Source: Fulvivirga imtechensis AK7 (GTDB taxonomy: Bacteria; Bacteroidota; Bacteroidia; Cytophagales; Cyclobacteriaceae). From it: 64,000 bases of DNA. The notes beneath the pieces were generated by a model. The model worked only from the letters and a program-made list of their open reading frames with translations, had not been told where the DNA came from and did not search any database. Position 1 is the first letter of the stretch. Each line of letters starts with the position of its first letter. The DNA is taken from the NCBI RefSeq assembly GCF_000331535.1, contig NZ_AMZN01000050.1, positions 1 to 64,000 of the forward strand. Reading direction: 5' to 3'. Positions 1 through 64,000 of the stretch are shown one piece after another. The position numbers were made by a program, and so were the translations under genes.

Positions 1-252
1 TTGCAGTTACGTGAAGCCTTTGCTTCACTCACAGCACACTCCGCGCTAGTTGGGGCTCAAACAGTGTGATTTATAAAGTGTACCTGTGGCGTTGAAATTC
101 TTAACGCCATTTCCTCAAGACTGTTCAGGTAACTGTCATTATCCTCAAAATCAACTAAAAAGTTGTTGGCTGCCTCCCCGAGGCAAGTTAGGCAAGTTCG
201 GGACAGGCAGGATAACTGCCCCTTTTTTTAAGCATTTTATATCGAACTCACA
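1..252. other. Gene-free left edge with repeat-like sequence
   Basis: I see no convincing gene here. There is a small inverted repeat, TGGCGTT at 87-93 and AACGCCA at 103-109. The 15-mer AAGTTCGGGACAGGC at 194-208 recurs exactly, in reverse complement, at 42446-42460 and with one change at 61506-61520, so this gap probably holds a remnant of the dispersed intergenic repeat family described elsewhere. It also lies at the 3' side of the minus-strand comF gene. Confidence 0.5.
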
Positions 253-933
253 TTATTTAGCCGCGGCAATAGCAGCAACACCCACAGATCTACAGCCTGC
301 AGATAAAAGAGCGTTTGCACAGGATTCAATTGTAGAACCGGTAGTGATTACATCGTCAACCAACAAAATCCTTTTTTCTTTTAATACTTCCGGATAATTA
401 ATTTCAAAGATACTCTCAACATTTCTCCAACGCTCAAATCTTGATTTCCTCGTTTGAGTAGATGTTTTAATAGTTCGAACCAAATGTCTGTCCGAAAATG
501 GAAGACCCAGGGACTGGCTCAGGCCGTCTGCAAATACCGCACTTTGGTTATACTTCCTCCGCCTCAGCTTAATTTTGTGCAGAGGGACAGGAACAATAAG
601 ATCATAACATTCGGAAAAACCATTGTCTCGCAGCTCGATGCCATACTTACGGCCGATAAACTCCCCGATAGAAGGTTTTCCATCATATTTAAGTCTATGA
701 AGAAGCTTCTGAACTTTTCCATGTTTTGAAAACTTGTAACAGGCAACAGCATCAGTAAGCCTTACTTTACCATAGAACTTTATTGCAACAAAATTCTGGG
801 CATCCTCGTGACTTTCTGTTCTCGGCATTTCATAATCACACTTCAGGCAGATAACCTCTTCACCCTTTACCAGGCTGTTTCCACACGCCATACAATATCT
901 GGGAAAGAACAATGAAATGAAATCGCTGAGCAT
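253..933 (-). CDS. comF: ComF family phosphoribosyltransferase-like protein
   Basis: The 226-residue protein has the two-part ComF layout. An N-terminal four-cysteine zinc-ribbon-like motif (C14, C17, C29, C32, as C-x2-C-x11-C-x2-C) precedes a type I phosphoribosyltransferase domain with the PRPP-binding loop ILLVDDVITTGST near residues 189-201. ComF proteins are linked to DNA uptake and processing of transforming DNA, but the biochemical role is unsettled. Length matches the family. It diverges from the gene starting at 981, so a shared promoter region lies at about 934-980. A TATATTTG at 949-956 points away from comF. Confidence 0.92.
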   Translation of the reverse strand: MLSDFISLFFPRYCMACGNSLVKGEEVICLKCDYEMPRTESHEDAQNFVAIKFYGKVRLTDAVACYKFSKHGKVQKLLHRLKYDGKPSIGEFIGRKYGIELRDNGFSECYDLIVPVPLHKIKLRRRKYNQSAVFADGLSQSLGLPFSDRHLVRTIKTSTQTRKSRFERWRNVESIFEINYPEVLKEKRILLVDDVITTGSTIESCANALLSAGCRSVGVAAIAAAK

Positions 934-948
934 TGATTGAATATTCGA

Positions 949-956
949 TATATTTG
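949..956 (+). promoter_or_regulatory. Possible Bacteroidota -7 element upstream of the CxxC protein
   Basis: TATATTTG matches the TAnnTTTG -7 consensus of Bacteroidota housekeeping promoters and lies 24 bases before the ATG at 981. No good -33 TTTG at the usual spacing is visible, so this is weak. Confidence 0.3.
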
Positions 957-980
957 CACCTATTTCAAAGGCTTAATTTA

Positions 981-1328
981 ATGAATAAAGTAGAAGAATT
1001 TAATGAATACAGGAGCAGGATGAATGAAAAAATCCTCGCTTCAGACAATAAGGTAATCAAACGGCTTTTTAACCTCGATACCAATACTTATGCTGAAGGA
1101 GCTCTGGATACTAAAACCAAAGAACTTTTGGGCCTCGTGGCCTCAATGGTACTTAGGTGTGACGATTGTGTAAAATATCATTTAGGGAAATGTCATGAAT
1201 TAGGCTTTAATGGTGAACAAATGTTTGAAGCGTTTGCCGTGGCGAATTTAGTTGGAGGTACTATTGTAATACCTCATTTGCGAAGGGCTGTAGAATATTG
1301 GGAAGAATTGGAACAAACCAGTCAATGA
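981..1328 (+). CDS. Carboxymuconolactone decarboxylase (AhpD-like) family protein
   Basis: The 115-residue protein has the CMD-domain core with the motif CDDCVKYHLGKC, i.e. a CxxC pair followed by a His three residues on, as in AhpD-type thiol peroxidase partners. The family either reduces disulfides in peroxiredoxin systems or acts as a decarboxylase; the CxxC favours a redox role. I chose the internal ATG at 981 (MNKVEEFNEY) because the 16 residues upstream are not family-like and the extended ORF would run up against comF. Its stop overlaps the next start (ATGA at 1325-1328), so the two are probably translated together. Confidence 0.85.
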   Translation: MNKVEEFNEYRSRMNEKILASDNKVIKRLFNLDTNTYAEGALDTKTKELLGLVASMVLRCDDCVKYHLGKCHELGFNGEQMFEAFAVANLVGGTIVIPHLRRAVEYWEELEQTSQ

Positions 1329-1696
1329 TTAAAAAAGACCTTGAACTCGAACGAGCATGGAACACTCTCCTGGCAAAATTGGAGAGAATAGTTGGCAAAC
1401 GACCAAAAGATTTGAATAGCGTACTATTTCTTATAGGTGTTCAGGAGCTGGGAAAAGGTAAAAAAGTGTTTGGAAAGGAAGAAAAGCAGGATCTTATGCA
1501 TATAGCTATTTGCAAAGTACTCAGCTTATCAGGATTCTATCAACTTGAGGGACTGGATGAACAGGGATGGCCCCATTGGAAATTGGTAAAAAAGCTTCCT
1601 CATTTTGACCTGTTGGAACAAGAAAAACTGCTAAAAATGCATGTGATCGAATATTTTGAAAAGGAAGTAGGTTTAGAAATGAACTATAACGATTGA
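1325..1696 (+). CDS. Conserved protein of unknown function
   Basis: A 123-residue soluble, mainly charged alpha-helical protein with no signal peptide or membrane segment. The start at 1325 is preferred over the upstream in-frame start at 1298 because ATGA overlaps the stop of the CxxC protein, a typical coupled arrangement. I do not recognise a catalytic motif. The segment LFLIGVQELGKGKKVFGKEEKQDLMHIAICKVLS is the most family-like part, and similar short proteins accompany AhpD-like genes in Bacteroidota as far as I recall. That link is not proven here. Confidence 0.7.
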   Translation: MIKKDLELERAWNTLLAKLERIVGKRPKDLNSVLFLIGVQELGKGKKVFGKEEKQDLMHIAICKVLSLSGFYQLEGLDEQGWPHWKLVKKLPHFDLLEQEKLLKMHVIEYFEKEVGLEMNYND

Positions 1697-1729
1697 TTTT
1701 GGTTTGAAATGGTGATAAAGCTTTATATT

Positions 1730-1888
1730 TAGTGTTTGTAAGAAAAATTCTAAGTGGCTTTAAGAAAACGTTCGCGCTAAAAAGCGAGATGAAGTTCCAA
1801 AAGCCGTAGTGCCGTACAGTTGTTGGGGAAGAGCATTTTTGAACGAGCGTAACGCGGACATTGACGTTTGCTTAGAGAACACTATTTA
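1730..1888. repeat. Imperfect inverted repeat element (copy A)
   Basis: The left end reads AGTGTTTGTAAGAAAAATT and the right end, in reverse complement, reads AATAGTGTTCTCTAAGCAAA. The inner parts contain TCTAAGTGGCTTTAAGAAAA on the left and CGTTACGCTCG-like sequence on the right. The same end motifs recur at 53415-53581, 54133-54200 and 61506-61560. It fills the gap between the gene ending at 1696 and the DUF4175 gene. It carries no ORF, consistent with a non-autonomous mobile element or a structured intergenic repeat. Confidence 0.6.
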
Positions 1889-1967
1889 GATAAGCTTCTG
1901 CTGTTTACAGCAAACTCTGGCTATTTTAAATGCGTATAAAGTTTTACGTGGAAGGAGCAAGTGGCAT

Positions 1968-4900
1968 ATGACAGATAATGAGCAGCACATTCAGTCTCAA
2001 CTGAAATCTTACAGGAGAAAATATTATTTCAACCTGACTCTGCGCGGGTTAATAATTTCTCTCGGGCTGACTATGTCCATTTTTTTGGTGATCAATACGC
2101 TTGAATATTCGTTTCGGTTTGGCAGTTGGGTAAGGGCAAGTCTTCTCTTTTTATTTGTAGCTGTTGCCCTGTGGGCTCTTGCCAAATATGTTTTTCAACC
2201 ACTCTATCAGATGTTGAATGCCCGGAGGGGTATTACTGAGGAACAGGCGGCTTTGCATATTGGTGCTGTTTTTCCAGAAATTGGAGATAAGCTGCTGAAT
2301 ATCATACAGTTGAGAAAATATCAGGGAAGCCTGGTCCAGGCAAGTATTAGCCAAAAAGCGGCAAGCATTAAAGACTATTACTTCCCGGATGCTGTAGATA
2401 TCAGACAAAACAAACGGTATCTAAAGTATGTAATTATCCCTTTGGCAATTATTCTGGGGGTGCTATTACTTAGCCCTTCATTTCTGACTACCAGCTCAAC
2501 CAGAATTCTTCAATTCAACAATGAGTTCGTCCCTCAGGCTCCTTTCAATTTTGTGCTAAAGAACAACGAGCTACTGGCATTTAAAAATGAGGACTTCACG
2601 TTAAATCTGAGTTTAACAGGAAGTGCTATTCCTGAAAATGTATACCTCATTACCAATGATCGCAAGATTAAAATGGCTAAGTTATCCGCTGGTGAGTTCA
2701 CCTATACTTTCAAGAAAATACAGGACGATAAAGCGTTCAAGTTTGAAGCAGCAGGATTTTTCTCTTCATTAAACACGATTAAGGTCGTTAATCGACCAAA
2801 CTTGCGAAATTTCAATGTATACCTGGACTACCCAGCTTATTTGGGTAAAAAAAACGAACGCCTGAACAACGTAGGCAATTTGCAGATACCGGAAGGCACT
2901 TCTGTAAAATGGCAACTGAACACTTTACAATCTGATGAAGTATCCATCGAATTTCAGAATGCCGGAAAGGAGATTAATTTGAAAGCTGTTGATAATCAAC
3001 TCTTTGAATATGAAGATACATTCAAAGAGTCGCAAATTTATGGTATCAATTTAAAAAATGAATACAGCGAAAACAAAGAAAAGATACTGTATAAAATAGA
3101 TGTAATTCCCGATCAATATCCTCAGATCGATCTCAATGTGTATCAGGACACGACACTTTATTCCTTTATAGCCCTTGGCGGCAATATTTCTGATGACTAT
3201 GGGCTACGGCAACTCAAGTTGTATTATCAGATTGTTGGACAACACAAACAATCCGAGTACACCTCCATTAACATCCCTATTGCCAGTCGCCAAAGCAGCC
3301 AGCGCTATTATTATCAATGGTATTTAGACTCCCTGGAACTGACCCAGGGAAGCAGCATCAGATATTACCTGCAAGTTTGGGATAATGACGGAGTAAATGG
3401 TAGCAAGACCTCCAAAACGGGTACCTACGTTTTCAAAATACCCTCCAGGCAAGAGGTAAAGAAAGATATTGAGAAAACTACTAATGAAACAGAAAAAAAT
3501 ATAGACAAAACTGTTGAAGAGGCAAAAGAACTTCGTGAAAAGCTCGAAAAGGCAGAAAAGAAGCTAAAAGGGAAAAAAGACCTGAACTGGCAGGATGAAA
3601 ATCTGATGAAAGATATCATTAAGAAAAGGGAGGAGTTAAACAAAGCCATAGAAGAACTGAAGGAACAAAACCGTAGCAACGAACTAAAACGTGAACGATT
3701 CTCTAAACAGGACGAGCGGATGAAAGAAAAAGTTGAGCAACTACAAAAGCTAATGGATGAACTTCTCGATGAAGAAACGAAGAAATTATATGAAGAACTA
3801 AAAAAGCTTCTGGAAGAAAAAAGTGATGTTGAAGAAATTCAGGATGCTTTGAAACGCCTCAATAACAAGGAGAACAATCTGGAGAAGGAACTGGAACGCA
3901 CGCTGGAGTTATTCAAACGTATGAAATTCGACTATAAGCTCAATGAGGCCATCGATGAACTCAATAAGCAGATAGAAAAACAAGAAGAGCTTATTGAAGA
4001 AACCTCTGATAAAAATAGGGAAAAAGAAGATCTGATTGAAAGGCAAGATCAATTACAAGAAAAGTTTAAAGAATTCAAAGAAGACATGGGTGCTCTTAAA
4101 GAACTCAACCAGGAGCTTAAAAATCCGGAATCTCTTCCAAACACCGGGGAAGAGGAAAAAGCAATCGAACAAGAGCAACAGGAATCCAAAGAATCTTTAG
4201 AAAATAACAAGCGCAAAAAGGCGAAAGAGTCTCAACAGAAGGCTAAGCAACAGATGCAAAAGATGTCTGATAAGCTACAGCAAATGCAGAGCAGTATGGA
4301 AATGACCATGATGCAGGAAAACCTTGACGATTTGCGAGACATTGTACACAACCTTCTCAAGCTTTCCTTCGATCAGGAAAAGCTCATGACAGAATTTTCC
4401 GAAGTCAACCAGAGCGATCCTCGATTTGTTGAATTAGGACAGTTCCAACTCAAACTACAGGATGATGCTCAAATAGTAGAAGACAGTCTGCTGGCACTTG
4501 CTAAGCGTGTATTCCAAATCGAATCATTTGTAACTCGCGAAGTGGCGGATATGAATGATCATATGGAGAAAAGCGTTGAAGCCATTAAAGAGCGAAAGAA
4601 GCCAATTGCTACCTCGGAACAGCAGTTTGCCATGACCTCCATGAATAACTTAGCCCTATTGCTGGACGATGTATTGCAGCAGATGCAAAATGCCATGAGC
4701 GAGGCAATGGGTAAACCACAGAAAGGAAAAGGCAAAGATAAGATGCCTTCACTAAGTGAATTGCAACAACAGCTAAATGAAAAGATTGACAACCTCAAGA
4801 AGAGTGGAAAATCAGGGCGGCAACTTTCAGAAGAGTTGGCTAAATTAGCAGCGGAACAGGAAAGGATAAGACAGGCTTTGCAGGAAATGCAAGAAAAAAT

Positions 4901-5258
4901 GGGGCCGGGTGACAATGGAAATAAGCCAGGAGATGGTATTCCAGAAAAAATGGAAGAAACGGAGATTGATTTGGTAAACAAGCAAATCACGGAGCAAACT
5001 ATCAAAAGACAAAAAGAAATACTCACCCGGCTTCTGGAAGCAGAGAATGCTATGCGTGAGCGAGAACTGGACGAAGAGCGAAAAGGAGAGACAGCCAAAG
5101 ACTATGAAAAGGCCCTGCCGAAAGCCTTTGAAGAGTATTTCAAAATGAAAGAAAAAGAAATTGAACTATTAAAAACGGTACCGCCAAAGCTGTACCCATA
5201 TTATAAGCAAGAAGTAAACGACTATTTTAAAAGGCTAGGCAAAGAACCTAATAATTAA
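1968..5258 (+). CDS. DUF4175 family large coiled-coil membrane protein
   Basis: The 1096-residue protein starts with hydrophobic helices at about 22-45 and 52-72, a further one at about 150-170, then a beta-rich extracytoplasmic region to about residue 500. A very long Glu/Lys/Gln-rich coiled coil follows (about 500-1050). This is the architecture of Bacteroidota DUF4175 proteins, whose function is unknown. The ATG at 1968 is preceded by a purine-rich GGAAGGAG at about 1950. It is followed after 6 bases by the RsbW-like gene, suggesting an operon with ybeY and mnmG downstream. No enzymatic motif was seen. Confidence 0.85.
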   Translation: MTDNEQHIQSQLKSYRRKYYFNLTLRGLIISLGLTMSIFLVINTLEYSFRFGSWVRASLLFLFVAVALWALAKYVFQPLYQMLNARRGITEEQAALHIGAVFPEIGDKLLNIIQLRKYQGSLVQASISQKAASIKDYYFPDAVDIRQNKRYLKYVIIPLAIILGVLLLSPSFLTTSSTRILQFNNEFVPQAPFNFVLKNNELLAFKNEDFTLNLSLTGSAIPENVYLITNDRKIKMAKLSAGEFTYTFKKIQDDKAFKFEAAGFFSSLNTIKVVNRPNLRNFNVYLDYPAYLGKKNERLNNVGNLQIPEGTSVKWQLNTLQSDEVSIEFQNAGKEINLKAVDNQLFEYEDTFKESQIYGINLKNEYSENKEKILYKIDVIPDQYPQIDLNVYQDTTLYSFIALGGNISDDYGLRQLKLYYQIVGQHKQSEYTSINIPIASRQSSQRYYYQWYLDSLELTQGSSIRYYLQVWDNDGVNGSKTSKTGTYVFKIPSRQEVKKDIEKTTNETEKNIDKTVEEAKELREKLEKAEKKLKGKKDLNWQDENLMKDIIKKREELNKAIEELKEQNRSNELKRERFSKQDERMKEKVEQLQKLMDELLDEETKKLYEELKKLLEEKSDVEEIQDALKRLNNKENNLEKELERTLELFKRMKFDYKLNEAIDELNKQIEKQEELIEETSDKNREKEDLIERQDQLQEKFKEFKEDMGALKELNQELKNPESLPNTGEEEKAIEQEQQESKESLENNKRKKAKESQQKAKQQMQKMSDKLQQMQSSMEMTMMQENLDDLRDIVHNLLKLSFDQEKLMTEFSEVNQSDPRFVELGQFQLKLQDDAQIVEDSLLALAKRVFQIESFVTREVADMNDHMEKSVEAIKERKKPIATSEQQFAMTSMNNLALLLDDVLQQMQNAMSEAMGKPQKGKGKDKMPSLSELQQQLNEKIDNLKKSGKSGRQLSEELAKLAAEQERIRQALQEMQEKMGPGDNGNKPGDGIPEKMEETEIDLVNKQITEQTIKRQKEILTRLLEAENAMRERELDEERKGETAKDYEKALPKAFEEYFKMKEKEIELLKTVPPKLYPYYKQEVNDYFKRLGKEPNN

Positions 5259-5264
5259 ATCAGA

Positions 5265-5666
5265 ATGAATACTATCAAAATTCAGATCCCTTCTCTTTCC
5301 GAGAACATCCGAATGATCGAAAGTTTTATTGATAACGCCAAAGAAAAATTCCAATTGGACGATGACATCTATGGCAATATTATGATCGCGGTAACAGAAG
5401 CCGTCAATAATGCCATAAAACACGGAAACCAACATGACAAGGCAAAAAATGTGGCATTATCTCTATCTCTTCAGGATAGTCTTATCAAGTTTATCGTACG
5501 CGATGAAGGCAAGGGTTTTGACTTTAAAAACCTGCCTGACCCCACTTCTCCTGAAAACCTGGAAAAACCTGGCGGTCGGGGCATATTCCTGATGAAGCAC
5601 CTATCTGATGAAGTAGTATTCAAAGAGGAGGGTAAAGTGGTAGAACTCAATTTCTATATTAATTAA
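5265..5666 (+). CDS. RsbW-like ATP-binding protein (anti-sigma factor/serine kinase fold)
   Basis: A 133-residue GHKL ATPase domain without other domains. It shows the N box (NEAVNNAIKHGN), the G1 box (DEGKGFDF) and the G2 box (GGRGIFLMK). This minimal form is typical of RsbW/SpoIIAB-like anti-sigma kinases, which bind a sigma factor or phosphorylate a STAS-domain antagonist. No STAS protein or matching sigma factor is adjacent; the only sigma gene in the window is at 21289. It starts 6 bases after the DUF4175 gene and its stop overlaps the ybeY start. Confidence 0.87.
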   Translation: MNTIKIQIPSLSENIRMIESFIDNAKEKFQLDDDIYGNIMIAVTEAVNNAIKHGNQHDKAKNVALSLSLQDSLIKFIVRDEGKGFDFKNLPDPTSPENLEKPGGRGIFLMKHLSDEVVFKEEGKVVELNFYIN

Positions 5667-6088
5667 TGACCTCTATCAACTTCTTTCAAGAAGAAATTGA
5701 GTTTGACTTAGCAAATAAACGAGCCATTGCCAGTTGGGTCAAACAAGTGATAAAGGCCGAAAAATGTAGGTTAAAAGAATTGAACTATATTTTTTGCTCC
5801 GATGAGTATCTCTATAAAATGAATGTAGAGCATCTGGATCACAACACATTTACAGATATCATTACATTCGACAACTCTGAAGCGGCAGAACAAATAGAAG
5901 GAGACATCTTTATCAGTATTGACAGAGTAAAGGATAACGCTTCAAATCTGAACCTGCCTTTTGAAGAGGAGTTACACCGTGTAATGATCCATGGCGTTTT
6001 ACACCTGATAGGATACGGGGATAAAACCGAGAATGAAAAAACGCAGATGCGTAAAAAAGAAGAGGCTTGCTTATCTTTGCGCCAATAA
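5666..6088 (+). CDS. ybeY: Endoribonuclease YbeY (rRNA maturation factor)
   Basis: The 140-residue protein carries the metal-binding signature HGVLHLIGYGDKT, whose histidines coordinate the catalytic zinc. YbeY is a single-strand endoribonuclease acting in 16S rRNA 3'-end maturation and ribosome quality control. Length fits the family. The start overlaps the preceding stop, and the gene ends 12 bases before the first parS palindrome at 6101. Position upstream of mnmG is a conserved-looking Bacteroidota arrangement, though I infer that from memory. Confidence 0.94.
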   Translation: MTSINFFQEEIEFDLANKRAIASWVKQVIKAEKCRLKELNYIFCSDEYLYKMNVEHLDHNTFTDIITFDNSEAAEQIEGDIFISIDRVKDNASNLNLPFEEELHRVMIHGVLHLIGYGDKTENEKTQMRKKEEACLSLRQ

Positions 6089-6100
6089 AAAATATACAAG

Positions 6101-6116
6101 TGTTCCACGTGGAACA
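6101..6116. promoter_or_regulatory. parS site 1 (ParB-binding palindrome)
   Basis: TGTTCCACGTGGAACA is a perfect 16-base palindrome. It matches the widely conserved chromosomal parS consensus (TGTTNCACGTGNAACA) bound by ParB/Spo0J. It lies in the 91-base gap between ybeY and mnmG, 32 bases before a second perfect copy, and about 4.6 kb from the putative oriC, as expected of origin-proximal parS. Confidence 0.9.
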
Positions 6117-6145
6117 TCTACGGAAAAGAACTATTGCAATTATCA

Positions 6146-6165
6146 GGTGTTCCACGTGGAACACC
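6146..6165. promoter_or_regulatory. parS site 2 (ParB-binding palindrome)
   Basis: The core TGTTCCACGTGGAACA at 6148-6163 is identical to site 1, and here the symmetry extends to a perfect 20-base palindrome. The site ends 14 bases before the mnmG start codon, so bound or spreading ParB could also affect expression of mnmG. That regulatory effect is inference. Confidence 0.9.
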
Positions 6166-6179
6166 ATTTAAAAAATATT

Positions 6180-8045
6180 ATGTTTCAGGAGTATGATGTT
6201 ATAGTAGTAGGAGCTGGGCATGCCGGATGTGAGGCTGCACATGCTGCGGCGATGATGGGCTCAAAAGTGCTTTTAGCCACCATGAATATGAACACCATTG
6301 CGCAAATGTCGTGCAACCCTGCAATGGGGGGGGTAGCTAAAGGTCAAATTGTGCGTGAAATAGATGCGCTGGGGGGAATGTCGGGTATTATTTCTGACAA
6401 ATCAATGATCCAGTTTCGCATGCTTAACAAGTCTAAGGGGCCCGCCATGTGGAGTCCACGTACTCAAAATGACCGCATGAGATTCGCTGAAGAGTGGCGA
6501 ATAGCATTAGAAAACACGCCAAATGTGGATTTTTGGCAAGAAATGGTTACCGGTATAACAGTCGTTGGTAATAAAGTAACGGGCATAAAAACGAGTTTAG
6601 GACTGGAAATAAAGGCCAAAGCAGTCGTTCTCACGAATGGTACCTTTCTTAATGGCATTATTCATATCGGTGAAAAACAATTTGGAGGTGGGCGTACAGG
6701 AGAAAGGGCCGCCAAAGGAATAACGGAGCAGTTAGTCCAATTAGGGTTTGAAGCCGGGCGCATGAAAACAGGAACACCTCCAAGGGTAGACGGTCGCTCC
6801 TTAGACTATAGTAAAATGGAGGAGCAAAAAGGTGATGACGAACCTGAAAAATTCTCCTTTAGCAATACTACACAACCGCTCCTCGAGCAACGGAGCTGCT
6901 ATATCACCTATACCAATAGTGCCGTTCACGATACTCTACAAACGGGGTTTGACAAATCACCAATGTTTAATGGACGAATACAGGGCATAGGACCCAGGTA
7001 CTGTCCTTCTATCGAAGACAAGATTAATCGCTTTGCGGAACGTGATAGACATCAGATATTTGTCGAGCCAGAAGGCTGGAACACTGTAGAAATTTATGTT
7101 AACGGATTTTCAACATCCTTACCGGAAGACATTCAGTATAAAGCACTTACGTTAATTCCGGGTTTTGAAAAAGCCAAAATGTTCAGACCTGGATATGCTA
7201 TAGAATATGATTTCTTTCCACCCACACAGCTTAGTCTTACCCTTGAGACCAAACTAATTGAAAACCTGTACTTTGCAGGACAAATCAATGGCACCACAGG
7301 ATATGAAGAAGCCGCTTGCCAGGGACTGATCGCCGGAATAAATGCACATAATAAGATCACCGAAAAGGAACCATTCGTGCTAAAAAGATCTGAAGCGTAT
7401 ATAGGCGTTCTTATTGACGACCTAATTAACAAGGGCACTAAGGAGCCCTATCGGATGTTTACATCCCGTGCAGAGTTTAGAATTTTATTGCGACAGGATA
7501 ACGCTGATCTACGTCTTACAGAAAAAGGTCATGCTCTGGGACTCGCCTCAGATGAAAGGTTACAAAATATGCTGGACAAAAAGAATGACGTAGCCAGACT
7601 CATCAACGATCTAAATCAAAAAAGGATAGCTCCGGAATATGCCAACGAGAGCCTTACCCACATGAATTCTGCTTCCATTCGTCAAAAAGTACCGGTTCTA
7701 GGTTTGTTGAAACGCCCGGAACTAAACATACAACAAATAAAACTGTTGAATGACGATCTTAAGGATTACCTGAACAAGTATAGTCAACACGTATTGGAAC
7801 AGGCCGAAATACAAGTGAAATACGATAGCTATATAGAAAAGGAAAAACAGCTTGCTGAAAAAATGGAACAGTTGGAGGACAAAAAAATAAGAAATGACTT
7901 CAACTACGATGAAGTAAAGGCGCTTTCCGCAGAAGGAAGAGAAAAATTAAAAAAGATAAAACCTCAAACAATAGGGCAGGCCTCAAGAATAAGTGGCGTA
8001 TCTCCATCAGATATATCCATTCTAATGGTCTACCTAAGTAAATGA
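6180..8045 (+). CDS. mnmG: tRNA uridine 5-carboxymethylaminomethyl modification enzyme MnmG
   Basis: The 621-residue FAD enzyme works with MnmE to install cmnm5U at the tRNA wobble uridine. The FAD-binding motif VVGAGHAGCEAAHAA lies at residues 8-22. GTPPRVDGRSLD and EEAACQGLIAGINA are standard MnmG segments, and the C-terminal helical MnmE/tRNA-binding domain is complete. I start it at ATG 6180 (MFQEYDVIVVG) because that gives the normal N-terminus. The longer in-frame ORF from 6033 would overlap ybeY and run through both parS sites. mnmG (gidA) is a classic origin-neighbour gene, in keeping with oriC 2.6 kb downstream. Confidence 0.97.
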   Translation: MFQEYDVIVVGAGHAGCEAAHAAAMMGSKVLLATMNMNTIAQMSCNPAMGGVAKGQIVREIDALGGMSGIISDKSMIQFRMLNKSKGPAMWSPRTQNDRMRFAEEWRIALENTPNVDFWQEMVTGITVVGNKVTGIKTSLGLEIKAKAVVLTNGTFLNGIIHIGEKQFGGGRTGERAAKGITEQLVQLGFEAGRMKTGTPPRVDGRSLDYSKMEEQKGDDEPEKFSFSNTTQPLLEQRSCYITYTNSAVHDTLQTGFDKSPMFNGRIQGIGPRYCPSIEDKINRFAERDRHQIFVEPEGWNTVEIYVNGFSTSLPEDIQYKALTLIPGFEKAKMFRPGYAIEYDFFPPTQLSLTLETKLIENLYFAGQINGTTGYEEAACQGLIAGINAHNKITEKEPFVLKRSEAYIGVLIDDLINKGTKEPYRMFTSRAEFRILLRQDNADLRLTEKGHALGLASDERLQNMLDKKNDVARLINDLNQKRIAPEYANESLTHMNSASIRQKVPVLGLLKRPELNIQQIKLLNDDLKDYLNKYSQHVLEQAEIQVKYDSYIEKEKQLAEKMEQLEDKKIRNDFNYDEVKALSAEGREKLKKIKPQTIGQASRISGVSPSDISILMVYLSK

Positions 8046-8046
8046 T

Positions 8047-8925
8047 ATGTTGGAGAAAGTAGATAACTGCCCGCTATGTAATGGCGGGCATTTTAATGAT
8101 TATATTGTTTGTGAAGATTTCACCGTATCTCATGAAAAATTCACTATCACTCAATGCGACCAGTGTCACCTTCTACTGACCAATCCTCGTCCCACCGCAG
8201 AGACAATTTCGAGCTATTACCAATCAGAAAACTACATTTCGCATCAAAATAAGTCCACGAATCCTATCAATTTAATTTACAAAATCGCCCGTCATTTTAC
8301 CATCAAATCAAAAATACGTTTATTAAAAAGACTAACAACTACAGGCAAGGTACTCGATGTAGGCTGTGGCACCGGCCATTTCCTTAAAGCCTGCCAAAAA
8401 GAAGGATGGCAAGCAATGGGGGTAGAACCGGACCCTACGGCAAGAGCAATAGCCTCTGATAAAACAGGTATCCAAATAACTAATACCCTGTTCAAGTTAG
8501 AAACGACCTTTGACATAATAACACTATGGCACGTACTGGAGCATGTTTCGGACCTCACTTCATATCTTACAAAACTCTACGACCTACTGGATAATAATGG
8601 AACTATCATTGTAGCAGTTCCCAACTACAGATCGTTCGATGCCCAACATTATAAAGAATACTGGGCTGGATATGACGTTCCCAGACATCTATATCACTTT
8701 GATCAGGATGCTATGTTGCGACTGATGGCCAAGCATCAATTAAAAGTAAGAGAAATAGTACCTATGAAATTGGACGCTTACTATGTGAGTATGCTCAGCG
8801 AGGGATACAAACGACCGGGGCTAAAAAAGTATGTGAATTCATTTATAACCGGCTGGAAATCAAATATATACGCTAAAAAAAACAATAAAAATTATTCAAG
8901 TTTAATATATATAATTACTAAATAA
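8047..8925 (+). CDS. Class I SAM-dependent methyltransferase with N-terminal zinc-ribbon-like motif
   Basis: The 292-residue protein begins with CPLCNGG (C8, C11) and a later CDQC pair, a four-Cys cluster typical of the methyltransferases often found in Bacteroidota. The SAM motif I, VLDVGCGTGHFL, is at about residues 99-110, followed by LWHVLEHV and the post-motif region with CxxP-less sequence. The substrate cannot be inferred. It starts one base after the mnmG stop and is followed after 3 bases by the Ig-like lipoprotein gene, so all three are likely one transcript. Confidence 0.87.
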   Translation: MLEKVDNCPLCNGGHFNDYIVCEDFTVSHEKFTITQCDQCHLLLTNPRPTAETISSYYQSENYISHQNKSTNPINLIYKIARHFTIKSKIRLLKRLTTTGKVLDVGCGTGHFLKACQKEGWQAMGVEPDPTARAIASDKTGIQITNTLFKLETTFDIITLWHVLEHVSDLTSYLTKLYDLLDNNGTIIVAVPNYRSFDAQHYKEYWAGYDVPRHLYHFDQDAMLRLMAKHQLKVREIVPMKLDAYYVSMLSEGYKRPGLKKYVNSFITGWKSNIYAKKNNKNYSSLIYIITK

Positions 8926-8928
8926 TAG

Positions 8929-10677
8929 ATGTATCGTATTCCGTGTATAATCGCTTGTTTTGTTCTGGCTCTATTATATTCCTGCGCTAACCAGGTGGCG
9001 CCAACAGGTGGCCCTAAAGATGAAACACCGCCACAACTCATGACATCTGTTCCGAAACAAGGTCAACTCAATTTCAAAGGCGATGAAATAGTATTAGAAT
9101 TCGATGAACTGGTAAGAACAGACAATGCCAAGGAACAATTTATTATCACACCCAGACCTACGCAAGAATACCAGATAAAATATCGCAAGAATAAAGTGAT
9201 CATTCAATTTGATAAACCCCTGGAGGACAGTACAACCTACTCAATCAACTTTCGCGAGGGTATTAAAGACCTTACAGAAGGAAATGCTGCCGATACATTA
9301 AGGCTCGCCTTTAGTACAGGTCACTTTCTGGATTCCCTCTCGATCTCAGGCAAAGTAAAAAATCTACTGTCTGGCAGCCCTGCAAGCGATGTTATGGTTG
9401 CACTCTATAAAGCCAACGACACCTTAGACATTTTTAATAGCCCACCTGTATACCTCACAAAAACATATGCAGATGGCTCCTATCTGTTTGAAAATCTTAA
9501 GAATGGAATTTACAACATATACGCTGTGAGCGACAAAAACAAAAACTTAACGCTAGACAGCAAAACAGAAAAACACGGCTTCCTGGCAGAACCCATACAA
9601 CTGGATACAAGCGTTACCAATATCGATATTCCCATACACTTTCTTGATGTACGTGAGTTTACGTTGCAAAATGCCCGTCAATCAGGCACAACATTCAATA
9701 TTAAATACAATAAGTACGTAACTGACTATAAACTGATATTACCAGATACCACGACATTAACCTACAACAACTTCGCGGATGACACCCATACATCTATACA
9801 ACTATTCAAACCCATTGACTACCAAGATAGTATATTGTTTTATATACAAGCGTCAGATTCAATTGAAACAGTAGCCGTAGATACACTATACGCTAAATTC
9901 GAGCCCACCCAGCGAAGTCCTGTAAGTTTTACAACATCAACTGATCTGAAGCGCATCGTCACCAAAACGCCTGTCATAAAAGCGGAGATAAAATTCAATA
10001 AACCGGTTCGCTCCGTAAACCCCGACAGTTTATATATTTATCTTGATTCAGCCAATGTGATTTTTATGACACAGGAAAATTCCACGTGGAACACCACAGG
10101 AGATATCCTTAGTATAAATCAGGCTATCAGTCCCGATCTGTTTGTGACAAAAACAGAGAATCAATCAGTACCATCACAATTTCAAAAGCCGCAGGGCGTG
10201 GGAAAAATCACAACTCCAGAAGAGTCATCCCCAGACACTAAAACAGACACCACCAGGTCTCCAACTGTGTCAGTCCCACCACATTTATACATGGGACAAG
10301 GCGCATTCATCAGCGCTGAGTCTGACACCAGTAAAATTTTTAGTAAGGACCTAAGCTTTGTACAACCCAACCAGTTAGGAGTTATTCTCGTAGAAATACA
10401 AACAGAAGTAACAAATTATATCGTACAACTTCTAAGCAAGAATACAGTCGTAGCCGAAAATATTAATGGCAAGGCTTTTGAATTCAAAAATATTGAACCT
10501 GGAGAATACCGGATCCGTGTTCTCATAGACAGCGACAATAATGGCAAATGGGACATTGGCAATATTAAGGCAAATAAAGAACCTGAGCCGGTCATCTTTT
10601 ATGAAAACAGCGAAGGCAACCAGACCGTTACACTACGTGCAAACTGGGAAGTGGGTCCGCATGTTATTTCATTTTGA
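8929..10677 (+). CDS. Ig-like domain lipoprotein (Bacteroidota-type)
   Basis: The 582-residue precursor has a lipoprotein signal, with LLYSC giving a lipidated Cys19. An SbsA/Big_5 Ig-like domain follows at about residues 35-130 (PPQLMTSVPKQG to LRLAFSTG). A carboxypeptidase-regulatory-like/SdrD-like beta domain follows at about 135-230. Two repeats (residues ~325-375 and ~485-580) look like further beta-sandwich modules. It is probably an outer-membrane surface lipoprotein of unknown role. The DNA contains a degenerate parS at 10078-10093, and the stop at 10675-10677 abuts the first DnaA box of oriC. Confidence 0.85.
   Translation: MYRIPCIIACFVLALLYSCANQVAPTGGPKDETPPQLMTSVPKQGQLNFKGDEIVLEFDELVRTDNAKEQFIITPRPTQEYQIKYRKNKVIIQFDKPLEDSTTYSINFREGIKDLTEGNAADTLRLAFSTGHFLDSLSISGKVKNLLSGSPASDVMVALYKANDTLDIFNSPPVYLTKTYADGSYLFENLKNGIYNIYAVSDKNKNLTLDSKTEKHGFLAEPIQLDTSVTNIDIPIHFLDVREFTLQNARQSGTTFNIKYNKYVTDYKLILPDTTTLTYNNFADDTHTSIQLFKPIDYQDSILFYIQASDSIETVAVDTLYAKFEPTQRSPVSFTTSTDLKRIVTKTPVIKAEIKFNKPVRSVNPDSLYIYLDSANVIFMTQENSTWNTTGDILSINQAISPDLFVTKTENQSVPSQFQKPQGVGKITTPEESSPDTKTDTTRSPTVSVPPHLYMGQGAFISAESDTSKIFSKDLSFVQPNQLGVILVEIQTEVTNYIVQLLSKNTVVAENINGKAFEFKNIEPGEYRIRVLIDSDNNGKWDIGNIKANKEPEPVIFYENSEGNQTVTLRANWEVGPHVISF
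10078..10093. promoter_or_regulatory. Degenerate parS-like site inside a coding region
   Basis: The bases are AATTCCACGTGGAACA. They match the two perfect parS copies at 14 of 16 positions and keep the whole inner palindrome TTCCACGTGGAA. It lies about 590 bases from the start of oriC. The reading frame over it encodes ENSTWNT. It may be a weaker ParB site or chance retention. Confidence 0.5.
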
Positions 10678-11067
10678 TGTGGATAACTATGATTACAATA
10701 TGTGGATTACGCAGGCTCAAATGTGCTTAACTTTAGCAAATAGTTCCATGCATAAACATACTGTTGATTTCTATCAACAAATACGTTTTATACCTGTGGC
10801 AATCCACAGATAAAAATAAGTAAATTGTTTTTCCACAATCCATAATAACGACTGTGGACAATTCATAATTACCTAATTTTCAATGAATTAAAAGGTTACT
10901 GATTGTGGATAAATTCTTTAATAGATAACCTTTCATCCACAATTAATATAAGCAAATTAAAACTGAAGAATTTATCCACGTATCCACATGTTAAATATAA
11001 TAATAACTTTTATATATAATTATATTATATAATATTAGGTGTGTGGATGGATGTTAATAAAGCTGAA
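10678..11067. other. Putative chromosomal replication origin (oriC)
   Basis: This gene-free stretch is dense in DnaA boxes. TGTGGATAA is perfect at 10678-10686 and 10904-10912. Boxes one base off consensus are at 10701-10709, 10829-10837, 10853-10861, 10933-10941, 10972-10980 and 10980-10988. A perfect TTATCCACA is also present at 11237-11245 just inside the next gene. At 10991-11038 there is a nearly pure A/T tract with a single C, suitable as the DNA-unwinding element. In hand-counted samples GC skew is reversed: 9781-9840 has 15 C and 5 G, while 14101-14160 has 7 C and 23 G. dnaA is not nearby, which is usual in this phylum. Confidence 0.88.
10991..11038. other. A/T-rich DNA-unwinding element candidate
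   Basis: Forty-eight bases with only one C, rich in TATATA and ATAATA steps, directly next to the cluster of tandem DnaA boxes ending at 10988. This placement (boxes, then an A/T stretch) is the standard bacterial origin arrangement. The distance from the last box is only a few bases, which supports DnaA-directed melting here. Confidence 0.7.
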
Positions 11068-12912
11068 ATGAAAAATTTTTTTACTTCCTTATTTTTTATA
11101 TTCATAACGACAACCTTTTTGATAGCTCAAAATAAAGAGGATGTTCAGCTCGCCAATGAATACTATTCGCAAGGAGAATATGAAAAAGCAAAAAAACTAT
11201 ACGATGATCTTGCGCGGAACATGGATAATATTCCACTTATCCACAATAACTACTTTTTTTTGCTCATGGAGCTTAACGAGCATAATGAAGCAGAGAAATA
11301 TATAAAACGGCTGATTAAAAGATTTCCGAATAATCTCTATTACCACCTGGACCTTGGTGTATTGTATAAAAACAGTGGTCAGGAAGGCAAAGCACAAAAA
11401 TACTTTGCTGAAATAATAAATGAAGTAAAGCATGACAACTACAGAACCCGTATTACGGCTGATTATTTTGTAACTAAACAACTGACCCCGTTGGCTATAC
11501 AAACTTTTCGGAATGCCCGTGATGCTATTAATAATCCATATGCTTATTCGTTGGAAATGGCCAACATTTACAGGATCATGAACGAAAAGGATCTGATGGT
11601 TCGGGAGTATCTCAATTACGTTAGTCAAAATCCCTCAAATCTTAATTATGTAAAAAATACTTTACAGAGCCTATTGGTGAAACCGGAGGAACTCCAAAGC
11701 CTGGAGGCGCTTTTGTATGATAAAATTCAAAATGAGCCGAATAGTGAAATATATAGTGAGCTACTCATCTGGGTTAATTTGCAACAAAAAAATTTTTATG
11801 GTGCCTTTGTGCAGGCACGTGCTATCGACAAGCGTCTGAAAACTGAAGGTAGCAGGAGTATACACATTGGTTTGATAGCACTGGAGAATAATGACTATGA
11901 TAATGCCATCAATATTTTTAGCTATATTATCAAGGAATATCCCAGCAGTTACAATTATGGCCTGGCCAAAATGTATTTGATACGTTCTTATGAAAAACGT
12001 GTGAAAAATACTTATCCCGTTGATGAGCGGGAGATCAGAAATTTGGTTAATGACTACAACAACTTTATCAATGAATTAGGTATTTCCAGAAACACATTGG
12101 AGGCTTTGAGAAATAAGGCTTTGCTGCATGCATTTTATCTTGATGAGAAGGATTCTGCAATTCAAATATTGAAAAAAATAATAGATACTCCCCGCGCGAA
12201 TCCGGATATTAAAGCAAAGTCGAAACTAGACCTGGGCGATATTTATATTTTAACAGAAGAACCATGGGAATCTACTTTGCTCTATTCACAGGTAGAAAAG
12301 TCACACAAAGAAGATCTCCTGGGATATGAGGCAAAATTGCGAAATGCAAAACTGTCGTACTTTAAAGGTGATTTTCAATTGGCACAGGAGCACCTTGACA
12401 TCCTGAAACAGGCGACTACCCGTGAAATTGCCAATGATGCCATGGCCTTAGGCTTGTTGATCAAAGACAACATTGCCTTTGACAGTACAGAAACTGCGAT
12501 GAAAAAGTACGCAGCTATTGAGCTGTTGCTTTTTCAAAATAAAATAGACAAAGCCTTGCATGAAATACAGCAAATGAGAGCAAAATACCAGGGACATAGC
12601 CTGTCAGATGAACTGCTATGGCTTGAAGCTGATATAGAAAAGAAGCTAGGCCATTTTGAGAATGCCATCGCACTGCTTGAAAAAATTGTTAATGAATACG
12701 ACTATGATATTTTAAGTGATGATGCCTATTTTATGATAGGTTCAATATACGACAGGCAACTTGACAACAAGGAAAAAGCCATGGAGATATATCGAGAATT
12801 GCTCACAAAATACCCAGGAAGTGTGTATGTGGCGGAGGCCAGAAAAAGATTCCGGCAATTGCGAGGAGACCATAATGAGCTAGATCAACAATTCATCAAT
12901 AATGAGCTATAA
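11068..12912 (+). CDS. Secreted tetratricopeptide-repeat protein
   Basis: A protein of about 614 residues with a signal peptide (MKNFFTSLFFIFITTTFLIAQ) and tandem TPR units through most of its length. Clear examples are NEYYSQGEYEKAKKLYDD near the N-terminus and EKAMEIYRELLTKYPGS near the C-terminus. TPR arrays mediate protein-protein contacts; the role is unknown. I start it at ATG 11068 so that the signal peptide is N-terminal. The in-frame upstream GTG at 11041 would place a DnaA-box-like sequence in the coding region. It is the first gene to the right of oriC and reads with the fork. Confidence 0.85.
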   Translation: MKNFFTSLFFIFITTTFLIAQNKEDVQLANEYYSQGEYEKAKKLYDDLARNMDNIPLIHNNYFFLLMELNEHNEAEKYIKRLIKRFPNNLYYHLDLGVLYKNSGQEGKAQKYFAEIINEVKHDNYRTRITADYFVTKQLTPLAIQTFRNARDAINNPYAYSLEMANIYRIMNEKDLMVREYLNYVSQNPSNLNYVKNTLQSLLVKPEELQSLEALLYDKIQNEPNSEIYSELLIWVNLQQKNFYGAFVQARAIDKRLKTEGSRSIHIGLIALENNDYDNAINIFSYIIKEYPSSYNYGLAKMYLIRSYEKRVKNTYPVDEREIRNLVNDYNNFINELGISRNTLEALRNKALLHAFYLDEKDSAIQILKKIIDTPRANPDIKAKSKLDLGDIYILTEEPWESTLLYSQVEKSHKEDLLGYEAKLRNAKLSYFKGDFQLAQEHLDILKQATTREIANDAMALGLLIKDNIAFDSTETAMKKYAAIELLLFQNKIDKALHEIQQMRAKYQGHSLSDELLWLEADIEKKLGHFENAIALLEKIVNEYDYDILSDDAYFMIGSIYDRQLDNKEKAMEIYRELLTKYPGSVYVAEARKRFRQLRGDHNELDQQFINNEL

Positions 12913-12960
12913 TTACTGGTAATAATTGCGTAATTTAATCTCCATTTACCAAAAAGCAGT

Positions 12961-14727
12961 ATGGAGATCACCAGACTATTCGATATTCTTCAATATCAAT
13001 TAACTCACTTTCCTAAACAGGATGCTCTCGCTTGCAAAGTGAGAGGACAATGGAAAAAATATGCAACCGCCGAAGTAGTTGAAGTTGTCAATCAATTATC
13101 TACCGGGTTATTGGCACTGGGTGTAAAAAAGGGAGACAAGATTGCGCTTGCTTCTTTTAACAGACCGGAATGGGTTTTTGCAGATTATGCCATTCAGCAA
13201 ATAGGGGCCATAAATATTCCGATGTATCCTAACTCTACTGCAGAAGATTATGCTTTCATCATGAACGATGCCGAGGTGAAGATCGCTTTTGCCGGAGATG
13301 CAGAGATAGCTCACAAAATTAGAAGAGCCAACGAACAGCTTACAGATATTGTAGCCCTATATACGTTTGACAAAATTGAAGGAACCCCTTTTTGGCAAGA
13401 GGCACTAAAACCGGTTACAGAAAATGACCTGTCTGAAATAGAAGGCCTGAAAGGACAGATTAATTATGAAGATCTGGCCACTATTATCTACACTTCCGGA
13501 ACCACGGGTAATCCGAAGGGAGTGATGTTGTCCCATAAAAACATCCTTTCCAATTCCAGATCGGTTCATAAGGCATTCGCCATGGGTGGTCCTGAGCATA
13601 GAACGATCAGCTTTTTGCCCTTGTGCCATATTTTCGAACGCACAGCACTATATACCTATATGCAAATGGGAGTGTCTATTTACTATGCGGAAAGCATGGA
13701 GACGATAGGTGATAATATCAGGGAAATTAAACCACACTTTTTTGCAACGGTACCTCGTGTGTTGGAAAAGGTCTATGAAAAAATTGTAACCAAAGGTTAC
13801 GAATTAAAAGGCTTGAAGAAATCTCTGTTTTTTTGGGCGCTGGAGCTTGCCAAAAAATATGATATGGATAAAAATCAAGGAGCATGGTATAATCTCCAAC
13901 TTAGTTTGGCCAACAAGCTTATATTCAGCAAGTGGCGAGAGGCGCTGGGTAATAACATAGAATTTATAGTTTCCGGAGGAGCTGCATTGCAGCCGAGACT
14001 AGGGCATATTTTCTGGGCGGCAAAAATAAAAGTACTTGAAGCCTACGGTCTGACGGAGACATCACCAGGCGTGAGTTTTAGCAGGCTTGACGCGGTTAAA
14101 ATAGGGACGGTAGGTCCTTTACTGGACGGGGTGCAGGTAAAAATTGCTGAAGATGGTGAGATCCTGGTGAAAGGTGATAATGTGATGATGGGTTATTACA
14201 AACGTCAGGAAGCAACGGCAGAAGTTATGACGGGTGATTGGTTTCATACAGGTGACATCGGTGAGATGGTCGATGGTACATTTCTAAAGATCACGGACCG
14301 TAAGAAGGAGATGTTCAAAACATCAGGAGGAAAGTACATAGCCCCGCAGCCTTTGGAAAACAAGTTTGTAGAGTCAATGATCATTGACCAGGTTATGGTA
14401 GTAGGTGAAGGAGAGAAATTTCCGGGAGCACTGATAGTACCAAACTTTGAAAAGTTGAAAGATTATTGTCATAGGCATCGTCTCCACTATACAACCAATG
14501 AACAGATGATTGAACATCCGGAGGTAATTAAAAAATACGAGTCGGAGCTGGAAACAATGAATGAAAGTTTTGCTCAATACGAAAAAATTAAAAAATTCCG
14601 GCTGCTATCGCAGCCATGGACGATCGACAAAGGAGAGATTACCCCGAAGCTTAGTCTAAAGAGAAAGGTTATTAAGCAACACTACCAGCATGAGATTGAT
14701 AAGATCTATGAAAAAGTGTCAGCGTGA
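12961..14727 (+). CDS. fadD: Long-chain fatty-acid-CoA ligase (AMP-forming)
   Basis: The 588-residue ANL-superfamily enzyme activates fatty acids to acyl-CoA through an acyl-AMP intermediate. The ATP-binding P-loop motif YTSGTTGNPKGVMLSHKN is near residue 177. YGLTETSPG and the hinge segment GDWFHTGDIGE plus DRKKEMFKTSGGKYIAP are all present. Length matches the long-chain (FadD/ACSL-like) group. It follows the TPR gene after 48 bases on the same strand. The gene symbol is by family resemblance; chain-length specificity is unknown. Confidence 0.9.
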   Translation: MEITRLFDILQYQLTHFPKQDALACKVRGQWKKYATAEVVEVVNQLSTGLLALGVKKGDKIALASFNRPEWVFADYAIQQIGAINIPMYPNSTAEDYAFIMNDAEVKIAFAGDAEIAHKIRRANEQLTDIVALYTFDKIEGTPFWQEALKPVTENDLSEIEGLKGQINYEDLATIIYTSGTTGNPKGVMLSHKNILSNSRSVHKAFAMGGPEHRTISFLPLCHIFERTALYTYMQMGVSIYYAESMETIGDNIREIKPHFFATVPRVLEKVYEKIVTKGYELKGLKKSLFFWALELAKKYDMDKNQGAWYNLQLSLANKLIFSKWREALGNNIEFIVSGGAALQPRLGHIFWAAKIKVLEAYGLTETSPGVSFSRLDAVKIGTVGPLLDGVQVKIAEDGEILVKGDNVMMGYYKRQEATAEVMTGDWFHTGDIGEMVDGTFLKITDRKKEMFKTSGGKYIAPQPLENKFVESMIIDQVMVVGEGEKFPGALIVPNFEKLKDYCHRHRLHYTTNEQMIEHPEVIKKYESELETMNESFAQYEKIKKFRLLSQPWTIDKGEITPKLSLKRKVIKQHYQHEIDKIYEKVSA

Positions 14728-14898
14728 TTTTTTCAATTTAAAAAACCCAGTGACTAATATCTGCCTGGAAAATTTCACTTAAAAGAGATACCGGAGATAC
14801 TTACTGGCGCAAGGCTCAGCTTCAGTCACAGCGCTACTGAGTTTTTTTTATTATATTGAATACCATTCAATAATATTCTAAACAAAAAACCAACAATC

Positions 14899-15102
14899 AT
14901 GAAAAAATCTCGATTAAACCTAAAGGACCTGAACGTACAAAGCTTCGTTACCTCTTTTAACCCCAATGAAAGCCTTACCTTAAAGGCGGGTGGAAGTTTA
15001 GCAGGAAGCTGCGGTCCTGCTTCTTGTAGTTGTGGAGAAGAATCGTGTGTACCTGAAAAATGTATGGCGGGTGCAACTTTGCAAGGCGAACCAGGTTGTT
15101 AA
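14899..15102 (+). CDS. GG-leader Cys-rich peptide precursor (class I lanthipeptide-like leader)
   Basis: The 67-residue peptide has a leader MKKSRLNLKDLNVQSFVTSF, then a double glycine at 31-32, then a core with six cysteines (38, 43, 45, 50, 55, 67) and several Ser/Thr. The leader LxLxDLxVxSFVT is the kind found in Bacteroidota class I lanthipeptide (pinensin-like) precursors, and it recurs in the peptide at 37849. No lanthionine synthetase (LanB/LanC) or ABC exporter with a C39 domain is adjacent, so modification is unproven; the Cys could form disulfides instead. It has its own terminator at 15130-15160. Confidence 0.75.
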   Translation: MKKSRLNLKDLNVQSFVTSFNPNESLTLKAGGSLAGSCGPASCSCGEESCVPEKCMAGATLQGEPGC

Positions 15103-15129
15103 TTTGACAAAGCATCTTTAGCTTTCTGT

Positions 15130-15160
15130 AAAGTCAGGTAATTCCTTGCCTGACTTTTGT
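15130..15160 (+). terminator. Intrinsic terminator of the 14899 peptide
   Basis: A 9-base-pair stem (AAAGTCAGG at 15130-15138 and CCTGACTTT at 15149-15157) with a 10-base loop, then TTTGTTT-like U-rich sequence. It lies 28 bases after the peptide stop. The gene on the other side is convergent, and it may end here too. Confidence 0.65.
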
Positions 15161-15182
15161 TTCCAGCCTTTGCCCGAATCTA

Positions 15183-16982
15183 CTACCGCTTCATATTTAT
15201 CCCGATATTCTCCATGAGCTTGCTGGCATTAAAGCTGTGGCAAATGCCTTCTTCCAACTGATAATTAAAAATGATCTGATCATCTTTTACTTCACTGTTA
15301 AAGCTATAATTCTTCACATTAAGAAGTTCGTTAGCTAATTGGCCGAGTTCAAGATCGTGGGTAGAAACAAAACCCATGGATTCAGTTGACGACACCTGTC
15401 TGATCAAAGCAGCAGCCCCGGCATGTCTATCTTTGGAATTCGTGCCCTTCAGTATCTCATCAAGCATAAACAAAACAGGCAGCTTTTTTTCTTCGAGCAT
15501 GTCCAGAAGCATTCTGATCCTACGCAGCTCAGCATAAAAAGAAGAAACGTGTTCCTCAAGATTGTCCTCAGTGCGCATGCTGGTAAATACCTGCATTCTG
15601 GAAACCTTCATGGAGCCAGCACAAACCGGTCCGCCAGTTGAAGCCAGTATAGTATTAACACCAATGGTGCGCAAAAATGTACTCTTGCCCGACATGTTTG
15701 AACCGGTAATAATATTAATAGTGCCTTTTCCCTCCATCGTAAAGTCATTGACAACACGCTCTGAAATGTGGATAAGAGGATGGCCCAGATCTGTTGCCTG
15801 AAAATAATAGGGATCATCGCAGATTTCAGGAATGCAATACTCAGGGTTAGCAAACGCCAAACCGGAAAGGCTGTTGATAGCCTCTAGTTGACCGATGTGA
15901 TCGAACCACAGGCTGACATCTCCTTTTTGTCGGGCTTTCCATTTCTCTGCACGGATGACCAACTGCAGATCAAAAAGCAAAGCAAAATTAAAAAAGAGAT
16001 AAAACAGATTGCTGCGAGCCTGCAAGTAGTCAAGTATTCTCTGTAATTTCAGGATCGAATCGGAAGCGCTGACATTATCATGCGCAAAAACGCTTTGAAG
16101 TGTACGAAGTTTTGTACACGAAAAATCAGCCATTTCAATTTTTTTGATCATCCTTCCATACGACTGGAGTGTTTTGATTCCGGTGAAGGTCTTTTCTGTA
16201 ATGTTCTCTACGTAGTCAGCAAATTTTTTCAACACCAGCCCATTGATGGCTAACATTCCAACAAAGAAATAGAAGCTTATCCCGGCAAAAATATTAAGCA
16301 GCAAAAGAGCAATGCTTACTACCGGGAGTACAACGGCGGCTACTTGATAAATTTTTTTATCCAGCACCCGATTAGGCTCATTTATCCAGGAAAGGAGCAG
16401 CTCTACATGGTGGTCATCGGATTTTTGCATGCCCGAAGCCTGAAACTCCTGACGCCAGTCCACCTGGGGCCTGAGCTCATTAACTGCTTCCTGCCTTGCC
16501 CTGGTTTCTTGTGTTGTGGCAGGTTGTTGAAGCCAATGCGCCACAGTCGCTCTGCCACTGGGGGTTACACTTCTGTTTACCAACTGGTATAGCGAATTTT
16601 TTCCAAATACGTCAAGGTCAGATAGGTAAGGGTGCTTTTTATCTCTAAATTCCTCACCCTCACTCAAGCCGTTGAAGTTGCCGGTGAGCCTTTGTATTTC
16701 CTGGTCATTGATCAATGCAGAAGCCAATGCCACATCTCGCTTGGCAGTTATGCGATTGTGATGCCTCACTACCAATCCGAAGATGACAGGAAAAGCAACT
16801 GCTGTGATGCCTATGGCATACCCTAGCCGGTAGTTCGCAAACAAAACGACCAGGACTATCGAAATAACAAAAATTGCAATACGCGTGGCCGCAATACCAT
16901 TGTACTTCTGGTTCAGTGAATTGTAACTTTGATCAAATCGCTCTTTTCTTTGTTTAAAAATTGCTTCGGGCGTCAAGTTCAT
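15183..16982 (-). CDS. Membrane-anchored MutS-family ATPase
   Basis: The 599-residue protein has the MutS C-terminal ATPase: Walker A GSNMSGKSTFLRT and Walker B LFMLDEILKGTNSKDR, preceded by a MutS core-like helical region. It lacks the mismatch-recognition domain of MutS1. It adds hydrophobic helices at about 30-75 and 210-250, consistent with a membrane location. Such proteins are called MutS-related in Bacteroidota and their job is not known; a role in canonical mismatch repair is unlikely. It is alone on the minus strand and convergent with the peptide gene at 14899. Confidence 0.85.
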   Translation of the reverse strand: MNLTPEAIFKQRKERFDQSYNSLNQKYNGIAATRIAIFVISIVLVVLFANYRLGYAIGITAVAFPVIFGLVVRHHNRITAKRDVALASALINDQEIQRLTGNFNGLSEGEEFRDKKHPYLSDLDVFGKNSLYQLVNRSVTPSGRATVAHWLQQPATTQETRARQEAVNELRPQVDWRQEFQASGMQKSDDHHVELLLSWINEPNRVLDKKIYQVAAVVLPVVSIALLLLNIFAGISFYFFVGMLAINGLVLKKFADYVENITEKTFTGIKTLQSYGRMIKKIEMADFSCTKLRTLQSVFAHDNVSASDSILKLQRILDYLQARSNLFYLFFNFALLFDLQLVIRAEKWKARQKGDVSLWFDHIGQLEAINSLSGLAFANPEYCIPEICDDPYYFQATDLGHPLIHISERVVNDFTMEGKGTINIITGSNMSGKSTFLRTIGVNTILASTGGPVCAGSMKVSRMQVFTSMRTEDNLEEHVSSFYAELRRIRMLLDMLEEKKLPVLFMLDEILKGTNSKDRHAGAAALIRQVSSTESMGFVSTHDLELGQLANELLNVKNYSFNSEVKDDQIIFNYQLEEGICHSFNASKLMENIGINMKR

Positions 16983-17120
16983 TTTTTGGTTTTGTTGTGA
17001 ACAAATATATATTATTCAAGGGCTGTTACCGGTTCTAAACAATGATATTTGTCTAAAAAACGGTCAACTCTGATGATAGTATCACATACGGCAGTGTACT
17101 TACATCAAACGGAAAGTTTT

Positions 17121-19235
17121 TTACGAAAGTGATTGATATATGATCAGCGCGGAGACATAAGCCAGCCCGGTCATGTACACGAGCTGAGCCAGCGGCCATT
17201 TCCAACCCTTGGTTTCACGATAAACTACTGCCATAGTGCTCATACACTGCATCGCAAAAGCATAGAATACCAACAATGATAATCCTGTGGCAAAGTCATA
17301 ACGCACTTTGCCTGTTTCGGGGTTGATCTCATTTTTCATTCGATTTTTGATGGTACTCTCATCATCCACATTACCAATGCTGTAGATAGTGGCCATGGTA
17401 CCAACAAAAACTTCTCTTGCCGCAAATGAAGTGATCAGTGCAATGCCTATTTTCCAGTCGTAGCCTAAAGGCCGGATCACCGGTTCGATGGCCTTTCCGA
17501 ATATCCCGGCATAGGAATGCTCCAGTTTATATGATTCTATTTTATTTTCGATTTCCTCCTGAGTTAATTGTACTGTACTGTATTCTGCCTGCACGTAGGC
17601 TTCGGCATTTTCAATTTGGTCCCCGGGCCCGTAAGAAGCCAATACCCAAAGTACAATTGAAATAGCCAGAATGATCTTACCCGCCTCCAGTACGAAGGTT
17701 TTGGATTTCTCATACATAGTCATGCCCACATTTTTCCAGCGTGGGGCCTTGTATGTAGGAAGCTCCATCACAAAAAAACTTCTTTCTTTGGTTTTCAAAA
17801 TAAACCTCATGATTAGCGCAGAGATAATTGCAGCGGCAAACCCCAGGAGATACATGCCCATGAGCGCTAAACCCTGTAGATTAAAAATACCGAAAATGGT
17901 TTTATCGGGAATGATCAGTGCTATGAGAATGGTGTAAACAGGCAAGCGTGCGGAACAACTCATCAGCGGAGTGACGAAAATCGTGATCAGCCTTTCTTTC
18001 CAGTTTTCAATGGTCCGGGTAGCCATAATAGCTGGAATAGCACAAGCGACACCGGAAATTAATGGGACAACACTCTTGCCGTTTAGACCAAACTTCCTCA
18101 TGATCTTGTCCATGAGAAAAACTACTCTCGACATGTAGCCGGTTTCTTCGAGAATAGCGATAAATGCAAACAAAATGGCAATCTGCGGAATGAAAATGAC
18201 TATGCCACCTATGCCAGGAATGATACCTTCGGTCAGCAGGTCCGAAAGGGCGCCCTCCGGCAATGTTGATTTTAAAAATGAGCTAAGTTCAGAAAAAGTA
18301 AGGTCTATGAAATCCATGGGTATTGTGGCCCATGCAAAAATGGATTGGAAGATGAGAAACAGGATCAAAAAGAAAATAAAATAACCCCATATTTTATGGG
18401 TAAAAATGCTATCCAATTTCTGAGTCCATCTTTTAGGTAATTGAGTGAAATTTTCTTTCACCGCACCGTCAATAAAATAGTTGATGGCAGCATATCGTTC
18501 AAGTGTCTCCTTACGTCTGAGCTCGTCACGGTTGAAACTATACTTTTCAGAAATATCGGCCAGCAGGTTTCTCTCATTTTCAGTTAGTGCCTGGTTGATG
18601 CGGTATTGCTGCAACATTTGGTAGGCTACATAATCATCTTTAATAGAAAAGGCTTCTTTTACTTTATCTATTGCTTCGGGGGCATGATCATGTGCCTTGA
18701 ATATGGGCTCATAGTTGGCGGGGCATATCTCGACCAATGTCTTTTTCAGCAGGTCTATTCCTTTACCTTTACGCGCTTTCATAGGAATCACCGGAACGCC
18801 CAGCTCCTGCGACAACTTCTTTTCATCTATTGCCAGGCCTGTCTTTTCTACAATATCCATCATGTTCAATGCCAGAACCGTTGGAATGTTCAGATCATGG
18901 ATCTGGGTAAACAGTAATAGGTTCCGCTTAAAATTTGAAGCATCGACAATTACTACTACAACATCCGGATGAAGCGGGTTAGTTTTGTCACCCAGAATAT
19001 CGTATACAATTTTTTCGTCTGTAGAATTAGGATAAATACTATATGTACCAGGCAGATCGATGATCTCAGCTTTTGTCTCTCCATTGAGTGAACAGTAGCC
19101 GGTTTTCTTATCTACAGTAACACCAGGAAAATTGCCTATCCTTTGATTGAGACCGGTGAGATGATTGAAAAGGGAAGATTTGCCAGAATTGGGATTCCCA
19201 ACTAATGCAACTTTTGGGATATCGCGTTTCGACAT
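17121..19235 (-). CDS. feoB: Ferrous iron transport protein B
   Basis: The 704-residue FeoB has an N-terminal G domain with GNPNSGKSSLFNHL (G1), GNFPGVTVD (G2), DLPGTYS (G3) and NMMD (G4). The C-terminal half has the two Gate repeats with conserved CAIPAIMATRTI and about eight to ten membrane helices. It imports Fe(II) across the inner membrane under low-oxygen or iron-poor conditions. Length is near-normal for the family. The feoA stop lies next to its start, so they form a feoAB operon. Confidence 0.96.
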   Translation of the reverse strand: MSKRDIPKVALVGNPNSGKSSLFNHLTGLNQRIGNFPGVTVDKKTGYCSLNGETKAEIIDLPGTYSIYPNSTDEKIVYDILGDKTNPLHPDVVVVIVDASNFKRNLLLFTQIHDLNIPTVLALNMMDIVEKTGLAIDEKKLSQELGVPVIPMKARKGKGIDLLKKTLVEICPANYEPIFKAHDHAPEAIDKVKEAFSIKDDYVAYQMLQQYRINQALTENERNLLADISEKYSFNRDELRRKETLERYAAINYFIDGAVKENFTQLPKRWTQKLDSIFTHKIWGYFIFFLILFLIFQSIFAWATIPMDFIDLTFSELSSFLKSTLPEGALSDLLTEGIIPGIGGIVIFIPQIAILFAFIAILEETGYMSRVVFLMDKIMRKFGLNGKSVVPLISGVACAIPAIMATRTIENWKERLITIFVTPLMSCSARLPVYTILIALIIPDKTIFGIFNLQGLALMGMYLLGFAAAIISALIMRFILKTKERSFFVMELPTYKAPRWKNVGMTMYEKSKTFVLEAGKIILAISIVLWVLASYGPGDQIENAEAYVQAEYSTVQLTQEEIENKIESYKLEHSYAGIFGKAIEPVIRPLGYDWKIGIALITSFAAREVFVGTMATIYSIGNVDDESTIKNRMKNEINPETGKVRYDFATGLSLLVFYAFAMQCMSTMAVVYRETKGWKWPLAQLVYMTGLAYVSALIIYQSLS

Positions 19236-19460
19236 TTATTGAATAGAAATAGTAATCGCTTCGTCCAGACGCAACGAAAGATTATACCCTGCAACACTCA
19301 CGCAAATAGGATCGCCAAAAGGAGCTGCAAAATTAAACTTGATAGGCTGACCGGGCAGACAACCCATTTCCAAAAGTTTTAAGGAAAGCGCATCGTCCAT
19401 AAATCCGTTGATTATGCCACTTTCTCCCGGGGTTAGGTCTGCTACACTGCGTATATTCAC
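19236..19460 (-). CDS. feoA: Ferrous iron transport protein A
   Basis: A 74-residue SH3-like FeoA domain (ADLTPGESGIINGF at the N-terminus; LLEMGCLPGQPIKF in the middle). It is a small cytosolic partner of FeoB. It directly precedes feoB with no gap, and the upstream region up to the divergent gene at 19698 should hold the promoter. No Fur or DtxR box was recognised with confidence. Confidence 0.93.
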   Translation of the reverse strand: MNIRSVADLTPGESGIINGFMDDALSLKLLEMGCLPGQPIKFNFAAPFGDPICVSVAGYNLSLRLDEAITISIQ

Positions 19461-19697
19461 TTTCCTTTATTTAGATTAATTATAAACTATTGCGAAGATA
19501 TGCGCTGGAGACGTGATTCCCAAAAAAATAGCAGAAAAACAACTCAGATAAATAACTGATTTTTATCATTTTTTGATAGATGGTAGAAAAGATCCATACA
19601 CGATTAAGAAGAACCGGATACAAATAGGTCTTCAATAGCAAATAAAACTTTTGAAAATGTGAAAAAGCTGCTAGATTGGATTACTATTCAGATTTGA

Positions 19698-20336
19698 ATG
19701 ATGACTATCCACGCTGACACTGGCCGGGAACTTAAGACAACATTAGGCCGCAATGCAACTTCAAAAGGCCAAAATATGCAAAAGTCCGGCTCTCCTCTGG
19801 TCGACAATGGGTCAGAGGCCATTCAGTCGAGAAGGCTGCAAGCCATCGCCAATAATAGTCATCAGGTAAGGCAAATGGCTCAGTTATACGCCATCGCCAA
19901 TAATTTGACAGCACCCATTCAAAAACAAGATAATCTCGAGGATCTCGGGATTGATTCTGCAGAGGCATTGGAAAAATGGCTGTCTGATAAAAAGGCAGAA
20001 ATTGATAACGTTGCTGTTGCACACTATGCCAAACTTGATAAGGCAAATGAAGCATTCGGAATAGAGGAAAAGGTTGATGATGGCAAAAGGACCGGCCTCT
20101 GTGGCGAAACCTGTGCTGCCGTACGTGAATATATTGAAAAGACATATCCTGCGGTTGGAAAGATAGCGGCCCGCCACAGTTTTGAGGGGGGAGAACACTA
20201 TGCCCTTAGTTTTACTTATCCTGCTGGAGGCACTGTTCTTGTTGATCCAACTTACCGGCAATTCGACAAGGAAAAGAAATATGAAGGAGAAAGCCACGTT
20301 TGGGTGGGAAAGCCGGATGGGCATCCATTCTATTAA
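19698..20336 (+). CDS. Putative papain-like effector with eCIS-associated N-terminal motif
   Basis: The 212-residue protein has no signal peptide. Residues 35-69 read VDNGSEAIQSRRL..ANNSHQVRQ..LYAIANN, which resembles the motif (VDNRPEA..QRKLQ..ANNSPQ) found N-terminal in DUF4157-type proteins of extracellular contractile injection systems. The C-terminal region has GLCGETC (Cys135), GGEHYAL (His167) and VLVDPTYRQF (Asp183), a Cys-His-Asp layout like papain-fold deamidases or proteases. It might be an injected toxin. No immunity gene or eCIS structural genes are visible. The neighbouring genes give no support. Confidence 0.6.
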   Translation: MMTIHADTGRELKTTLGRNATSKGQNMQKSGSPLVDNGSEAIQSRRLQAIANNSHQVRQMAQLYAIANNLTAPIQKQDNLEDLGIDSAEALEKWLSDKKAEIDNVAVAHYAKLDKANEAFGIEEKVDDGKRTGLCGETCAAVREYIEKTYPAVGKIAARHSFEGGEHYALSFTYPAGGTVLVDPTYRQFDKEKKYEGESHVWVGKPDGHPFY

Positions 20337-20435
20337 GGTTACCTGGAGCCAAATTTACAGTAGACCTTAAAGCTTCCGAAAAATTTCCCCTCCATGTAAC
20401 AATCTCAAAACATTTGTATCCAAGTATTAAAAACA

Positions 20436-21302
20436 ATGAATACAATGATGAGAAAGTTAATGTTATTGGCCTTACTGGCTATAAATTTCGGAGCGAGTTA
20501 CGCCCAGAGCTATTCTTTTGCTGTGGAAAAAAACGGAGGAGGTATTCCTGTGTTATTGCTTCCCGGCTTTACCTGTCCCGGAGAGATTTGGAATGAGACG
20601 GTTGAACATTTGGGAAAGCGGTATCAATACCATCAGATATCTTATGCCGGGTTTAATGGCATCGAACCCATTGAATTACCCTGGTACAGTACGATCTTGG
20701 AGGATCTAAAGCGGTATATAGAGTCTGAGAAAATGGGAGATCTGATTATTGTCGGTCATAGTATGGGAGGCATGCTGGCCATGGACCTCGCTGCAGAAAT
20801 GCCTGAAAAGGTAACTAAGCTGGTATTAGTAGATGCATTGCCATGTATCAGGCAATTAATGATGCCACACCTGAAGGCAGAGGATATAACTTTGGACAAT
20901 CCGTATAACCAGCGGATGCTGAACATGGACGATGAAGCTTTCAGACAAAATGCTACTTACATGGCACAAAACATGACCAACAGCACCGACAAAACAAACG
21001 ACCTGATCAATTGGATCATGCAGGCAGACCGAAAAACATATACATATGGATATACCGAACTGCTCAAGTTGGATCAGCGTGAGAAAATTGCCGATATTAA
21101 AGCAAGGACGTTGATCCTTGCCGCGGATTTTCCCCACAAAGAGACTGTAAATAAAAACCTGGAACAGCAATTCGAAAAATTGTCACAAAAGGAAATAAGA
21201 ATAGCTACTTCCAGTAAGCATTTTATCATGTTTGATCAAAAGGCCTGGTTTTTTGATCAACTTGAGTCTTTTCTACTTAGTACAGACCGTGATAAACTAT
21301 AA
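20436..21302 (+). CDS. Secreted alpha/beta hydrolase
   Basis: A 288-residue protein with a signal peptide (hydrophobic stretch LMLLALLAINFGASYA near residues 8-23). It has the alpha/beta hydrolase fold: HG-equivalent LLPGFTCPGE, nucleophile elbow VGHSMGGML, and a terminal SSKHFIMFD providing the catalytic His. Substrate is unknown. The stop overlaps the start of the sigma factor gene by 14 bases if the GTG at 21289 is used, so hydrolase, sigma factor and membrane protein may be one operon. Confidence 0.85.
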   Translation: MNTMMRKLMLLALLAINFGASYAQSYSFAVEKNGGGIPVLLLPGFTCPGEIWNETVEHLGKRYQYHQISYAGFNGIEPIELPWYSTILEDLKRYIESEKMGDLIIVGHSMGGMLAMDLAAEMPEKVTKLVLVDALPCIRQLMMPHLKAEDITLDNPYNQRMLNMDDEAFRQNATYMAQNMTNSTDKTNDLINWIMQADRKTYTYGYTELLKLDQREKIADIKARTLILAADFPHKETVNKNLEQQFEKLSQKEIRIATSSKHFIMFDQKAWFFDQLESFLLSTDRDKL

Positions 21303-21780
21303 AGAGCAATTTTATAATTTCTATGATTCATATCAGCCTATGGTATACTCCCTATGCCTGGGCTATATGAAAGGTCAAACAGAAATGGCGCAGGACCTGA
21401 CGCAGGAAATATTCATTAATGTCTGGAAAGCGCTGCCTAATTTCAGGCAAGAAGCTTCACCAAAAACCTGGATATACAGGATCAGTGTGAACACCTGCCT
21501 GCTTCATCTTAGAAAATTCAAACGCATGCAGGCTGACTATATCAGTGAGTCCCATGAAAGTATACCTCAGGAGGCAACGAATAAGGATGATTTTGACGAA
21601 CTGTATTATGTAATTGGTCTGCTTCCCGAGGTGGACAGGATTATCATTACACTGGTGTTGGATGAAGTGAAATATGATGAGATGGCGACTATACTCGGTA
21701 TAGCCGAAGGAACGCTGCGAGTGCGAATACATCGGATCAAACAGAAATTAAATGACTTGATGAGAAACAATGGAAGATAA
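21289..21780 (+). CDS. ECF-type RNA polymerase sigma factor
   Basis: About 163 residues with region 2 (QDLTQEIFINVWKALPNFR) and region 4 HTH (YDEMATILGIAEGTLRVRIHRIKQKL). The in-frame ATG at 21232 lies deep inside the hydrolase gene, and its first 19 residues are not sigma-like, so I chose the GTG at 21289 (VINYKEQFYNFYDSYQ). Targets are unknown. It overlaps the following membrane protein gene by 11 bases, suggesting that protein is its partner or anti-sigma. A FecR/FecA pair, usual for iron-type ECFs, is absent. Confidence 0.85.
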   Translation: MINYKEQFYNFYDSYQPMVYSLCLGYMKGQTEMAQDLTQEIFINVWKALPNFRQEASPKTWIYRISVNTCLLHLRKFKRMQADYISESHESIPQEATNKDDFDELYYVIGLLPEVDRIIITLVLDEVKYDEMATILGIAEGTLRVRIHRIKQKLNDLMRNNGR

Positions 21781-22363
21781 ATTTGAATCATTAAAAAATA
21801 AATGGGGCCAACGCAAAGTTAAGCCATCCCCAAAATTAGACCATGGCAACATGCTCGAGCAGGCCATCCGCAGCCAACAAAGATCGGTTCATCATCACCG
21901 ATGGACCATAGTTATACTATCCGTACTGGTATTTGTGCTTTCAGCATTTTTTTACTACAAAGCCCCCATGCAGGAGCTGATCAGTAGAATGGGTATCGTA
22001 CTTATGATCGGTGGTGTAATAGTGCGGATCACTATAGAAGTGATAAGCCGGAAAAGATCTAACAGTATAAAATATAGCATTGATGCAAGATCGGCTATGG
22101 AAAAAACATCTGTTTTTTATCAATGGAGAAAAAAGATCCATGGGCCCGTCACCATTACTATTGTAGCACTCTACTCTCTGGGCTTTTATATGCTTACTCC
22201 CGAATTTGCCACCTATCTGCCGCTTAAGTGGGTGATCATCATGGATGTAGGATATATTCCCATGGCCATTATTCTGATATTTTTTATTAAAAAAGGAATT
22301 AATGATGAGATGGAACGTTTAAGAGCGGTTGCAGAGTTGCAGGAGGAGTTGAACGTTGAGTGA
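21770..22363 (+). CDS. Membrane protein, probable partner of the ECF sigma factor
   Basis: A 197-residue protein with about four hydrophobic helices (near 45-62, 66-86, 125-145 and 153-175) and a cytosolic N-terminal tail. The gene overlaps the sigma gene by 11 bases. The N-terminal 40 residues (ESLKNKWGQRKVKPSPKLD) resemble the short cytoplasmic segment of anti-sigma proteins but I see no defined anti-sigma domain. Anti-sigma function is inference from the overlap only. Confidence 0.6.
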   Translation: MEDKFESLKNKWGQRKVKPSPKLDHGNMLEQAIRSQQRSVHHHRWTIVILSVLVFVLSAFFYYKAPMQELISRMGIVLMIGGVIVRITIEVISRKRSNSIKYSIDARSAMEKTSVFYQWRKKIHGPVTITIVALYSLGFYMLTPEFATYLPLKWVIIMDVGYIPMAIILIFFIKKGINDEMERLRAVAELQEELNVE

Positions 22364-22447
22364 TCTACAGCAGCCCAAAGACCTTGTCTTCTATTTATAT
22401 GAATGAAAAGTAAAGAAAAATCGCTATTATCGTGTTAGAGGAGTAAG

Positions 22448-22676
22448 ATGAGTTCACAGCTAATAACGATATCCCCGGAAATTTTGAACGGAACACCAGT
22501 ATTCTACAATACTCGTGTCCCAATAAAAAACCTGTTCGACTACATCAAGGGGGGATAGTCTGGAAGAGTTTTTGCAAGATTTTCCTTCCGTTTCATGTAC
22601 TCACGCCCTAAAGGTTTTATCCTTAGCGGAAAGCATTTTAACCGTTCACTTACCGGATAATGAAGCTGCTGCTTGA
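22448..22676 (+). pseudogene. DUF433 antitoxin-like gene, frameshifted
   Basis: The first 36 residues (ISPEILNGTPVFYNTRVPIK) are clear DUF433, but a stop follows at 22556-22558, in a run of six G (about 22549-22554). From 22554, another frame resumes the family sequence (DSLEEFLQDFPSVSCTHALKVLSLAESIL) to the stop at 22676. A change of one base less or two more in the G tract would restore a complete protein. DUF433 proteins are antitoxins paired with PIN-like toxins. The tract could also vary between cells. Confidence 0.8.
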
Positions 22677-22872
22677 TGAAAACTTACCCGTCCGTTTAAA
22701 ATATCGGTTTAGTTCGGAGATTACGGTTAGTACGGTAAGTGCTGAAGGGTGGAATTCACAGAAAGATGCGGAGCTGCTCCAACTGATGCAAAACAACTAC
22801 TTTAAAATAGGCATCCTTGATAATTATTTTCCCAGGGAAATCCATATTCTAGCGACCTACGGATGGGTTTAA
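22660..22872 (+). pseudogene. DUF5615 PIN-like toxin, truncated
   Basis: The N-terminal 45 residues (LLLDENLPVRLKYRF..GWNSQKDAELLQLM) match DUF5615 PIN-like proteins, which are normally about 110 residues. Here the sequence departs from the family after residue ~48 and stops at 70, so the C-terminal catalytic part is lost. The start overlaps the DUF433 end, a standard antitoxin-toxin arrangement. The pair is therefore probably inactive. Confidence 0.65.
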
Positions 22873-23403
22873 TCCGAGTGTTCAGCTTTCACAACCTCAA
22901 AATTTATCAGTTTCTCCGAATTTTGAGATTTCTACTTCGGTTTTCATTTTCTTTTGCTCGCCCAAAAGAAAACGAAACAAAAGAAAAGGGCGCCACAGGC
23001 AAAGCCCGTTTTCCGCACTAAACGCTCATTCCCCAACGCTTAAAGCCGCTTACACGCAATGCCTCAAACGGGCCACGCTGCCCGTGGACGTCCCCCCGCC
23101 TCTCGGTAATCAATTTTCAGGGAACCCAAAATACTACTAACCTCCGACAGAAACCTCGGACATCAGCAAAATCTAAAACTATTCGGCATTGTGTCAATCG
23201 TACTTATTGCAACAAATAATCGGTATCAGACATTGGTTGAATATATTTCCTTAATCGAAAAGCAACTGCCTCCCAATTGATTTTGGAGTTTTAGAAATAA
23301 AACCTGGCCTCGAATGATATCGTTTAACAACCAGAGGTGTTCACAATTAATCAATCTGATGCTTTCCATCCGTTCCGGTGTTTTTCATCGAAGTAGATAA
23401 GGC
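22873..23403. other. Gene-free stretch with a short palindromic repeat
   Basis: No ORF of interest. At 22947-22971 there is TTTTCTTTTG followed by CAAAAGAAAA (perfect 10-bp arms), and a further CAAAAGAAAA copy at 22979-22988. The region then reads GGGCGCCACAGGCAAAGCCC and a G/C-rich patch to about 23110. This resembles a common intergenic hairpin element of Bacteroidota genomes. From 23110 to 23403 I see nothing recognisable. It separates the decayed toxin-antitoxin pair from the DUF2071 gene. Confidence 0.5.
22947..22988. repeat. Intergenic hairpin repeat
   Basis: Perfect inverted arms TTTTCTTTTG and CAAAAGAAAA around CTCGCC, and a second direct CAAAAGAAAA copy. Typical of short dispersed intergenic repeats; no other full copy was found in this window. 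Confidence 0.5.
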
Positions 23404-24126
23404 ATGTTTTTTATGCGACCCAAGCAACTTCTAAATGCAGTAGACCACAGATCACAAGACCTGCCGACCGGTCGTTGGAAATTTTATCAGGAATGGAATA
23501 ATGTGATATTTCTTCACTGGCAGGTAGCACGGAAGAAGTTAAGAGAATTTGTTCCTGAAGAATTAGAATTCGACACCCACGAAGGCCAATGCTGGGTCTC
23601 ATTAGTGGCGTTTACTATGAATAAAGTCCGATTTAGAAATCTACCACCATTTCCTCCCGTCTCTGATTTTCACGAGGTGAATATCAGAACGTACGTAAAA
23701 ATGAACAACAGTTCAGGGGTATACTTTTTGAGCATGGAAGGTGCCAAAAAGCTGTCATGCAAGATAGCCAAAATGACATCGGTATTGCCGTACCGGTACT
23801 CCAAAATGGAAAGAGATAAATATACCTACACTTCTAAAAATCAGGTTTACGATGACCATTTCAATATTAGGTATGACATCGGGCAGATCGATGAGAAGGA
23901 TCCTCTGGGTATCTGGCTAACAGAACGATATGCCTTGTTTCAGGATTCAGGGCCTGATATCTTTAAATACCAGGTCCATCATCAGCCATGGCCTCTTTAT
24001 ACGCTGCACATTCACGAGCTGGAAGTCAGCTACAAGCGTTTTTATACTCTGCTTACAGGTGTCCCTGCAAGAGCACATTATTCACCCGGCGTATCGGTAG
24101 TAAGTTGGGATAAAGAGAAGGTATAG
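23404..24126 (+). CDS. DUF2071 (YqjF-type) family protein
   Basis: A 240-residue soluble protein with the DUF2071 signature: LHWQVARKKLREFVPEELEFDTHEGQCWVSLVAFTM near residues 38-73 and FHEVNIRTYV afterwards. The fold is an acetoacetate-decarboxylase-like barrel. Function is unknown, although similar proteins occur in stress-response and uncharacterised contexts. It lies next to a convergent S9 peptidase gene with 30 bases between stops. Start is at 23404 with no clear Shine-Dalgarno, usual in this phylum. Confidence 0.85.
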   Translation: MFFMRPKQLLNAVDHRSQDLPTGRWKFYQEWNNVIFLHWQVARKKLREFVPEELEFDTHEGQCWVSLVAFTMNKVRFRNLPPFPPVSDFHEVNIRTYVKMNNSSGVYFLSMEGAKKLSCKIAKMTSVLPYRYSKMERDKYTYTSKNQVYDDHFNIRYDIGQIDEKDPLGIWLTERYALFQDSGPDIFKYQVHHQPWPLYTLHIHELEVSYKRFYTLLTGVPARAHYSPGVSVVSWDKEKV

Positions 24127-24156
24127 GTATAACCGGCTTGTACAGCCGGTCTACTG

Positions 24157-26286
24157 TTATTCTTTCACTCCTGCCAGGTCTAAAATAAATGCATATTCCA
24201 ACGCGGTTTCTTTGTACCGCTCAAACCTTCCTGATGCACCGCCATGACCGGCATCCATATTGGTTTCAAGCAGCAAAATATTGTCATCTGTTTTCACCTC
24301 ACGTAGTTTGGCTACCCACTTAGCCGGCTCCCAATACTGCACCTGTGAGTCGTGTAAACCGGTGGTTACCAACATGTTTGGGTAACCTTGAGGCTTCACA
24401 TTATCATAAGGCGAGTACGACAACATGTACTCATATGATTCTAATTCATTTGGGTTACCCCATTCATCATACTCCCCTGTTGTAAGCGGAATACTTTCAT
24501 CGAGCATTGTGGTCATTACATCTACAAAAGGTACTGCCGCAATAACCCCTTTCCACAAATCAGGACGGTCATTCACCACCGCACCCATCAATAAACCTCC
24601 GGCACTTCCCCCCATGGCAAAAAGGTTATCCTTCTCTGCATACTTCTCATTTATCAGATGCTCGGCACAGTCTATGAAGTCGTTGAAAGTATTTTTCTTT
24701 TTGAACATTTTTCCATCTTCATACCATTGACGTCCCATTATCTGGCTACCACGGATGTGGGCGATGGCAAAAATGAAGCCTCTGTCTATCAGGCTCAACC
24801 GTACAGAACTGAAGGCCGGGTCCATGGTGGCTCCGTATGAACCATAGCCATAGAGCAGTGTTGGATTACCCTCTTTTTTTCTAAGGGATTTCTTGTAAAC
24901 CAGAGAAATCGGCACTTTTACTCCATCTCTTGCTTCAGCATACAAACGTTTTGTTTCATACTCATCAGGGTTATATCCACCAACCACTTCCTGTTGTTTG
25001 AGCAATGTCCTTTCCCTTGTCTCCATATTATAGTCATATGTCGAGTTAGGCGTTGTTAAGGAAGTATAGCCATAACGAAGCAGCACGGTATCAAATTCAG
25101 GATTAATGGAAACAAAGGTAGAATAGGCTTCTTCGCCAAAATCCATATAGTGCTCTTCTTTAGTTTTTTGATCGATAATCCTCAGATGAGTTAACCCTTT
25201 TGATCGTTCTTCTACAACGAGAAATTTTTTAAAGACCTCAATGTCTTCAATGTATACATTTTCACGATGGGCGATCACCTCTTTCCAGTTTTCTTTCGTA
25301 GTCGCATCTTCATGAGTTTCCATTAGCCTGAAATTCACAGCATCCAGATTGGTAACTACATAAAACTTGTCCTCAAAGTGTTCAATTGAATATTCCAGAC
25401 CACGTTCCCGTGGTGTAAATTGTCTGAACTCACCCTCCGGGTCATTGGCATTGAGTATCCTATAGTCATTCGTTACTGTGCTACCTGACCAGATAACCAG
25501 AAACTCATCAGACTTGGTTTTATATATACCTGTATAGAAGGTATCATCCTTTTCTTCGTAGACCAGTTCATCTTTGGTTGTTGCACCCAGCCGATGTCTG
25601 TAAATTCTGTTTGAACGAAGCGTTTTAGGATCTTTCTTTGTATAAAACAGGGTTTTGTTGTCGTTAGCCCAGGTACTTGTTCCCGTAGTATTTGGAATAG
25701 ACATCTCCAGCAATTGGCCGGTATCAAGATTTTTGACGTAAATGGTGTACTTTCTTCTACTCACCGTGTCCACACCAAAAGCCAGTAGCTTGTTGTCGAG
25801 ACTTACATTTAGCCCCGTCACCTGGTAGTATTCATGGCCTTCGGCCATAATGTTCACATTGAGCATTACCTCCTCTTCACCATCCATACCACCCATTTTC
25901 CGGCAGTAGATAGGGTACTCCTGGCCTTCTTCAAATCGTGTATAGTACCAGTACCCATTGGATTTGTATGGTACAGATTCGTCTGTTTGTTTTATGCGCC
26001 CAACAATTTCTTCAAAAAGCTTATCCTGAAGACCTTTGGTATGACTCAATATAGTGTCGGTATAGGCATTTTCAGCCTCAAGATAGTCGATCACTTTTTG
26101 ATCTTCACGGTTATTGAGCCAATAGTAATAGTCAATTCTGGTTTGACCGTGTGCTGTAAGGTGCTTTTCAATTTTTTCTGCCTTTGGAGGTAGAGGTTTA
26201 GTCATGGTTCGCTCTTCATTATTTTTACAGCCTGCAAAAATACAGGTAATAAGTAGAGCGAGCGGTAATTGCTGTATAATTTTCAT
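24157..26286 (-). CDS. ptrB: Oligopeptidase B-type S9 peptidase (lipoprotein)
   Basis: The 709-residue enzyme has a lipoprotein signal (CIFAGCKN, Cys20) then a seven-bladed propeller and a C-terminal alpha/beta hydrolase domain. Catalytic Ser is in GGSAGGLLMG, Asp in GLHDSQVQYWEPAKW and His in AGHGGASGR. It cleaves peptides after basic residues in known homologues; here the lipobox suggests a periplasmic location. Length fits the family. The symbol follows the family name only. Confidence 0.9.
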   Translation of the reverse strand: MKIIQQLPLALLITCIFAGCKNNEERTMTKPLPPKAEKIEKHLTAHGQTRIDYYYWLNNREDQKVIDYLEAENAYTDTILSHTKGLQDKLFEEIVGRIKQTDESVPYKSNGYWYYTRFEEGQEYPIYCRKMGGMDGEEEVMLNVNIMAEGHEYYQVTGLNVSLDNKLLAFGVDTVSRRKYTIYVKNLDTGQLLEMSIPNTTGTSTWANDNKTLFYTKKDPKTLRSNRIYRHRLGATTKDELVYEEKDDTFYTGIYKTKSDEFLVIWSGSTVTNDYRILNANDPEGEFRQFTPRERGLEYSIEHFEDKFYVVTNLDAVNFRLMETHEDATTKENWKEVIAHRENVYIEDIEVFKKFLVVEERSKGLTHLRIIDQKTKEEHYMDFGEEAYSTFVSINPEFDTVLLRYGYTSLTTPNSTYDYNMETRERTLLKQQEVVGGYNPDEYETKRLYAEARDGVKVPISLVYKKSLRKKEGNPTLLYGYGSYGATMDPAFSSVRLSLIDRGFIFAIAHIRGSQIMGRQWYEDGKMFKKKNTFNDFIDCAEHLINEKYAEKDNLFAMGGSAGGLLMGAVVNDRPDLWKGVIAAVPFVDVMTTMLDESIPLTTGEYDEWGNPNELESYEYMLSYSPYDNVKPQGYPNMLVTTGLHDSQVQYWEPAKWVAKLREVKTDDNILLLETNMDAGHGGASGRFERYKETALEYAFILDLAGVKE

Positions 26287-26435
26287 TGAGGTTAAGGTAA
26301 TAATGGTTTACAGACTATAGTAATATTCAAAGATTTAGGTAAACTCAATGAACGAAAAAAATGTTAAAACTGATACAAACCGTTTGTAATCCGGTTAAAT
26401 AGCGATGTAAGAGGCAACTTAAGTAGTATTATGGC

Positions 26436-26573
26436 ATGAGGAATAAAGAAAAAAAAGCAAAAAAGGAAAAAGAGCTCATCAAAAAGGTAAAGCCTGACGA
26501 AGAGGCGAATGAAAAAGATTATGGAGGCCTTCCTGAAAGAAATCTGAAGAAAAACCTTGGGTGTGGAGGGTGA
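26436..26573 (+). CDS. Small conserved-looking hypothetical protein
   Basis: A 45-residue Lys/Glu-rich ORF that ends with DYGGLPERNLKKNLGCGG. Similar short proteins with a terminal GGLPxRxLKKNLGC motif occur in Bacteroidota as I recall, which is why I list it. It lies in the gap between the S9 peptidase (minus strand) and the M20 peptidase (minus strand). The high purine content is compatible with coding but also with chance. Confidence 0.5.
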   Translation: MRNKEKKAKKEKELIKKVKPDEEANEKDYGGLPERNLKKNLGCGG

Positions 26574-26648
26574 ATGGTTATTTTGACGCCCAAAGCTCCT
26601 GTTAAATAAAGGCCTTAAAATCTGCCTCTCTAATGCGGAATTATTTGA

Positions 26649-27959
26649 TTATTCTTTCACGCGGGCAGAAACAAGTCGATACATTAAAACAGCGGCTCTT
26701 TTGGCCTGGATTGAAAGCATGTTTAAATTGCCGGTTTCATTGATGGTATGATCATCCGCCCCACTAAGGCCCATGCCATCAATGGCCATATCTACATAAC
26801 CCGATGTGAAAGATACGTCAGCAGCACCCGCATTACGTGGATTCACCGCTTCAACCGGGCCATAGCCAAGGTCCTTACTGACTTTATCATAATAGCTCAG
26901 AAGTTTTCGGTTTCCATCAGAAGGGGCAAGAGGCGGATAACCGTCTTCGTTAAAAATTATTTCCGCAGAAGTACCGGGGTAATTATTGGCAGCGATCTCC
27001 TGCATGATACGCTTTGCCTTTTCGAGCTGCTCAAGCGAAACGGCTCTGATATCTCCCGTTACGACTACTTCCTTCGCAACCACATTGCTTTTACCAAGAG
27101 CTGTGCCTCCACTTTGTCCGGCATCATAGCTTGTGCTTGTCCCTCCTAAAATTACACCAGGGTTAAACGTCAGGTTCTCTTCACGGGAAAGCTGTTCATA
27201 AAATTCCCGCAGTATTCTGGAAGCCTCATAAATAGCTCCTACACCAACCTTGTCAGTAAATACCTGTGAAGAATGCGCTGCATTACCCGATACTGTTAAT
27301 GTCCACCCTGATGAGCTTCTGCGAGAAACGACAATGGTTTTGGGATCTCCGTCAGCATTTTCAAAAGCCAATGCTATGTCTGCCCTTTTTGCTCCTTCCA
27401 CCAAGTTTTTTTTGGAAAGCTCCAGCGGACTTCCGCTTTTTTCTTCGTCACCCGTAAGCACCACCTCTACCTGCATTTGATCCAGTATATTTGCCTCTTT
27501 AAGCGCTTTGAGCGCCAGTAAGATAATTACATCACCACCCTTCATGTCAGCAACACCCGGGCCTTTCATAATAGAATCATTAAGCATGGTGTACTGCTGA
27601 AACGGGCTATCCGGCTCAAATACAGTATCTAAATGACCTATCAATAGCATTTTTGGACCTTTTTGGCCTTTATTAACCGCAACTAAGTGTCCGGCACGAC
27701 CGAAGGCTGCTCCATCCACCCATTTTGTTTCCATGCCGAGCGTCTCAAATTCTTTTTTCAAAACCATACCCACATGTTTTACTCCCTCAAAATTCATGGT
27801 GCCACTATTGATATTGACGATCTCTTTAAGCAGAGAGGTATAGTGTTCGTTATTTTGATCTACAGACCTGACAATTTTCTTTTCCGTCTTAGAAAGCTGT
27901 GCCAGTAGTAGGCCCGATGAAAATACAACAAGGCAGATAGAAAGGATAATGTTTCTCAT
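26649..27959 (-). CDS. M20 family zinc metallopeptidase (glutamate carboxypeptidase-like), secreted
   Basis: The 436-residue protein has a signal peptide (ILSICLVVFSSGLLLAQ). It shows the M20 metal and catalytic motifs: LIGHLDTVFEP (His, Asp), GPGVADMKGGD (Asp bridging), TGDEEKSGS (catalytic Glu pair) and a distal NAGAADVSF. CPG2-type enzymes remove C-terminal glutamate or other residues; the substrate here is unknown. Periplasmic location is predicted. The gene precedes the hydrolase gene at 28088 on the same strand after 128 bases. Confidence 0.9.
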   Translation of the reverse strand: MRNIILSICLVVFSSGLLLAQLSKTEKKIVRSVDQNNEHYTSLLKEIVNINSGTMNFEGVKHVGMVLKKEFETLGMETKWVDGAAFGRAGHLVAVNKGQKGPKMLLIGHLDTVFEPDSPFQQYTMLNDSIMKGPGVADMKGGDVIILLALKALKEANILDQMQVEVVLTGDEEKSGSPLELSKKNLVEGAKRADIALAFENADGDPKTIVVSRRSSSGWTLTVSGNAAHSSQVFTDKVGVGAIYEASRILREFYEQLSREENLTFNPGVILGGTSTSYDAGQSGGTALGKSNVVAKEVVVTGDIRAVSLEQLEKAKRIMQEIAANNYPGTSAEIIFNEDGYPPLAPSDGNRKLLSYYDKVSKDLGYGPVEAVNPRNAGAADVSFTSGYVDMAIDGMGLSGADDHTINETGNLNMLSIQAKRAAVLMYRLVSARVKE

Positions 27960-28087
27960 GAGAGGATCTGGTTTTGCAGGGTCAAAATACTGAAATTATT
28001 GGTTCTGTTGAAACCACTCACATCATTTTGAAATAACCGGACCACTTTTGCGGGGCGTGGATTCAAAGCGAGCCCCGGTTTACCATG

Positions 28088-28861
28088 CTAATCAATCACA
28101 TGCTCCAGATATTGCTTCAGAGCCTGCAGACTTTCCTGTTTTGCCTCAAACATGCCCATATGTGCTACCTGATCGTAGATATGCACAATGGCTTTATGAG
28201 GAAGCAGGATCTGTTCGTCTGTTTTTTCAATAGGTACTGAAGCGTCTTGTTCTCCAGCAATAAAAAGTACCGGCTGGTTGAAAGTTTTGAGCACATCTGC
28301 TCTATCATGACGGTCACGCATAGCCCTGGTATAAGCGACTAAGGTTTCCAGGGGAGTTTTAGCGGCTGTTTCCACTGCGCGATCCACATCCGCTTTTAGG
28401 GCATTTCTATTTTTATGGAAGAAAAGCTGAGGAACAAATGACGTAGCAAAGACTTCAACTCCCTTGTCTTTTACAAATTCAATAACCTTGTTTCGTGAAG
28501 ACCTCTTTTCAGCATCATCAGCAAAAGCAGTGGAATGAAATAATCCAAAACCCTTAAGCATCTCAGGGTGGCGATCGGCCATTGCCAGCGTGACGTAGCC
28601 GCCAAGAGAGTGACCGATTACAACAGTTTCAGAAATACCCAGCGCATCAAGCCACTCACAAACTATTTCGGCAATATCATCGATACTAAATTCCCCTTCA
28701 GGTAAAGGACTATTGCCAAAACCAGGCAGGTCAGGGCTTAGGATTCTATATTTTTTTGAAAGCTCAGGAATGAAACCGTCCCAAATACTATTGGTTTCAC
28801 AAAAACCGTGTATAAGCACTACGGGGAAGCCGTTGCCAGTGTCGCTATATGCAATAGCCAT
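28088..28861 (-). CDS. Alpha/beta hydrolase
   Basis: The 257-residue protein has the classic fold: HGFCETNSIWDGF (oxyanion segment), nucleophile VIGHSLGGYV, Asp in FIAGEQDASVP and His in VAHMGMFE. No signal peptide. It resembles esterase/BioH-like enzymes. It lies 3 bases downstream of dxs in the direction of transcription and so is likely cotranscribed, but the substrate is not evident. Confidence 0.88.
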   Translation of the reverse strand: MAIAYSDTGNGFPVVLIHGFCETNSIWDGFIPELSKKYRILSPDLPGFGNSPLPEGEFSIDDIAEIVCEWLDALGISETVVIGHSLGGYVTLAMADRHPEMLKGFGLFHSTAFADDAEKRSSRNKVIEFVKDKGVEVFATSFVPQLFFHKNRNALKADVDRAVETAAKTPLETLVAYTRAMRDRHDRADVLKTFNQPVLFIAGEQDASVPIEKTDEQILLPHKAIVHIYDQVAHMGMFEAKQESLQALKQYLEHVID

Positions 28862-28864
28862 GGA

Positions 28865-30790
28865 TTAGCTTTTTGCGAGAATTTGTTCGGTCATTTCAAT
28901 TACAGCCTTTTCAATTCCCTCCGGATCAAAACCACATTCGCGTTGTAGCTCTATCTGTTCTCCGTGTTCTACTATTTCATCAGGTATTCCGAGTCGCTTG
29001 ATTTGAGCGGAATAATTATTATCTGCCATATACTCTACCACAGCGCTTCCAAAGCCGCCCATCAGGCATCCGTCTTCAACGGTAATGATCTTTTTATAGC
29101 GGGTAAAGACCTCATGTAATAACTTTTCATCCAAAGGCTTTACAAAACGCATATCATAGTGTGCAGGATTGAGACCTTTTGTCTCAAGATTTTTACAAGC
29201 TTCAACGGCATAGTTACCAACATGGCCCAATGTTAATATGGCTACTTCTTCACCACCTTTTATTTTTCGCCCGGTACCTACTTTTATCTCCTCCATTGGC
29301 GTTTTCCATTGCGGCATTACGCCCTGCCCACGAGGATAACGGATGGTGAATGCTTTTCCATCACGGGGAAGCTGTGATGTGTAGAGTAAATTTCTAAGTT
29401 CAGCTTCATTCATCGGTGATGAGACGATCATATTCGGGATGCACCTCATGTATGCAATGTCATAGGCACCATGGTGTGTCGGGCCATCAGCTCCCGCAAA
29501 ACCAGCCCTATCGAGGCAGAAGTTTACGGGCAGGTCCTGAATGCAAACATCGTGGATCACCTGATCGTAGCCCCGCTGCATAAAGCTACTGTAGATATTG
29601 CAGAATGGGATAAGCCCCTGTGTGGCTAGTCCTGCCGAGAAAGTGACTGCGTGCTGCTCGGCAATTCCCACATCAAAAGCCCGGTCAGGCATGGCCTTCA
29701 TCATGATGTTAAGCGAAGAGCCTGAAGGCATGGCAGGAGTGATACCGATTATCTTTTCATTCTTCTCGGCCAGCTCAACTAGAGTATGCCCGAATACATC
29801 CTGATATTTAGGTGGTTGCGGAGAGTCATATGTTTTCTTACGGATCTCTCCGGTTACTTTGTCAAACTTTCCGGGAGCATGCCAGGTGGTTTGATTGCCT
29901 GTTTCTGCCGGACCATATCCTTTACCCTTTCGCGTAACACAGTGTAGTATCTTCGGCCCCTTAATATCTTTCAGATCATCAAGCACACTTACCAGGTGGT
30001 TTACATCGTGACCGTCTACCGGTCCGAAATACCTCAGGTTAAGCGACTCAAACATGTTGCTTTGGCTCAGCAGGAATGATTTTATGCTGTTCTCTACTTT
30101 TGAAATGATCTCTCGGGCATTAGGTCCGAACTTGCTTATCCTCCCAAGAATATTCCACACCTCATCTTTCATCTTATTATATGTATGAGATGTGGTGATA
30201 TCTGTTAAATAATCCTTAAGCGCCCCAACATTAGGATCTATCGACATGCAGTTGTCATTGAGGATGATCAACAGGTTAGAGTTTGATACGCCTGCATGGT
30301 TCATTGCTTCAAATGCAAGACCCCCCGTCATTGCACCGTCACCGATCACAGCGATATGTTGCCGGTCTTCGGAGCCCTTGTACTTCGATGCCACTGCCAT
30401 GCCTAAAGCAGCAGAAATGGAAGTAGAAGAGTGCCCTACACCAAAGGCATCGTATTCACTTTCTTTGATCTTTGGAAATCCCGAAATGCCTTTATACATG
30501 CGGTTAGTGTGGAACACATCTCTTCGGCCAGTAAGTATTTTATGGCCATAAGCCTGGTGGCCTACATCCCATACTAACTGATCCTGAGGGGTGTTAAATA
30601 CATAGTGAAGGGCGACCGTTAGTTCCACTACACCAAGACTCGCACCAAAGTGGCCACCATAAACAGATACGTTATCGATGATAAAAGTTCTGAGTTCATC
30701 GCAAAGCTGTACTAACTGGGTCTGATCCAATTTTTTTAGATCGTCAGGGTTATTTACAGCAGCCAGAAGTTTTCCTGGTTCAATAAGCAT
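28865..30790 (-). CDS. dxs: 1-deoxy-D-xylulose-5-phosphate synthase
   Basis: The 641-residue thiamine-diphosphate enzyme makes DXP from pyruvate and glyceraldehyde 3-phosphate, entering the MEP isoprenoid pathway. Motifs: HQAYGHKILTGR, GDGAMTGGLAFEAMNHAG (ThDP binding), DRAGFAGADGPTHHGAYDI, and the C-terminal transketolase domain with VEDGCLMGGFGSAV. Length is normal. The gene diverges from scpA, with the promoter region at about 30791-30977. The hydrolase follows it. Confidence 0.97.
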   Translation of the reverse strand: MLIEPGKLLAAVNNPDDLKKLDQTQLVQLCDELRTFIIDNVSVYGGHFGASLGVVELTVALHYVFNTPQDQLVWDVGHQAYGHKILTGRRDVFHTNRMYKGISGFPKIKESEYDAFGVGHSSTSISAALGMAVASKYKGSEDRQHIAVIGDGAMTGGLAFEAMNHAGVSNSNLLIILNDNCMSIDPNVGALKDYLTDITTSHTYNKMKDEVWNILGRISKFGPNAREIISKVENSIKSFLLSQSNMFESLNLRYFGPVDGHDVNHLVSVLDDLKDIKGPKILHCVTRKGKGYGPAETGNQTTWHAPGKFDKVTGEIRKKTYDSPQPPKYQDVFGHTLVELAEKNEKIIGITPAMPSGSSLNIMMKAMPDRAFDVGIAEQHAVTFSAGLATQGLIPFCNIYSSFMQRGYDQVIHDVCIQDLPVNFCLDRAGFAGADGPTHHGAYDIAYMRCIPNMIVSSPMNEAELRNLLYTSQLPRDGKAFTIRYPRGQGVMPQWKTPMEEIKVGTGRKIKGGEEVAILTLGHVGNYAVEACKNLETKGLNPAHYDMRFVKPLDEKLLHEVFTRYKKIITVEDGCLMGGFGSAVVEYMADNNYSAQIKRLGIPDEIVEHGEQIELQRECGFDPEGIEKAVIEMTEQILAKS

Positions 30791-30932
30791 TTATGTATAT
30801 TTCGAATATATAACTCTTAAACAATAACTTAAGGTAAGTGTTTTATTTACCTATTGCAAACCATGGTATTGGCTACAAAATGCAAAATTACATTTTTTTT
30901 AACAACAGGATATTATTTCGATCTATAAGTAA

Positions 30933-30940
30933 TATCTTTG
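30933..30940 (+). promoter_or_regulatory. Possible -7 element of scpA
   Basis: TATCTTTG matches the Bacteroidota TAnnTTTG -7 motif and lies 37 bases before the scpA start. A -33 element is not clear, so the call is tentative. Confidence 0.35.
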
Positions 30941-30977
30941 AAGTTCTGCATTTACGTAGTTAACGTATCAATCTATA

Positions 30978-31724
30978 GTGAGTTTCGAGATCAAATTACC
31001 GCTTTTTGAAGGCCCTTTTGACCTTCTGCTCTTTTTTATAGAAAGAGATGAGCTGGACATACATGATATTCCGATCTCAAAGATTACCAGCGACTTTCTG
31101 GATTATCTGCACCGCCTCGAGGAGATGAATATTGAGGTGGCCAGTGAATTCATTTTGGTAGCAGCCACTTTGATGCGTATCAAATCCAAAATGCTGCTAC
31201 CCCGGCCTCAGCTTGATGAAGAAGGAAATGAAATAGATCCTCGTGAGGAGCTGGTAAGGCACCTGCTGGAATATAAAAAATACAAATCGGTGCTGGAGCA
31301 GTTGAAAGAAATGGAGGAGGCGGAGATCGCTAAGGAAAAGCGCGGTAATATCATGAAGGAGATCCGCTCTCTTTCAGAGAGTGTTAATGTGGAATCAGAG
31401 CTTCAGGATCTCGACCTCTATAAACTCATGCGCGTTTTTCAAAAGGTAATGGAGCGCTACGAAGTGGAAAAGAATAAACCACGACATGAGGTGATCCAGT
31501 ATCCCTACACCATTTCCGGCCAGCGCGACTACATTATGAACAGACTGGGAGCAATACCCAAGCTCCCTTTTGAAAGGATCATTGAAGATGAACCGGTGAA
31601 GATTGCCGTGATATTTAATTTTCTTGCCATTTTGGAACTGCTTCAAATGAACCTCATTACATTACACATTGGAGAAGGATTTAATAACTTCTGGGTAGAA
31701 AAGTTGGAGGGAGTGGCTGCCTGA
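30978..31724 (+). CDS. scpA: Segregation and condensation protein A
   Basis: The 248-residue kleisin links the heads of SMC. The N-terminal segment FEIKLPLFEGPFDLLLFFIE and the mid-region LVAATLMRIKSKMLLPRP are standard, with the winged-helix C-terminal domain beyond residue 190. ScpA-ScpB-SMC is loaded at parS by ParB, and the parS pair lies about 25 kb to the left. It is followed 4 bases later by the flippase-like gene. The start is near a GTG at 30978. Confidence 0.95.
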   Translation: MSFEIKLPLFEGPFDLLLFFIERDELDIHDIPISKITSDFLDYLHRLEEMNIEVASEFILVAATLMRIKSKMLLPRPQLDEEGNEIDPREELVRHLLEYKKYKSVLEQLKEMEEAEIAKEKRGNIMKEIRSLSESVNVESELQDLDLYKLMRVFQKVMERYEVEKNKPRHEVIQYPYTISGQRDYIMNRLGAIPKLPFERIIEDEPVKIAVIFNFLAILELLQMNLITLHIGEGFNNFWVEKLEGVAA

Positions 31725-31728
31725 CGGG

Positions 31729-32787
31729 ATGAATCTGGATACCAAGAAAATACTGAAAACCCTCAACCCGAACAAGATCTGGTTACCGGTGGCTATTAGT
31801 ATGGGTTTTGTTGCCTGGATGATCATTAGCGATGATGATTTCACACCACAAAAGCTAAACCTGGTCTTTCAGGCTAGGATTTTTCCTGTGATTCTCGCTT
31901 TTTTGGTACTGCTCATCAAAGAGCTGGCATACATTTACCGGATAAGAACACTCACCGATAAGGACCTTACCTGGACGAGCAGTGTTTATGTCATTCTGCT
32001 TTGGGAATTTGCCTCAGCAGTAACACCTTCTGTGGTCGGAGGTACGGCAGTAGCTGTTTTTATTTTACTGAAAGAGGGAATCAACCTTGGCAAATCACTG
32101 GCTTATGTAATGCTTACCGCCATCCTCGATAACATGTTTTTTGTTGTTTTCGCCCCACTTGCTCTTCTCTTGATCGGAGACAGCAGCTTTCCGGATTTTG
32201 GCGGCACACTCCGGGGGTTGTTTATTTCCAGCTACTCACTTATCACTATCTATACCTTCATCATGATCTTTGCCCTTTTCTTCCGCCCACGCCTTTTTAA
32301 GTGGATATTGATCAAGATCACTTCTATTAAGTTTCTGAGAAGGTGGAGGTATGCCGCTTATCAACATGGAAATGAAGTGATGTGGGCATCTTCACTGATC
32401 AAAGGAAAGCAGAAGCGCTACTGGTTTAAGATCATAGCAGCTACCATTGTAGCCTGGGTGGCTCGTTATGCAATCCTGAATTGTATAGTTGCCGCATTTA
32501 CGGATGGGCTGGTAATAGCTGATCACCTGTTGATGTTGGGTAAGCATCTCATATTATGGGTAGTGATGCTCATCTCACCAACCCCCGGAGGATCAGGTGT
32601 GGCCGAAAATTTCTTCATCCAGTTTTTCAACACCTACCTAAATGAGTTTACCCTTGGGGCCACTTTGTTCTGGCGACTTGTAACCTATTATCCCTACCTT
32701 ATAATCGGTGCACTTATTCTGCCCCGATGGATAAGAAAAGTGTTTTTTAAGGAAGAAAAGAAAAAGCCGTACGTTCAGGAATCATAA
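31729..32787 (+). CDS. LPG-synthase-TM/UPF0104 family flippase-like membrane protein
   Basis: The 352-residue polytopic protein has about eight helices and the segment SPTPGGSGVAENFF, characteristic of the lysylphosphatidylglycerol synthase transmembrane (UPF0104) family. These may flip lipids, but the substrate is not set. The start lies 4 bases after the scpA stop, suggesting translational coupling. Lys-rich tail ends at 32787. Confidence 0.85.
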   Translation: MNLDTKKILKTLNPNKIWLPVAISMGFVAWMIISDDDFTPQKLNLVFQARIFPVILAFLVLLIKELAYIYRIRTLTDKDLTWTSSVYVILLWEFASAVTPSVVGGTAVAVFILLKEGINLGKSLAYVMLTAILDNMFFVVFAPLALLLIGDSSFPDFGGTLRGLFISSYSLITIYTFIMIFALFFRPRLFKWILIKITSIKFLRRWRYAAYQHGNEVMWASSLIKGKQKRYWFKIIAATIVAWVARYAILNCIVAAFTDGLVIADHLLMLGKHLILWVVMLISPTPGGSGVAENFFIQFFNTYLNEFTLGATLFWRLVTYYPYLIIGALILPRWIRKVFFKEEKKKPYVQES

Positions 32788-33105
32788 TCAGAGCCGGTTT
32801 CCATATTACGGAATTATTACCCCAACTTTTAAGGCATACTTCAGAGAAAATACGCTATAAAATTTTGTGTACTGTAGCCGGACAAAATAGTGTTTCAGGG
32901 TAGGCATCATTTAAAAATCCCCCCATGAAGGGTATTTTTAGAATCACCTGTCCTTTTTCAAAAAAACATAACATACCCTCCCGATTTTCATTTAGTCGGT
33001 AATGAAGACTTAAAAATGCCTTGATTGCCTGATAACTACATCTCTGGTTTTTCCTGTTGACATTTGCAGTGTAATTAAACATTAAAAATTCAAATTAAAA
33101 CAGAC
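32788..33105. other. Gene-free stretch
   Basis: Only a short minus-strand ORF (75 codons, 32855-33082) exists here, without coding-like features, and I reject it. No clear terminator is seen for the preceding gene and no repeat is recognised. The final 40 bases are A/T-rich and presumably carry the promoter for the secreted protein starting at 33106. Confidence 0.5.
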
Positions 33106-33714
33106 ATGAAAACACAAAATTTAATTTTCACTATGCTTTTAACAGTTATCAGCATAGCATCCTTTGCGACAGAAGGAGAGAAAGGCACGATGGCCACTCC
33201 AAAAGTGGAGGTAATTTCAAATGAGGCAAACATTTACAAACTACTTTTCATGGGAAAAACCGATGAAAAAACCACCATTAACATTTGGAACGCTGAAAAT
33301 AAGCTGGTTTATACAGAAACAATCAAAAAGATCAATGCTTTTGTAAGGCCTTACAACTTCAGCCAAATGCCGGATGGTGTGTACACTTTAGAAATTATAG
33401 AAGGAAGAACGGTAAGCAAAAAACTCATTTTTCATGGTGTAGTTGCTCCCGTACTTAAAGAAGAGGCGACTTATCCGGAAGTTGTGAAAGTTGATCCTTT
33501 GACTGGTGAGAAGTCTGTTTACAAACTTACGATTGTAAATCCGGGTAAAGTAAAAGCAAGTATCAGAATATTTGATGGTAATGAAAAACTTGTATACAGC
33601 ACGGTGGAATCATTCGAAAATATCTTCAGCCGACTTTACAATTTGAAAGAGATTGGTTTGGGCGCAACGTTGGAAGTAGAGGTTAACGGAGACGTTAAAA
33701 AGTATGTGCTATAA
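33106..33714 (+). CDS. Secreted two-domain beta-sandwich protein of unknown function
   Basis: A 202-residue protein with signal peptide (MLLTVISIASFA). It contains two related beta-rich modules (about 32-110 and 118-200) with shared patterns such as EANIYKLLFMGKTDEK versus EKSVYKLTIVNPGKVK, and ENKLVYTETIKK versus NEKLVYSTVESF. They resemble Ig-like or T9SS-sorting-type domains. It is followed by a terminator at 33750-33783 and lies upstream of the TPR/HTH regulator, from which it may take a regulatory link, but that is inference. Confidence 0.7.
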   Translation: MKTQNLIFTMLLTVISIASFATEGEKGTMATPKVEVISNEANIYKLLFMGKTDEKTTINIWNAENKLVYTETIKKINAFVRPYNFSQMPDGVYTLEIIEGRTVSKKLIFHGVVAPVLKEEATYPEVVKVDPLTGEKSVYKLTIVNPGKVKASIRIFDGNEKLVYSTVESFENIFSRLYNLKEIGLGATLEVEVNGDVKKYVL

Positions 33715-33749
33715 GGTATAGCAATATACTACATTACAATTTGGCAATT

Positions 33750-33783
33750 GGCTGTATTTTGATAATACAGCCTTATTTTTTTC
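33750..33783 (+). terminator. Intrinsic terminator after the secreted protein
   Basis: Arms GGCTGTATT (33750-33758) and AATACAGCC (33764-33772) form nine base pairs, with a short loop and a T-rich tail TTATTTTTTTT. It lies 36 bases after the stop at 33714. Confidence 0.8.
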
Positions 33784-33907
33784 CACTGTATGGTGTTGAA
33801 ATACCGGATAAACGAAACTATTTGCACTCAAACAAAATCAACTCGGTTTTTCGTTTACATTCTTTTTAATTCAGCCTTCGATATTTCAACCTTAACCAAA
33901 CCATGTT

Positions 33908-35713
33908 ATGAATGCCATAATCTTATCCCTGGGGTTGTTGGTATGTCTTCCTTCCCTGATCTACAGTCAGGCAGTGAATTCTGTGGATAGCCTTGAAAAT
34001 CTTCTGAGCGCTGCTTCTGACAGTGATAGAATTGAAATCCTGAGTCAGCTCTGTTGGGAACTTAAGCAGGTAGATACTAAAAAAGCAATACAATATGGTG
34101 AAGAGGCTTATACTATGGCTGAGGCTCGGACAGACATTCGAAATATGGGCAACAGCCATTGTAACCTTGGTATCGTGTATGCCATGCAAGGTAATTATCA
34201 CAGAGCTCAGGAGTACTTTTTGAGCTCGATATCATATAGAGAGCAGCTCTCTGACACACTTGGATTAGCTTACGGCTTTAAAGGCCTGGGTAATATTCAT
34301 CAATTGCTAAAAGAGTTTGACAAAGCTGTTTTGTATTTCAAAAGATCTCTTGAATTATATGAAAGAAAAGGCTCTGTATCGAATCGACTAGCCGCACTTA
34401 ATAATCTTGGGCTGGCCTACAAAGAATGGGGAGAATACGATAGCGCTCTCAAATACTATGATCAACGCCTGGATCTGGCAAGATCCACCGGCGAAAAGGT
34501 ATCGGAAGCATCTGTATTGAATAACATTGCCGGTGTTTACCTCAATCAGCGTCAATTCAAAAATGCCTTATTCACTTACCAACAATCGTTGCGTATAAAA
34601 AAGGAAATTGGTGATATAAAAGGAGAGGCTCTTGTGTTGGGAAATATAGGTGAATTGTATTTTGAGATGGATAATGTGCCTGCCGCTCTTGATTATTTTT
34701 TTCAATCTTTGGATATAAGAAAATCCATAGACTACCCATATGGAGTTATGAACACCTCAATACGAATAGCTAAAATTTACCTTGAGATGAAAAACACTGA
34801 GGAAGCTATCCGGTACGCGTGGGAAGCCCTGGAACTTGCCAAAAAAATTAATATGGTTGAACCTCAAAAAGAATCACTTCAAATATTATCAGAAGCATAT
34901 GAGCAAGACAATAACTACGCTGCTGCTCTTATCTATTTTAATCAGTATAGCAGTCTGAAAGACAGTTTGCTGAACCTCAATAATATCAGAAAAATGATAG
35001 AGGCGGAATCCAGGTACGAACAGATGAATATGGAAAAGGAAGTTAAGCTTATGGAACTAGAGCTCTCGCTCAAAAATCAGGAGCTTCGAAAGAAAAAGGG
35101 AGTCATAACCATCATTATCCTTTCTATCGGTATGGTAGTCGTTATAGGCATTGTTGTTGCCAAACACCAGCAGAACAGGATACAGCGCCATCGCGCGGCA
35201 AGTACATTTTATTTAAAAACTATTCAAAATCTCGAATTAGAGGAGGGTAAACTAAAAAATGAATTGGAACGAAAAAGGCGGGAGCTGACCACTATGGCAC
35301 TGGATCTGGTTCAAAGAAGCAATACCATGAAAGAAGTCAGGAAGGAGCTTTCCGTACTTAGTTATAGTAAACGCACAAATGAATTTCTGGACAAACTATC
35401 CTCTCTTCAAAAAATGGTTGGCTATGCCTGTCGGCAAGATAAGAACTGGGAGGATTTTAAGGTGTATTTTGAAAATGTACATCAAAATTTTTTGAGCTAC
35501 CTGAAAAGTAAATATCCAAAGCTTACCGGCACAGACCTAAAAATATGTACTCTTTCAAGGCTTAATTTTTCAATAAAAGAAATGGCAGAGATCCTTCATA
35601 TTTCACCTGAAAGCGTGAAGATAGCCAGACACAGACTTCGCAAAAGGCTTTCCCTTGACACTAATGAAGAACTTAATAGCTTTATTATAGGTATTGAGAT
35701 GGAAAAGCGGTGA
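33908..35713 (+). CDS. TPR sensor with membrane helix and C-terminal HTH regulator
   Basis: The 601-residue protein has a signal peptide (LLVCLPSLIYSQ), about seven TPR units through residue ~360, a coiled coil, a membrane helix (VITIIILSIGMVVVIGIVVA near 398-417) and a C-terminal HTH (LKICTLSRLNFSIKEMAEIL.ISPESVKIARHRLRKRL). This layout (periplasmic TPR, one TM, cytosolic LuxR-like HTH) is typical of Bacteroidota one-component regulators. The target is unknown; nearby candidates are the secreted protein at 33106 and the peptide locus at 35934. Confidence 0.82.
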   Translation: MNAIILSLGLLVCLPSLIYSQAVNSVDSLENLLSAASDSDRIEILSQLCWELKQVDTKKAIQYGEEAYTMAEARTDIRNMGNSHCNLGIVYAMQGNYHRAQEYFLSSISYREQLSDTLGLAYGFKGLGNIHQLLKEFDKAVLYFKRSLELYERKGSVSNRLAALNNLGLAYKEWGEYDSALKYYDQRLDLARSTGEKVSEASVLNNIAGVYLNQRQFKNALFTYQQSLRIKKEIGDIKGEALVLGNIGELYFEMDNVPAALDYFFQSLDIRKSIDYPYGVMNTSIRIAKIYLEMKNTEEAIRYAWEALELAKKINMVEPQKESLQILSEAYEQDNNYAAALIYFNQYSSLKDSLLNLNNIRKMIEAESRYEQMNMEKEVKLMELELSLKNQELRKKKGVITIIILSIGMVVVIGIVVAKHQQNRIQRHRAASTFYLKTIQNLELEEGKLKNELERKRRELTTMALDLVQRSNTMKEVRKELSVLSYSKRTNEFLDKLSSLQKMVGYACRQDKNWEDFKVYFENVHQNFLSYLKSKYPKLTGTDLKICTLSRLNFSIKEMAEILHISPESVKIARHRLRKRLSLDTNEELNSFIIGIEMEKR

Positions 35714-35933
35714 ATCAACCTTTAGTTTCCTCACAAATACACCTCTCTACATCTTGATATTAATCTGGTAGTCAGTAACTTACTACTCTTGTTAACCTTA
35801 AATTAACCTCTTTTTTTTTCGTGGATTGAAGAGATATAATACTTTTCGACTTCACGATTCGCACGCTGCGATTGCACAAAGGGGAAGCCGAAAACCTGTT
35901 AAAGAGTAGGCAATCTGTAAACAACTTAAAACC

Positions 35934-36074
35934 ATGAAATTATTTGTGAATTCAGCAAGAGTACTTAATCAAGCCCAACAGCGAGCAATCAGAGGCGGGA
36001 TGTGTCCCTGTGGAGGCTATCCAATAAAAGTCTGCGATAGTTATGGCAATTGCAAAAAAGTTTGTGACTGCTAA
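35934..36074 (+). CDS. GG-leader Cys-rich small peptide precursor
   Basis: A 46-residue peptide: leader MKLFVNSARVLNQAQQRAIR, then GG at 21-22, then a core with six cysteines (24, 26, 34, 40, 44, 46). The QQRAIRGG double-glycine type of leader is usual for exported bacteriocin-like or Cys-rich peptides. It is immediately upstream of the C39-like/VKOR/thioredoxin membrane protein gene at 36177. The short length kept it below usual gene-size cutoffs. Function (antimicrobial, signal or other) is unknown. Confidence 0.72.
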   Translation: MKLFVNSARVLNQAQQRAIRGGMCPCGGYPIKVCDSYGNCKKVCDC

Positions 36075-36093
36075 TAACTGGGTTTAGGTAGAA

Positions 36094-36116
36094 GACTCCC
36101 ACTTCGCGGTGGGGGT
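36094..36116 (+). terminator. Hairpin between peptide and membrane-protein genes
   Basis: GACTCCCAC and GTGGGGGTC pair with one G-T wobble around a short TTCGCG loop. A CCTCATTAATT sequence follows, so the T tract is poor. It lies 20 bases after the peptide stop and 61 bases before the next start. It could set an excess of peptide transcript over the downstream gene by partial termination. Confidence 0.5.
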
Positions 36117-36176
36117 CCTCATTAATTCTGGGCTTTTTAAGAATCCAGTCGCGGGCCATACCATACAACCTCAACT

Positions 36177-37802
36177 ATGAAAGATCTTAATTATAACGTT
36201 TATAAATGGCTGAAACTATTAAATATTAAAATCCCTAAATACTATGTTACTAAACGATTAGTATCACACCCAGACTATCCATCGCTACTTAGTGTTACTT
36301 CCCTACTGAGTGAGTTAGGCATAGACCATGCTGCCGTACAAACAGAAAAAGAGGCATTAAGGGAAGTGCCGTGCCCTTTTCTTGCTCATGTTAAAACCGA
36401 TAGTGACGATAATTTTGTTCTGGTCGATGATTTAAATAAAACATTAAGACAATCACCTGAATTTGTTGATCAGTGGACGGGGGTAGTAGTGGTGGCCGAA
36501 AAACCTGAAATCTTAAATACCAACCTACCCGGTTTACATGCGAATGCTGCCGAAAATAATTTTATCAGCAATTCAATATTGGTGATTAGTACATGTTTAT
36601 TGCTGGCTATTACGGTATATGAATTGGAACAGCCAAAATTTATTGCCGTACTTGTTGTGGCGCTATGGGGCGTAATAGTTAGCGGATCGGTTGTACTCAA
36701 AGAGTTGGGAATTAAAACTGTGATTGGCAGCCGGTTTTGCAGCACCAACAAAACCGGTGGGTGTGAGACCCTGACTCGTAATCAATCGCTATGGTTGCCT
36801 TTGAGTATGAAATTTTCCGATCTGGCCCTGTCCTTTTTTATCGGTATGGTTTGCCTGTTAATCTGTATAGCTTTTTCTCACCCAATCTTTGGCAGATCAC
36901 TCCAACAAATGATGTTCCTTATCACCTTCCTGGCTTTACCCGTAACGATATATTCATTGTATTATCAGTGGCGAGTTGCTCGTCAATGGTGTAGCCTTTG
37001 TTTAATTATTATAGGACTATTATGGACATTGACAGTACTGATCAGTACCATTCATTTTGATTGGAAAATTGACCTTCACTACCTGTTCACTGCAGGGTGC
37101 ATCTATCTTCTGGTAGCAATTTTGTGGTCGATTGTCAGAGGCTGGTTGGTGCGACTGCAAGAGCAAGAACGCACCAACATACAGGTGCTTCAATTTGAGC
37201 GTAATTTTGAACTTTTTTGTGCTTACCTGGAGCGGCAAAAGGCCGCAGATATTACTCCGTGGAAAAATGATCTTCAGATGGGCAACCCGGAGGCTCTGTT
37301 GCAGCTAACAATAGTCAGTAATCCTTTTTGCCAGCCATGTGCAGAGGCTCATATGATAGTACAGCATCTTTTGCATAGGTACAGTGCTGATTTAGGCGTA
37401 ACCATCCGTTTTGCCGTGGATGGTCAAGACCCCGGCGACAAGGTGCTGGAAGCAGTGGATTACCTATTGCAATACATTTATTCTCACCCCGAAATATTCA
37501 ATAAACCTACTGCCGTTGGCCGGGTACTTCACGACTGGTATGAAAAAATGGACCTTGTTCAATTTAAAAAGCAATATAAAGCCACTGAAAGGGTAAACAC
37601 AGGTGTTTTAATGAGTAAACATGAGGAGTGGAGTCGAAGAAATAAAATAATGCATACCCCAACACTTTTCATCAATGGACGCAAACTTATGCCGCCGTAC
37701 TCTATTCAACAGATTCCGGAATTTATTCCGCTTCTAATTGGACGGTTGAATGACATGGAAGAAAAGTATGAAAAGGAAGCCACTGAACGGGCGGCGTTAT
37801 GA
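36177..37802 (+). CDS. C39-like, VKOR and thioredoxin fusion membrane protein
   Basis: A 541-residue protein in three parts. Residues 1-115 look like a C39-peptidase fold (HPDYPSLLSVTSLLSELGIDHAA; FLAHVK with His71; FVLVDD) but the catalytic Cys position near the N-terminus has no Cys. Residues 130-320 are a vitamin K epoxide reductase domain with a loop Cys pair (C188, C196) and the active site WCSLC (C272, C275). The C-terminal part is thioredoxin-like with FCQPC (C385, C388). VKOR-Trx fusions make disulfides in periplasmic proteins. With Cys-rich peptides on both sides, it may recognise leaders and oxidise the cores, an inference. Confidence 0.82.
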   Translation: MKDLNYNVYKWLKLLNIKIPKYYVTKRLVSHPDYPSLLSVTSLLSELGIDHAAVQTEKEALREVPCPFLAHVKTDSDDNFVLVDDLNKTLRQSPEFVDQWTGVVVVAEKPEILNTNLPGLHANAAENNFISNSILVISTCLLLAITVYELEQPKFIAVLVVALWGVIVSGSVVLKELGIKTVIGSRFCSTNKTGGCETLTRNQSLWLPLSMKFSDLALSFFIGMVCLLICIAFSHPIFGRSLQQMMFLITFLALPVTIYSLYYQWRVARQWCSLCLIIIGLLWTLTVLISTIHFDWKIDLHYLFTAGCIYLLVAILWSIVRGWLVRLQEQERTNIQVLQFERNFELFCAYLERQKAADITPWKNDLQMGNPEALLQLTIVSNPFCQPCAEAHMIVQHLLHRYSADLGVTIRFAVDGQDPGDKVLEAVDYLLQYIYSHPEIFNKPTAVGRVLHDWYEKMDLVQFKKQYKATERVNTGVLMSKHEEWSRRNKIMHTPTLFINGRKLMPPYSIQQIPEFIPLLIGRLNDMEEKYEKEATERAAL

Positions 37803-37848
37803 TGTCAAATATTAATCAAAATCAATTTATAACCTAAATTAAATTTTT

Positions 37849-38010
37849 ATGAAAAAGGAAAAGTTAAAACTCAATGACTTGAAAGTTAAAAGCTTTGTTA
37901 CCAGGCTAGGTGACGATAACGCTATCAAAGGAGGTGTGAGAACAGAATGGCATTGTCCAACGGGATCGAAGCCATGCCAGACAGACCGGACTTGTCCTGG
38001 TTGGTGCTAG
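37849..38010 (+). CDS. GG-leader Cys-rich peptide with class I lanthipeptide-like leader
   Basis: A 53-residue peptide. Leader MKKEKLKLNDLKVKSFVTRL ends at GG (28-29), and the core has four cysteines (36, 43, 49, 53) and a few Thr/Ser. The leader keeps MKK..L.L.DL.V.SFVT of the 14899 peptide, though the cores are different. It starts 46 bases after the VKOR-fusion gene and has a terminator at 38049-38073. No lanthionine-forming enzyme is nearby, so whether it carries lanthionines or disulfides is open. Confidence 0.72.
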   Translation: MKKEKLKLNDLKVKSFVTRLGDDNAIKGGVRTEWHCPTGSKPCQTDRTCPGWC

Positions 38011-38048
38011 GCCAGTCATAACTATAGCAAACTCTATTTGATCAAAGA

Positions 38049-38078
38049 TGGTCCTGTGTTAGATGCAGGGCCATTTTA
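38049..38078 (+). terminator. Intrinsic terminator of the 37849 peptide gene
   Basis: Stem TGGTCCTG (38049-38056) with CAGGGCCA (38066-38073), one G-T wobble, then TTTTAT. It lies 39 bases after the peptide stop and ends the peptide locus. Confidence 0.75.
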
Positions 38079-38199
38079 TATTAACATTACTGCTGGGCTT
38101 TAGTATCATCCGGGCACCCGTAGCATATCTTCAAACAAAATCCAGGGATACAGCCCTTCCTTCAACTGCAAACCTTAACATTTATTGCTGCCCGAATAC

Positions 38200-38811
38200 T
38201 CATAAGTACTTGTTTGCTAAAAATTTTTGATGCATACCCAATACCTGAGGAATAAGCATTTGCTTTTCATCATTGAAAATATTGTAGTCAGCTCTTTCCT
38301 GCCGTTCAGATTCCGGGAGCTGTTTGGCGATTATGGCCTTAACTTCTTTCTCAGACCGGAAAGGATCTCTCTTCAGCACACGCTGGATACGCAGCGACTC
38401 AGGAGCGGAAACATTAATTACACTGTCCAGCTTTTTATAGGAACCTGATTCAAACATTAAGGCTGCTTCATTGATGAGATAAGGAGCAGAGTTGTGGTCA
38501 TACACCCAACGGTCATAGTCTTTACCCACCTCGGGATGGACGATGCTGTTCAGTATTTTCAACTTTTCCGGATCGTTAAACACGATATTGGCAATATAGT
38601 CTCTGTCCAACCCATGGAAATTATAAGCCTCTTTTCCAAACTTTTCAACAATACGCTCCTTGATGACTGGGTCATTATTAGTTAGCCACTTAGCACGGGC
38701 ATCAGCCTTGTATACGGGCACACTTAGAATTGAAAATATTTTACACACGAGGCTCTTTCCTGATCCAATTCCTCCGGTAACTCCTACCTTTAAAGGAGTA
38801 TTATTCTTCAT
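38200..38811 (-). CDS. coaE: Dephospho-CoA kinase
   Basis: The 203-residue P-loop kinase catalyses the last step of CoA synthesis. The Walker A GVTGGIGSGKSLVCKIF is at residues 9-25, and LINEAALMFESG and RVLKRDPFRS are family segments. Length is normal. It overlaps the CdaR-like gene upstream by 11 bases, so translation is probably coupled. Confidence 0.94.
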   Translation of the reverse strand: MKNNTPLKVGVTGGIGSGKSLVCKIFSILSVPVYKADARAKWLTNNDPVIKERIVEKFGKEAYNFHGLDRDYIANIVFNDPEKLKILNSIVHPEVGKDYDRWVYDHNSAPYLINEAALMFESGSYKKLDSVINVSAPESLRIQRVLKRDPFRSEKEVKAIIAKQLPESERQERADYNIFNDEKQMLIPQVLGMHQKFLANKYL

Positions 38812-39763
38812 TGAAATAAACCTTAACCTTTGTGGTATCCAAACGAATATCCTGGATAAACCCGGGGTATTTAGTAAGTTCAGGGGCTATTGTTGAGTCA
38901 GCGTTATCCATTTTTTTGAAATCAACAACAGCAGAAAAGTCCTCCAAATTCAGACTTTCAGCCTTGCTTTGAGCAGCCATAAATTCCAACCTGACATCAT
39001 TTACTTGTATATAGGCATTTCCGTCTTCAGGAAAATTGTCTGTTTTCAGTGGAATTACCTCCGTCCGGGCTACAAATTCTTCAACCCCGAATGTTACCCT
39101 CACAGTGGGAGGCATTCTTTTAATAAGGTCGTTACCAGGTGATGTTACGGCTACGTCCTCATTAAACTCTGTATCGATATCCTGCCGAGGGATTCTAATG
39201 AGAAGGGTATCGGACATTTTTCTAAGGATACTTTGTGGCCCTTCTAATGTTACAGAATCGGGTGTATATCTCACCTGAGTGACAATGCGATGGTTATTGT
39301 CGAGAGAGATTCCGGCACTGTCAACCCTTACCGCAAATGTTTTCGTTGTCCTGAGATCGATGTTGAGGTAAAGAGTGTCTGTAAGTACATAATTCAGTTG
39401 TACATCATTCATCTGATCAGAAATAAGTGCGGGAATGGTACCTCCGGTGATCTTCTTTACAGCGGCCGGTTCGTCAAGCACTATTTTCAAAGGAGTTACT
39501 TTGATGCCCAGGCTGCTTCGAAACAGGTTCCATCCCAGTCCGCTTACATTTACCTGCACGTATTCTGGCAATTCGTCTACGGCAATGTAGTTTTCCTTAT
39601 CATAAATAAACTGTAGAGGGTACTTCAGCGAGGTGGAATAATTTTCGTTGAGTGCGTTTAAAAACCAGAAAGTAGTTGCCGCAAATATGCATAAGAGTAT
39701 GACCCGAAGACGGTTGGTCTTATCGGGCCTTAAAGGTTTCAGTATTTCATTTAACCGACTCAA
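38801..39763 (-). CDS. YbbR/CdaR-like domain protein
   Basis: The 320-residue protein has one N-terminal membrane helix (LRVILLCIFAATTFWFLNAL) followed by YbbR-type beta repeats (about residues 45-130, 130-220, 220-320). In other bacteria CdaR regulates cyclic-di-AMP synthase; no cdaA is visible here. It sits between yajC and coaE in a tight minus-strand operon (overlap of 4 bases with yajC). Confidence 0.8.
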   Translation of the reverse strand: MSRLNEILKPLRPDKTNRLRVILLCIFAATTFWFLNALNENYSTSLKYPLQFIYDKENYIAVDELPEYVQVNVSGLGWNLFRSSLGIKVTPLKIVLDEPAAVKKITGGTIPALISDQMNDVQLNYVLTDTLYLNIDLRTTKTFAVRVDSAGISLDNNHRIVTQVRYTPDSVTLEGPQSILRKMSDTLLIRIPRQDIDTEFNEDVAVTSPGNDLIKRMPPTVRVTFGVEEFVARTEVIPLKTDNFPEDGNAYIQVNDVRLEFMAAQSKAESLNLEDFSAVVDFKKMDNADSTIAPELTKYPGFIQDIRLDTTKVKVYFNEE

Positions 39764-40086
39764 CTTTTCTTCTCTTCCTTAGGTGTTGCGGCAGGTTTGC
39801 TGGCGTCAAGTGAGATAGCAGTTTTCTGAAAAGTGATTTTTACACCTTTATCTACCTCTAGTACTACTGTAGTATCGTCAGTACTTAATACTTTGCCATG
39901 CACGCCACCAACAGTAACAACCTGATCACCTCTTTTGATCTCTTCTATAAATTTCTTTTGCTCTTTTTGCTTTTTCTGCTGTGGCCTTATCATGAAAAAG
40001 TAAAAAACGAGGGCGACACCTCCAAATAATATAAGTGAAGATATTCCTCCGCCTTCACCGGCCTGTAATAATATGGTTTTGATCAT
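39760..40086 (-). CDS. yajC: Preprotein translocase subunit YajC
   Basis: The 108-residue protein has one hydrophobic helix (ISSLILFGGVALVFYFFMIRPQQKKQKEQKKF) and a cytoplasmic domain with GDQVVTVGGVHGKV, standard for YajC, an auxiliary of SecDF. Overlaps the CdaR-like gene by 4 bases. Preceded by a terminator at 40135-40164 on the same strand. Confidence 0.94.
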   Translation of the reverse strand: MIKTILLQAGEGGGISSLILFGGVALVFYFFMIRPQQKKQKEQKKFIEEIKRGDQVVTVGGVHGKVLSTDDTTVVLEVDKGVKITFQKTAISLDASKPAATPKEEKKS

Positions 40087-40134
40087 AATCTTAGTGAATC
40101 ATTAATTTTTGCTAAAATACGTGAATAAAAAAAA

Positions 40135-40164
40135 CATCCCAACCCCTTTGCAGGAGCTGGGATG
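40135..40164 (-). terminator. Terminator between the DUF1573 gene and yajC
   Basis: Arms CATCCCA (40135-40141) and TGGGATG (40158-40164) form a perfect 7-bp stem flanked on both sides by A/T runs (AAAAAAAA / TTTTTTTT), so it can work in both directions. On the minus strand it follows the DUF1573 stop at 40192 and precedes yajC. Confidence 0.75.
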
Positions 40165-40191
40165 AAAAAAAAGTATTTCTTTTAGTTATTC

Positions 40192-40737
40192 TTATTTCTT
40201 CACCGGTCCGTCAGCAGGAGTTTCTGTTGATGCTTTCGGAGTTACGTTAGCCTTAACTCTTAAACGGGTTTGCTTAGGCCATGTGTTTGCAGTAATGGTT
40301 ACGGTCTTGTTCTGAACGTTAGGTTGGCCTTTGCTATTAAATTTAGCAACAATCTCTCCGGTACCACCCACAGGAATTGGCTCTTTAGGCCAGGTAGGCA
40401 CGGTACATCCGCAGGATCCTTGTGCATTTTGAATGATCAGAGGAGCTTCGCCAGTGTTTGTGAAAGTAAAAACATGCTCTACTACTTCACCCTCTTCGAT
40501 TGTACCAAAATCATGCTCTTCTTCTGAAAATTCAAAAGAAGGAAGTGGTCCTTCAGGCTTTTCTTCAGGCTTGGGAGTAGCAGTAGTCGCATGGCTGGCA
40601 TGGTTGCCTCCTTCTATTTCAGCAAGCCTGCTTTCCAGTTCTGCTATACGCTTTTCTGACTCTTTGTTATTTCCGCATGCCACAAATATCATTGCGAAAA
40701 CAGCCACTAATAATGATAATTTGATTCCCTTGTTCAT
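40192..40737 (-). CDS. DUF1573 domain lipoprotein
   Basis: The 181-residue precursor has a lipoprotein signal (AMIFVACGN, Cys21), a short coiled coil, and a DUF1573 beta-sandwich with the family hallmark QGSCGCTVPTWPKEPI. Function unknown; such proteins are abundant in Bacteroidota and are probably surface-exposed or periplasmic. It lies between YtxH and yajC on the minus strand. Confidence 0.88.
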   Translation of the reverse strand: MNKGIKLSLLVAVFAMIFVACGNNKESEKRIAELESRLAEIEGGNHASHATTATPKPEEKPEGPLPSFEFSEEEHDFGTIEEGEVVEHVFTFTNTGEAPLIIQNAQGSCGCTVPTWPKEPIPVGGTGEIVAKFNSKGQPNVQNKTVTITANTWPKQTRLRVKANVTPKASTETPADGPVKK

Positions 40738-40827
40738 ATCGTAAAAACTATTTATAAAAATTAAATATTTACTACCCCTTTTACAGGCAGTATTTGGTTA
40801 AACATATTTATAAAAAAATGGTTCCTT

Positions 40828-41145
40828 TTACTTCTTTTCATTTTTTTCACCACTTTTTATGTGGGTGATCAACTGATCCACATCCTCTAATAACCGCTCT
40901 GCTTTTTCCTTGGCGTCATTCACCACTTTTTGCCCGTGAGTTTTAGCTTCACTGAAGCCGGAATCCTTTTCGGAGACCAGGTCATCCACCAGGTCCTCAA
41001 GCATTTTCTTGTATTTATCCAGGCGATAGGTCAATTTATCTCTGGTATTAGAGCCTTTATCCGGAGCATAAAGAATTCCCACAATGGCGCCTGTTGTTGC
41101 TCCAAGTAAAAAGGCCAAAAAAGAGTTTCCAGATTTCTTACTCAT
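40828..41145 (-). CDS. YtxH-domain small membrane protein
   Basis: The 105-residue protein has an N-terminal glycine-rich membrane helix (FLAFLLGATTGAIVGILYAPDKG) followed by a Lys/Glu/Asp-rich coiled coil, the usual YtxH (general stress-type) layout. It lies 11 bases downstream of nusB, on the same strand, so it is probably in the same transcript. Confidence 0.85.
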   Translation of the reverse strand: MSKKSGNSFLAFLLGATTGAIVGILYAPDKGSNTRDKLTYRLDKYKKMLEDLVDDLVSEKDSGFSEAKTHGQKVVNDAKEKAERLLEDVDQLITHIKSGEKNEKK

Positions 41146-41156
41146 AATTAATGCAT

Positions 41157-42299
41157 TTATTTGTTGTCGATTAATCCACGTCCACTTTTCTTAACAGTTC
41201 CCGAACTGGTAAGTTCCTCGGCTATTACATCCAGCACCCCATTTATAAAAGTTTTACTCTTTGGTGTGCTATATCTTTTAGCGACCTCAATATATTCATT
41301 AATTGTCACTTTTACAGGGATGCTCGGAAAATTAATCATTTCGCAAATGGCCATTTCCAAAATGATTTTATCAGTAATGGCAATCCTTTCAATATCCCAG
41401 TTTTTGGTCTTTTTGGCAATCAGATCCTCAAACTCAGCTTCAACCTTAATGGTCTCTTCAAACAATCTTATAAAGAACGATTTGTCATCCTCCCAGTTAT
41501 AGGACAACTCCTGCAACTCAAAATCTTCTCCCGATTCCGGGGTCATCGATTTTATGGTTTTTGTTGCCAGACTTTTGACAATGGGCCTGTCCTCATCCCA
41601 ATTGAGGTCACTTTCCTCCATGTGCTTGTCTATCAGATCACTCTTAAACACAATATTTTTCAGGAGATGAGTGATTATTGCTTTATCCTCTTCAAAATCA
41701 GGTTGCGTTGCTTTTAAATAGTCATTATAAGCCGCATCTGTTTTTACAAGGTCTTTAAACCACTGTCTGACCTCAGCCTTATCATTGGCCCAACTGATAT
41801 TTCGCCTCAAGCTAATATTTTCCAGCGACTTGTTAAATTTTAACGCCTTTATTAACAAATTTTTAACAAAGTTGCGATGATCTTGCCGGGTATCGTCCTC
41901 AGCAAGCTGGGCAAATTCAATGATCAGGTTAAGGACAGATATATAGCGATCGAGTATCTTTTCCGCTTCAGCTACCATATTCTTTTTGAAGAACCGGAAA
42001 TCTTTATCGATCTGTTGGTAATAGTCTCTGAGGGCTTCGTCTACTACTTCATTTATTCTGTCGGCAGACCCGGCAGTACTTTTGAAGTTTTTGTTTTTAT
42101 AATTCTCTTTGAAAACCTGTCGCGCCTCCTGGGCCTGAGCCTTCAGCAGTTCCTTGTCCTGTACTTCCATAGAGTTCAGATCCGGGGCGAAACTTTCTTT
42201 AATGAATTCCAATGCTATTCCATAATTAGCCTCCCTGCATTGCTGAAAGGCAAAAATGGTTTGCATGACTTTGATTCTTAACGTTCGTCTATTGAGCAT
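41157..42299 (-). CDS. nusB: Transcription antitermination factor NusB (extended form)
   Basis: The 380-residue protein carries the NusB helical domain at the C-terminus (about 245-365: DWDIERIAITDKIILEMAICEMINFPSIPVKVTINEYIEVAKRYS). The N-terminal half starts with NRRTLRIKVMQTIFAFQQ and adds a long helical region. Bacterial NusB is normally near 140-150 residues, so this is the long form seen in Bacteroidota. It binds boxA RNA with NusE for rRNA antitermination. The extra N-terminal part is not assigned. Confidence 0.9.
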   Translation of the reverse strand: MLNRRTLRIKVMQTIFAFQQCREANYGIALEFIKESFAPDLNSMEVQDKELLKAQAQEARQVFKENYKNKNFKSTAGSADRINEVVDEALRDYYQQIDKDFRFFKKNMVAEAEKILDRYISVLNLIIEFAQLAEDDTRQDHRNFVKNLLIKALKFNKSLENISLRRNISWANDKAEVRQWFKDLVKTDAAYNDYLKATQPDFEEDKAIITHLLKNIVFKSDLIDKHMEESDLNWDEDRPIVKSLATKTIKSMTPESGEDFELQELSYNWEDDKSFFIRLFEETIKVEAEFEDLIAKKTKNWDIERIAITDKIILEMAICEMINFPSIPVKVTINEYIEVAKRYSTPKSKTFINGVLDVIAEELTSSGTVKKSGRGLIDNK

Positions 42300-42619
42300 T
42301 TACAAAAATTGAAAGAACATATATTAATTGTGTGAAATAGCAGAGGCCATCCCGAAAGCCCGATTCATCGGATAGTCACCTTTAGAGGTGGCTCCGCAAT
42401 GCTATTGAGTTAAGAAAAAACTCATCTAAGAAGTACAGTCATCTCGCCTGTCCCGAACTTGCTTTCGGGACCAGAGGGAGAGATCCATGCACCTTTGGAG
42501 CAATTATCTGTGTATAGATCCCTCCAAAGGTCGGGATGACATTCTTAACTTCATAGCATTGGGTGGCTCCGCTTTGAGATGGCCCCACATTTCAACTGCA
42601 AAATTAAATAATTATTTGC
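42300..42619. other. Gene-free stretch with a nested inverted-repeat element
   Basis: Between nusB and the leucine dehydrogenase gene. It holds the inverted-repeat element described separately at 42346-42584 and nothing else I can identify. ORFs in it are short and antisense to no gene. A T-rich patch follows at about 42586-42610 near the end of the dehydrogenase gene. Confidence 0.55.
42346..42584. repeat. Nested imperfect inverted repeat
   Basis: Outer arms share GGCCATC ends and AATGCTATTGAGTTAAGAA on the left versus AATGCTATGAAGTTAAGAA in reverse complement on the right. Inner arms are GTCATCTCG (42439-42447) and its near mirror at 42531-42540. A GCCTGTCCCGAACTT stretch at 42446-42460 links it to other family members at 194-208 and 61506-61520. 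No ORF. Confidence 0.6.
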
Positions 42620-43723
42620 TTATCGGGACAACTTCACCCGGCCTATATCTGCAATCCTTTTTTCTGCCAGTTGAATGGCCGCCTCCTGGGGTGAAATGCC
42701 CTGGCTGTCCGATAGATTCAGAATACTTAAGCAGGTATCGTAGATTTTTTCTGCTGTTGAATAAGCCCTTTCCCGGTTATAGTTGCCCAGATGCTCTTCA
42801 TAAACATTGATGAGACCACCGGCATTGATCAGAAAATCAGGAGCATAGGTAATACCTTTGTCCATCAGCATATACCCATGCCTTTTCTCATCCTTCAACT
42901 GGTTGTTGGCAGCCCCTGCTACTATCTGACACTTTAACCTTTCAATGGTGGTATCGTTCAATGTAGCTCCGAGAGCGCATGGGGCATAAATATCTACATC
43001 CAGCCCGTATATTTCATCCATACCAACCACTTTGGCTCCATGCTCGGCCGCTACTTTCTTCAGCTTGTCTTCATTGATATCTGAGATAAACACTTCGGCA
43101 TTTTCTTTTTTAAGATATTCCACCAGATACATTCCTACCTGACCAACACCCTGAACGGCTACTTTTTTTCCTGTCAGGCTGTCGTTGCCGTATACCTTTT
43201 TGGCGGTAGCTTTCATTCCGAGATACGTACCGAAGGCCGTTACGGGAGAGGGGTCACCACCACCGCCTCTGTTTTCAGGAAGGCCCGTAACATGCGAGGT
43301 CTCCATGGAAATATATTCCATATCACGCGTCTTCATGTTTACATCCTCGGCAGTAACATATTTACCATTCAGGCTTTCTACAAATTTTCCAAACCTTCTC
43401 AGAAAAGCTTCTGTTTTCATTGTGGAAGCATCCCCAATGATCACTGCTTTGCCGCCACCTAGGTTAAGCCCGGTGATAGCCGCCTTATAAGTCATCCCCC
43501 TTGAGAGACGAAGTACATCTGTCAGCGCTTCTTTTTCAGAAGCGTAATTCCACATTCTCGTTCCCCCCAGAGCAGGTCCTAACACTGTATTGTGAATTCC
43601 AATGATAGCCTTCAACCCTGTGGCTTGGTCATGGCAGAATACTACCTGCTCATGATTAAGTTCTGCGAGCCCTCCAAAGACAGAATCTTCATCTACTCGT
43701 GCCAGTTCATTTATATCCATCAT
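42620..43723 (-). CDS. Leucine/valine-type amino-acid dehydrogenase
   Basis: The 367-residue Glu/Leu/Phe/Val dehydrogenase has the catalytic-lysine region GGGKAVIIGD, the substrate-region GGTRMWNY, and the NAD-binding GVGQVGMYLVEYL in the Rossmann domain. It deaminates branched-chain amino acids to 2-oxo acids. Length suits leucine dehydrogenase. The exact substrate is inferred from the family. The gene is alone on the minus strand. Confidence 0.88.
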   Translation of the reverse strand: MMDINELARVDEDSVFGGLAELNHEQVVFCHDQATGLKAIIGIHNTVLGPALGGTRMWNYASEKEALTDVLRLSRGMTYKAAITGLNLGGGKAVIIGDASTMKTEAFLRRFGKFVESLNGKYVTAEDVNMKTRDMEYISMETSHVTGLPENRGGGGDPSPVTAFGTYLGMKATAKKVYGNDSLTGKKVAVQGVGQVGMYLVEYLKKENAEVFISDINEDKLKKVAAEHGAKVVGMDEIYGLDVDIYAPCALGATLNDTTIERLKCQIVAGAANNQLKDEKRHGYMLMDKGITYAPDFLINAGGLINVYEEHLGNYNRERAYSTAEKIYDTCLSILNLSDSQGISPQEAAIQLAEKRIADIGRVKLSR

Positions 43724-43943
43724 GATAATGTTAAATAATTTGTTTATTGTAGCTTTGAACCTTATTAAGAGGAATGTTCCAAAAGATAAGGTGGCGCAAA
43801 GCTATGATTTTTTTGTTATTTTTTCAATTCCGCATACGTTTGCGAAAAACCTTAGGAGCTATTGTCCGTTTTATTGAGAATACCTGATAATCTTCGGTTT
43901 TATCTCTTTGAGAGGCATTTCCGCCAAGCAGGAAAGACGCTGA

Positions 43944-45734
43944 ATGAAGGAATTAAGTTATCTGAATAAATACCTGTGGAAATACAAATATCACCTGATA
44001 TTAGGAGTGGTATTTACTGTCATTTCCAATATATTTCAAATCATCCCTGCACAGATGGTGCGGTATGCACTAAACCTGGTCAGCGAGAATATCAGCGTAT
44101 ACAGGGCTTTCGAAGGGCTGGACTTACAAAACAATATTTATGATGCATTTGCAAGTAGCATAGTCATTTATGCGTTGCTCATTTTAATTCTGGCATTACT
44201 GCGCGGGGTGTTTCTATTTATGGTCAGGCAAACCATTATTGTGATGTCGAGACTTATCGAATTTGACCTGAAAAATGAGATCTATGCACACTACCAGTCT
44301 TTGCCCTTAAGCTTTTACAGGCGGAATAACACCGGAGACCTGCTCAACAGAATTTCAGAGGATGTAAGCAAGGTGCGCATGTACCTGGGTCCGTCTATCA
44401 TGTACGGCCTGAATCTGATCACATTATTTGCAATCCTTATTCCTTACATGCTGTCTATCAGTGTATCGCTGACGCTGTATGCGCTGATACCATTGCCCAT
44501 ATTATCTATCAGCATTTATTATGTTAACAATATCATCAACAGGCGGTCGGAGGAGATACAAGAGAGCCAATCGGGCTTATCCACATTTGTACAGGAGGCA
44601 TTTTCCGGTATCCGTGTGTTGAAATCCTTTACTCGGGAAAAAGACTCCGTCATGAAATTTACTCGGGAAAGCGATGAATATAAAGACCGCTCCCTGGAGC
44701 TTACGAAGGTGCAATCGCTCTTTTTCCCTTTGATATTAGGGCTTATCGGGTTGAGTACAATCCTGACAATATATGCAGGTAGTGCTGAGGTGATCAATGG
44801 TACGCTTACTTTTGGTCATATTGCTGAGTTTATTATTTATGTAAATTTGCTGACCTGGCCCGTTACATCCCTGGGTTGGATCAGCAGTATTATTCAGCGA
44901 GCTGCTGCATCTCAGAAAAGGCTTAATGAGTTTCTGAAAACAGAAAATAATATTTTAAGCACGGAAGACCTTGAGGTGGAACTTGCAGGAGAGATAGAGT
45001 TTAGAGATGTGGCTTTTACCTATCCTGACTCAGGCATTCAGGCATTGAAGAATGTGTCATTTCAGGTCCACCCCGGGCAATCCTTAGCAATCATTGGCAC
45101 TACTGGCTCAGGAAAGAGCACAATTGCCAACCTGATCTCCCGAATGTATGATACTAGCGGCGGCCAGATATTGATTGACGGACGAGATATTAAGAAATAC
45201 AACCTCATCAGCCTGAGGAGCCAGATCGGATATGTGCCACAGGACGTTTTCCTTTTTAGTGACACGATTTATAATAATATAGCCTTTGGTGCTACTGAGG
45301 CTACTGAGGAAAGGATTATTGATGCGGCTAAAGAGGCCGATGTTTATCACAATATTATGGATTTTCCCAATGGGTTCAACACCAGGGTTGGTGAGCGTGG
45401 CATTACATTGAGTGGAGGCCAAAAACAGCGGGTATCCATAGCCAGGGCTATTTCCCGGGACCCGAAGATATTGATGCTTGACGATGCCCTTTCTGCTGTT
45501 GACACCAAAACTGAAAACACCATACTAAACAGTATGAAGCGCATTATGAAGGGGCGCACTTCTTTGATTATCTCCCACCGCGTTTCATCGGCCAAGCTTG
45601 CGGACAAAATTATCGTGCTTGATGACGGGCATGTGGTGGAGGCTGGTACGCACGACATGCTTATGAAGCAAAATGGCATGTATCGTGAACTTTATGACAA
45701 GCAGACGCTTGCTGAAGAGACACTGGAGGAATGA
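43944..45734 (+). CDS. ABC exporter, fused permease and ATPase
   Basis: The 596-residue half-transporter has a six-helix membrane domain (about 15-310) and an ATPase with Walker A GTTGSGKST, signature LSGGQKQRVSIARA and Walker B ILMLDDALSAVD. It is of the lipid/multidrug exporter type (MsbA/LmrA-like). It follows a weakly conserved gap of about 220 bases after the dehydrogenase (divergent). Substrate not known; another such gene lies at 48431. Confidence 0.93.
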   Translation: MKELSYLNKYLWKYKYHLILGVVFTVISNIFQIIPAQMVRYALNLVSENISVYRAFEGLDLQNNIYDAFASSIVIYALLILILALLRGVFLFMVRQTIIVMSRLIEFDLKNEIYAHYQSLPLSFYRRNNTGDLLNRISEDVSKVRMYLGPSIMYGLNLITLFAILIPYMLSISVSLTLYALIPLPILSISIYYVNNIINRRSEEIQESQSGLSTFVQEAFSGIRVLKSFTREKDSVMKFTRESDEYKDRSLELTKVQSLFFPLILGLIGLSTILTIYAGSAEVINGTLTFGHIAEFIIYVNLLTWPVTSLGWISSIIQRAAASQKRLNEFLKTENNILSTEDLEVELAGEIEFRDVAFTYPDSGIQALKNVSFQVHPGQSLAIIGTTGSGKSTIANLISRMYDTSGGQILIDGRDIKKYNLISLRSQIGYVPQDVFLFSDTIYNNIAFGATEATEERIIDAAKEADVYHNIMDFPNGFNTRVGERGITLSGGQKQRVSIARAISRDPKILMLDDALSAVDTKTENTILNSMKRIMKGRTSLIISHRVSSAKLADKIIVLDDGHVVEAGTHDMLMKQNGMYRELYDKQTLAEETLEE

Positions 45735-45748
45735 TGTGCCAAATATTA

Positions 45749-46162
45749 TTAGCGATTAGACTCCAGATAATTCTTAGCAGTGAGAACAGGGATTTTTGAC
45801 AATTTAAAATCCTTTAAATTTCGTGTGATAATAAGATCAAGGTTATTTTCAATCGCTGTGTAGTACTGAATTGAATCTTCAAAATCTTTAAAGTCAGAAT
45901 CCAGGGATAAATCTATTATTTTATCGTCCATTGGAAGGACTTCTACCAATACTTTAAATTTTCTCAATATTTTACGAGCGCTTCCTATTTTTAAACTTTG
46001 TGAAAGTAGGTAATGAGTATTGGCAAATGTTAATGAGGAAACAAAAAGCCTAATCTTTCGTTGATCGGATAGTGTAAACAACTCTTGAGCTTCAGAAAAG
46101 AATTTATCTCTTTTAGCCAACAGATCGAGGACGATATTTGTATCTACCAGGATTCTATCCAC
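45749..46162 (-). CDS. PIN-domain toxin (VapC-like)
   Basis: The 137-residue PIN domain has the acidic active-site residues in VDTNIVLDLLAKR (Asp6) and in a later EDSIQYYTAIENNLDLIITRNLKDFK. VapC toxins cleave RNA. It overlaps by a single base the end of the upstream antitoxin gene, an antitoxin-toxin pair. Appears intact in contrast to the broken DUF433/DUF5615 pair. Confidence 0.85.
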   Translation of the reverse strand: MDRILVDTNIVLDLLAKRDKFFSEAQELFTLSDQRKIRLFVSSLTFANTHYLLSQSLKIGSARKILRKFKVLVEVLPMDDKIIDLSLDSDFKDFEDSIQYYTAIENNLDLIITRNLKDFKLSKIPVLTAKNYLESNR

Positions 46163-46404
46163 TACGAATATTTTTGAGATAAATAATCTGTATAGTCTTT
46201 TTTATAGTCTGTGTTTTCGGCCTTTATAACACCTGTTAAACTCTCCACCAAAGGACTGATCTTTGAACGCTTTTTTTTACGTGAAGTAACTGCCTGCAGG
46301 TAATTTTCAATTAGCTTAGAAAGACTTGTATTATTCTCTTTAGCGTATTTCTTAGCCTGATCAATTATTTGCTGGTTAAGCTTTAATGTTAATTTTGAAT
46401 CCAT
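46162..46404 (-). CDS. Antitoxin of the VapC-like toxin (DUF6364/RHH type)
   Basis: An 80-residue protein with a predicted ribbon-helix-helix N-terminus (KLTLKLNQQIIDQAKKYAKENNTSLSKLIENYLQ) and a basic/acid C-terminal tail, as in DUF6364 antitoxins. It should neutralise the PIN protein encoded next and repress their common promoter. Located directly upstream of the PIN gene. Confidence 0.78.
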   Translation of the reverse strand: MDSKLTLKLNQQIIDQAKKYAKENNTSLSKLIENYLQAVTSRKKKRSKISPLVESLTGVIKAENTDYKKDYTDYLSQKYS

Positions 46405-46509
46405 ATGACCTGATCTTGCACGTATAAAAATAATAAATCTTTACGTATAAAACAAAGACTAAAAAGTCCATTCTTGTTAATTGCTCTTTTCGGTTCTTCA
46501 CATAATTTT

Positions 46510-47034
46510 TTACTCCTTCACCAAAAAACTCACCTTCAGCTCCCGGTCCGAAATATAACTCTCATAGCTGATGGTGTCCAGTTCGTATCCATACTCTTCA
46601 GCAAAAACCCGGGCCTTTTTTAGTACCTCACCAGGTGTTGGCATTACTACATTGTGTGACGCTATCTCCGTAAATATTACCTCGTGCCTTGGAAATTTCC
46701 GAACTTCCAAAGGAGCAGGTAACTGACCCGGTGGGGTTAAAGTACCTGTCCCAATGAATTGCCGGATGATTTTATCTCCATGTATACCGTAGTTAACAAT
46801 GGTTAATGTAGCGCCCTGTTCCTTTTCCGTCCTTGCCTTGGCATCAAAAAATAACTTCTCAATTTTCGGGTCGTGGTATTTGCCCTCAAAATACTGTCCT
46901 GTTACATAAAACTCCGGATGTGACGCCTTTTTAAATTCCAAAGGCTGACTTCCCCCCAGTTTATAATAGAAAATAAATGTTACTATAGCGAGCAGGATCA
47001 GCAGCGCTATTAATATTCTTTTTACCATAATCAA
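46510..47034 (-). CDS. Membrane-anchored protein of unknown function
   Basis: A 174-residue protein with one N-terminal membrane helix (RILIALLILLAIVTFIFYYKL) and a soluble beta-rich domain with no recognised motif. It resembles GyrI-like-domain proteins weakly at most, and I do not assign one. It lies 7 bases downstream of the barrel-like protein at 47042, on the same strand, so they may be cotranscribed. Confidence 0.6.
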   Translation of the reverse strand: MIMVKRILIALLILLAIVTFIFYYKLGGSQPLEFKKASHPEFYVTGQYFEGKYHDPKIEKLFFDAKARTEKEQGATLTIVNYGIHGDKIIRQFIGTGTLTPPGQLPAPLEVRKFPRHEVIFTEIASHNVVMPTPGEVLKKARVFAEEYGYELDTISYESYISDRELKVSFLVKE

Positions 47035-47041
47035 AAACGGA

Positions 47042-47632
47042 TCAGAAGGAGTACCTTACTCCCACTGCGGCAAATAAACGAAATCTAAAGGGTTTATCTA
47101 CTATTTCTCCTAACAGACTCACTTCGCCAAAACCCACTATCGGGTAATCTTGTAATTCATACTCTACACCAAGTATACCCTCAGGACCCAGGTCCAGGTT
47201 CGTTTTGGTGTCTGAATCGAGCAGCATCTCCTGTGTGAAGTACGTGTATTCGATCTTGGATAGTCGTAGTTGGCCTCCAAGTCCCCAATACCAGTCTAGC
47301 CGGCCTTCAACATTGGCAGGGAATGACTGGTGAAGGAGATAGCGCCCCTGCAATGCAACAGTATACTTTACATCATGGCCGGAATACCTGAAGCCATCAT
47401 ACTTGTTCAAACCATTGAAAGTGTCTTGGTAGTAAGAAGAATGCCAGTTCCGGGAAGTGGTACCAAAGTTAAATTCCACAGCGCTGTAGCCGGGGAGGTA
47501 TAGTTTATAGGTTACTCCGAGAGGATCACCTATGCGCAAACCAATGCCCTGATCATACTTTTGTGCATTTGAAAAAGAAGCAATAAACAATAAGCCAACT
47601 ATAAAGCCCGAAGCTTTATAATATTTTTTCAT
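47042..47632 (-). CDS. Outer-membrane beta-barrel-like protein, paralogue 1
   Basis: The 196-residue protein has a signal peptide (FIVGLLFIASFSNAQ) and amphipathic beta strands. It shares GIGLRIGDPLGVTYKLYLPG and the terminal RFRLFAAVGVRYSF with the protein encoded at 47651. The C-terminal aromatic residue is as expected for outer-membrane barrels. Function unknown. Confidence 0.65.
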   Translation of the reverse strand: MKKYYKASGFIVGLLFIASFSNAQKYDQGIGLRIGDPLGVTYKLYLPGYSAVEFNFGTTSRNWHSSYYQDTFNGLNKYDGFRYSGHDVKYTVALQGRYLLHQSFPANVEGRLDWYWGLGGQLRLSKIEYTYFTQEMLLDSDTKTNLDLGPEGILGVEYELQDYPIVGFGEVSLLGEIVDKPFRFRLFAAVGVRYSF

Positions 47633-47650
47633 AGATAGAATGGTTAGTTT

Positions 47651-48367
47651 TTAAAAAACGTACCGTAGGCCGACACCGCCCTGAAAGCGTATCCATTGTG
47701 GATCTTCGAGCACATCTTTAAACACCTCCACCTCCAGAAAGGCAGAAATCGGGAGTTCAAAATATGCATACTCCAGTCCAAGGACACCTGTCGGACCCAT
47801 TGTAAATCTATCAACGTTGAATAGGCCTATTTCATTTTCATTAGGACTAATTTCTAAAAAAAATTCGTAATCGATATTTAATTTTCGCCATTGCCACCCA
47901 GCACCGAGGTACCATTGCAATCCCTTCAGGAGCTTGGAAGCATCGTGATGGTACAGGAGTTTTCCTTCACCCACCCATTCGGTTTTTACTTTGTGGCCGA
48001 GGTAGCTGATATTTTGCGAACTACCAAGAGTGTCTGTTTCGGTATACAAGGGGAAATTTTCCCGGTGGTATTTATTATATAAGCCGCTGGCTGCAGAGCC
48101 AAAATCGAGAGCGATGGCGAAATTCTTTGTAGCATAGAACTTGTACGTAACAGCGAAGGGGTCACCTAATTTGATCCCGATGCCCTGATAGGGGTATTTA
48201 CTCTGCTCGAAAATAGGGCATACAACACGCGCTTTACTCTTAGATACCCTTATAGATTTATACCTGCCTTTGTAGAAAGGTTTCATTTTGTGCTTCTGAG
48301 CCATGGCATGATCAGCCAACAGCAAACAGAGCAATATGAATGCAAGGTACCTTAAGGTGGATAACAT
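47651..48367 (-). CDS. Outer-membrane beta-barrel-like protein, paralogue 2
   Basis: A 238-residue signal-peptide protein (AFILLCLLLADHAMAQ) closely related to the preceding one. Shared pieces include GIGIKLGDPFAVTYKFYATK, a GPTGVLGLEYAY segment versus GPEGILGVEYEL, and the ending RFQGGVGLRYVF. The two adjacent genes probably arose by tandem duplication. The longer Lys/Arg-rich N-terminal region sets it apart. Confidence 0.65.
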   Translation of the reverse strand: MLSTLRYLAFILLCLLLADHAMAQKHKMKPFYKGRYKSIRVSKSKARVVCPIFEQSKYPYQGIGIKLGDPFAVTYKFYATKNFAIALDFGSAASGLYNKYHRENFPLYTETDTLGSSQNISYLGHKVKTEWVGEGKLLYHHDASKLLKGLQWYLGAGWQWRKLNIDYEFFLEISPNENEIGLFNVDRFTMGPTGVLGLEYAYFELPISAFLEVEVFKDVLEDPQWIRFQGGVGLRYVF

Positions 48368-48430
48368 CGAGCTACAAATATGCCAAATTAATTGCTTAAC
48401 CGGAAAATTGTGTAAAACTCTGCAAAATAA

Positions 48431-50203
48431 TCAAATAATTTCTTTGTACTGCATTTTATGCAGTTGAGTGTAGTAGCCATTTTTGGAGAGCAGCTCTTCA
48501 TGTGTGCCGACTTCCATAATTTCGCCCTTGTCGAGTACGATGATCTTGTCAGCTTTTTGAATGGTTGACAATCTGTGAGCAATGACGATAGCGGTCCTGT
48601 TTGTCATCATTTTATCGATAGCCTGCTGTATAAGTTCCTCTGTTTCAGTGTCTACTGATGATGTGGCTTCGTCAAGCACCAGTATGCGCGGATCATAAAC
48701 CATAGCCCTTACAAAAGATATTAACTGACGCTGTCCTACTGAAAGGGTTGACCCTCGCTCCATCACATTATATTCAAGCCCTCCGGGCAGGCGCTCAATA
48801 AACTTCCGGGCCCCAACCGACTCTGCAGCATGCATCACCTGTTCCTTTGTGATGTTATCGTTGCCCAGGCTAATGTTTTTGAAAATGGTATCACTGAAGA
48901 GGAAAACATCCTGAAGCACAACCCCGATCTTTTCTCTCAGGCTGCTGAGTTCAAAATCACTAATGTCGGTACCATCAACCCTTATTGTACCGCGATTGAT
49001 GTCGTAAAACCTGTTCAGAAGATTGATGATTGATGATTTTCCTGCTCCGGTAGCACCTACAAGTGCTAATGTTTCCCCGGGTTTAACTTTGAAGGAGATA
49101 TCTTTTAATACATACTCACTTTCATTATAGGCAAACCACACTTTATCAAACTCAACGGCCCCATCAATGTGATCAGGAGTATATTTTCCATCATTGGGAA
49201 TATGCTCATCATTGTCGAGTAGCTTTAGTATGCGTGATGAACTTACAATACCCAACTGAAGTGTGTTAAACCGGTCAGCGATCATACGTATCGGGCGGAA
49301 GAACATTTGAATATACATAATAAAAGCTATCAGCTTACCCATGGTAATGCCGGTAATGGCCTCATGGAGTACGCCCTTTGCACCATACCACACTAAAAGG
49401 CCGATACCGGCCGCACTTATAATTTCCGCCACAGGAAAATAAACAGAATAATATAATACAGACTTCAAATTGGCCCTTTTGTGCTCTCTGTTGATCTCCT
49501 TGAATTTATCATATTCGCGAGGTTCGCTACCGAAGATCTGTACGATGCTCATCCCTGTAATGTGTTCCTGAACAAAAGAATTCAGGTTAGAGACGGCATT
49601 TCGCACATCATTGAAGGCTACCTTAATTTTTTCCTTAAAGATATAGGTGCTTACCAAAAGTATTGGCAGTGTTGACAGGCTGATTAGCGCCAGCCGCCAA
49701 TCGCTATAGAACATAATGATCAGGATAAACAATAGTTGTAGCAGGTCCCCCATCATGGCGGCCAGCCCCTGGCTAAATACATCGGCAAGGGTCTCAATAT
49801 CAGAGATCGTCCGTGTAACCAGCCTGCCAATCGGAGTATTGTCAAAGAATTTGAGCCTAAGCTTTACAAGGTGCTCATATAGCTGTACCCGGATGTCTCT
49901 GATCACGTACTGCCCAAGCCAACCGGACAAATAGGTGTGCAAGTATTGTACAGTGGCCTGCAAGATCAGTAATCCGATAAGTATCACGATCATCATTACC
50001 ATGCCGTTGTAGTCGCCAAATGCAACGTGCTTATCTAAAGTAACCTGTATGAGTAGCGGTCTTACCGGGGCAAGGATGCCAAGCGCTACGGTGAGAAATA
50101 TGAGAAAGAAGAACCGGCCCTTGTAAGGCTTTAAAAACCTCATGAGTCGCCTCAGTACATTGAAGTCTACTATATTTCCGCTATTAACTTTTTCTTTTTC
50201 CAA
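48431..50203 (-). CDS. ABC exporter, fused permease and ATPase
   Basis: The 590-residue half-transporter shows Walker A GATGAGKSSIINLL, signature LSVGQRQLISFVRA and Walker B ILVLDEATSSVD, with six helices before them. It belongs to the MsbA/lipid-multidrug exporter group, like the 43944 gene. The gene ends 64 bases from the barrel protein and starts 7 bases from truA on the same strand. Confidence 0.93.
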   Translation of the reverse strand: MEKEKVNSGNIVDFNVLRRLMRFLKPYKGRFFFLIFLTVALGILAPVRPLLIQVTLDKHVAFGDYNGMVMMIVILIGLLILQATVQYLHTYLSGWLGQYVIRDIRVQLYEHLVKLRLKFFDNTPIGRLVTRTISDIETLADVFSQGLAAMMGDLLQLLFILIIMFYSDWRLALISLSTLPILLVSTYIFKEKIKVAFNDVRNAVSNLNSFVQEHITGMSIVQIFGSEPREYDKFKEINREHKRANLKSVLYYSVYFPVAEIISAAGIGLLVWYGAKGVLHEAITGITMGKLIAFIMYIQMFFRPIRMIADRFNTLQLGIVSSSRILKLLDNDEHIPNDGKYTPDHIDGAVEFDKVWFAYNESEYVLKDISFKVKPGETLALVGATGAGKSSIINLLNRFYDINRGTIRVDGTDISDFELSSLREKIGVVLQDVFLFSDTIFKNISLGNDNITKEQVMHAAESVGARKFIERLPGGLEYNVMERGSTLSVGQRQLISFVRAMVYDPRILVLDEATSSVDTETEELIQQAIDKMMTNRTAIVIAHRLSTIQKADKIIVLDKGEIMEVGTHEELLSKNGYYTQLHKMQYKEII

Positions 50204-50209
50204 CCCTGA

Positions 50210-50956
50210 TTAGTCTAAAAATATTTCTGCCGGATACCTCACTTCTGTTAAAAACAATCCACAGGCAGGGGCTGCCGACCCGGCCTCTCTGCGATCTTTG
50301 CTTGCTATAATTTCTTTAAATTGTCCGGGGGGCATTTTGCCTTTGCCAACATTCAATAATGTACCAACAACAGCCCTCACCATTCCGCGAAGAAACCTGT
50401 TAGCAGTGATCTTAAAGATATACAGATCTTTTTCCTTCACCCATTGGGCCGCTGTTATTTCACAGACAAAGTTATTAACATCTGTTCTAACTTTACTAAA
50501 AGCTTCAAAATCATGTACACCGAGTAATAACGTAGCTACTTCGTTCATGGTTTGGATATCCAGTGATTTTGGATAGAAGTAGCTGAAATTTTCAAGAAAT
50601 GGATTTTTTTCGGTAGTAATTCTATATTCATAACTTCGTGAAACGGCTGAAAAGCGCGCGTGTGCATCCTCTGATACCCATTTCACTGACGGTATAGCGA
50701 TATCCGCAGGCAGATAGCTGTTGAGCCGGCGCCTTAATTGTTCTGGTTTGACAGGATTGTCAATGTCGGCATGAAAATATTGCTGTTCACAATGCACTCC
50801 GGTATCGGTTCGTCCACTGCCTGTTATGGCAATGGGCTTACGGAGTATCATGGAAAGCGCATCTTCCACTACTTCCTGTACGGAAATTGCATTTTTTTGA
50901 CGTTGCCATCCATGGTAATGACTACCATCATAAGAAATTTCGAAAAAATACCTCAT
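50210..50956 (-). CDS. truA: tRNA pseudouridine synthase TruA
   Basis: The 248-residue enzyme modifies uridines 38-40 in tRNA anticodon arms. The catalytic Asp is in SGRTDTGVHCEQQ, and FLRGMVRAVVGTLLNVGKG is a standard TruA segment. Length is normal. Overlaps by 4 bases the CAT-like gene and lies 7 bases from the ABC gene, consistent with one minus-strand operon from 52794 to 48431. Confidence 0.95.
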   Translation of the reverse strand: MRYFFEISYDGSHYHGWQRQKNAISVQEVVEDALSMILRKPIAITGSGRTDTGVHCEQQYFHADIDNPVKPEQLRRRLNSYLPADIAIPSVKWVSEDAHARFSAVSRSYEYRITTEKNPFLENFSYFYPKSLDIQTMNEVATLLLGVHDFEAFSKVRTDVNNFVCEITAAQWVKEKDLYIFKITANRFLRGMVRAVVGTLLNVGKGKMPPGQFKEIIASKDRREAGSAAPACGLFLTEVRYPAEIFLD

Positions 50957-51582
50957 AGCCGGGTGTTCATCAGCTCCTGGAAAAGCTCGATATATTTTCC
51001 TACGTGATAACCATCCATTAATGCATGATGAGCATGTATAGACATAGGCATCACTTTTTTATCTTCTTTATCATGCAGCTTACCGAAGCTGACTTTTGGC
51101 ACTGAATCAGTTGTGGCATAATGCCTGGCGTGAGATAAGGAGGTAAAGTTGATCCAGGGCAGTGTGGAGTAGTGGACAACATGTTCATTATTGCCAGAGG
51201 GTTCCAGGCCGGTGCTGTTGGCTACCCGTTCTATTTCGGCACTTGCTGAAGCGTAAAACTCTTGAAAGCTTTCCTTGAATGGCATATAGGAAAAGCCAAA
51301 TGTACCATCAGGTCTGGGTACGGTGGAGGAAGCCCCAACATGGTCATAAATCGCTATCTGATCACCCTCTATCCGAAGCCTGAATTCTTCAATAGTATTG
51401 ACAGCTTTCAAAGAGCGGTATAAGTAGTATAAAAAAAAGGAGCTGGCATCCTCTTTTGCATATCTATACCCAACTGTACAGTCTACCTCCACAGTGACTC
51501 CAAAGAATGGCTCATTGAATTCTTTAAAAAAAAAGAAGTGATCTTTCCTCGGCCAGTCGTCAATGTTCAGATATGATTTCAC
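50953..51582 (-). CDS. Chloramphenicol acetyltransferase-like protein
   Basis: The 209-residue CAT-family protein has the active site SIHAHHALMDGYHVGKY (catalytic His in HHxxxDG). Ser148-equivalent region and the typical length are present. It may acetylate chloramphenicol or another small molecule; substrate specificity cannot be stated. The chromosomal context (truA, thiolase) does not suggest a mobile resistance gene. Confidence 0.85.
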   Translation of the reverse strand: MKSYLNIDDWPRKDHFFFFKEFNEPFFGVTVEVDCTVGYRYAKEDASSFFLYYLYRSLKAVNTIEEFRLRIEGDQIAIYDHVGASSTVPRPDGTFGFSYMPFKESFQEFYASASAEIERVANSTGLEPSGNNEHVVHYSTLPWINFTSLSHARHYATTDSVPKVSFGKLHDKEDKKVMPMSIHAHHALMDGYHVGKYIELFQELMNTRL

Positions 51583-51594
51583 TATTACTTATAA

Positions 51595-52794
51595 CTAGAG
51601 CTTTTCATAAATTACTGCTGCACCCTGACCAACGCCTATACACATGGTTGCCAATCCATACCTCGCATTATCCCTTTTTTGCATCTCATGTAAAAGTGTT
51701 GCTGTAATTCTCGTGCCGCTTGCACCTAGTGGATGCCCGATAGCTATAGCGCCACCATTAACATTTACCTTTTCAGGGTCAAGATCCAGATCGCGCATGC
51801 AGGCAATGGATTGTGAGGCGAAGGCTTCATTTAATTCTATGAGATCCAGGTCCTTAGTCTGAAGGCCGGCCCTTCTAAGCGCCTTTTGAGTGGCTGGCAC
51901 CGGGCCAACGCCCATACAATCTGGACTTACACCTGCTACGGCCATAGCTGCCACACGGGCCATGGGCTTCAGATTGAATTTTTTCAGGGTATCTTCATCA
52001 ACAATCAGCGAAACAGCAGCACCGTCATTGATTCCTGAGGAATTGCCCGCGGTGACAGTCCCACCCTCTTTAAAGGCCGGGTTTAGTGCGGCCAGTTTTT
52101 CGATAGGAGAAAAACGAGGGTGTTCGTCAGTGTCAAAAATGATCGGATCAGCCTTCCTTTGTGGAATTTCTACAGCTACGATCTCATTTTTAAACCTGCC
52201 GGCCTCGTGGGCCTGCTTATACTTCAACTGGGAATTGTAGGCAAACTCATCCTGCTCTTCTCGCGAGATGCCCCACTTTTCGGCTACATTTTCGGCTGTT
52301 TCTCCCATGGCAAAAGGGTAATGTAGCTTAGAAAGCTTTGGATTGAGAAAACGCCAACCAATAGTAGTGTCATAGGTTTCAGCCGACCTGCTGTAGGCGC
52401 TTTCTGCCTTGGCAGTTACAAATGGTGCGCGGGTCATGCTCTCTGTTCCGCCCGCCAGGTAAGCGGCCCCTTCGTTCAGCATCAATGCGCGGGAAGCATC
52501 CATAATGGACTGCAAACCGGAAGCACACAGCCTGTTTACAGTTACTCCCCCTGTTTCTATAGGTATTCCCGCCATGAGGAGCGCCATACGCGCCACATTC
52601 CTGTTGTCCTCACCAGCCTGATTAGCCGCTCCGAAAATTACGTCTTCCAGCAAAGTTGCATCAAAATGCGGATTCCTTTCCATCAGCTTTTTAATAACGT
52701 GTGCTGCCAGGTCGTCAGGACGCACAGAAGCCAGTGTACCACCGAATTTTCCGATGGGCGTTCTTACAATATCTACTATATATGCAGTTTTCAT
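51595..52794 (-). CDS. Acetyl-CoA acyltransferase (thiolase)
   Basis: The 399-residue thiolase has the nucleophilic Cys in [14 protein letters not shown] (about residue 90), [17 protein letters not shown] (His) and the C-terminal [14 protein letters not shown] (second Cys). Likely a 3-ketoacyl-CoA or 3-oxoadipyl-CoA thiolase in fatty-acid or aromatic breakdown. It fits functionally with the acyl-CoA ligase at 12961 though they are far apart. A 12-base gap separates it from the CAT-like gene. Confidence 0.92.
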
Positions 52795-52862
52795 ATCTAA
52801 TTCCGTTTGTAAACCGGAAGGGTTGGTTTAAATTTGCAGTCGCAATTTAAGCCAATAGCCAT

Positions 52863-53342
52863 ATGTTACAAAGGATTCAAACCGTATTTCTGTTACTTGT
52901 AGTTCTCCTCATGCTAGTTATGTTAATTCTGCCATTATGGACCTACCAGTCGGAAGACGCGGGCACTATTTACCTGCTTACTTCTTTTTACCTTGATGCT
53001 AAGGAAGGCACAGCTTTAGCAGAAAGAATTTACTTCCCGTATGCTTTTGTGGCGGTGTTGGCTATTGCAGCGGCCATTGTAGGGGTAATTGAGATTGCTA
53101 AATTCAAGAATCGCTTGCTTCAAATGAAACTGGGCGCACTCAATTCATTGTTTATGGCAGGGGCTATGGGTCTGGGGTTATATTTCGCCAGTGAGATCAT
53201 GGATGAAAAACAGCTTAAATATGGCTGGAACTATGGAATGGGTGTATTTTTTCCCGCAGCAGCTATGATCTGCAACGTGATCGCCAACCGATTTATTCGA
53301 AAAGATGAAAAACTGGTGCGATCAGTCGATCGTATCAGGTAG
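52863..53342 (+). CDS. DUF4293 family four-helix membrane protein
   Basis: A 159-residue protein with four membrane helices, as in the DUF4293 family found widely in Bacteroidota. Starts with LQRIQTVFLLLVVLLMLVML and ends with RIR. The gene diverges from the thiolase gene; the promoter region is at 52795-52862. Function unknown. Confidence 0.82.
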   Translation: MLQRIQTVFLLLVVLLMLVMLILPLWTYQSEDAGTIYLLTSFYLDAKEGTALAERIYFPYAFVAVLAIAAAIVGVIEIAKFKNRLLQMKLGALNSLFMAGAMGLGLYFASEIMDEKQLKYGWNYGMGVFFPAAAMICNVIANRFIRKDEKLVRSVDRIR

Positions 53343-53414
53343 CGCGAGAGTTGTGAGTATTGAGAAAAGGAACAGCAATACGAACTACAAAATGCGATTC
53401 TCTGGCCTCAGTGG

Positions 53415-53581
53415 TTAATTAGTGTTTGTAAGAAAACTCTTGCCGTCATCGCGCCTGTCCCGGGCTTGCCACGGGGAGGAATCGAAGCGATCCCCTCTTA
53501 ATGGACGCCAAAGATGAGGGGATTGCCGCACTTCGTTCGCAATGACGATAAGTTGTGGGTTTTCTTACAAACACTAATTAA
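53415..53581. mobile_element. MITE-like element with perfect 23-bp terminal inverted repeats (copy B)
   Basis: The left end (53415-53437) and right end (53559-53581) are exact reverse complements over 23 bases and include AGTGTTTGTAAGAAAA. Inside, CGTCATCGCG and CGCAATGACG form a second inverted pair. The element is 167 bases, without an ORF, between the DUF4293 gene and the next gene. Related ends occur at 1730, 54133 and 61506. The outer TTAATTAA could include a duplicated TA target. Confidence 0.7.
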
Positions 53582-53607
53582 GAGTGTCCCTATAACTAAC
53601 GACACAT

Positions 53608-54102
53608 ATGAGAGTCATACTTGTGATATTGTTATTTCTGAGCACCACTGTCTACAGCCAAAGTTTTGATCACGTAGACCAAACCAGATCTTTTTTAGGC
53701 TTCACTTTTGGCTGTTCGCCAGAAAGCATCAAAGGCAGTCTTCAGTTGGACCTGGTGATCTCATATGGTGTAAAGTATTATAAATATAAAGGACCGCTTC
53801 TGAAGCAACTATATGGAAAAAAGCCATCACAGGTTACGCTCGGTTTCAGAGATGATCAATTAGAATATCTGGATGTTTATTTTAACAAGCTTGACAAAGG
53901 CGAATTTTCTTTACTGCTCTCTCATTTGCAAACGGACTATGGCATGTCAACTCCTTTTAATACCGCAGAGCAGGGTGTGGTAGGCGCTGAAGAATGGCTG
54001 GGTGAAAATCTTGTGATGCAGTTCTATCTCTACGACAATACAGCCATTGATCACGATGACAGGGATCAAACTGTGCTCACTTTGGGCCTGGTGAGAGAGT
54101 GA
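53608..54102 (+). CDS. Secreted protein of unknown function
   Basis: A 164-residue protein with an N-terminal signal peptide (MRVILVILLFLSTTVYSQ). The mature part is beta/alpha with no recognised domain; segments FLGFTFGCSPESIKGSL and VGAEEWLGENLVMQFYLYD are the most distinctive. It lies between two repeat elements (53415-53581 and 54133-54200) and upstream of htpG. Confidence 0.65.
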   Translation: MRVILVILLFLSTTVYSQSFDHVDQTRSFLGFTFGCSPESIKGSLQLDLVISYGVKYYKYKGPLLKQLYGKKPSQVTLGFRDDQLEYLDVYFNKLDKGEFSLLLSHLQTDYGMSTPFNTAEQGVVGAEEWLGENLVMQFYLYDNTAIDHDDRDQTVLTLGLVRE

Positions 54103-54132
54103 ATCCTTGATTTTTTGATCATTCAGGCATAT

Positions 54133-54200
54133 AAATAGTGTCTGTAAGAAAGCTCTAAGTGGCTTTAAGAAAACGTCAATGTTCGCGTTACGCTTGCCTC
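54133..54200. repeat. Half-element of the inverted repeat family (copy C)
   Basis: Reads AAATAGTGTCTGTAAGAAAG and then TCTAAGTGGCTTTAAGAAAA and CGTTACGCTTGCC, closely matching the left end of copy A at 1730 and the reverse complement of copy D. A matching right end is not seen here, so it may be a fragment. Confidence 0.6.
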
Positions 54201-54328
54201 TTCTTCGCCTGAATCAATGACTTTTCGAAACCCGAACTGTCATTCTGTCATCTTTTAGCGGCTGGAATGGAATTTGGAAAGCTAAAATTCAAAAAACCTG
54301 AATTTTAAGTTTTAAAACCAAAAATAAA

Positions 54329-56221
54329 ATGGCTGAAAAAGGTACAATTTCAATCCACACCGAGAACATATTTCCGATCATTAAGAAGTTTTTGTACTCG
54401 GATCATGAGATCTTTCTTCGTGAGTTGGTATCCAATGCTGTAGATGCAACGCAGAAGCTCAAAAGACTTTCTTCACTTGGAGAGCTAAAGGAGGAAATCG
54501 GTGACACCACCGTAGAAGTAAGTTTTGATAAAGAGAAAAAGACTATAACCGTCCGCGACCGGGGAATCGGGATGACCGCTGAGGAGGTCAAAAAGTACAT
54601 TAATCAGATTGCTTTTTCCGGTGCTGCAGAGTTTGTGGAGAAGTTCAAAGATAAAGGTGATGCCAAAGACATCATCGGTAAGTTTGGCTTAGGTTTTTAT
54701 TCTGCCTTTATGGTGGCCAAAGAAGTTGAATTGATCACCAAATCATACCAGGAGGGGGCAGAGGCTGCCAAGTGGACATGTGACGGCTCTACGGAGTTTG
54801 AAATTACCACAGCAGATAAAGAAGACAGAGGAACCGAAGTGATCTTGCACATAGCGGATGATTCTGAAGAATTCCTTGATGAGTGGAGGATAAAGTCCAT
54901 ACTTGATAAGTACTGCAAGTTTTTACCAGTGCCTGTTAAATTCGGCACCAGAGAAGAGCAGGTAGAAGATGGTAAAGACAAAGATGACAAACCAAAGTAT
55001 AAATCCGTAACCAAAGACAGGATTATCAATGACACTGAACCGCTTTGGACCAAAGCTCCGGCTGATCTTAAAGACGAAGATTACCTGAAGTTTTACAGGG
55101 AACTGTACCCTATGTCAGAAGATCCTTTGTTCTGGATACACCTGAATGTTGATTATCCTTTTAACCTGACCGGTATACTTTATTTCCCTAAAGCAAAAAC
55201 CGATTTTGAAGTTCAAAAGAATAAGATCCAGCTTTATTCAAGACAAGTATTCATTACGGATGAAGTGAAGGACGTAGTGCCTGAGTTTCTCATGCTGCTT
55301 CATGGAGTGATCGATTCTCCCGACATTCCACTGAACGTATCCCGAAGCTATCTGCAGTCTGACAGTAGCGTGAAGAAGATCAATAACCACATCACCAAGA
55401 AGGTGGCGGATAAGTTAGGAGAATTATTCAAGAATGACAGAACGTCATACGAGTCAAAGTGGGATGACATAGGCATATTCGTAAAATATGGAATGCTTAG
55501 CGAAGAAAAATTCTATGAAAAAGCCAAGGATTTTGCCCTGTTGAAAACATTGGATGACAAGTTCTTTACCCTGGATGAGTACAAGGAGCACGTAAAGACT
55601 AATCAGGAGGACAAGGATAAAAACCTGGTGTACTTGTATACCTCCGATCCGGCAAAACAGGATACCTACATACAGGCAGCCAAAAGCAAGTCGTATGATG
55701 TACTGCTTATGAACGGTATCATCGACAGCCATTTCGTAAACTTCCTGGAGCAAAAGCTGGAAAAAACACAGTTGAAGCGTGTCGATGCCGATACCATGGA
55801 CAAGCTTATCGATAAGGATGAGAAAATAGAAAGCGTATTAAGTAAGGATGAGGAGGAAAAGGTAAAGGAGATCTTCGAAAAAGCGGTGAACAACAAGAAC
55901 ATGAATATTTCTGTTGAGTCTCTTTCCCCGGACGAAATGCCCGTAACGATCACCATGTCCGAATTTATGAGAAGGATGAAAGATATGGCTAAGATGGGAG
56001 GTGGAGGTTACGCCATGATGGGCCATATGCCTGATCAGTTTGACCTGACCATCAATGGCAACCATGCTATTATAGGTAAGATACTCAGAGCTAAAAAGGA
56101 TGAAAAGAAGCAGCAGTTGGCCAAACAAGCATACGATTTGGCTATGCTTTCTCAAAATATGCTTTCCGGTTCAGATCTGACCAATTTTATAAAGCGCAGC
56201 ATAGAGCTGGCGGGAGAATAA
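54329..56221 (+). CDS. htpG: Molecular chaperone HtpG (Hsp90)
   Basis: The 630-residue Hsp90 has the N-terminal GHKL ATPase with SNAVDATQKLKRL, the nucleotide segment VRDRGIGMTAEEV and GKFGLGFYSAFMV, the middle domain with RVFITDEVKDVVPEFL and NVSRSYLQSD, and the C-terminal dimerisation domain. It is a stress-related chaperone in the cytosol. Length is normal. It has its own terminator just after the stop. Confidence 0.97.
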   Translation: MAEKGTISIHTENIFPIIKKFLYSDHEIFLRELVSNAVDATQKLKRLSSLGELKEEIGDTTVEVSFDKEKKTITVRDRGIGMTAEEVKKYINQIAFSGAAEFVEKFKDKGDAKDIIGKFGLGFYSAFMVAKEVELITKSYQEGAEAAKWTCDGSTEFEITTADKEDRGTEVILHIADDSEEFLDEWRIKSILDKYCKFLPVPVKFGTREEQVEDGKDKDDKPKYKSVTKDRIINDTEPLWTKAPADLKDEDYLKFYRELYPMSEDPLFWIHLNVDYPFNLTGILYFPKAKTDFEVQKNKIQLYSRQVFITDEVKDVVPEFLMLLHGVIDSPDIPLNVSRSYLQSDSSVKKINNHITKKVADKLGELFKNDRTSYESKWDDIGIFVKYGMLSEEKFYEKAKDFALLKTLDDKFFTLDEYKEHVKTNQEDKDKNLVYLYTSDPAKQDTYIQAAKSKSYDVLLMNGIIDSHFVNFLEQKLEKTQLKRVDADTMDKLIDKDEKIESVLSKDEEEKVKEIFEKAVNNKNMNISVESLSPDEMPVTITMSEFMRRMKDMAKMGGGGYAMMGHMPDQFDLTINGNHAIIGKILRAKKDEKKQQLAKQAYDLAMLSQNMLSGSDLTNFIKRSIELAGE

Positions 56222-56248
56222 TTCCTTCCGTATTATATTTACATTAAA

Positions 56249-56278
56249 GGGGTTCTGGGTCATCAGAGCCCCTTTTTT
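56249..56278 (+). terminator. Intrinsic terminator of htpG
   Basis: Stem GGGGTTCTG (56249-56257) with CAGAGCCCC (56264-56272), one G-T wobble, then TTTTTT. It lies 27 bases after the htpG stop. Confidence 0.85.
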
Positions 56279-56350
56279 GTTATCAGGCATATCCGGCTCA
56301 GATTTCAGCCATTCCGATTAGATGCTCATGAACAAGTACCGGCTTTGCCA

Positions 56351-57466
56351 TCAGAATGGCTTGCCGTGAGTCTGCCTTACCAGAAAGTTCGAGATAGGTT
56401 TGGACCGCCGGGCTACCTCCACAGCAAAGTTCGAGACCAGTTCAGAGCCAAATAGCCGTTGTATCTGTCTTCCCGACCAAAGGCGGTTTTTGAAAAGCGT
56501 ATTCCATCTGCGTACATAATTTTGCTCCAGCAGAAATCTCGAATTGTGGCTGTTCAGGTACGGGACGATCTCCTCGCAAAGGATTTTGGCAGAATGAATG
56601 CCCATAGCCATGCCATTGCCACAAAGGGGTGTAATCATGCCGGCAGCATCGCCACACATTAATATATGCTGTTCAACAGGTTTTTTCGTTTCAAAGGAAA
56701 TTTCATTGATCACCTCAGGCTTGTCAAAAAGGAATTTGGCCGAGGAAAATATCTTTTCCAGCTCAGGATTTCGACAGAGTACATTTTGCTCCATTTCGGA
56801 AATCTTCCTGTTGTTATTCAGGTTAGACCGCGCTGATAAGTAACAGAGATTATATTTTCCATCCTCTATTTTATTAATACCACAATAGCCATTGTTAAAA
56901 TTATGCAGTGCTATAAGGTCATGGGCATGCGAGCCATATTCTACATGATATTTCACGCCCAAATAAGGCGACTTGCGTTTAAAGAATGGCCGATTCAGCG
57001 ACTTATCCAGCTTAGAGCGCTTACCGAAGGCGCCTATTACCACCGTTGATTGCAGCGTTTCCCCGCTATCGGTAGCTACAGTAAAGAGATCCTGGCTGAA
57101 TTTCACATCTGCTACCTGTGTGTTCAGCATGAAGTCGACCCCTGTTTCAACAGCTTTTTCATAAAGAAAATGATCAAAGGTAAACCTGCTGATACCAAAG
57201 CCACCTAATTGAAGCGCCAGGAAGGCAGACTTACCATTGACAGAAGAAAGTTGCAACCGGTTGATCTGTGATGGAACGTGGCGGTGAGGGTAAATGTCCA
57301 GATGCTCAAGAAAATTTCTTACCTCGTTAGATATGTATTCACCACAGACTCTCTGAAAGGGATAAACTTTTTTTTCTATTAATAATACGTCTATTTTATG
57401 CCTGCGCAGGCATATGGCAGCTATTAAACCGGCTAAGCCACCACCTATGATGATTACCTTTCTCAA
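56351..57466 (-). CDS. FAD-dependent oxidoreductase (geranylgeranyl-reductase-like)
   Basis: The 371-residue flavoprotein has the FAD Rossmann motif IIGGGLAGLIAAICLRRHKIDVLLIEKK, then CGEYISNEV, and the second FAD region CGDAAGMITPLCGNGMAMGIHSA. It resembles GGR-type reductases of isoprenoids and lipids. The substrate is unknown. The gene is minus strand and convergent with htpG. Confidence 0.87.
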   Translation of the reverse strand: MRKVIIIGGGLAGLIAAICLRRHKIDVLLIEKKVYPFQRVCGEYISNEVRNFLEHLDIYPHRHVPSQINRLQLSSVNGKSAFLALQLGGFGISRFTFDHFLYEKAVETGVDFMLNTQVADVKFSQDLFTVATDSGETLQSTVVIGAFGKRSKLDKSLNRPFFKRKSPYLGVKYHVEYGSHAHDLIALHNFNNGYCGINKIEDGKYNLCYLSARSNLNNNRKISEMEQNVLCRNPELEKIFSSAKFLFDKPEVINEISFETKKPVEQHILMCGDAAGMITPLCGNGMAMGIHSAKILCEEIVPYLNSHNSRFLLEQNYVRRWNTLFKNRLWSGRQIQRLFGSELVSNFAVEVARRSKPISNFLVRQTHGKPF

Positions 57467-57556
57467 TTTTCAAGAATGAATGATATACCTACCGATTTTT
57501 TTAAACCAACCAGATTAACATTATGATGTAAAAAAACGTTTAATAAAAAAAACACG

Positions 57557-58033
57557 ATGTCTATGGCAACATTATCTACTAAACAACCCATTGGTGATTC
57601 TATTAATGTATTCTTATTGGGTAATAACCCTATTGAACTTAGCAACATTTACGAGAAGCTAAAAGGAATCCGGACTAAAAGATTTAATGCGGAAATAGGC
57701 TTCGATCTGAAAGATGCCTACAAGAGGATTATGAAATTTAACCCGAAGTGTATCCTTATTGATGATAATCTGGAAGGGCTCTATTTAAAAAGTCTGATCA
57801 AAAAACTGTCTTCAGGGGGCAAGACAAGGAACATTCCCATTACTATTATAAAAAATTCTAACTACGGTAATTCTTACCTTGGAGAGGCCCAGGACTTTCT
57901 TTTGAAAGAGGGGATCACTTCTGAGGCTTTGTCCAACTCCATTTTAAATTCCATAAAATGGAAGTCCATGCATAAATATGTATACAAATCCTATGAAAAG
58001 AGGAAAACGCAACTGCTGAGCTTCTTAAAATAA
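57557..58033 (+). CDS. Degenerate receiver-like protein
   Basis: The 158-residue protein has a response-regulator-like fold: a beta strand INVFLLGNNPIELSN where the acidic pair would lie (here Asn-Asn), CILIDDNLEGL with a possible phosphoacceptor Asp, ITIIKNSN for the Thr/Ser region, and DFLLKEG near the conserved Lys. The missing acidic pair suggests it is a pseudo-receiver. The C-terminus is a short basic tail. No kinase is adjacent. Confidence 0.5.
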   Translation: MSMATLSTKQPIGDSINVFLLGNNPIELSNIYEKLKGIRTKRFNAEIGFDLKDAYKRIMKFNPKCILIDDNLEGLYLKSLIKKLSSGGKTRNIPITIIKNSNYGNSYLGEAQDFLLKEGITSEALSNSILNSIKWKSMHKYVYKSYEKRKTQLLSFLK

Positions 58034-58184
58034 GGTGAGTTCGATGTAAAATACTTAACAAAAGCCCGTCAACTGAACCCTTGAACTTAGTAAGATGCTT
58101 CATGAATCATATGACCTTAAAAAGAGGTTTTTTTGCTCTGTTTGCTGATATGTATACTATGTCGCGAATTCAGCTTACAATAGG

Positions 58185-59423
58185 TTAGATACTGCTTCTG
58201 AGGCGAAATTTTTCCGATATTCGTACTCCGTCCCGGAGAACAGTTATCTTTATTTTCTTATTTTCCCGGGCATTAAGGTAGTTGATAATATGGTTTAAGT
58301 GTAGCCTGCTCGCGTCTATATTGTTTATTGAAACTATGATATCACCCTTTTTGAAACCCAATTCTTCACCAACTGAGTTTTTCCTTACCTCCACAATTTC
58401 AAACGTATTGAGCCGGCTTCCTTTTGCCTTCACTACTAATCCGCTTAGGTTGTAAGAGAAATCCTTCTTGTATTGCTTTCCTTTTTTCAGGAATAGCTTT
58501 TCATCGGGAAAATCAATGATGACATTGAAACGGCTTAGGATTTCTCCTCCAATTGATCCGTTACGGAAGGTTCCGGCACTCTTTAGGCTATCCAAAAGCG
58601 TATTGCTATCAGGAAAAGTGGCGAGGATATTCTCCCAGCACATATCTCCAAGATGAAAAGATTTCATTCGTGCAATTTTCCCTTCGAGCGCTCCGCCCAG
58701 GCCACGTCCAAGCGAGGTTGTTAAATTAGGTTCCGGCACGGTGATCTCCGGGTCCGATTCCTGCTCCAGCATTAACCCATGGCTGGCGCCAGAGTCTACC
58801 AAAAGCTTCACCGGCAAATGTCTGCCATCCTTGTAAACAATATGGCCTTTCACATAGGGTTTAGTATCCTCAATAGTGATATCAATGGCTTCATAAGCTC
58901 TTTTGCGTTTAAAGTTTTCAGGAGTGGTGAGTGTAAGAATACGTCTGTCATAATCTATTTGCACTATAAACCTGCTAAATATTTCATACCCTAAAATACC
59001 ATGTACATCTGTGCCGAGGTAGTTCCTCAGCTCCAGATAGTCTTCTTCCAATACAAGCATGGCATGCCCGCGACCCTGAAGTCCGGGAAGGGTAAGAGTT
59101 ACATTATTCGTGATATAGGCATCTACTAATTTTTCTCCAAGACCCGAAATGGTATATTTCCTGCTATACTTCAAATTAAGTATATCACTGAAAGATTTCT
59201 CCGTTAAAATGGTAGTCCTTACCCCTGTATCGAGTATAAACCTGAGGGGCAGCCTTTGATTGAGAACCACAGGAACTACAATCAGATTATTATATATCTC
59301 AAACGGAATATGTACCCGCTTAGCGTCTCCAACTATTTTAAATCCCAGAGTTTGTGCCCGAAGTGATGGCCATGTGCTAAAGAGAAGGAAGAAAATGACT
59401 ATGCTTCTTAAGATATTCCTCAT
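58185..59423 (-). CDS. Retropepsin-like aspartyl protease with PDZ domain
   Basis: The 412-residue protein has a signal peptide (VIFFLLFSTWPSLRAQ). It has two aspartyl-protease half-sites: FILDTGVRTTIL and LLVDSGASHGLM, each with DT/SG. The C-terminal PDZ (about 330-408, GDIIVSINNIDASRLHLNHI) may bind substrates. It is probably periplasmic. Length and layout match known Bacteroidota aspartyl protease family proteins. Confidence 0.88.
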   Translation of the reverse strand: MRNILRSIVIFFLLFSTWPSLRAQTLGFKIVGDAKRVHIPFEIYNNLIVVPVVLNQRLPLRFILDTGVRTTILTEKSFSDILNLKYSRKYTISGLGEKLVDAYITNNVTLTLPGLQGRGHAMLVLEEDYLELRNYLGTDVHGILGYEIFSRFIVQIDYDRRILTLTTPENFKRKRAYEAIDITIEDTKPYVKGHIVYKDGRHLPVKLLVDSGASHGLMLEQESDPEITVPEPNLTTSLGRGLGGALEGKIARMKSFHLGDMCWENILATFPDSNTLLDSLKSAGTFRNGSIGGEILSRFNVIIDFPDEKLFLKKGKQYKKDFSYNLSGLVVKAKGSRLNTFEIVEVRKNSVGEELGFKKGDIIVSINNIDASRLHLNHIINYLNARENKKIKITVLRDGVRISEKFRLRSSI

Positions 59424-59546
59424 TCAAGATCGACTATATTCCGGTAAACTAAAAGTTAAGCATTTTAGGTCATTATTCATGGAAACTTAAACTTAATTTC
59501 CCGGACGTAATTAAATATAACCCAAATTGGGGGAATTTTAATAAAT

Positions 59547-60053
59547 CTACCGCTGAGCAAGATCTATTTTGGAAAGCCGGTATGCAGGAACCAAGCCTGT
59601 GAGTACGCTTACAAAAACAATACTGGCCACCAAAAAAGTAAGATTGATGATATCCGGCGGGCTGAAATAGCTCCTGATTGAAACAACTTCATTAAATATG
59701 TTCAGATCGAGGATGATAAGGCTTAGTAAAACAGAAGTCATTGAAATATAGAAAGATTCGATGACCAGAAGCGTGTAAATATTCCCGGACGTAGCCCCGA
59801 GCAGTTTGCGAACACTAAATTCCGTGATGGCAGTTCGGGAGTTTACACCGCCAATGCGACTAAGAACAAATATAATAAGGGCAGAAACGATCATAATAAA
59901 TGGTATTTGTCCATATTGTCTGTACATAAAGAAACTGTTGAGCAACCCAATAAAACCAATGGTCTGTAAAGTCACTGCCAACAGATAGTACCCCGTGTGC
60001 TTCTTAATCTTCCTGAACGATATGATAAAATGATTCCACAACATTTCAAACAT
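59547..60053 (-). pseudogene. FtsX/MacB-type permease remnant
   Basis: About 168 residues that join the start of a MacB-type permease (MFEMLWNHFIISFRKIKKHTGYYLLAV) directly to its C-terminal FtsX domain (TEFSVRKLLGATSGNIYTLLVIESF.. VLTGLVPAYRLSKIDLAQR). Full-length relatives are near 800 residues, with an MacB periplasmic domain in between, which is missing here. I chose the Met at 60053, which matches the family N-terminus. It probably is an internal deletion derivative. Confidence 0.6.
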
Positions 60054-60179
60054 GTGTAATCCAAGAAGCATACCAGCTTGCGAAATGCTATTAAACTGCA
60101 GTAAAGGGGCTGCCGGAAAGAAAGATGTTCAAACTCAAACAATATTTTCGTACACTTTTGAACACTTCAGGATCTAAGA

Positions 60180-60761
60180 TTAGGTCCTGTCCAGGTCGTC
60201 CCAGATGCTGTACTTGCCAAACCGGTAGGCAGAAAGCTGTGGTATAATATCATCTGCATTAGCAATGGAAATGAGCATTTTCCTGTTTTGTGGCCTTAAA
60301 AATCCATGGTGGACCATTACATCCAACTGAGCCAGTAGGTGACTGTAGTAGCCATTCAAATTAAACAGGCCAACAGGCTTTTTAATAATTTCGAGTTGTA
60401 CCCAGGTGAGTATTTCCGCCAGCTCTTCCAGTGTGCCCATTCCCCCGGGCAGCGCCAGGAAAGCATCAGCCAGTTCAGCCATCTTTTGTTTGCGTTCATG
60501 CATGGATTTTACCACTATCAACTCACTTAGGCCCAGATGCCCTACTTCTTTTTTCATGAGAAAGTCGGGAATTACGCCAATAGCAGTACCTCCATTGGTC
60601 ATCACCGCATCAGCAACGGCACCCATCAAACCCACATTTCCCCCACCATAAACGAGCGTTTTTCCTGCTTTAGCAATTATTTTACCAACAGTTGTTGCTT
60701 TTTCATAGTAAATAGATTCATTACCTTTTCCGGAACCACAAAAGACACAGATATTATTCAT
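60180..60761 (-). CDS. LOG family protein (cytokinin riboside 5'-monophosphate phosphoribohydrolase-like)
   Basis: The 193-residue protein has the LOG motifs GGGNVGLMGAVADAV and PGGMGTLEELAEIL (PGGxGTxxE), the signature of nucleoside-monophosphate phosphoribohydrolases. The physiological substrate in bacteria is not certain. It diverges from ridA. Confidence 0.93.
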   Translation of the reverse strand: MNNICVFCGSGKGNESIYYEKATTVGKIIAKAGKTLVYGGGNVGLMGAVADAVMTNGGTAIGVIPDFLMKKEVGHLGLSELIVVKSMHERKQKMAELADAFLALPGGMGTLEELAEILTWVQLEIIKKPVGLFNLNGYYSHLLAQLDVMVHHGFLRPQNRKMLISIANADDIIPQLSAYRFGKYSIWDDLDRT

Positions 60762-60796
60762 ATTTTCGGGAGCATAATTATAAAACTAACAAAAAG

Positions 60797-61192
60797 ATGT
60801 CAACAACAAAGAAAAGGCAAAATATATCTACCGGAGCCCCATGGGAAGATATTGTGGGATACTCCAGAGCGGTTCGCGTGGGAAACATTGTTGAGGTATC
60901 AGGGACAGTGGCCGTTCGCGATGGCAAGTTGGTGGGGGAGAACAATCCCTATGAGCAGACAGTATGTATCTTAGAAATTATTGAAGAAAGTCTAAAGCAG
61001 GCCGGGGCCAATCTAAATGATGTTGTCCGTACAAGAATGTTTGTTACTGATATTGGTCAGTGGCAGTTGATCGGAAAGGCACACGGAGAATTTTTTGGGA
61101 ATATTAAACCCGCTACATCAATGATCGAGGTGAGCAGGTTAATAAGCCCGGAATATTTACTGGAAATAGAAGCTACTGCTATTATTCAGTAG
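60797..61192 (+). CDS. RidA family (YjgF/UK114) deaminase
   Basis: The 131-residue protein has the RidA fold with GNIVEVSGTVAVRDGKLVG at the N-terminal half and the conserved Arg in VVRTRMFVTDI, and EVSRLISPEYLLEIEATAII at the end. RidA hydrolyses reactive enamine/imine intermediates. Some family members do other jobs, and this one is of the sub-group without obvious operon partner. Confidence 0.88.
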   Translation: MSTTKKRQNISTGAPWEDIVGYSRAVRVGNIVEVSGTVAVRDGKLVGENNPYEQTVCILEIIEESLKQAGANLNDVVRTRMFVTDIGQWQLIGKAHGEFFGNIKPATSMIEVSRLISPEYLLEIEATAIIQ

Positions 61193-61304
61193 TGCCATCT
61201 ATGTCATGCTTGTTGTCGCTGATCATCTTATTAGGAAAGATGATAGGTGATACTATGGCAAGAACGAACAATATCAAAACAAGAACTAGTGCTAAATAAC
61301 CCAT
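61182..61304 (-). CDS. Possible small single-helix membrane protein
   Basis: A 40-codon ORF on the minus strand with a strongly hydrophobic N-terminus (MGYLALVLVLILFVLAIVSP) and a charged tail (MISDNKHDIDGTTE). Its stop overlaps the ridA 3' end by about 10 bases. The coherent helix makes it plausible, but there is no comparison available, so confidence is low. Confidence 0.4.
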   Translation of the reverse strand: MGYLALVLVLILFVLAIVSPIIFPNKMISDNKHDIDGTTE

Positions 61305-61603
61305 ATCTATGTATTTTTATTTCGTGCAAAGATAATAAGGCAACTAATATATTAAAATAAATACTAATTTACCTTGCACAATATTTGCTTCACTGAGGTC
61401 ATGAAATGAGCGTGATTGCAGAAAATCAGTTGATATCATAGCCTGGGATAAACTTTCGGTTCAAGAAATGAAGTCATGCGAATTCCATCCTGAAATAAGT
61501 TAAATAAGTTCGGGACAAGCGTAACGCAGGCATTGGCGTTTTCTTAGAGACACTAAGTACTTTGGTTATTCCATGTGGCCAGTGATAATAAATTAAATAT
61601 TAC
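61305..61603. other. Gene-free stretch with a repeat fragment
   Basis: Upstream of the YwqK gene. It holds repeat copy D at 61506-61560 and the A/T-rich start region (about 61565-61600). No other feature is recognised. Confidence 0.5.
61506..61560. repeat. Half-element of the inverted repeat family (copy D)
   Basis: Contains AAGTTCGGGACAAGCG and, read in reverse complement, ACTTAGTGTCTCTAAGAAAA and GCGTTACGCTTG, very similar to copy A and copy C. The left partner is not seen, so this may be a half copy. Confidence 0.6.
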
Positions 61604-63022
61604 ATGAAACAAATAAATATCAACCTGGTAATCCTCCTGTTTTTAATAATGGCCGGATCATCTTACGGGCAGCAATCGAGGGTCTATACCCCCGATAGTT
61701 CAGCGTATGCTATTGGAGATGTTGTGGATGGTGTGAAGACTGGCAAGTGGCAGTTTTATGACAGCAAGGATGTGAAAATTGAAGAGGGGGAATTTCTAAA
61801 CGGAGAACGCTCCGGTGTGTGGAGACTGTACCATCCAGGGGGTCGAATCAAGGCAAAAGTAAGATATGAGGATAATCTGCCTACCGACTACCTGGAATAT
61901 TCAACGGCAGGAGATATTGTCTTGGCAGGAAAATTTTCGGAAGGAAAAAAGTCCGGGGAATGGGTCAGCTATTATCCCGGAGGACAACCCCGCGAGGTGA
62001 GGACCTATTTTGCTAATATTATGGAAGGGCCTTATCGCTTATATGGCCCGTATGGTGAACTGCTTGTGGAGGCAACTTACAAAGCGGATACTACTCACGG
62101 AGAATGGAAAGCATACAATGATTTTGGCCGCGTGGTTACTTCCGGCAATTTTTATGAGGGAATAAAAGATGGTATTTGGAAAGAATATTACGATTTTGGT
62201 AAACTTCAGGCCATAGAAAATTATGAAATGGGCCAGCCGGATAGTGTCTGGGTGGAATATTATGAAAATGGAGAGACAAAAAGCACGAAGTTATATGACA
62301 AAGGAACACCCAGAGGTGAGTGGAAAAGCTTTCATCGTAATGGCGATTTGGAGGAAGTTAAATATTATAAAAATGGGTGGCAGGACAGTGTTTATCTGAG
62401 CTATTATGAAAAGAAAAAGCCACATGTCCAGGGTTTCTATAAAAATGGCGTAAAAACCGGCAATTGGCGATACTTCAACAGCAATGGTTATCTTTCTGAG
62501 GAGGGTATGTACAAAAATGATCAACAGCATGGTCAATGGTATACCTATTATGACAAAGGACAGTTGAGATCAATAGGTAGCTTCCATGAAGGAGTCGAGG
62601 ATGGCTTATGGGGCATATTTCATAGTACAGGATTACTCATGCAAGAGGAAACCTGGGATAAAGGGAAATTGATGAATGTTAGTCCTTATTATACTATATA
62701 CGGAGATACATTGTCATCAGGTACGCTAAAGAATGGGAATGGTCTGAAGATCAACTACTATACCAATGGAAAAATAGAGATTGAATGTCAGTTTGAAGGA
62801 GGCGTCCCTCATGGAAGTTGGACCTACTACTACCAGGATGGCAATGTTGCTGAAATCGGTCAGTTTGAAAAGGGCCTGCGGGAGGGGCGATGGGTGTTTT
62901 ATTATGATAATGGCAAAAAAGAAGCGGAGGGAGACTTTAAAAACGGCAATAAAACCGGTACCTGGTACTATTACTATAAAAACGGAAGGCTCCGGGAAAC
63001 AGAAGATCATACGGAAAAGTAA
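61604..63022 (+). CDS. YwqK-type MORN-repeat secreted protein
   Basis: The 472-residue protein has a signal peptide (LVILLFLIMAGSSYGQ) followed by about 18 to 20 MORN-like repeats of ~23 residues, with the pattern G.W..YY.nG....E..Y.nG (e.g. GVKTGNWRYFNSNGYLSEEG). These YwqK-family proteins are common in Bacteroidota; the "toxin-antitoxin" name they carry is not established. Probably periplasmic or surface-exposed. Confidence 0.85.
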   Translation: MKQININLVILLFLIMAGSSYGQQSRVYTPDSSAYAIGDVVDGVKTGKWQFYDSKDVKIEEGEFLNGERSGVWRLYHPGGRIKAKVRYEDNLPTDYLEYSTAGDIVLAGKFSEGKKSGEWVSYYPGGQPREVRTYFANIMEGPYRLYGPYGELLVEATYKADTTHGEWKAYNDFGRVVTSGNFYEGIKDGIWKEYYDFGKLQAIENYEMGQPDSVWVEYYENGETKSTKLYDKGTPRGEWKSFHRNGDLEEVKYYKNGWQDSVYLSYYEKKKPHVQGFYKNGVKTGNWRYFNSNGYLSEEGMYKNDQQHGQWYTYYDKGQLRSIGSFHEGVEDGLWGIFHSTGLLMQEETWDKGKLMNVSPYYTIYGDTLSSGTLKNGNGLKINYYTNGKIEIECQFEGGVPHGSWTYYYQDGNVAEIGQFEKGLREGRWVFYYDNGKKEAEGDFKNGNKTGTWYYYYKNGRLRETEDHTEK

Positions 63023-63070
63023 CTTTCCAGGCGAATTTTCAGTATAAGCACATACAAAAGAATCAGAGGT

Positions 63071-63625
63071 ATGAGAAAAATCATAGTCGTTGGAGGGATA
63101 ATAGTTGCTGTAATTGTAATAGGCATGGCAGGCATGCGCTTTTACACTAAATCATTCAGCCCTCAGGATACTGCCATTTACCAGGGAGAGCACGTGGCTA
63201 TTAAGGTAGACTACAGCCGTCCATATAAAAAGGACAGAGAGATCTTCGGTGGCCTGGTGCCCTATGGTGAGGTGTGGAGGACCGGAGCCAATGAGACAAC
63301 AACATTTACCACCAACAAAGATCTTCGGATCGGCAACAAGTTATTGAAAGCAGGCTCTTATTCTCTCTTTACTATACCCGGACCGGACACCTGGACCGTG
63401 ATATTCAATCAGGAAACCGGGCAGTGGGGAGTATCTCCATTTAGCGGAAGGGCCAACCGTGACCCTGAAAAGGATGTGTTGACAATGGAGATACCCTCAA
63501 TTCAAACCAAGAGCCTGTTCGAACAATTCACCATATCTTTTGAGAGAATGGGTAAAGAAATAGAAATGATCCTTATGTGGGATCATACTTTAATTGTAGT
63601 GCCCATCTATGTAGCGGAAAATTAG
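63071..63625 (+). CDS. DUF2911 family membrane-anchored protein
   Basis: The 184-residue protein begins with a membrane helix (IIVVGGIIVAVIVIGMAGM). It has the DUF2911 signature GLVPYGEVWRTGANETTTFTTN followed by LKAGSYSLFTIPG. The domain occurs in many Bacteroidota secreted proteins of unknown function. It is 48 bases after the YwqK gene on the same strand. Confidence 0.87.
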   Translation: MRKIIVVGGIIVAVIVIGMAGMRFYTKSFSPQDTAIYQGEHVAIKVDYSRPYKKDREIFGGLVPYGEVWRTGANETTTFTTNKDLRIGNKLLKAGSYSLFTIPGPDTWTVIFNQETGQWGVSPFSGRANRDPEKDVLTMEIPSIQTKSLFEQFTISFERMGKEIEMILMWDHTLIVVPIYVAEN

Positions 63626-64000
63626 AAGGATGTTACCTTTAGCTTTACCTGTACATTCTCAGTGTTGACTTCCTCGGATTCATCGACTGAAGCAATTTTT
63701 TCAGAACGCGATATCTTTAACCAGATCCTGCTTTCCTCTACACCACGACCAACCAGGTAAGCTTTTATGGCTTCTGATTGTTTTTGAGTTCGGTCGTTGT
63801 GGTATGTGTACCTGATTTCGAGTTGCTCTATTATCTCATACACCACATCGGCAGTATCCGCCACAAGCTCTTCATCATAATCTACCATTTCCAGAGAGTC
63901 AACATCATCACCTGCCATGGAATCATATGATGTTTCAAGAGAATCACGACTTAATATCGGACGTTCCACCTGGGAGAATATAGAATCTATGACCACCTCC
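63622..64000 (-). CDS. OmpA-like C-terminal region, partial at the window edge
   Basis: The reading frame runs in from beyond the right edge, so the N-terminus is not visible. The visible 125 codons have an acidic linker (SMAGDDVDSLEMVDYDEELVADTADV) then a segment RTQKQSEAIKAYLVGRGVEESRIWLKI that resembles the OmpA-type peptidoglycan-binding fold (Q.R...AV..YL...GV...R). It might be OmpA-family. Its 3' end overlaps the DUF2911 gene by 4 bases. Confidence 0.6.
   Translation of the reverse strand, partial: EVVIDSIFSQVERPILSRDSLETSYDSMAGDDVDSLEMVDYDEELVADTADVVYEIIEQLEIRYTYHNDRTQKQSEAIKAYLVGRGVEESRIWLKISRSEKIASVDESEEVNTENVQVKLKVTSF

Follow-up and report, generated by a model that had tools for sequence, protein, structure and literature searches.

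In Escherichia coli, dnaA lies away from oriC by tens of kilobases. The E. coli origin is situated between gidA and mioC (PMC10225481), that is, near gidA/mnmG, as is the locus described here. In the Bacteroidetes oriC is commonly far from dnaA, according to the statement in PMC4755523 that cites DoriC, and the oriC predicted in the same paper for chromosome I of Prevotella intermedia has multiple DnaA boxes lying at a skew transition, with dnaA elsewhere. In the Flavobacteriaceae, the skew of Mariniflexile litorale was at odds with the dnaA position and the predicted oriC adjoins mnmG (PMC11278836), and the oriC of Algorimicrobium was also put at mnmG (PMC12843772), both by Ori-Finder 2022 and GC skew; a figure legend in PMC11278836 labels ter as mnmG, against the paper's own text. 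Clusters of parS together with skew have been used to place origins, which do not always coincide with dnaA, and PMC10197239 cautions against dnaA as an origin marker. The wider Bacteroidetes/Chlorobi group is not uniform, as the Melioribacter origin is described as lying between dnaA and dnaN (PMC3534657). The basal unwinding system (BUS) of Bacillus subtilis, predicted in most bacterial oriCs, is described in PMC8287927 as one or two DnaA boxes, a spacer of at most 16 bp and at least three NAN trinucleotides.

The locus considered here (positions 10678–11067) belongs to a 64,000-nucleotide stretch of the Fulvivirga imtechensis AK7 genome (the window) and is very probably the chromosomal oriC, with dnaA encoded on a different contig. 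Several lines of evidence thereby place the origin of this lineage. For Bacteroidota, an oriC that sits beside mnmG and well away from dnaA has been published before and is ordinary in kind, since the separation or the mnmG placement is covered in PMC4755523, PMC11278836, PMC12843772 and PMC10197239; the earlier note on this DNA, which hinted that such a position was unusual, overstated the case, as an origin far from dnaA appears in the first of these papers and an mnmG-adjacent one in the second. In the literature searched, no paper was found with both Fulvivirga and oriC, nor was a description found of the fixed order parS–mnmG–methyltransferase–Big_5–oriC with a tandem-box/trio core, parts of which the DoriC and Ori-Finder tables may record.

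The locus differs from each of the described systems. Unlike in E. coli, 2.6 kb and two genes separate mnmG from oriC, and dnaA is at least 0.86 Mb away in complete relatives. Mariniflexile litorale and Algorimicrobium belong to a different family, and the origin descriptions in those papers mention the adjacent gene alone, without parS or trios. Prevotella intermedia belongs to a different organism group, and the oriC description in PMC4755523 does not give the neighbouring genes. Tandem boxes, a short spacer and central-A trinucleotides are shared with the B. subtilis BUS; here, however, the boxes overlap by one base, TAA dominates, and the unwinding function is putative, being read from the sequence layout.

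The probable origin locus of Fulvivirga imtechensis

The window comes from C50, an 81,739-bp contig in a draft genome of 225 contigs and 6.735 Mb. The order on the plus strand is ybeY (5666–6088), two parS sites, the origin-linked marker mnmG/gidA (6165–8045, taken from the query start, the listed reading frame opening at 6033; PF01134, E 1.6e-163), a methyltransferase gene (8047–8925; PF13489, E 2.3e-30), a Big_5/DUF2141 gene (8929–10677; PF13205, E 1.3e-16, and PF09912, E 7e-10), the DnaA-box array and a TPR protein gene (11041–12912; PF13174 and further TPR models). The array occupies the gap between the Big_5 and TPR genes, which form the left and right borders of oriC; the TPR gene more likely starts at an in-frame ATG at 11068. 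The nearest named mnmG among the matches listed is that of Fulvivirga marina (85% identity).

Perfect DnaA boxes (TTATCCACA/TGTGGATAA) were found at 10678–10686 and 10904–10912 on the minus strand and at 11237–11245 on the plus strand. A mismatch scan placed exactly six boxes with one mismatch between them, at 10701–10709 and 10853–10861 (minus strand) and at 10829–10837 (also seen in the congener alignment), 10933–10941, 10972 and 10980 (plus strand), so that the three perfect positions given by the earlier note, and its count of at least six one-off boxes, were reproduced. The nine boxes lie within 568 bp, well above chance: when the window was simulated 100 times with a first-order Markov model, no 600-bp interval held more than three. 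Across all 64 kb there are five perfect boxes, against a shuffle mean of 0.74.

Five origins were aligned, namely those of the window, F. marina, F. lutimaris and two complete genomes of the same genus (G036 and G107). The box at 10678, directly after the Big_5 stop codon, is invariant in all five and the box at 10904 is kept in four. At 11237 the box falls within the coding sequence of the TPR gene, where it forms part of the peptide PLIHNN; of the four aligned congeners, F. marina has a box at this position, F. lutimaris differs from one by a single base, and G036 and G107 have none. Given the coding position and the absence from these two genomes, this box is probably not part of the core origin.

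The earlier note had held that a denser cluster at another site would speak against an origin here, and none was found in the pieces of the genome examined (the window, L001–L009 and L268–L270). Near-boxes were mapped in these pieces, while the 134 perfect boxes, 100 of which were placed, were counted over the draft. The runner-up has five boxes, counting near-boxes, in 600 bp near position 189,975 of contig C14. This 200-kb contig (L268, L269) carries at least 20 of the 134 perfect TTATCCACA sites against about four expected, and was considered as a rival origin and set aside, the box contexts in the two stretches examined appearing to be coding by eye.

The boxes at 10972–10980 and 10980–10988 form a tandem pair (10972–10988, plus strand), the proposed platform of an unwinding system. 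It is followed on the same strand by DnaA-trio-like repeats (10992–11006), comprising TAA at 10992–10994 and TAATAATAA at 10998–11006, and by an A/T tract at 10991–11038 that is the putative duplex unwinding element. The tract lies where the earlier note had put it but is not pure, with 46 of its 48 letters A or T, the others being C at 11007 and G at 11038. The 17-mer of the tandem pair is identical in four of the five aligned origins, with one change in F. lutimaris, and in all five it is followed by TAA/TAG repeats and then A/T DNA. A hand count against the BUS rule gives a run of five NAN triplets from 10993, 12 nt past the first box of the pair and so inside the spacer limit; the cleaner TAATAATAA run from 10998 begins 17 nt past this box, one above the limit.

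Two perfect palindromes matching TGTTCCACGTGGAACA, which we take to be the parS consensus, lie at 6101–6116 and 6148–6163. They are the only perfect parS sites in the 6.7-Mb draft and both are just upstream of mnmG, as a ParABS centromere clustered near the origin would be. The pair was absent from the earlier note and supports the same origin location. A degenerate parS-like site with two mismatches was also seen at 10078–10093, inside the Big_5 gene and 0.6 kb from the box array.

Conservation of the locus in relatives

A scan with mnmG yielded at least 578 relatives, of which the best 80 were kept; four of these loci were set aside because the contig ends before the gap or the Big_5 gene was unmatched. 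In 69 of the remaining 76 named loci the densest 600-bp box cluster is in the gap downstream of Big_5, in 66 of these with three boxes or more, and over the 76 loci (mostly about 22 kb each) the gap holds 8.8 boxes per kb, as against 0.39 per kb outside it. The comparison of this interval in related genomes, which the earlier note had proposed as a check, thus finds the cluster in the same gap. In ten complete relatives, the densest cluster of a 16–20-kb piece also lies just downstream of the Big_5 match; it is thin in G028 (three boxes), G096 (four) and G114 (three), and the short locus from G107 has six boxes downstream of Big_5. The named loci and the single-contig genomes partly overlap (a 1,413,028-bp contig, for example, is common to both), so the counts are not wholly independent.

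The seven exceptions among the 76 are Siphonobacter aquaeclarae (L070), where the densest cluster is elsewhere yet five boxes are present in the gap, and six Pontibacter loci (L077, L080, L083, L084, L086 and L089), in which no TTATCCACA cluster was found in the expected gap. By eye, some of the Pontibacter intervals contain TGTGGAA-type repeats and that of L077 looks interrupted by a transposase-like reading frame. Three loci titled Thalassobius, Cellulophaga and Bacteroides (L085, L061 and L017, respectively) have mnmG surroundings that are Cytophagales-like, and their names or bins therefore look doubtful.

The unwinding region was compared in 77 intervals, the window and the 76 relatives from the best 80 of at least 578 mnmG loci. 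The tandem 17-mer occurs with three changes or fewer in 64 of them, once on the opposite strand, and has 14 matches in the 1.59 Mb outside the intervals. The 60 nt after the tandem boxes average 80% A/T (63 loci), and 48 of the 63 plus-strand cases have two or more consecutive TAA/TAG within 14 nt; shuffles averaged 3.8 such cases and never exceeded 13. The window is not among these 48, as its TAATAATAA starts 10 nt past the tandem pair and so runs over the 14-nt limit.

Sites resembling parS are similarly fixed in place. With two mismatches or fewer, 77 of the best 80 of at least 578 relatives have a site between −700 and +50 of the start of the mnmG match (all except L061, L064 and L073), and the 80 loci hold 141 sites in this interval and seven elsewhere. 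In whole genomes at the same threshold, all 12 of the 12 have a parS-like site no more than 70 bp from the mnmG match, and 25 of the 33 sites are beside mnmG. A backward-pattern control gave 18 sites against these 33, and parS was accordingly weighed by place and perfection and not by number; the 14 perfect sites, which come from eight of the 12 genomes, are all about 100 bp or less from the mnmG match. In the wider phylum, parS with at most one mismatch was found in 11 of 28 single-contig genomes (16 sites; control, one), all such sites in all 11 being within 1.9 kb of mnmG, and no site at this threshold was found in the other 17. The mark beside mnmG can indicate where the origin lies even in fragmented drafts for which no skew plot can be made.

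GC skew and the position of dnaA

The F. imtechensis dnaA is on a separate contig (C139), and its 3.5-kb region holds a single box. Besides the F. imtechensis draft, eleven single-contig genomes came out of a search of 118 genomes at family level, and all eleven were used. The distance from dnaA to the locus is 0.86–2.41 Mb in all of them, and 0.90 and 0.97 Mb in the two that belong to the same genus. The greatest relative separation noted is in G012, where 0.44 of the chromosome length lies between dnaA and the locus, which puts the gene near the expected terminus.

The earlier note had also reported a reversal of GC skew across the box array. In 2-kb windows the skew does change from −0.14 to +0.07, and skew at 4-fold sites is −0.124 (plus-strand genes) and −0.097 (minus-strand genes, 31 sites only) to the left of the array and +0.005 and +0.067, respectively, to the right, the expected sign change but a weak one. 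The local flip is therefore real but not specific, because the sign also flips at several further places within the window, and cumulative skew reaches its minimum at 52,992, both for the window and for its whole contig. Skew within the window was consequently rejected as evidence for an origin.

As the F. imtechensis genome is a draft of many contigs, the skew test of the origin was made on eight complete relatives (G036, G107, G012, G028, G030, G047, G085 and G116), G091, G096 and G114 being outside the sample. The raw skew sign is explained in 92 of 108 stretches with the locus as origin and in 56 of 108 with dnaA as origin. With the locus as origin, the sign fits in 20/20 and 15/20 evenly spaced stretches of G036 and G107, respectively. 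In the other six genomes the sample points were at set distances from the locus and dnaA and so are no blind grid; the fit is 10/12 in G012, 11/12 in each of G028, G030 and G047, poor in G085 (8/12), and 6/8 in G116 (with samples almost all from one side). In five genomes the best-fitting origin is no more than 7 kb from the locus, and in G012, G028 and G085 it is 90–116 kb off. Resolution by skew is tens of kilobases or worse; thus skew gives the region and the box array gives the site.

Across the eight relatives sampled, the skew signs mostly agree with a change from negative to positive at the site and the opposite change near the antipode, weakly in G085. The two changes are seen in both G036 and G107. 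Between 600 kb and the locus, all 11 sampled stretches of G036 have a negative raw skew. It remains negative past the locus at 840 and 860 kb (two 20-kb stretches, 840–880 kb) and is positive from 880 kb to 3.96 Mb except for −0.022 at 920 kb; from 4.29 Mb onward the sign is negative again, and the antipode of the locus falls at 4.10 Mb. The 4-fold-site skew has risen by 840 kb. Of 20 extra stretches around the locus in this genome 17 fit, the misses being those at 840, 860 and 920 kb.

These data bear directly on whether the origin is at dnaA and the cluster something else, as the dnaA-started records of the group imply. Origins adjacent to dnaA are common in bacteria, and three of the 11 complete relatives (G028, G047 and G085) are numbered from within 1 kb of dnaA. 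However, G028, G030, G047 and G085 have the same skew sign on both sides of dnaA in the sampled stretches; the raw sign differs across dnaA in G012 (+0.004 to −0.032) and G116 (−0.010 to +0.035), but these values are close to zero, and the mean skew at 4-fold sites does not change sign. With these flanks, the fit of about half the skew signs and the single box at the F. imtechensis gene, an origin at dnaA was rejected as highly improbable. The earlier note's reading, an origin away from dnaA, is borne out by the skew, the dnaA distances and the parS pair.

The coarse resolution of skew would also accommodate a site near the origin and not at it, such as a datA- or DARS-like locus for DnaA titration or reactivation, and such non-origin box clusters are known in E. 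coli (datA, DARS2). This is very unlikely, as the tandem pair, trio-like repeats and A/T tract stand family-wide in the order of an unwinding system and the array is the densest cluster of the retrieved loci in all but seven of the 76. That the boxes belong to a DnaA-regulated promoter of the TPR gene, with the A/T tract mere promoter DNA, accords with a tract that stops just ahead of the TPR start and with DnaA acting as a transcription factor elsewhere (in the account of PMC8203912), but it is exceedingly unlikely, since many Algoriphagus-type relatives have the cluster with no downstream TPR match by tblastn, and it leaves the skew and parS unexplained.

For an oriC at 10678–11067, known DnaA and ParB families suggest how replication may start. 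DnaA, encoded elsewhere (0.9–1.0 Mb off in the complete congeners), would bind the box array and polymerise rightward from the tandem pair onto the trio-like repeats, and the oligomer would melt the A/T tract up to 11038. Helicases would load at the melted tract and two forks depart in opposite directions. ParB, bound at the two parS sites 4.5 kb leftward of the locus, would afterwards organise the new origins and segregate them.

dnaA and mnmG across the phylum

Distances between dnaA and mnmG in the wider phylum were taken from rounded lengths, the skew evidence being confined to the family. In the same class outside the order they are about 0.75 to 1.77 Mb in nine of ten genomes, the exception being G119 (15 kb), and in 18 other genomes of the wider phylum they are at most 80 kb in 11 and 0.15 to 1.03 Mb in seven. 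This pattern fits an ancestral dnaA–mnmG neighbourhood that was later split, with oriC and parS staying by mnmG. The data further suggest that beyond the order the linkage of Big_5 and mnmG is lost in some genomes (e.g. G232) and kept in G119.

We lean towards the view that in Cytophagales-type genomes the origin is a fixed parS–mnmG–methyltransferase–Big_5–oriC module, with dnaA wandering freely, as far as the G012 position. If so, the group would be a natural series for testing whether the position of dnaA, through replication timing and copy number, affects the control of initiation.

The comparison also suggests that the dnaA-numbered records of the family (G028, G047 and G085) begin roughly 1 to 1.4 Mb from the origin. 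An origin misplaced in such records would lead to errors in which strand is taken as leading or lagging, in gene dosage and in estimates of replication rate. Six single-contig records of the wider phylum (G122, G145, G217, G232, G283 and G311) likewise start less than 1 kb from dnaA, and in all nine dnaA-started records, the skew of which was sampled in the three from the family, a distance of at least about 0.9 Mb separates mnmG from dnaA.
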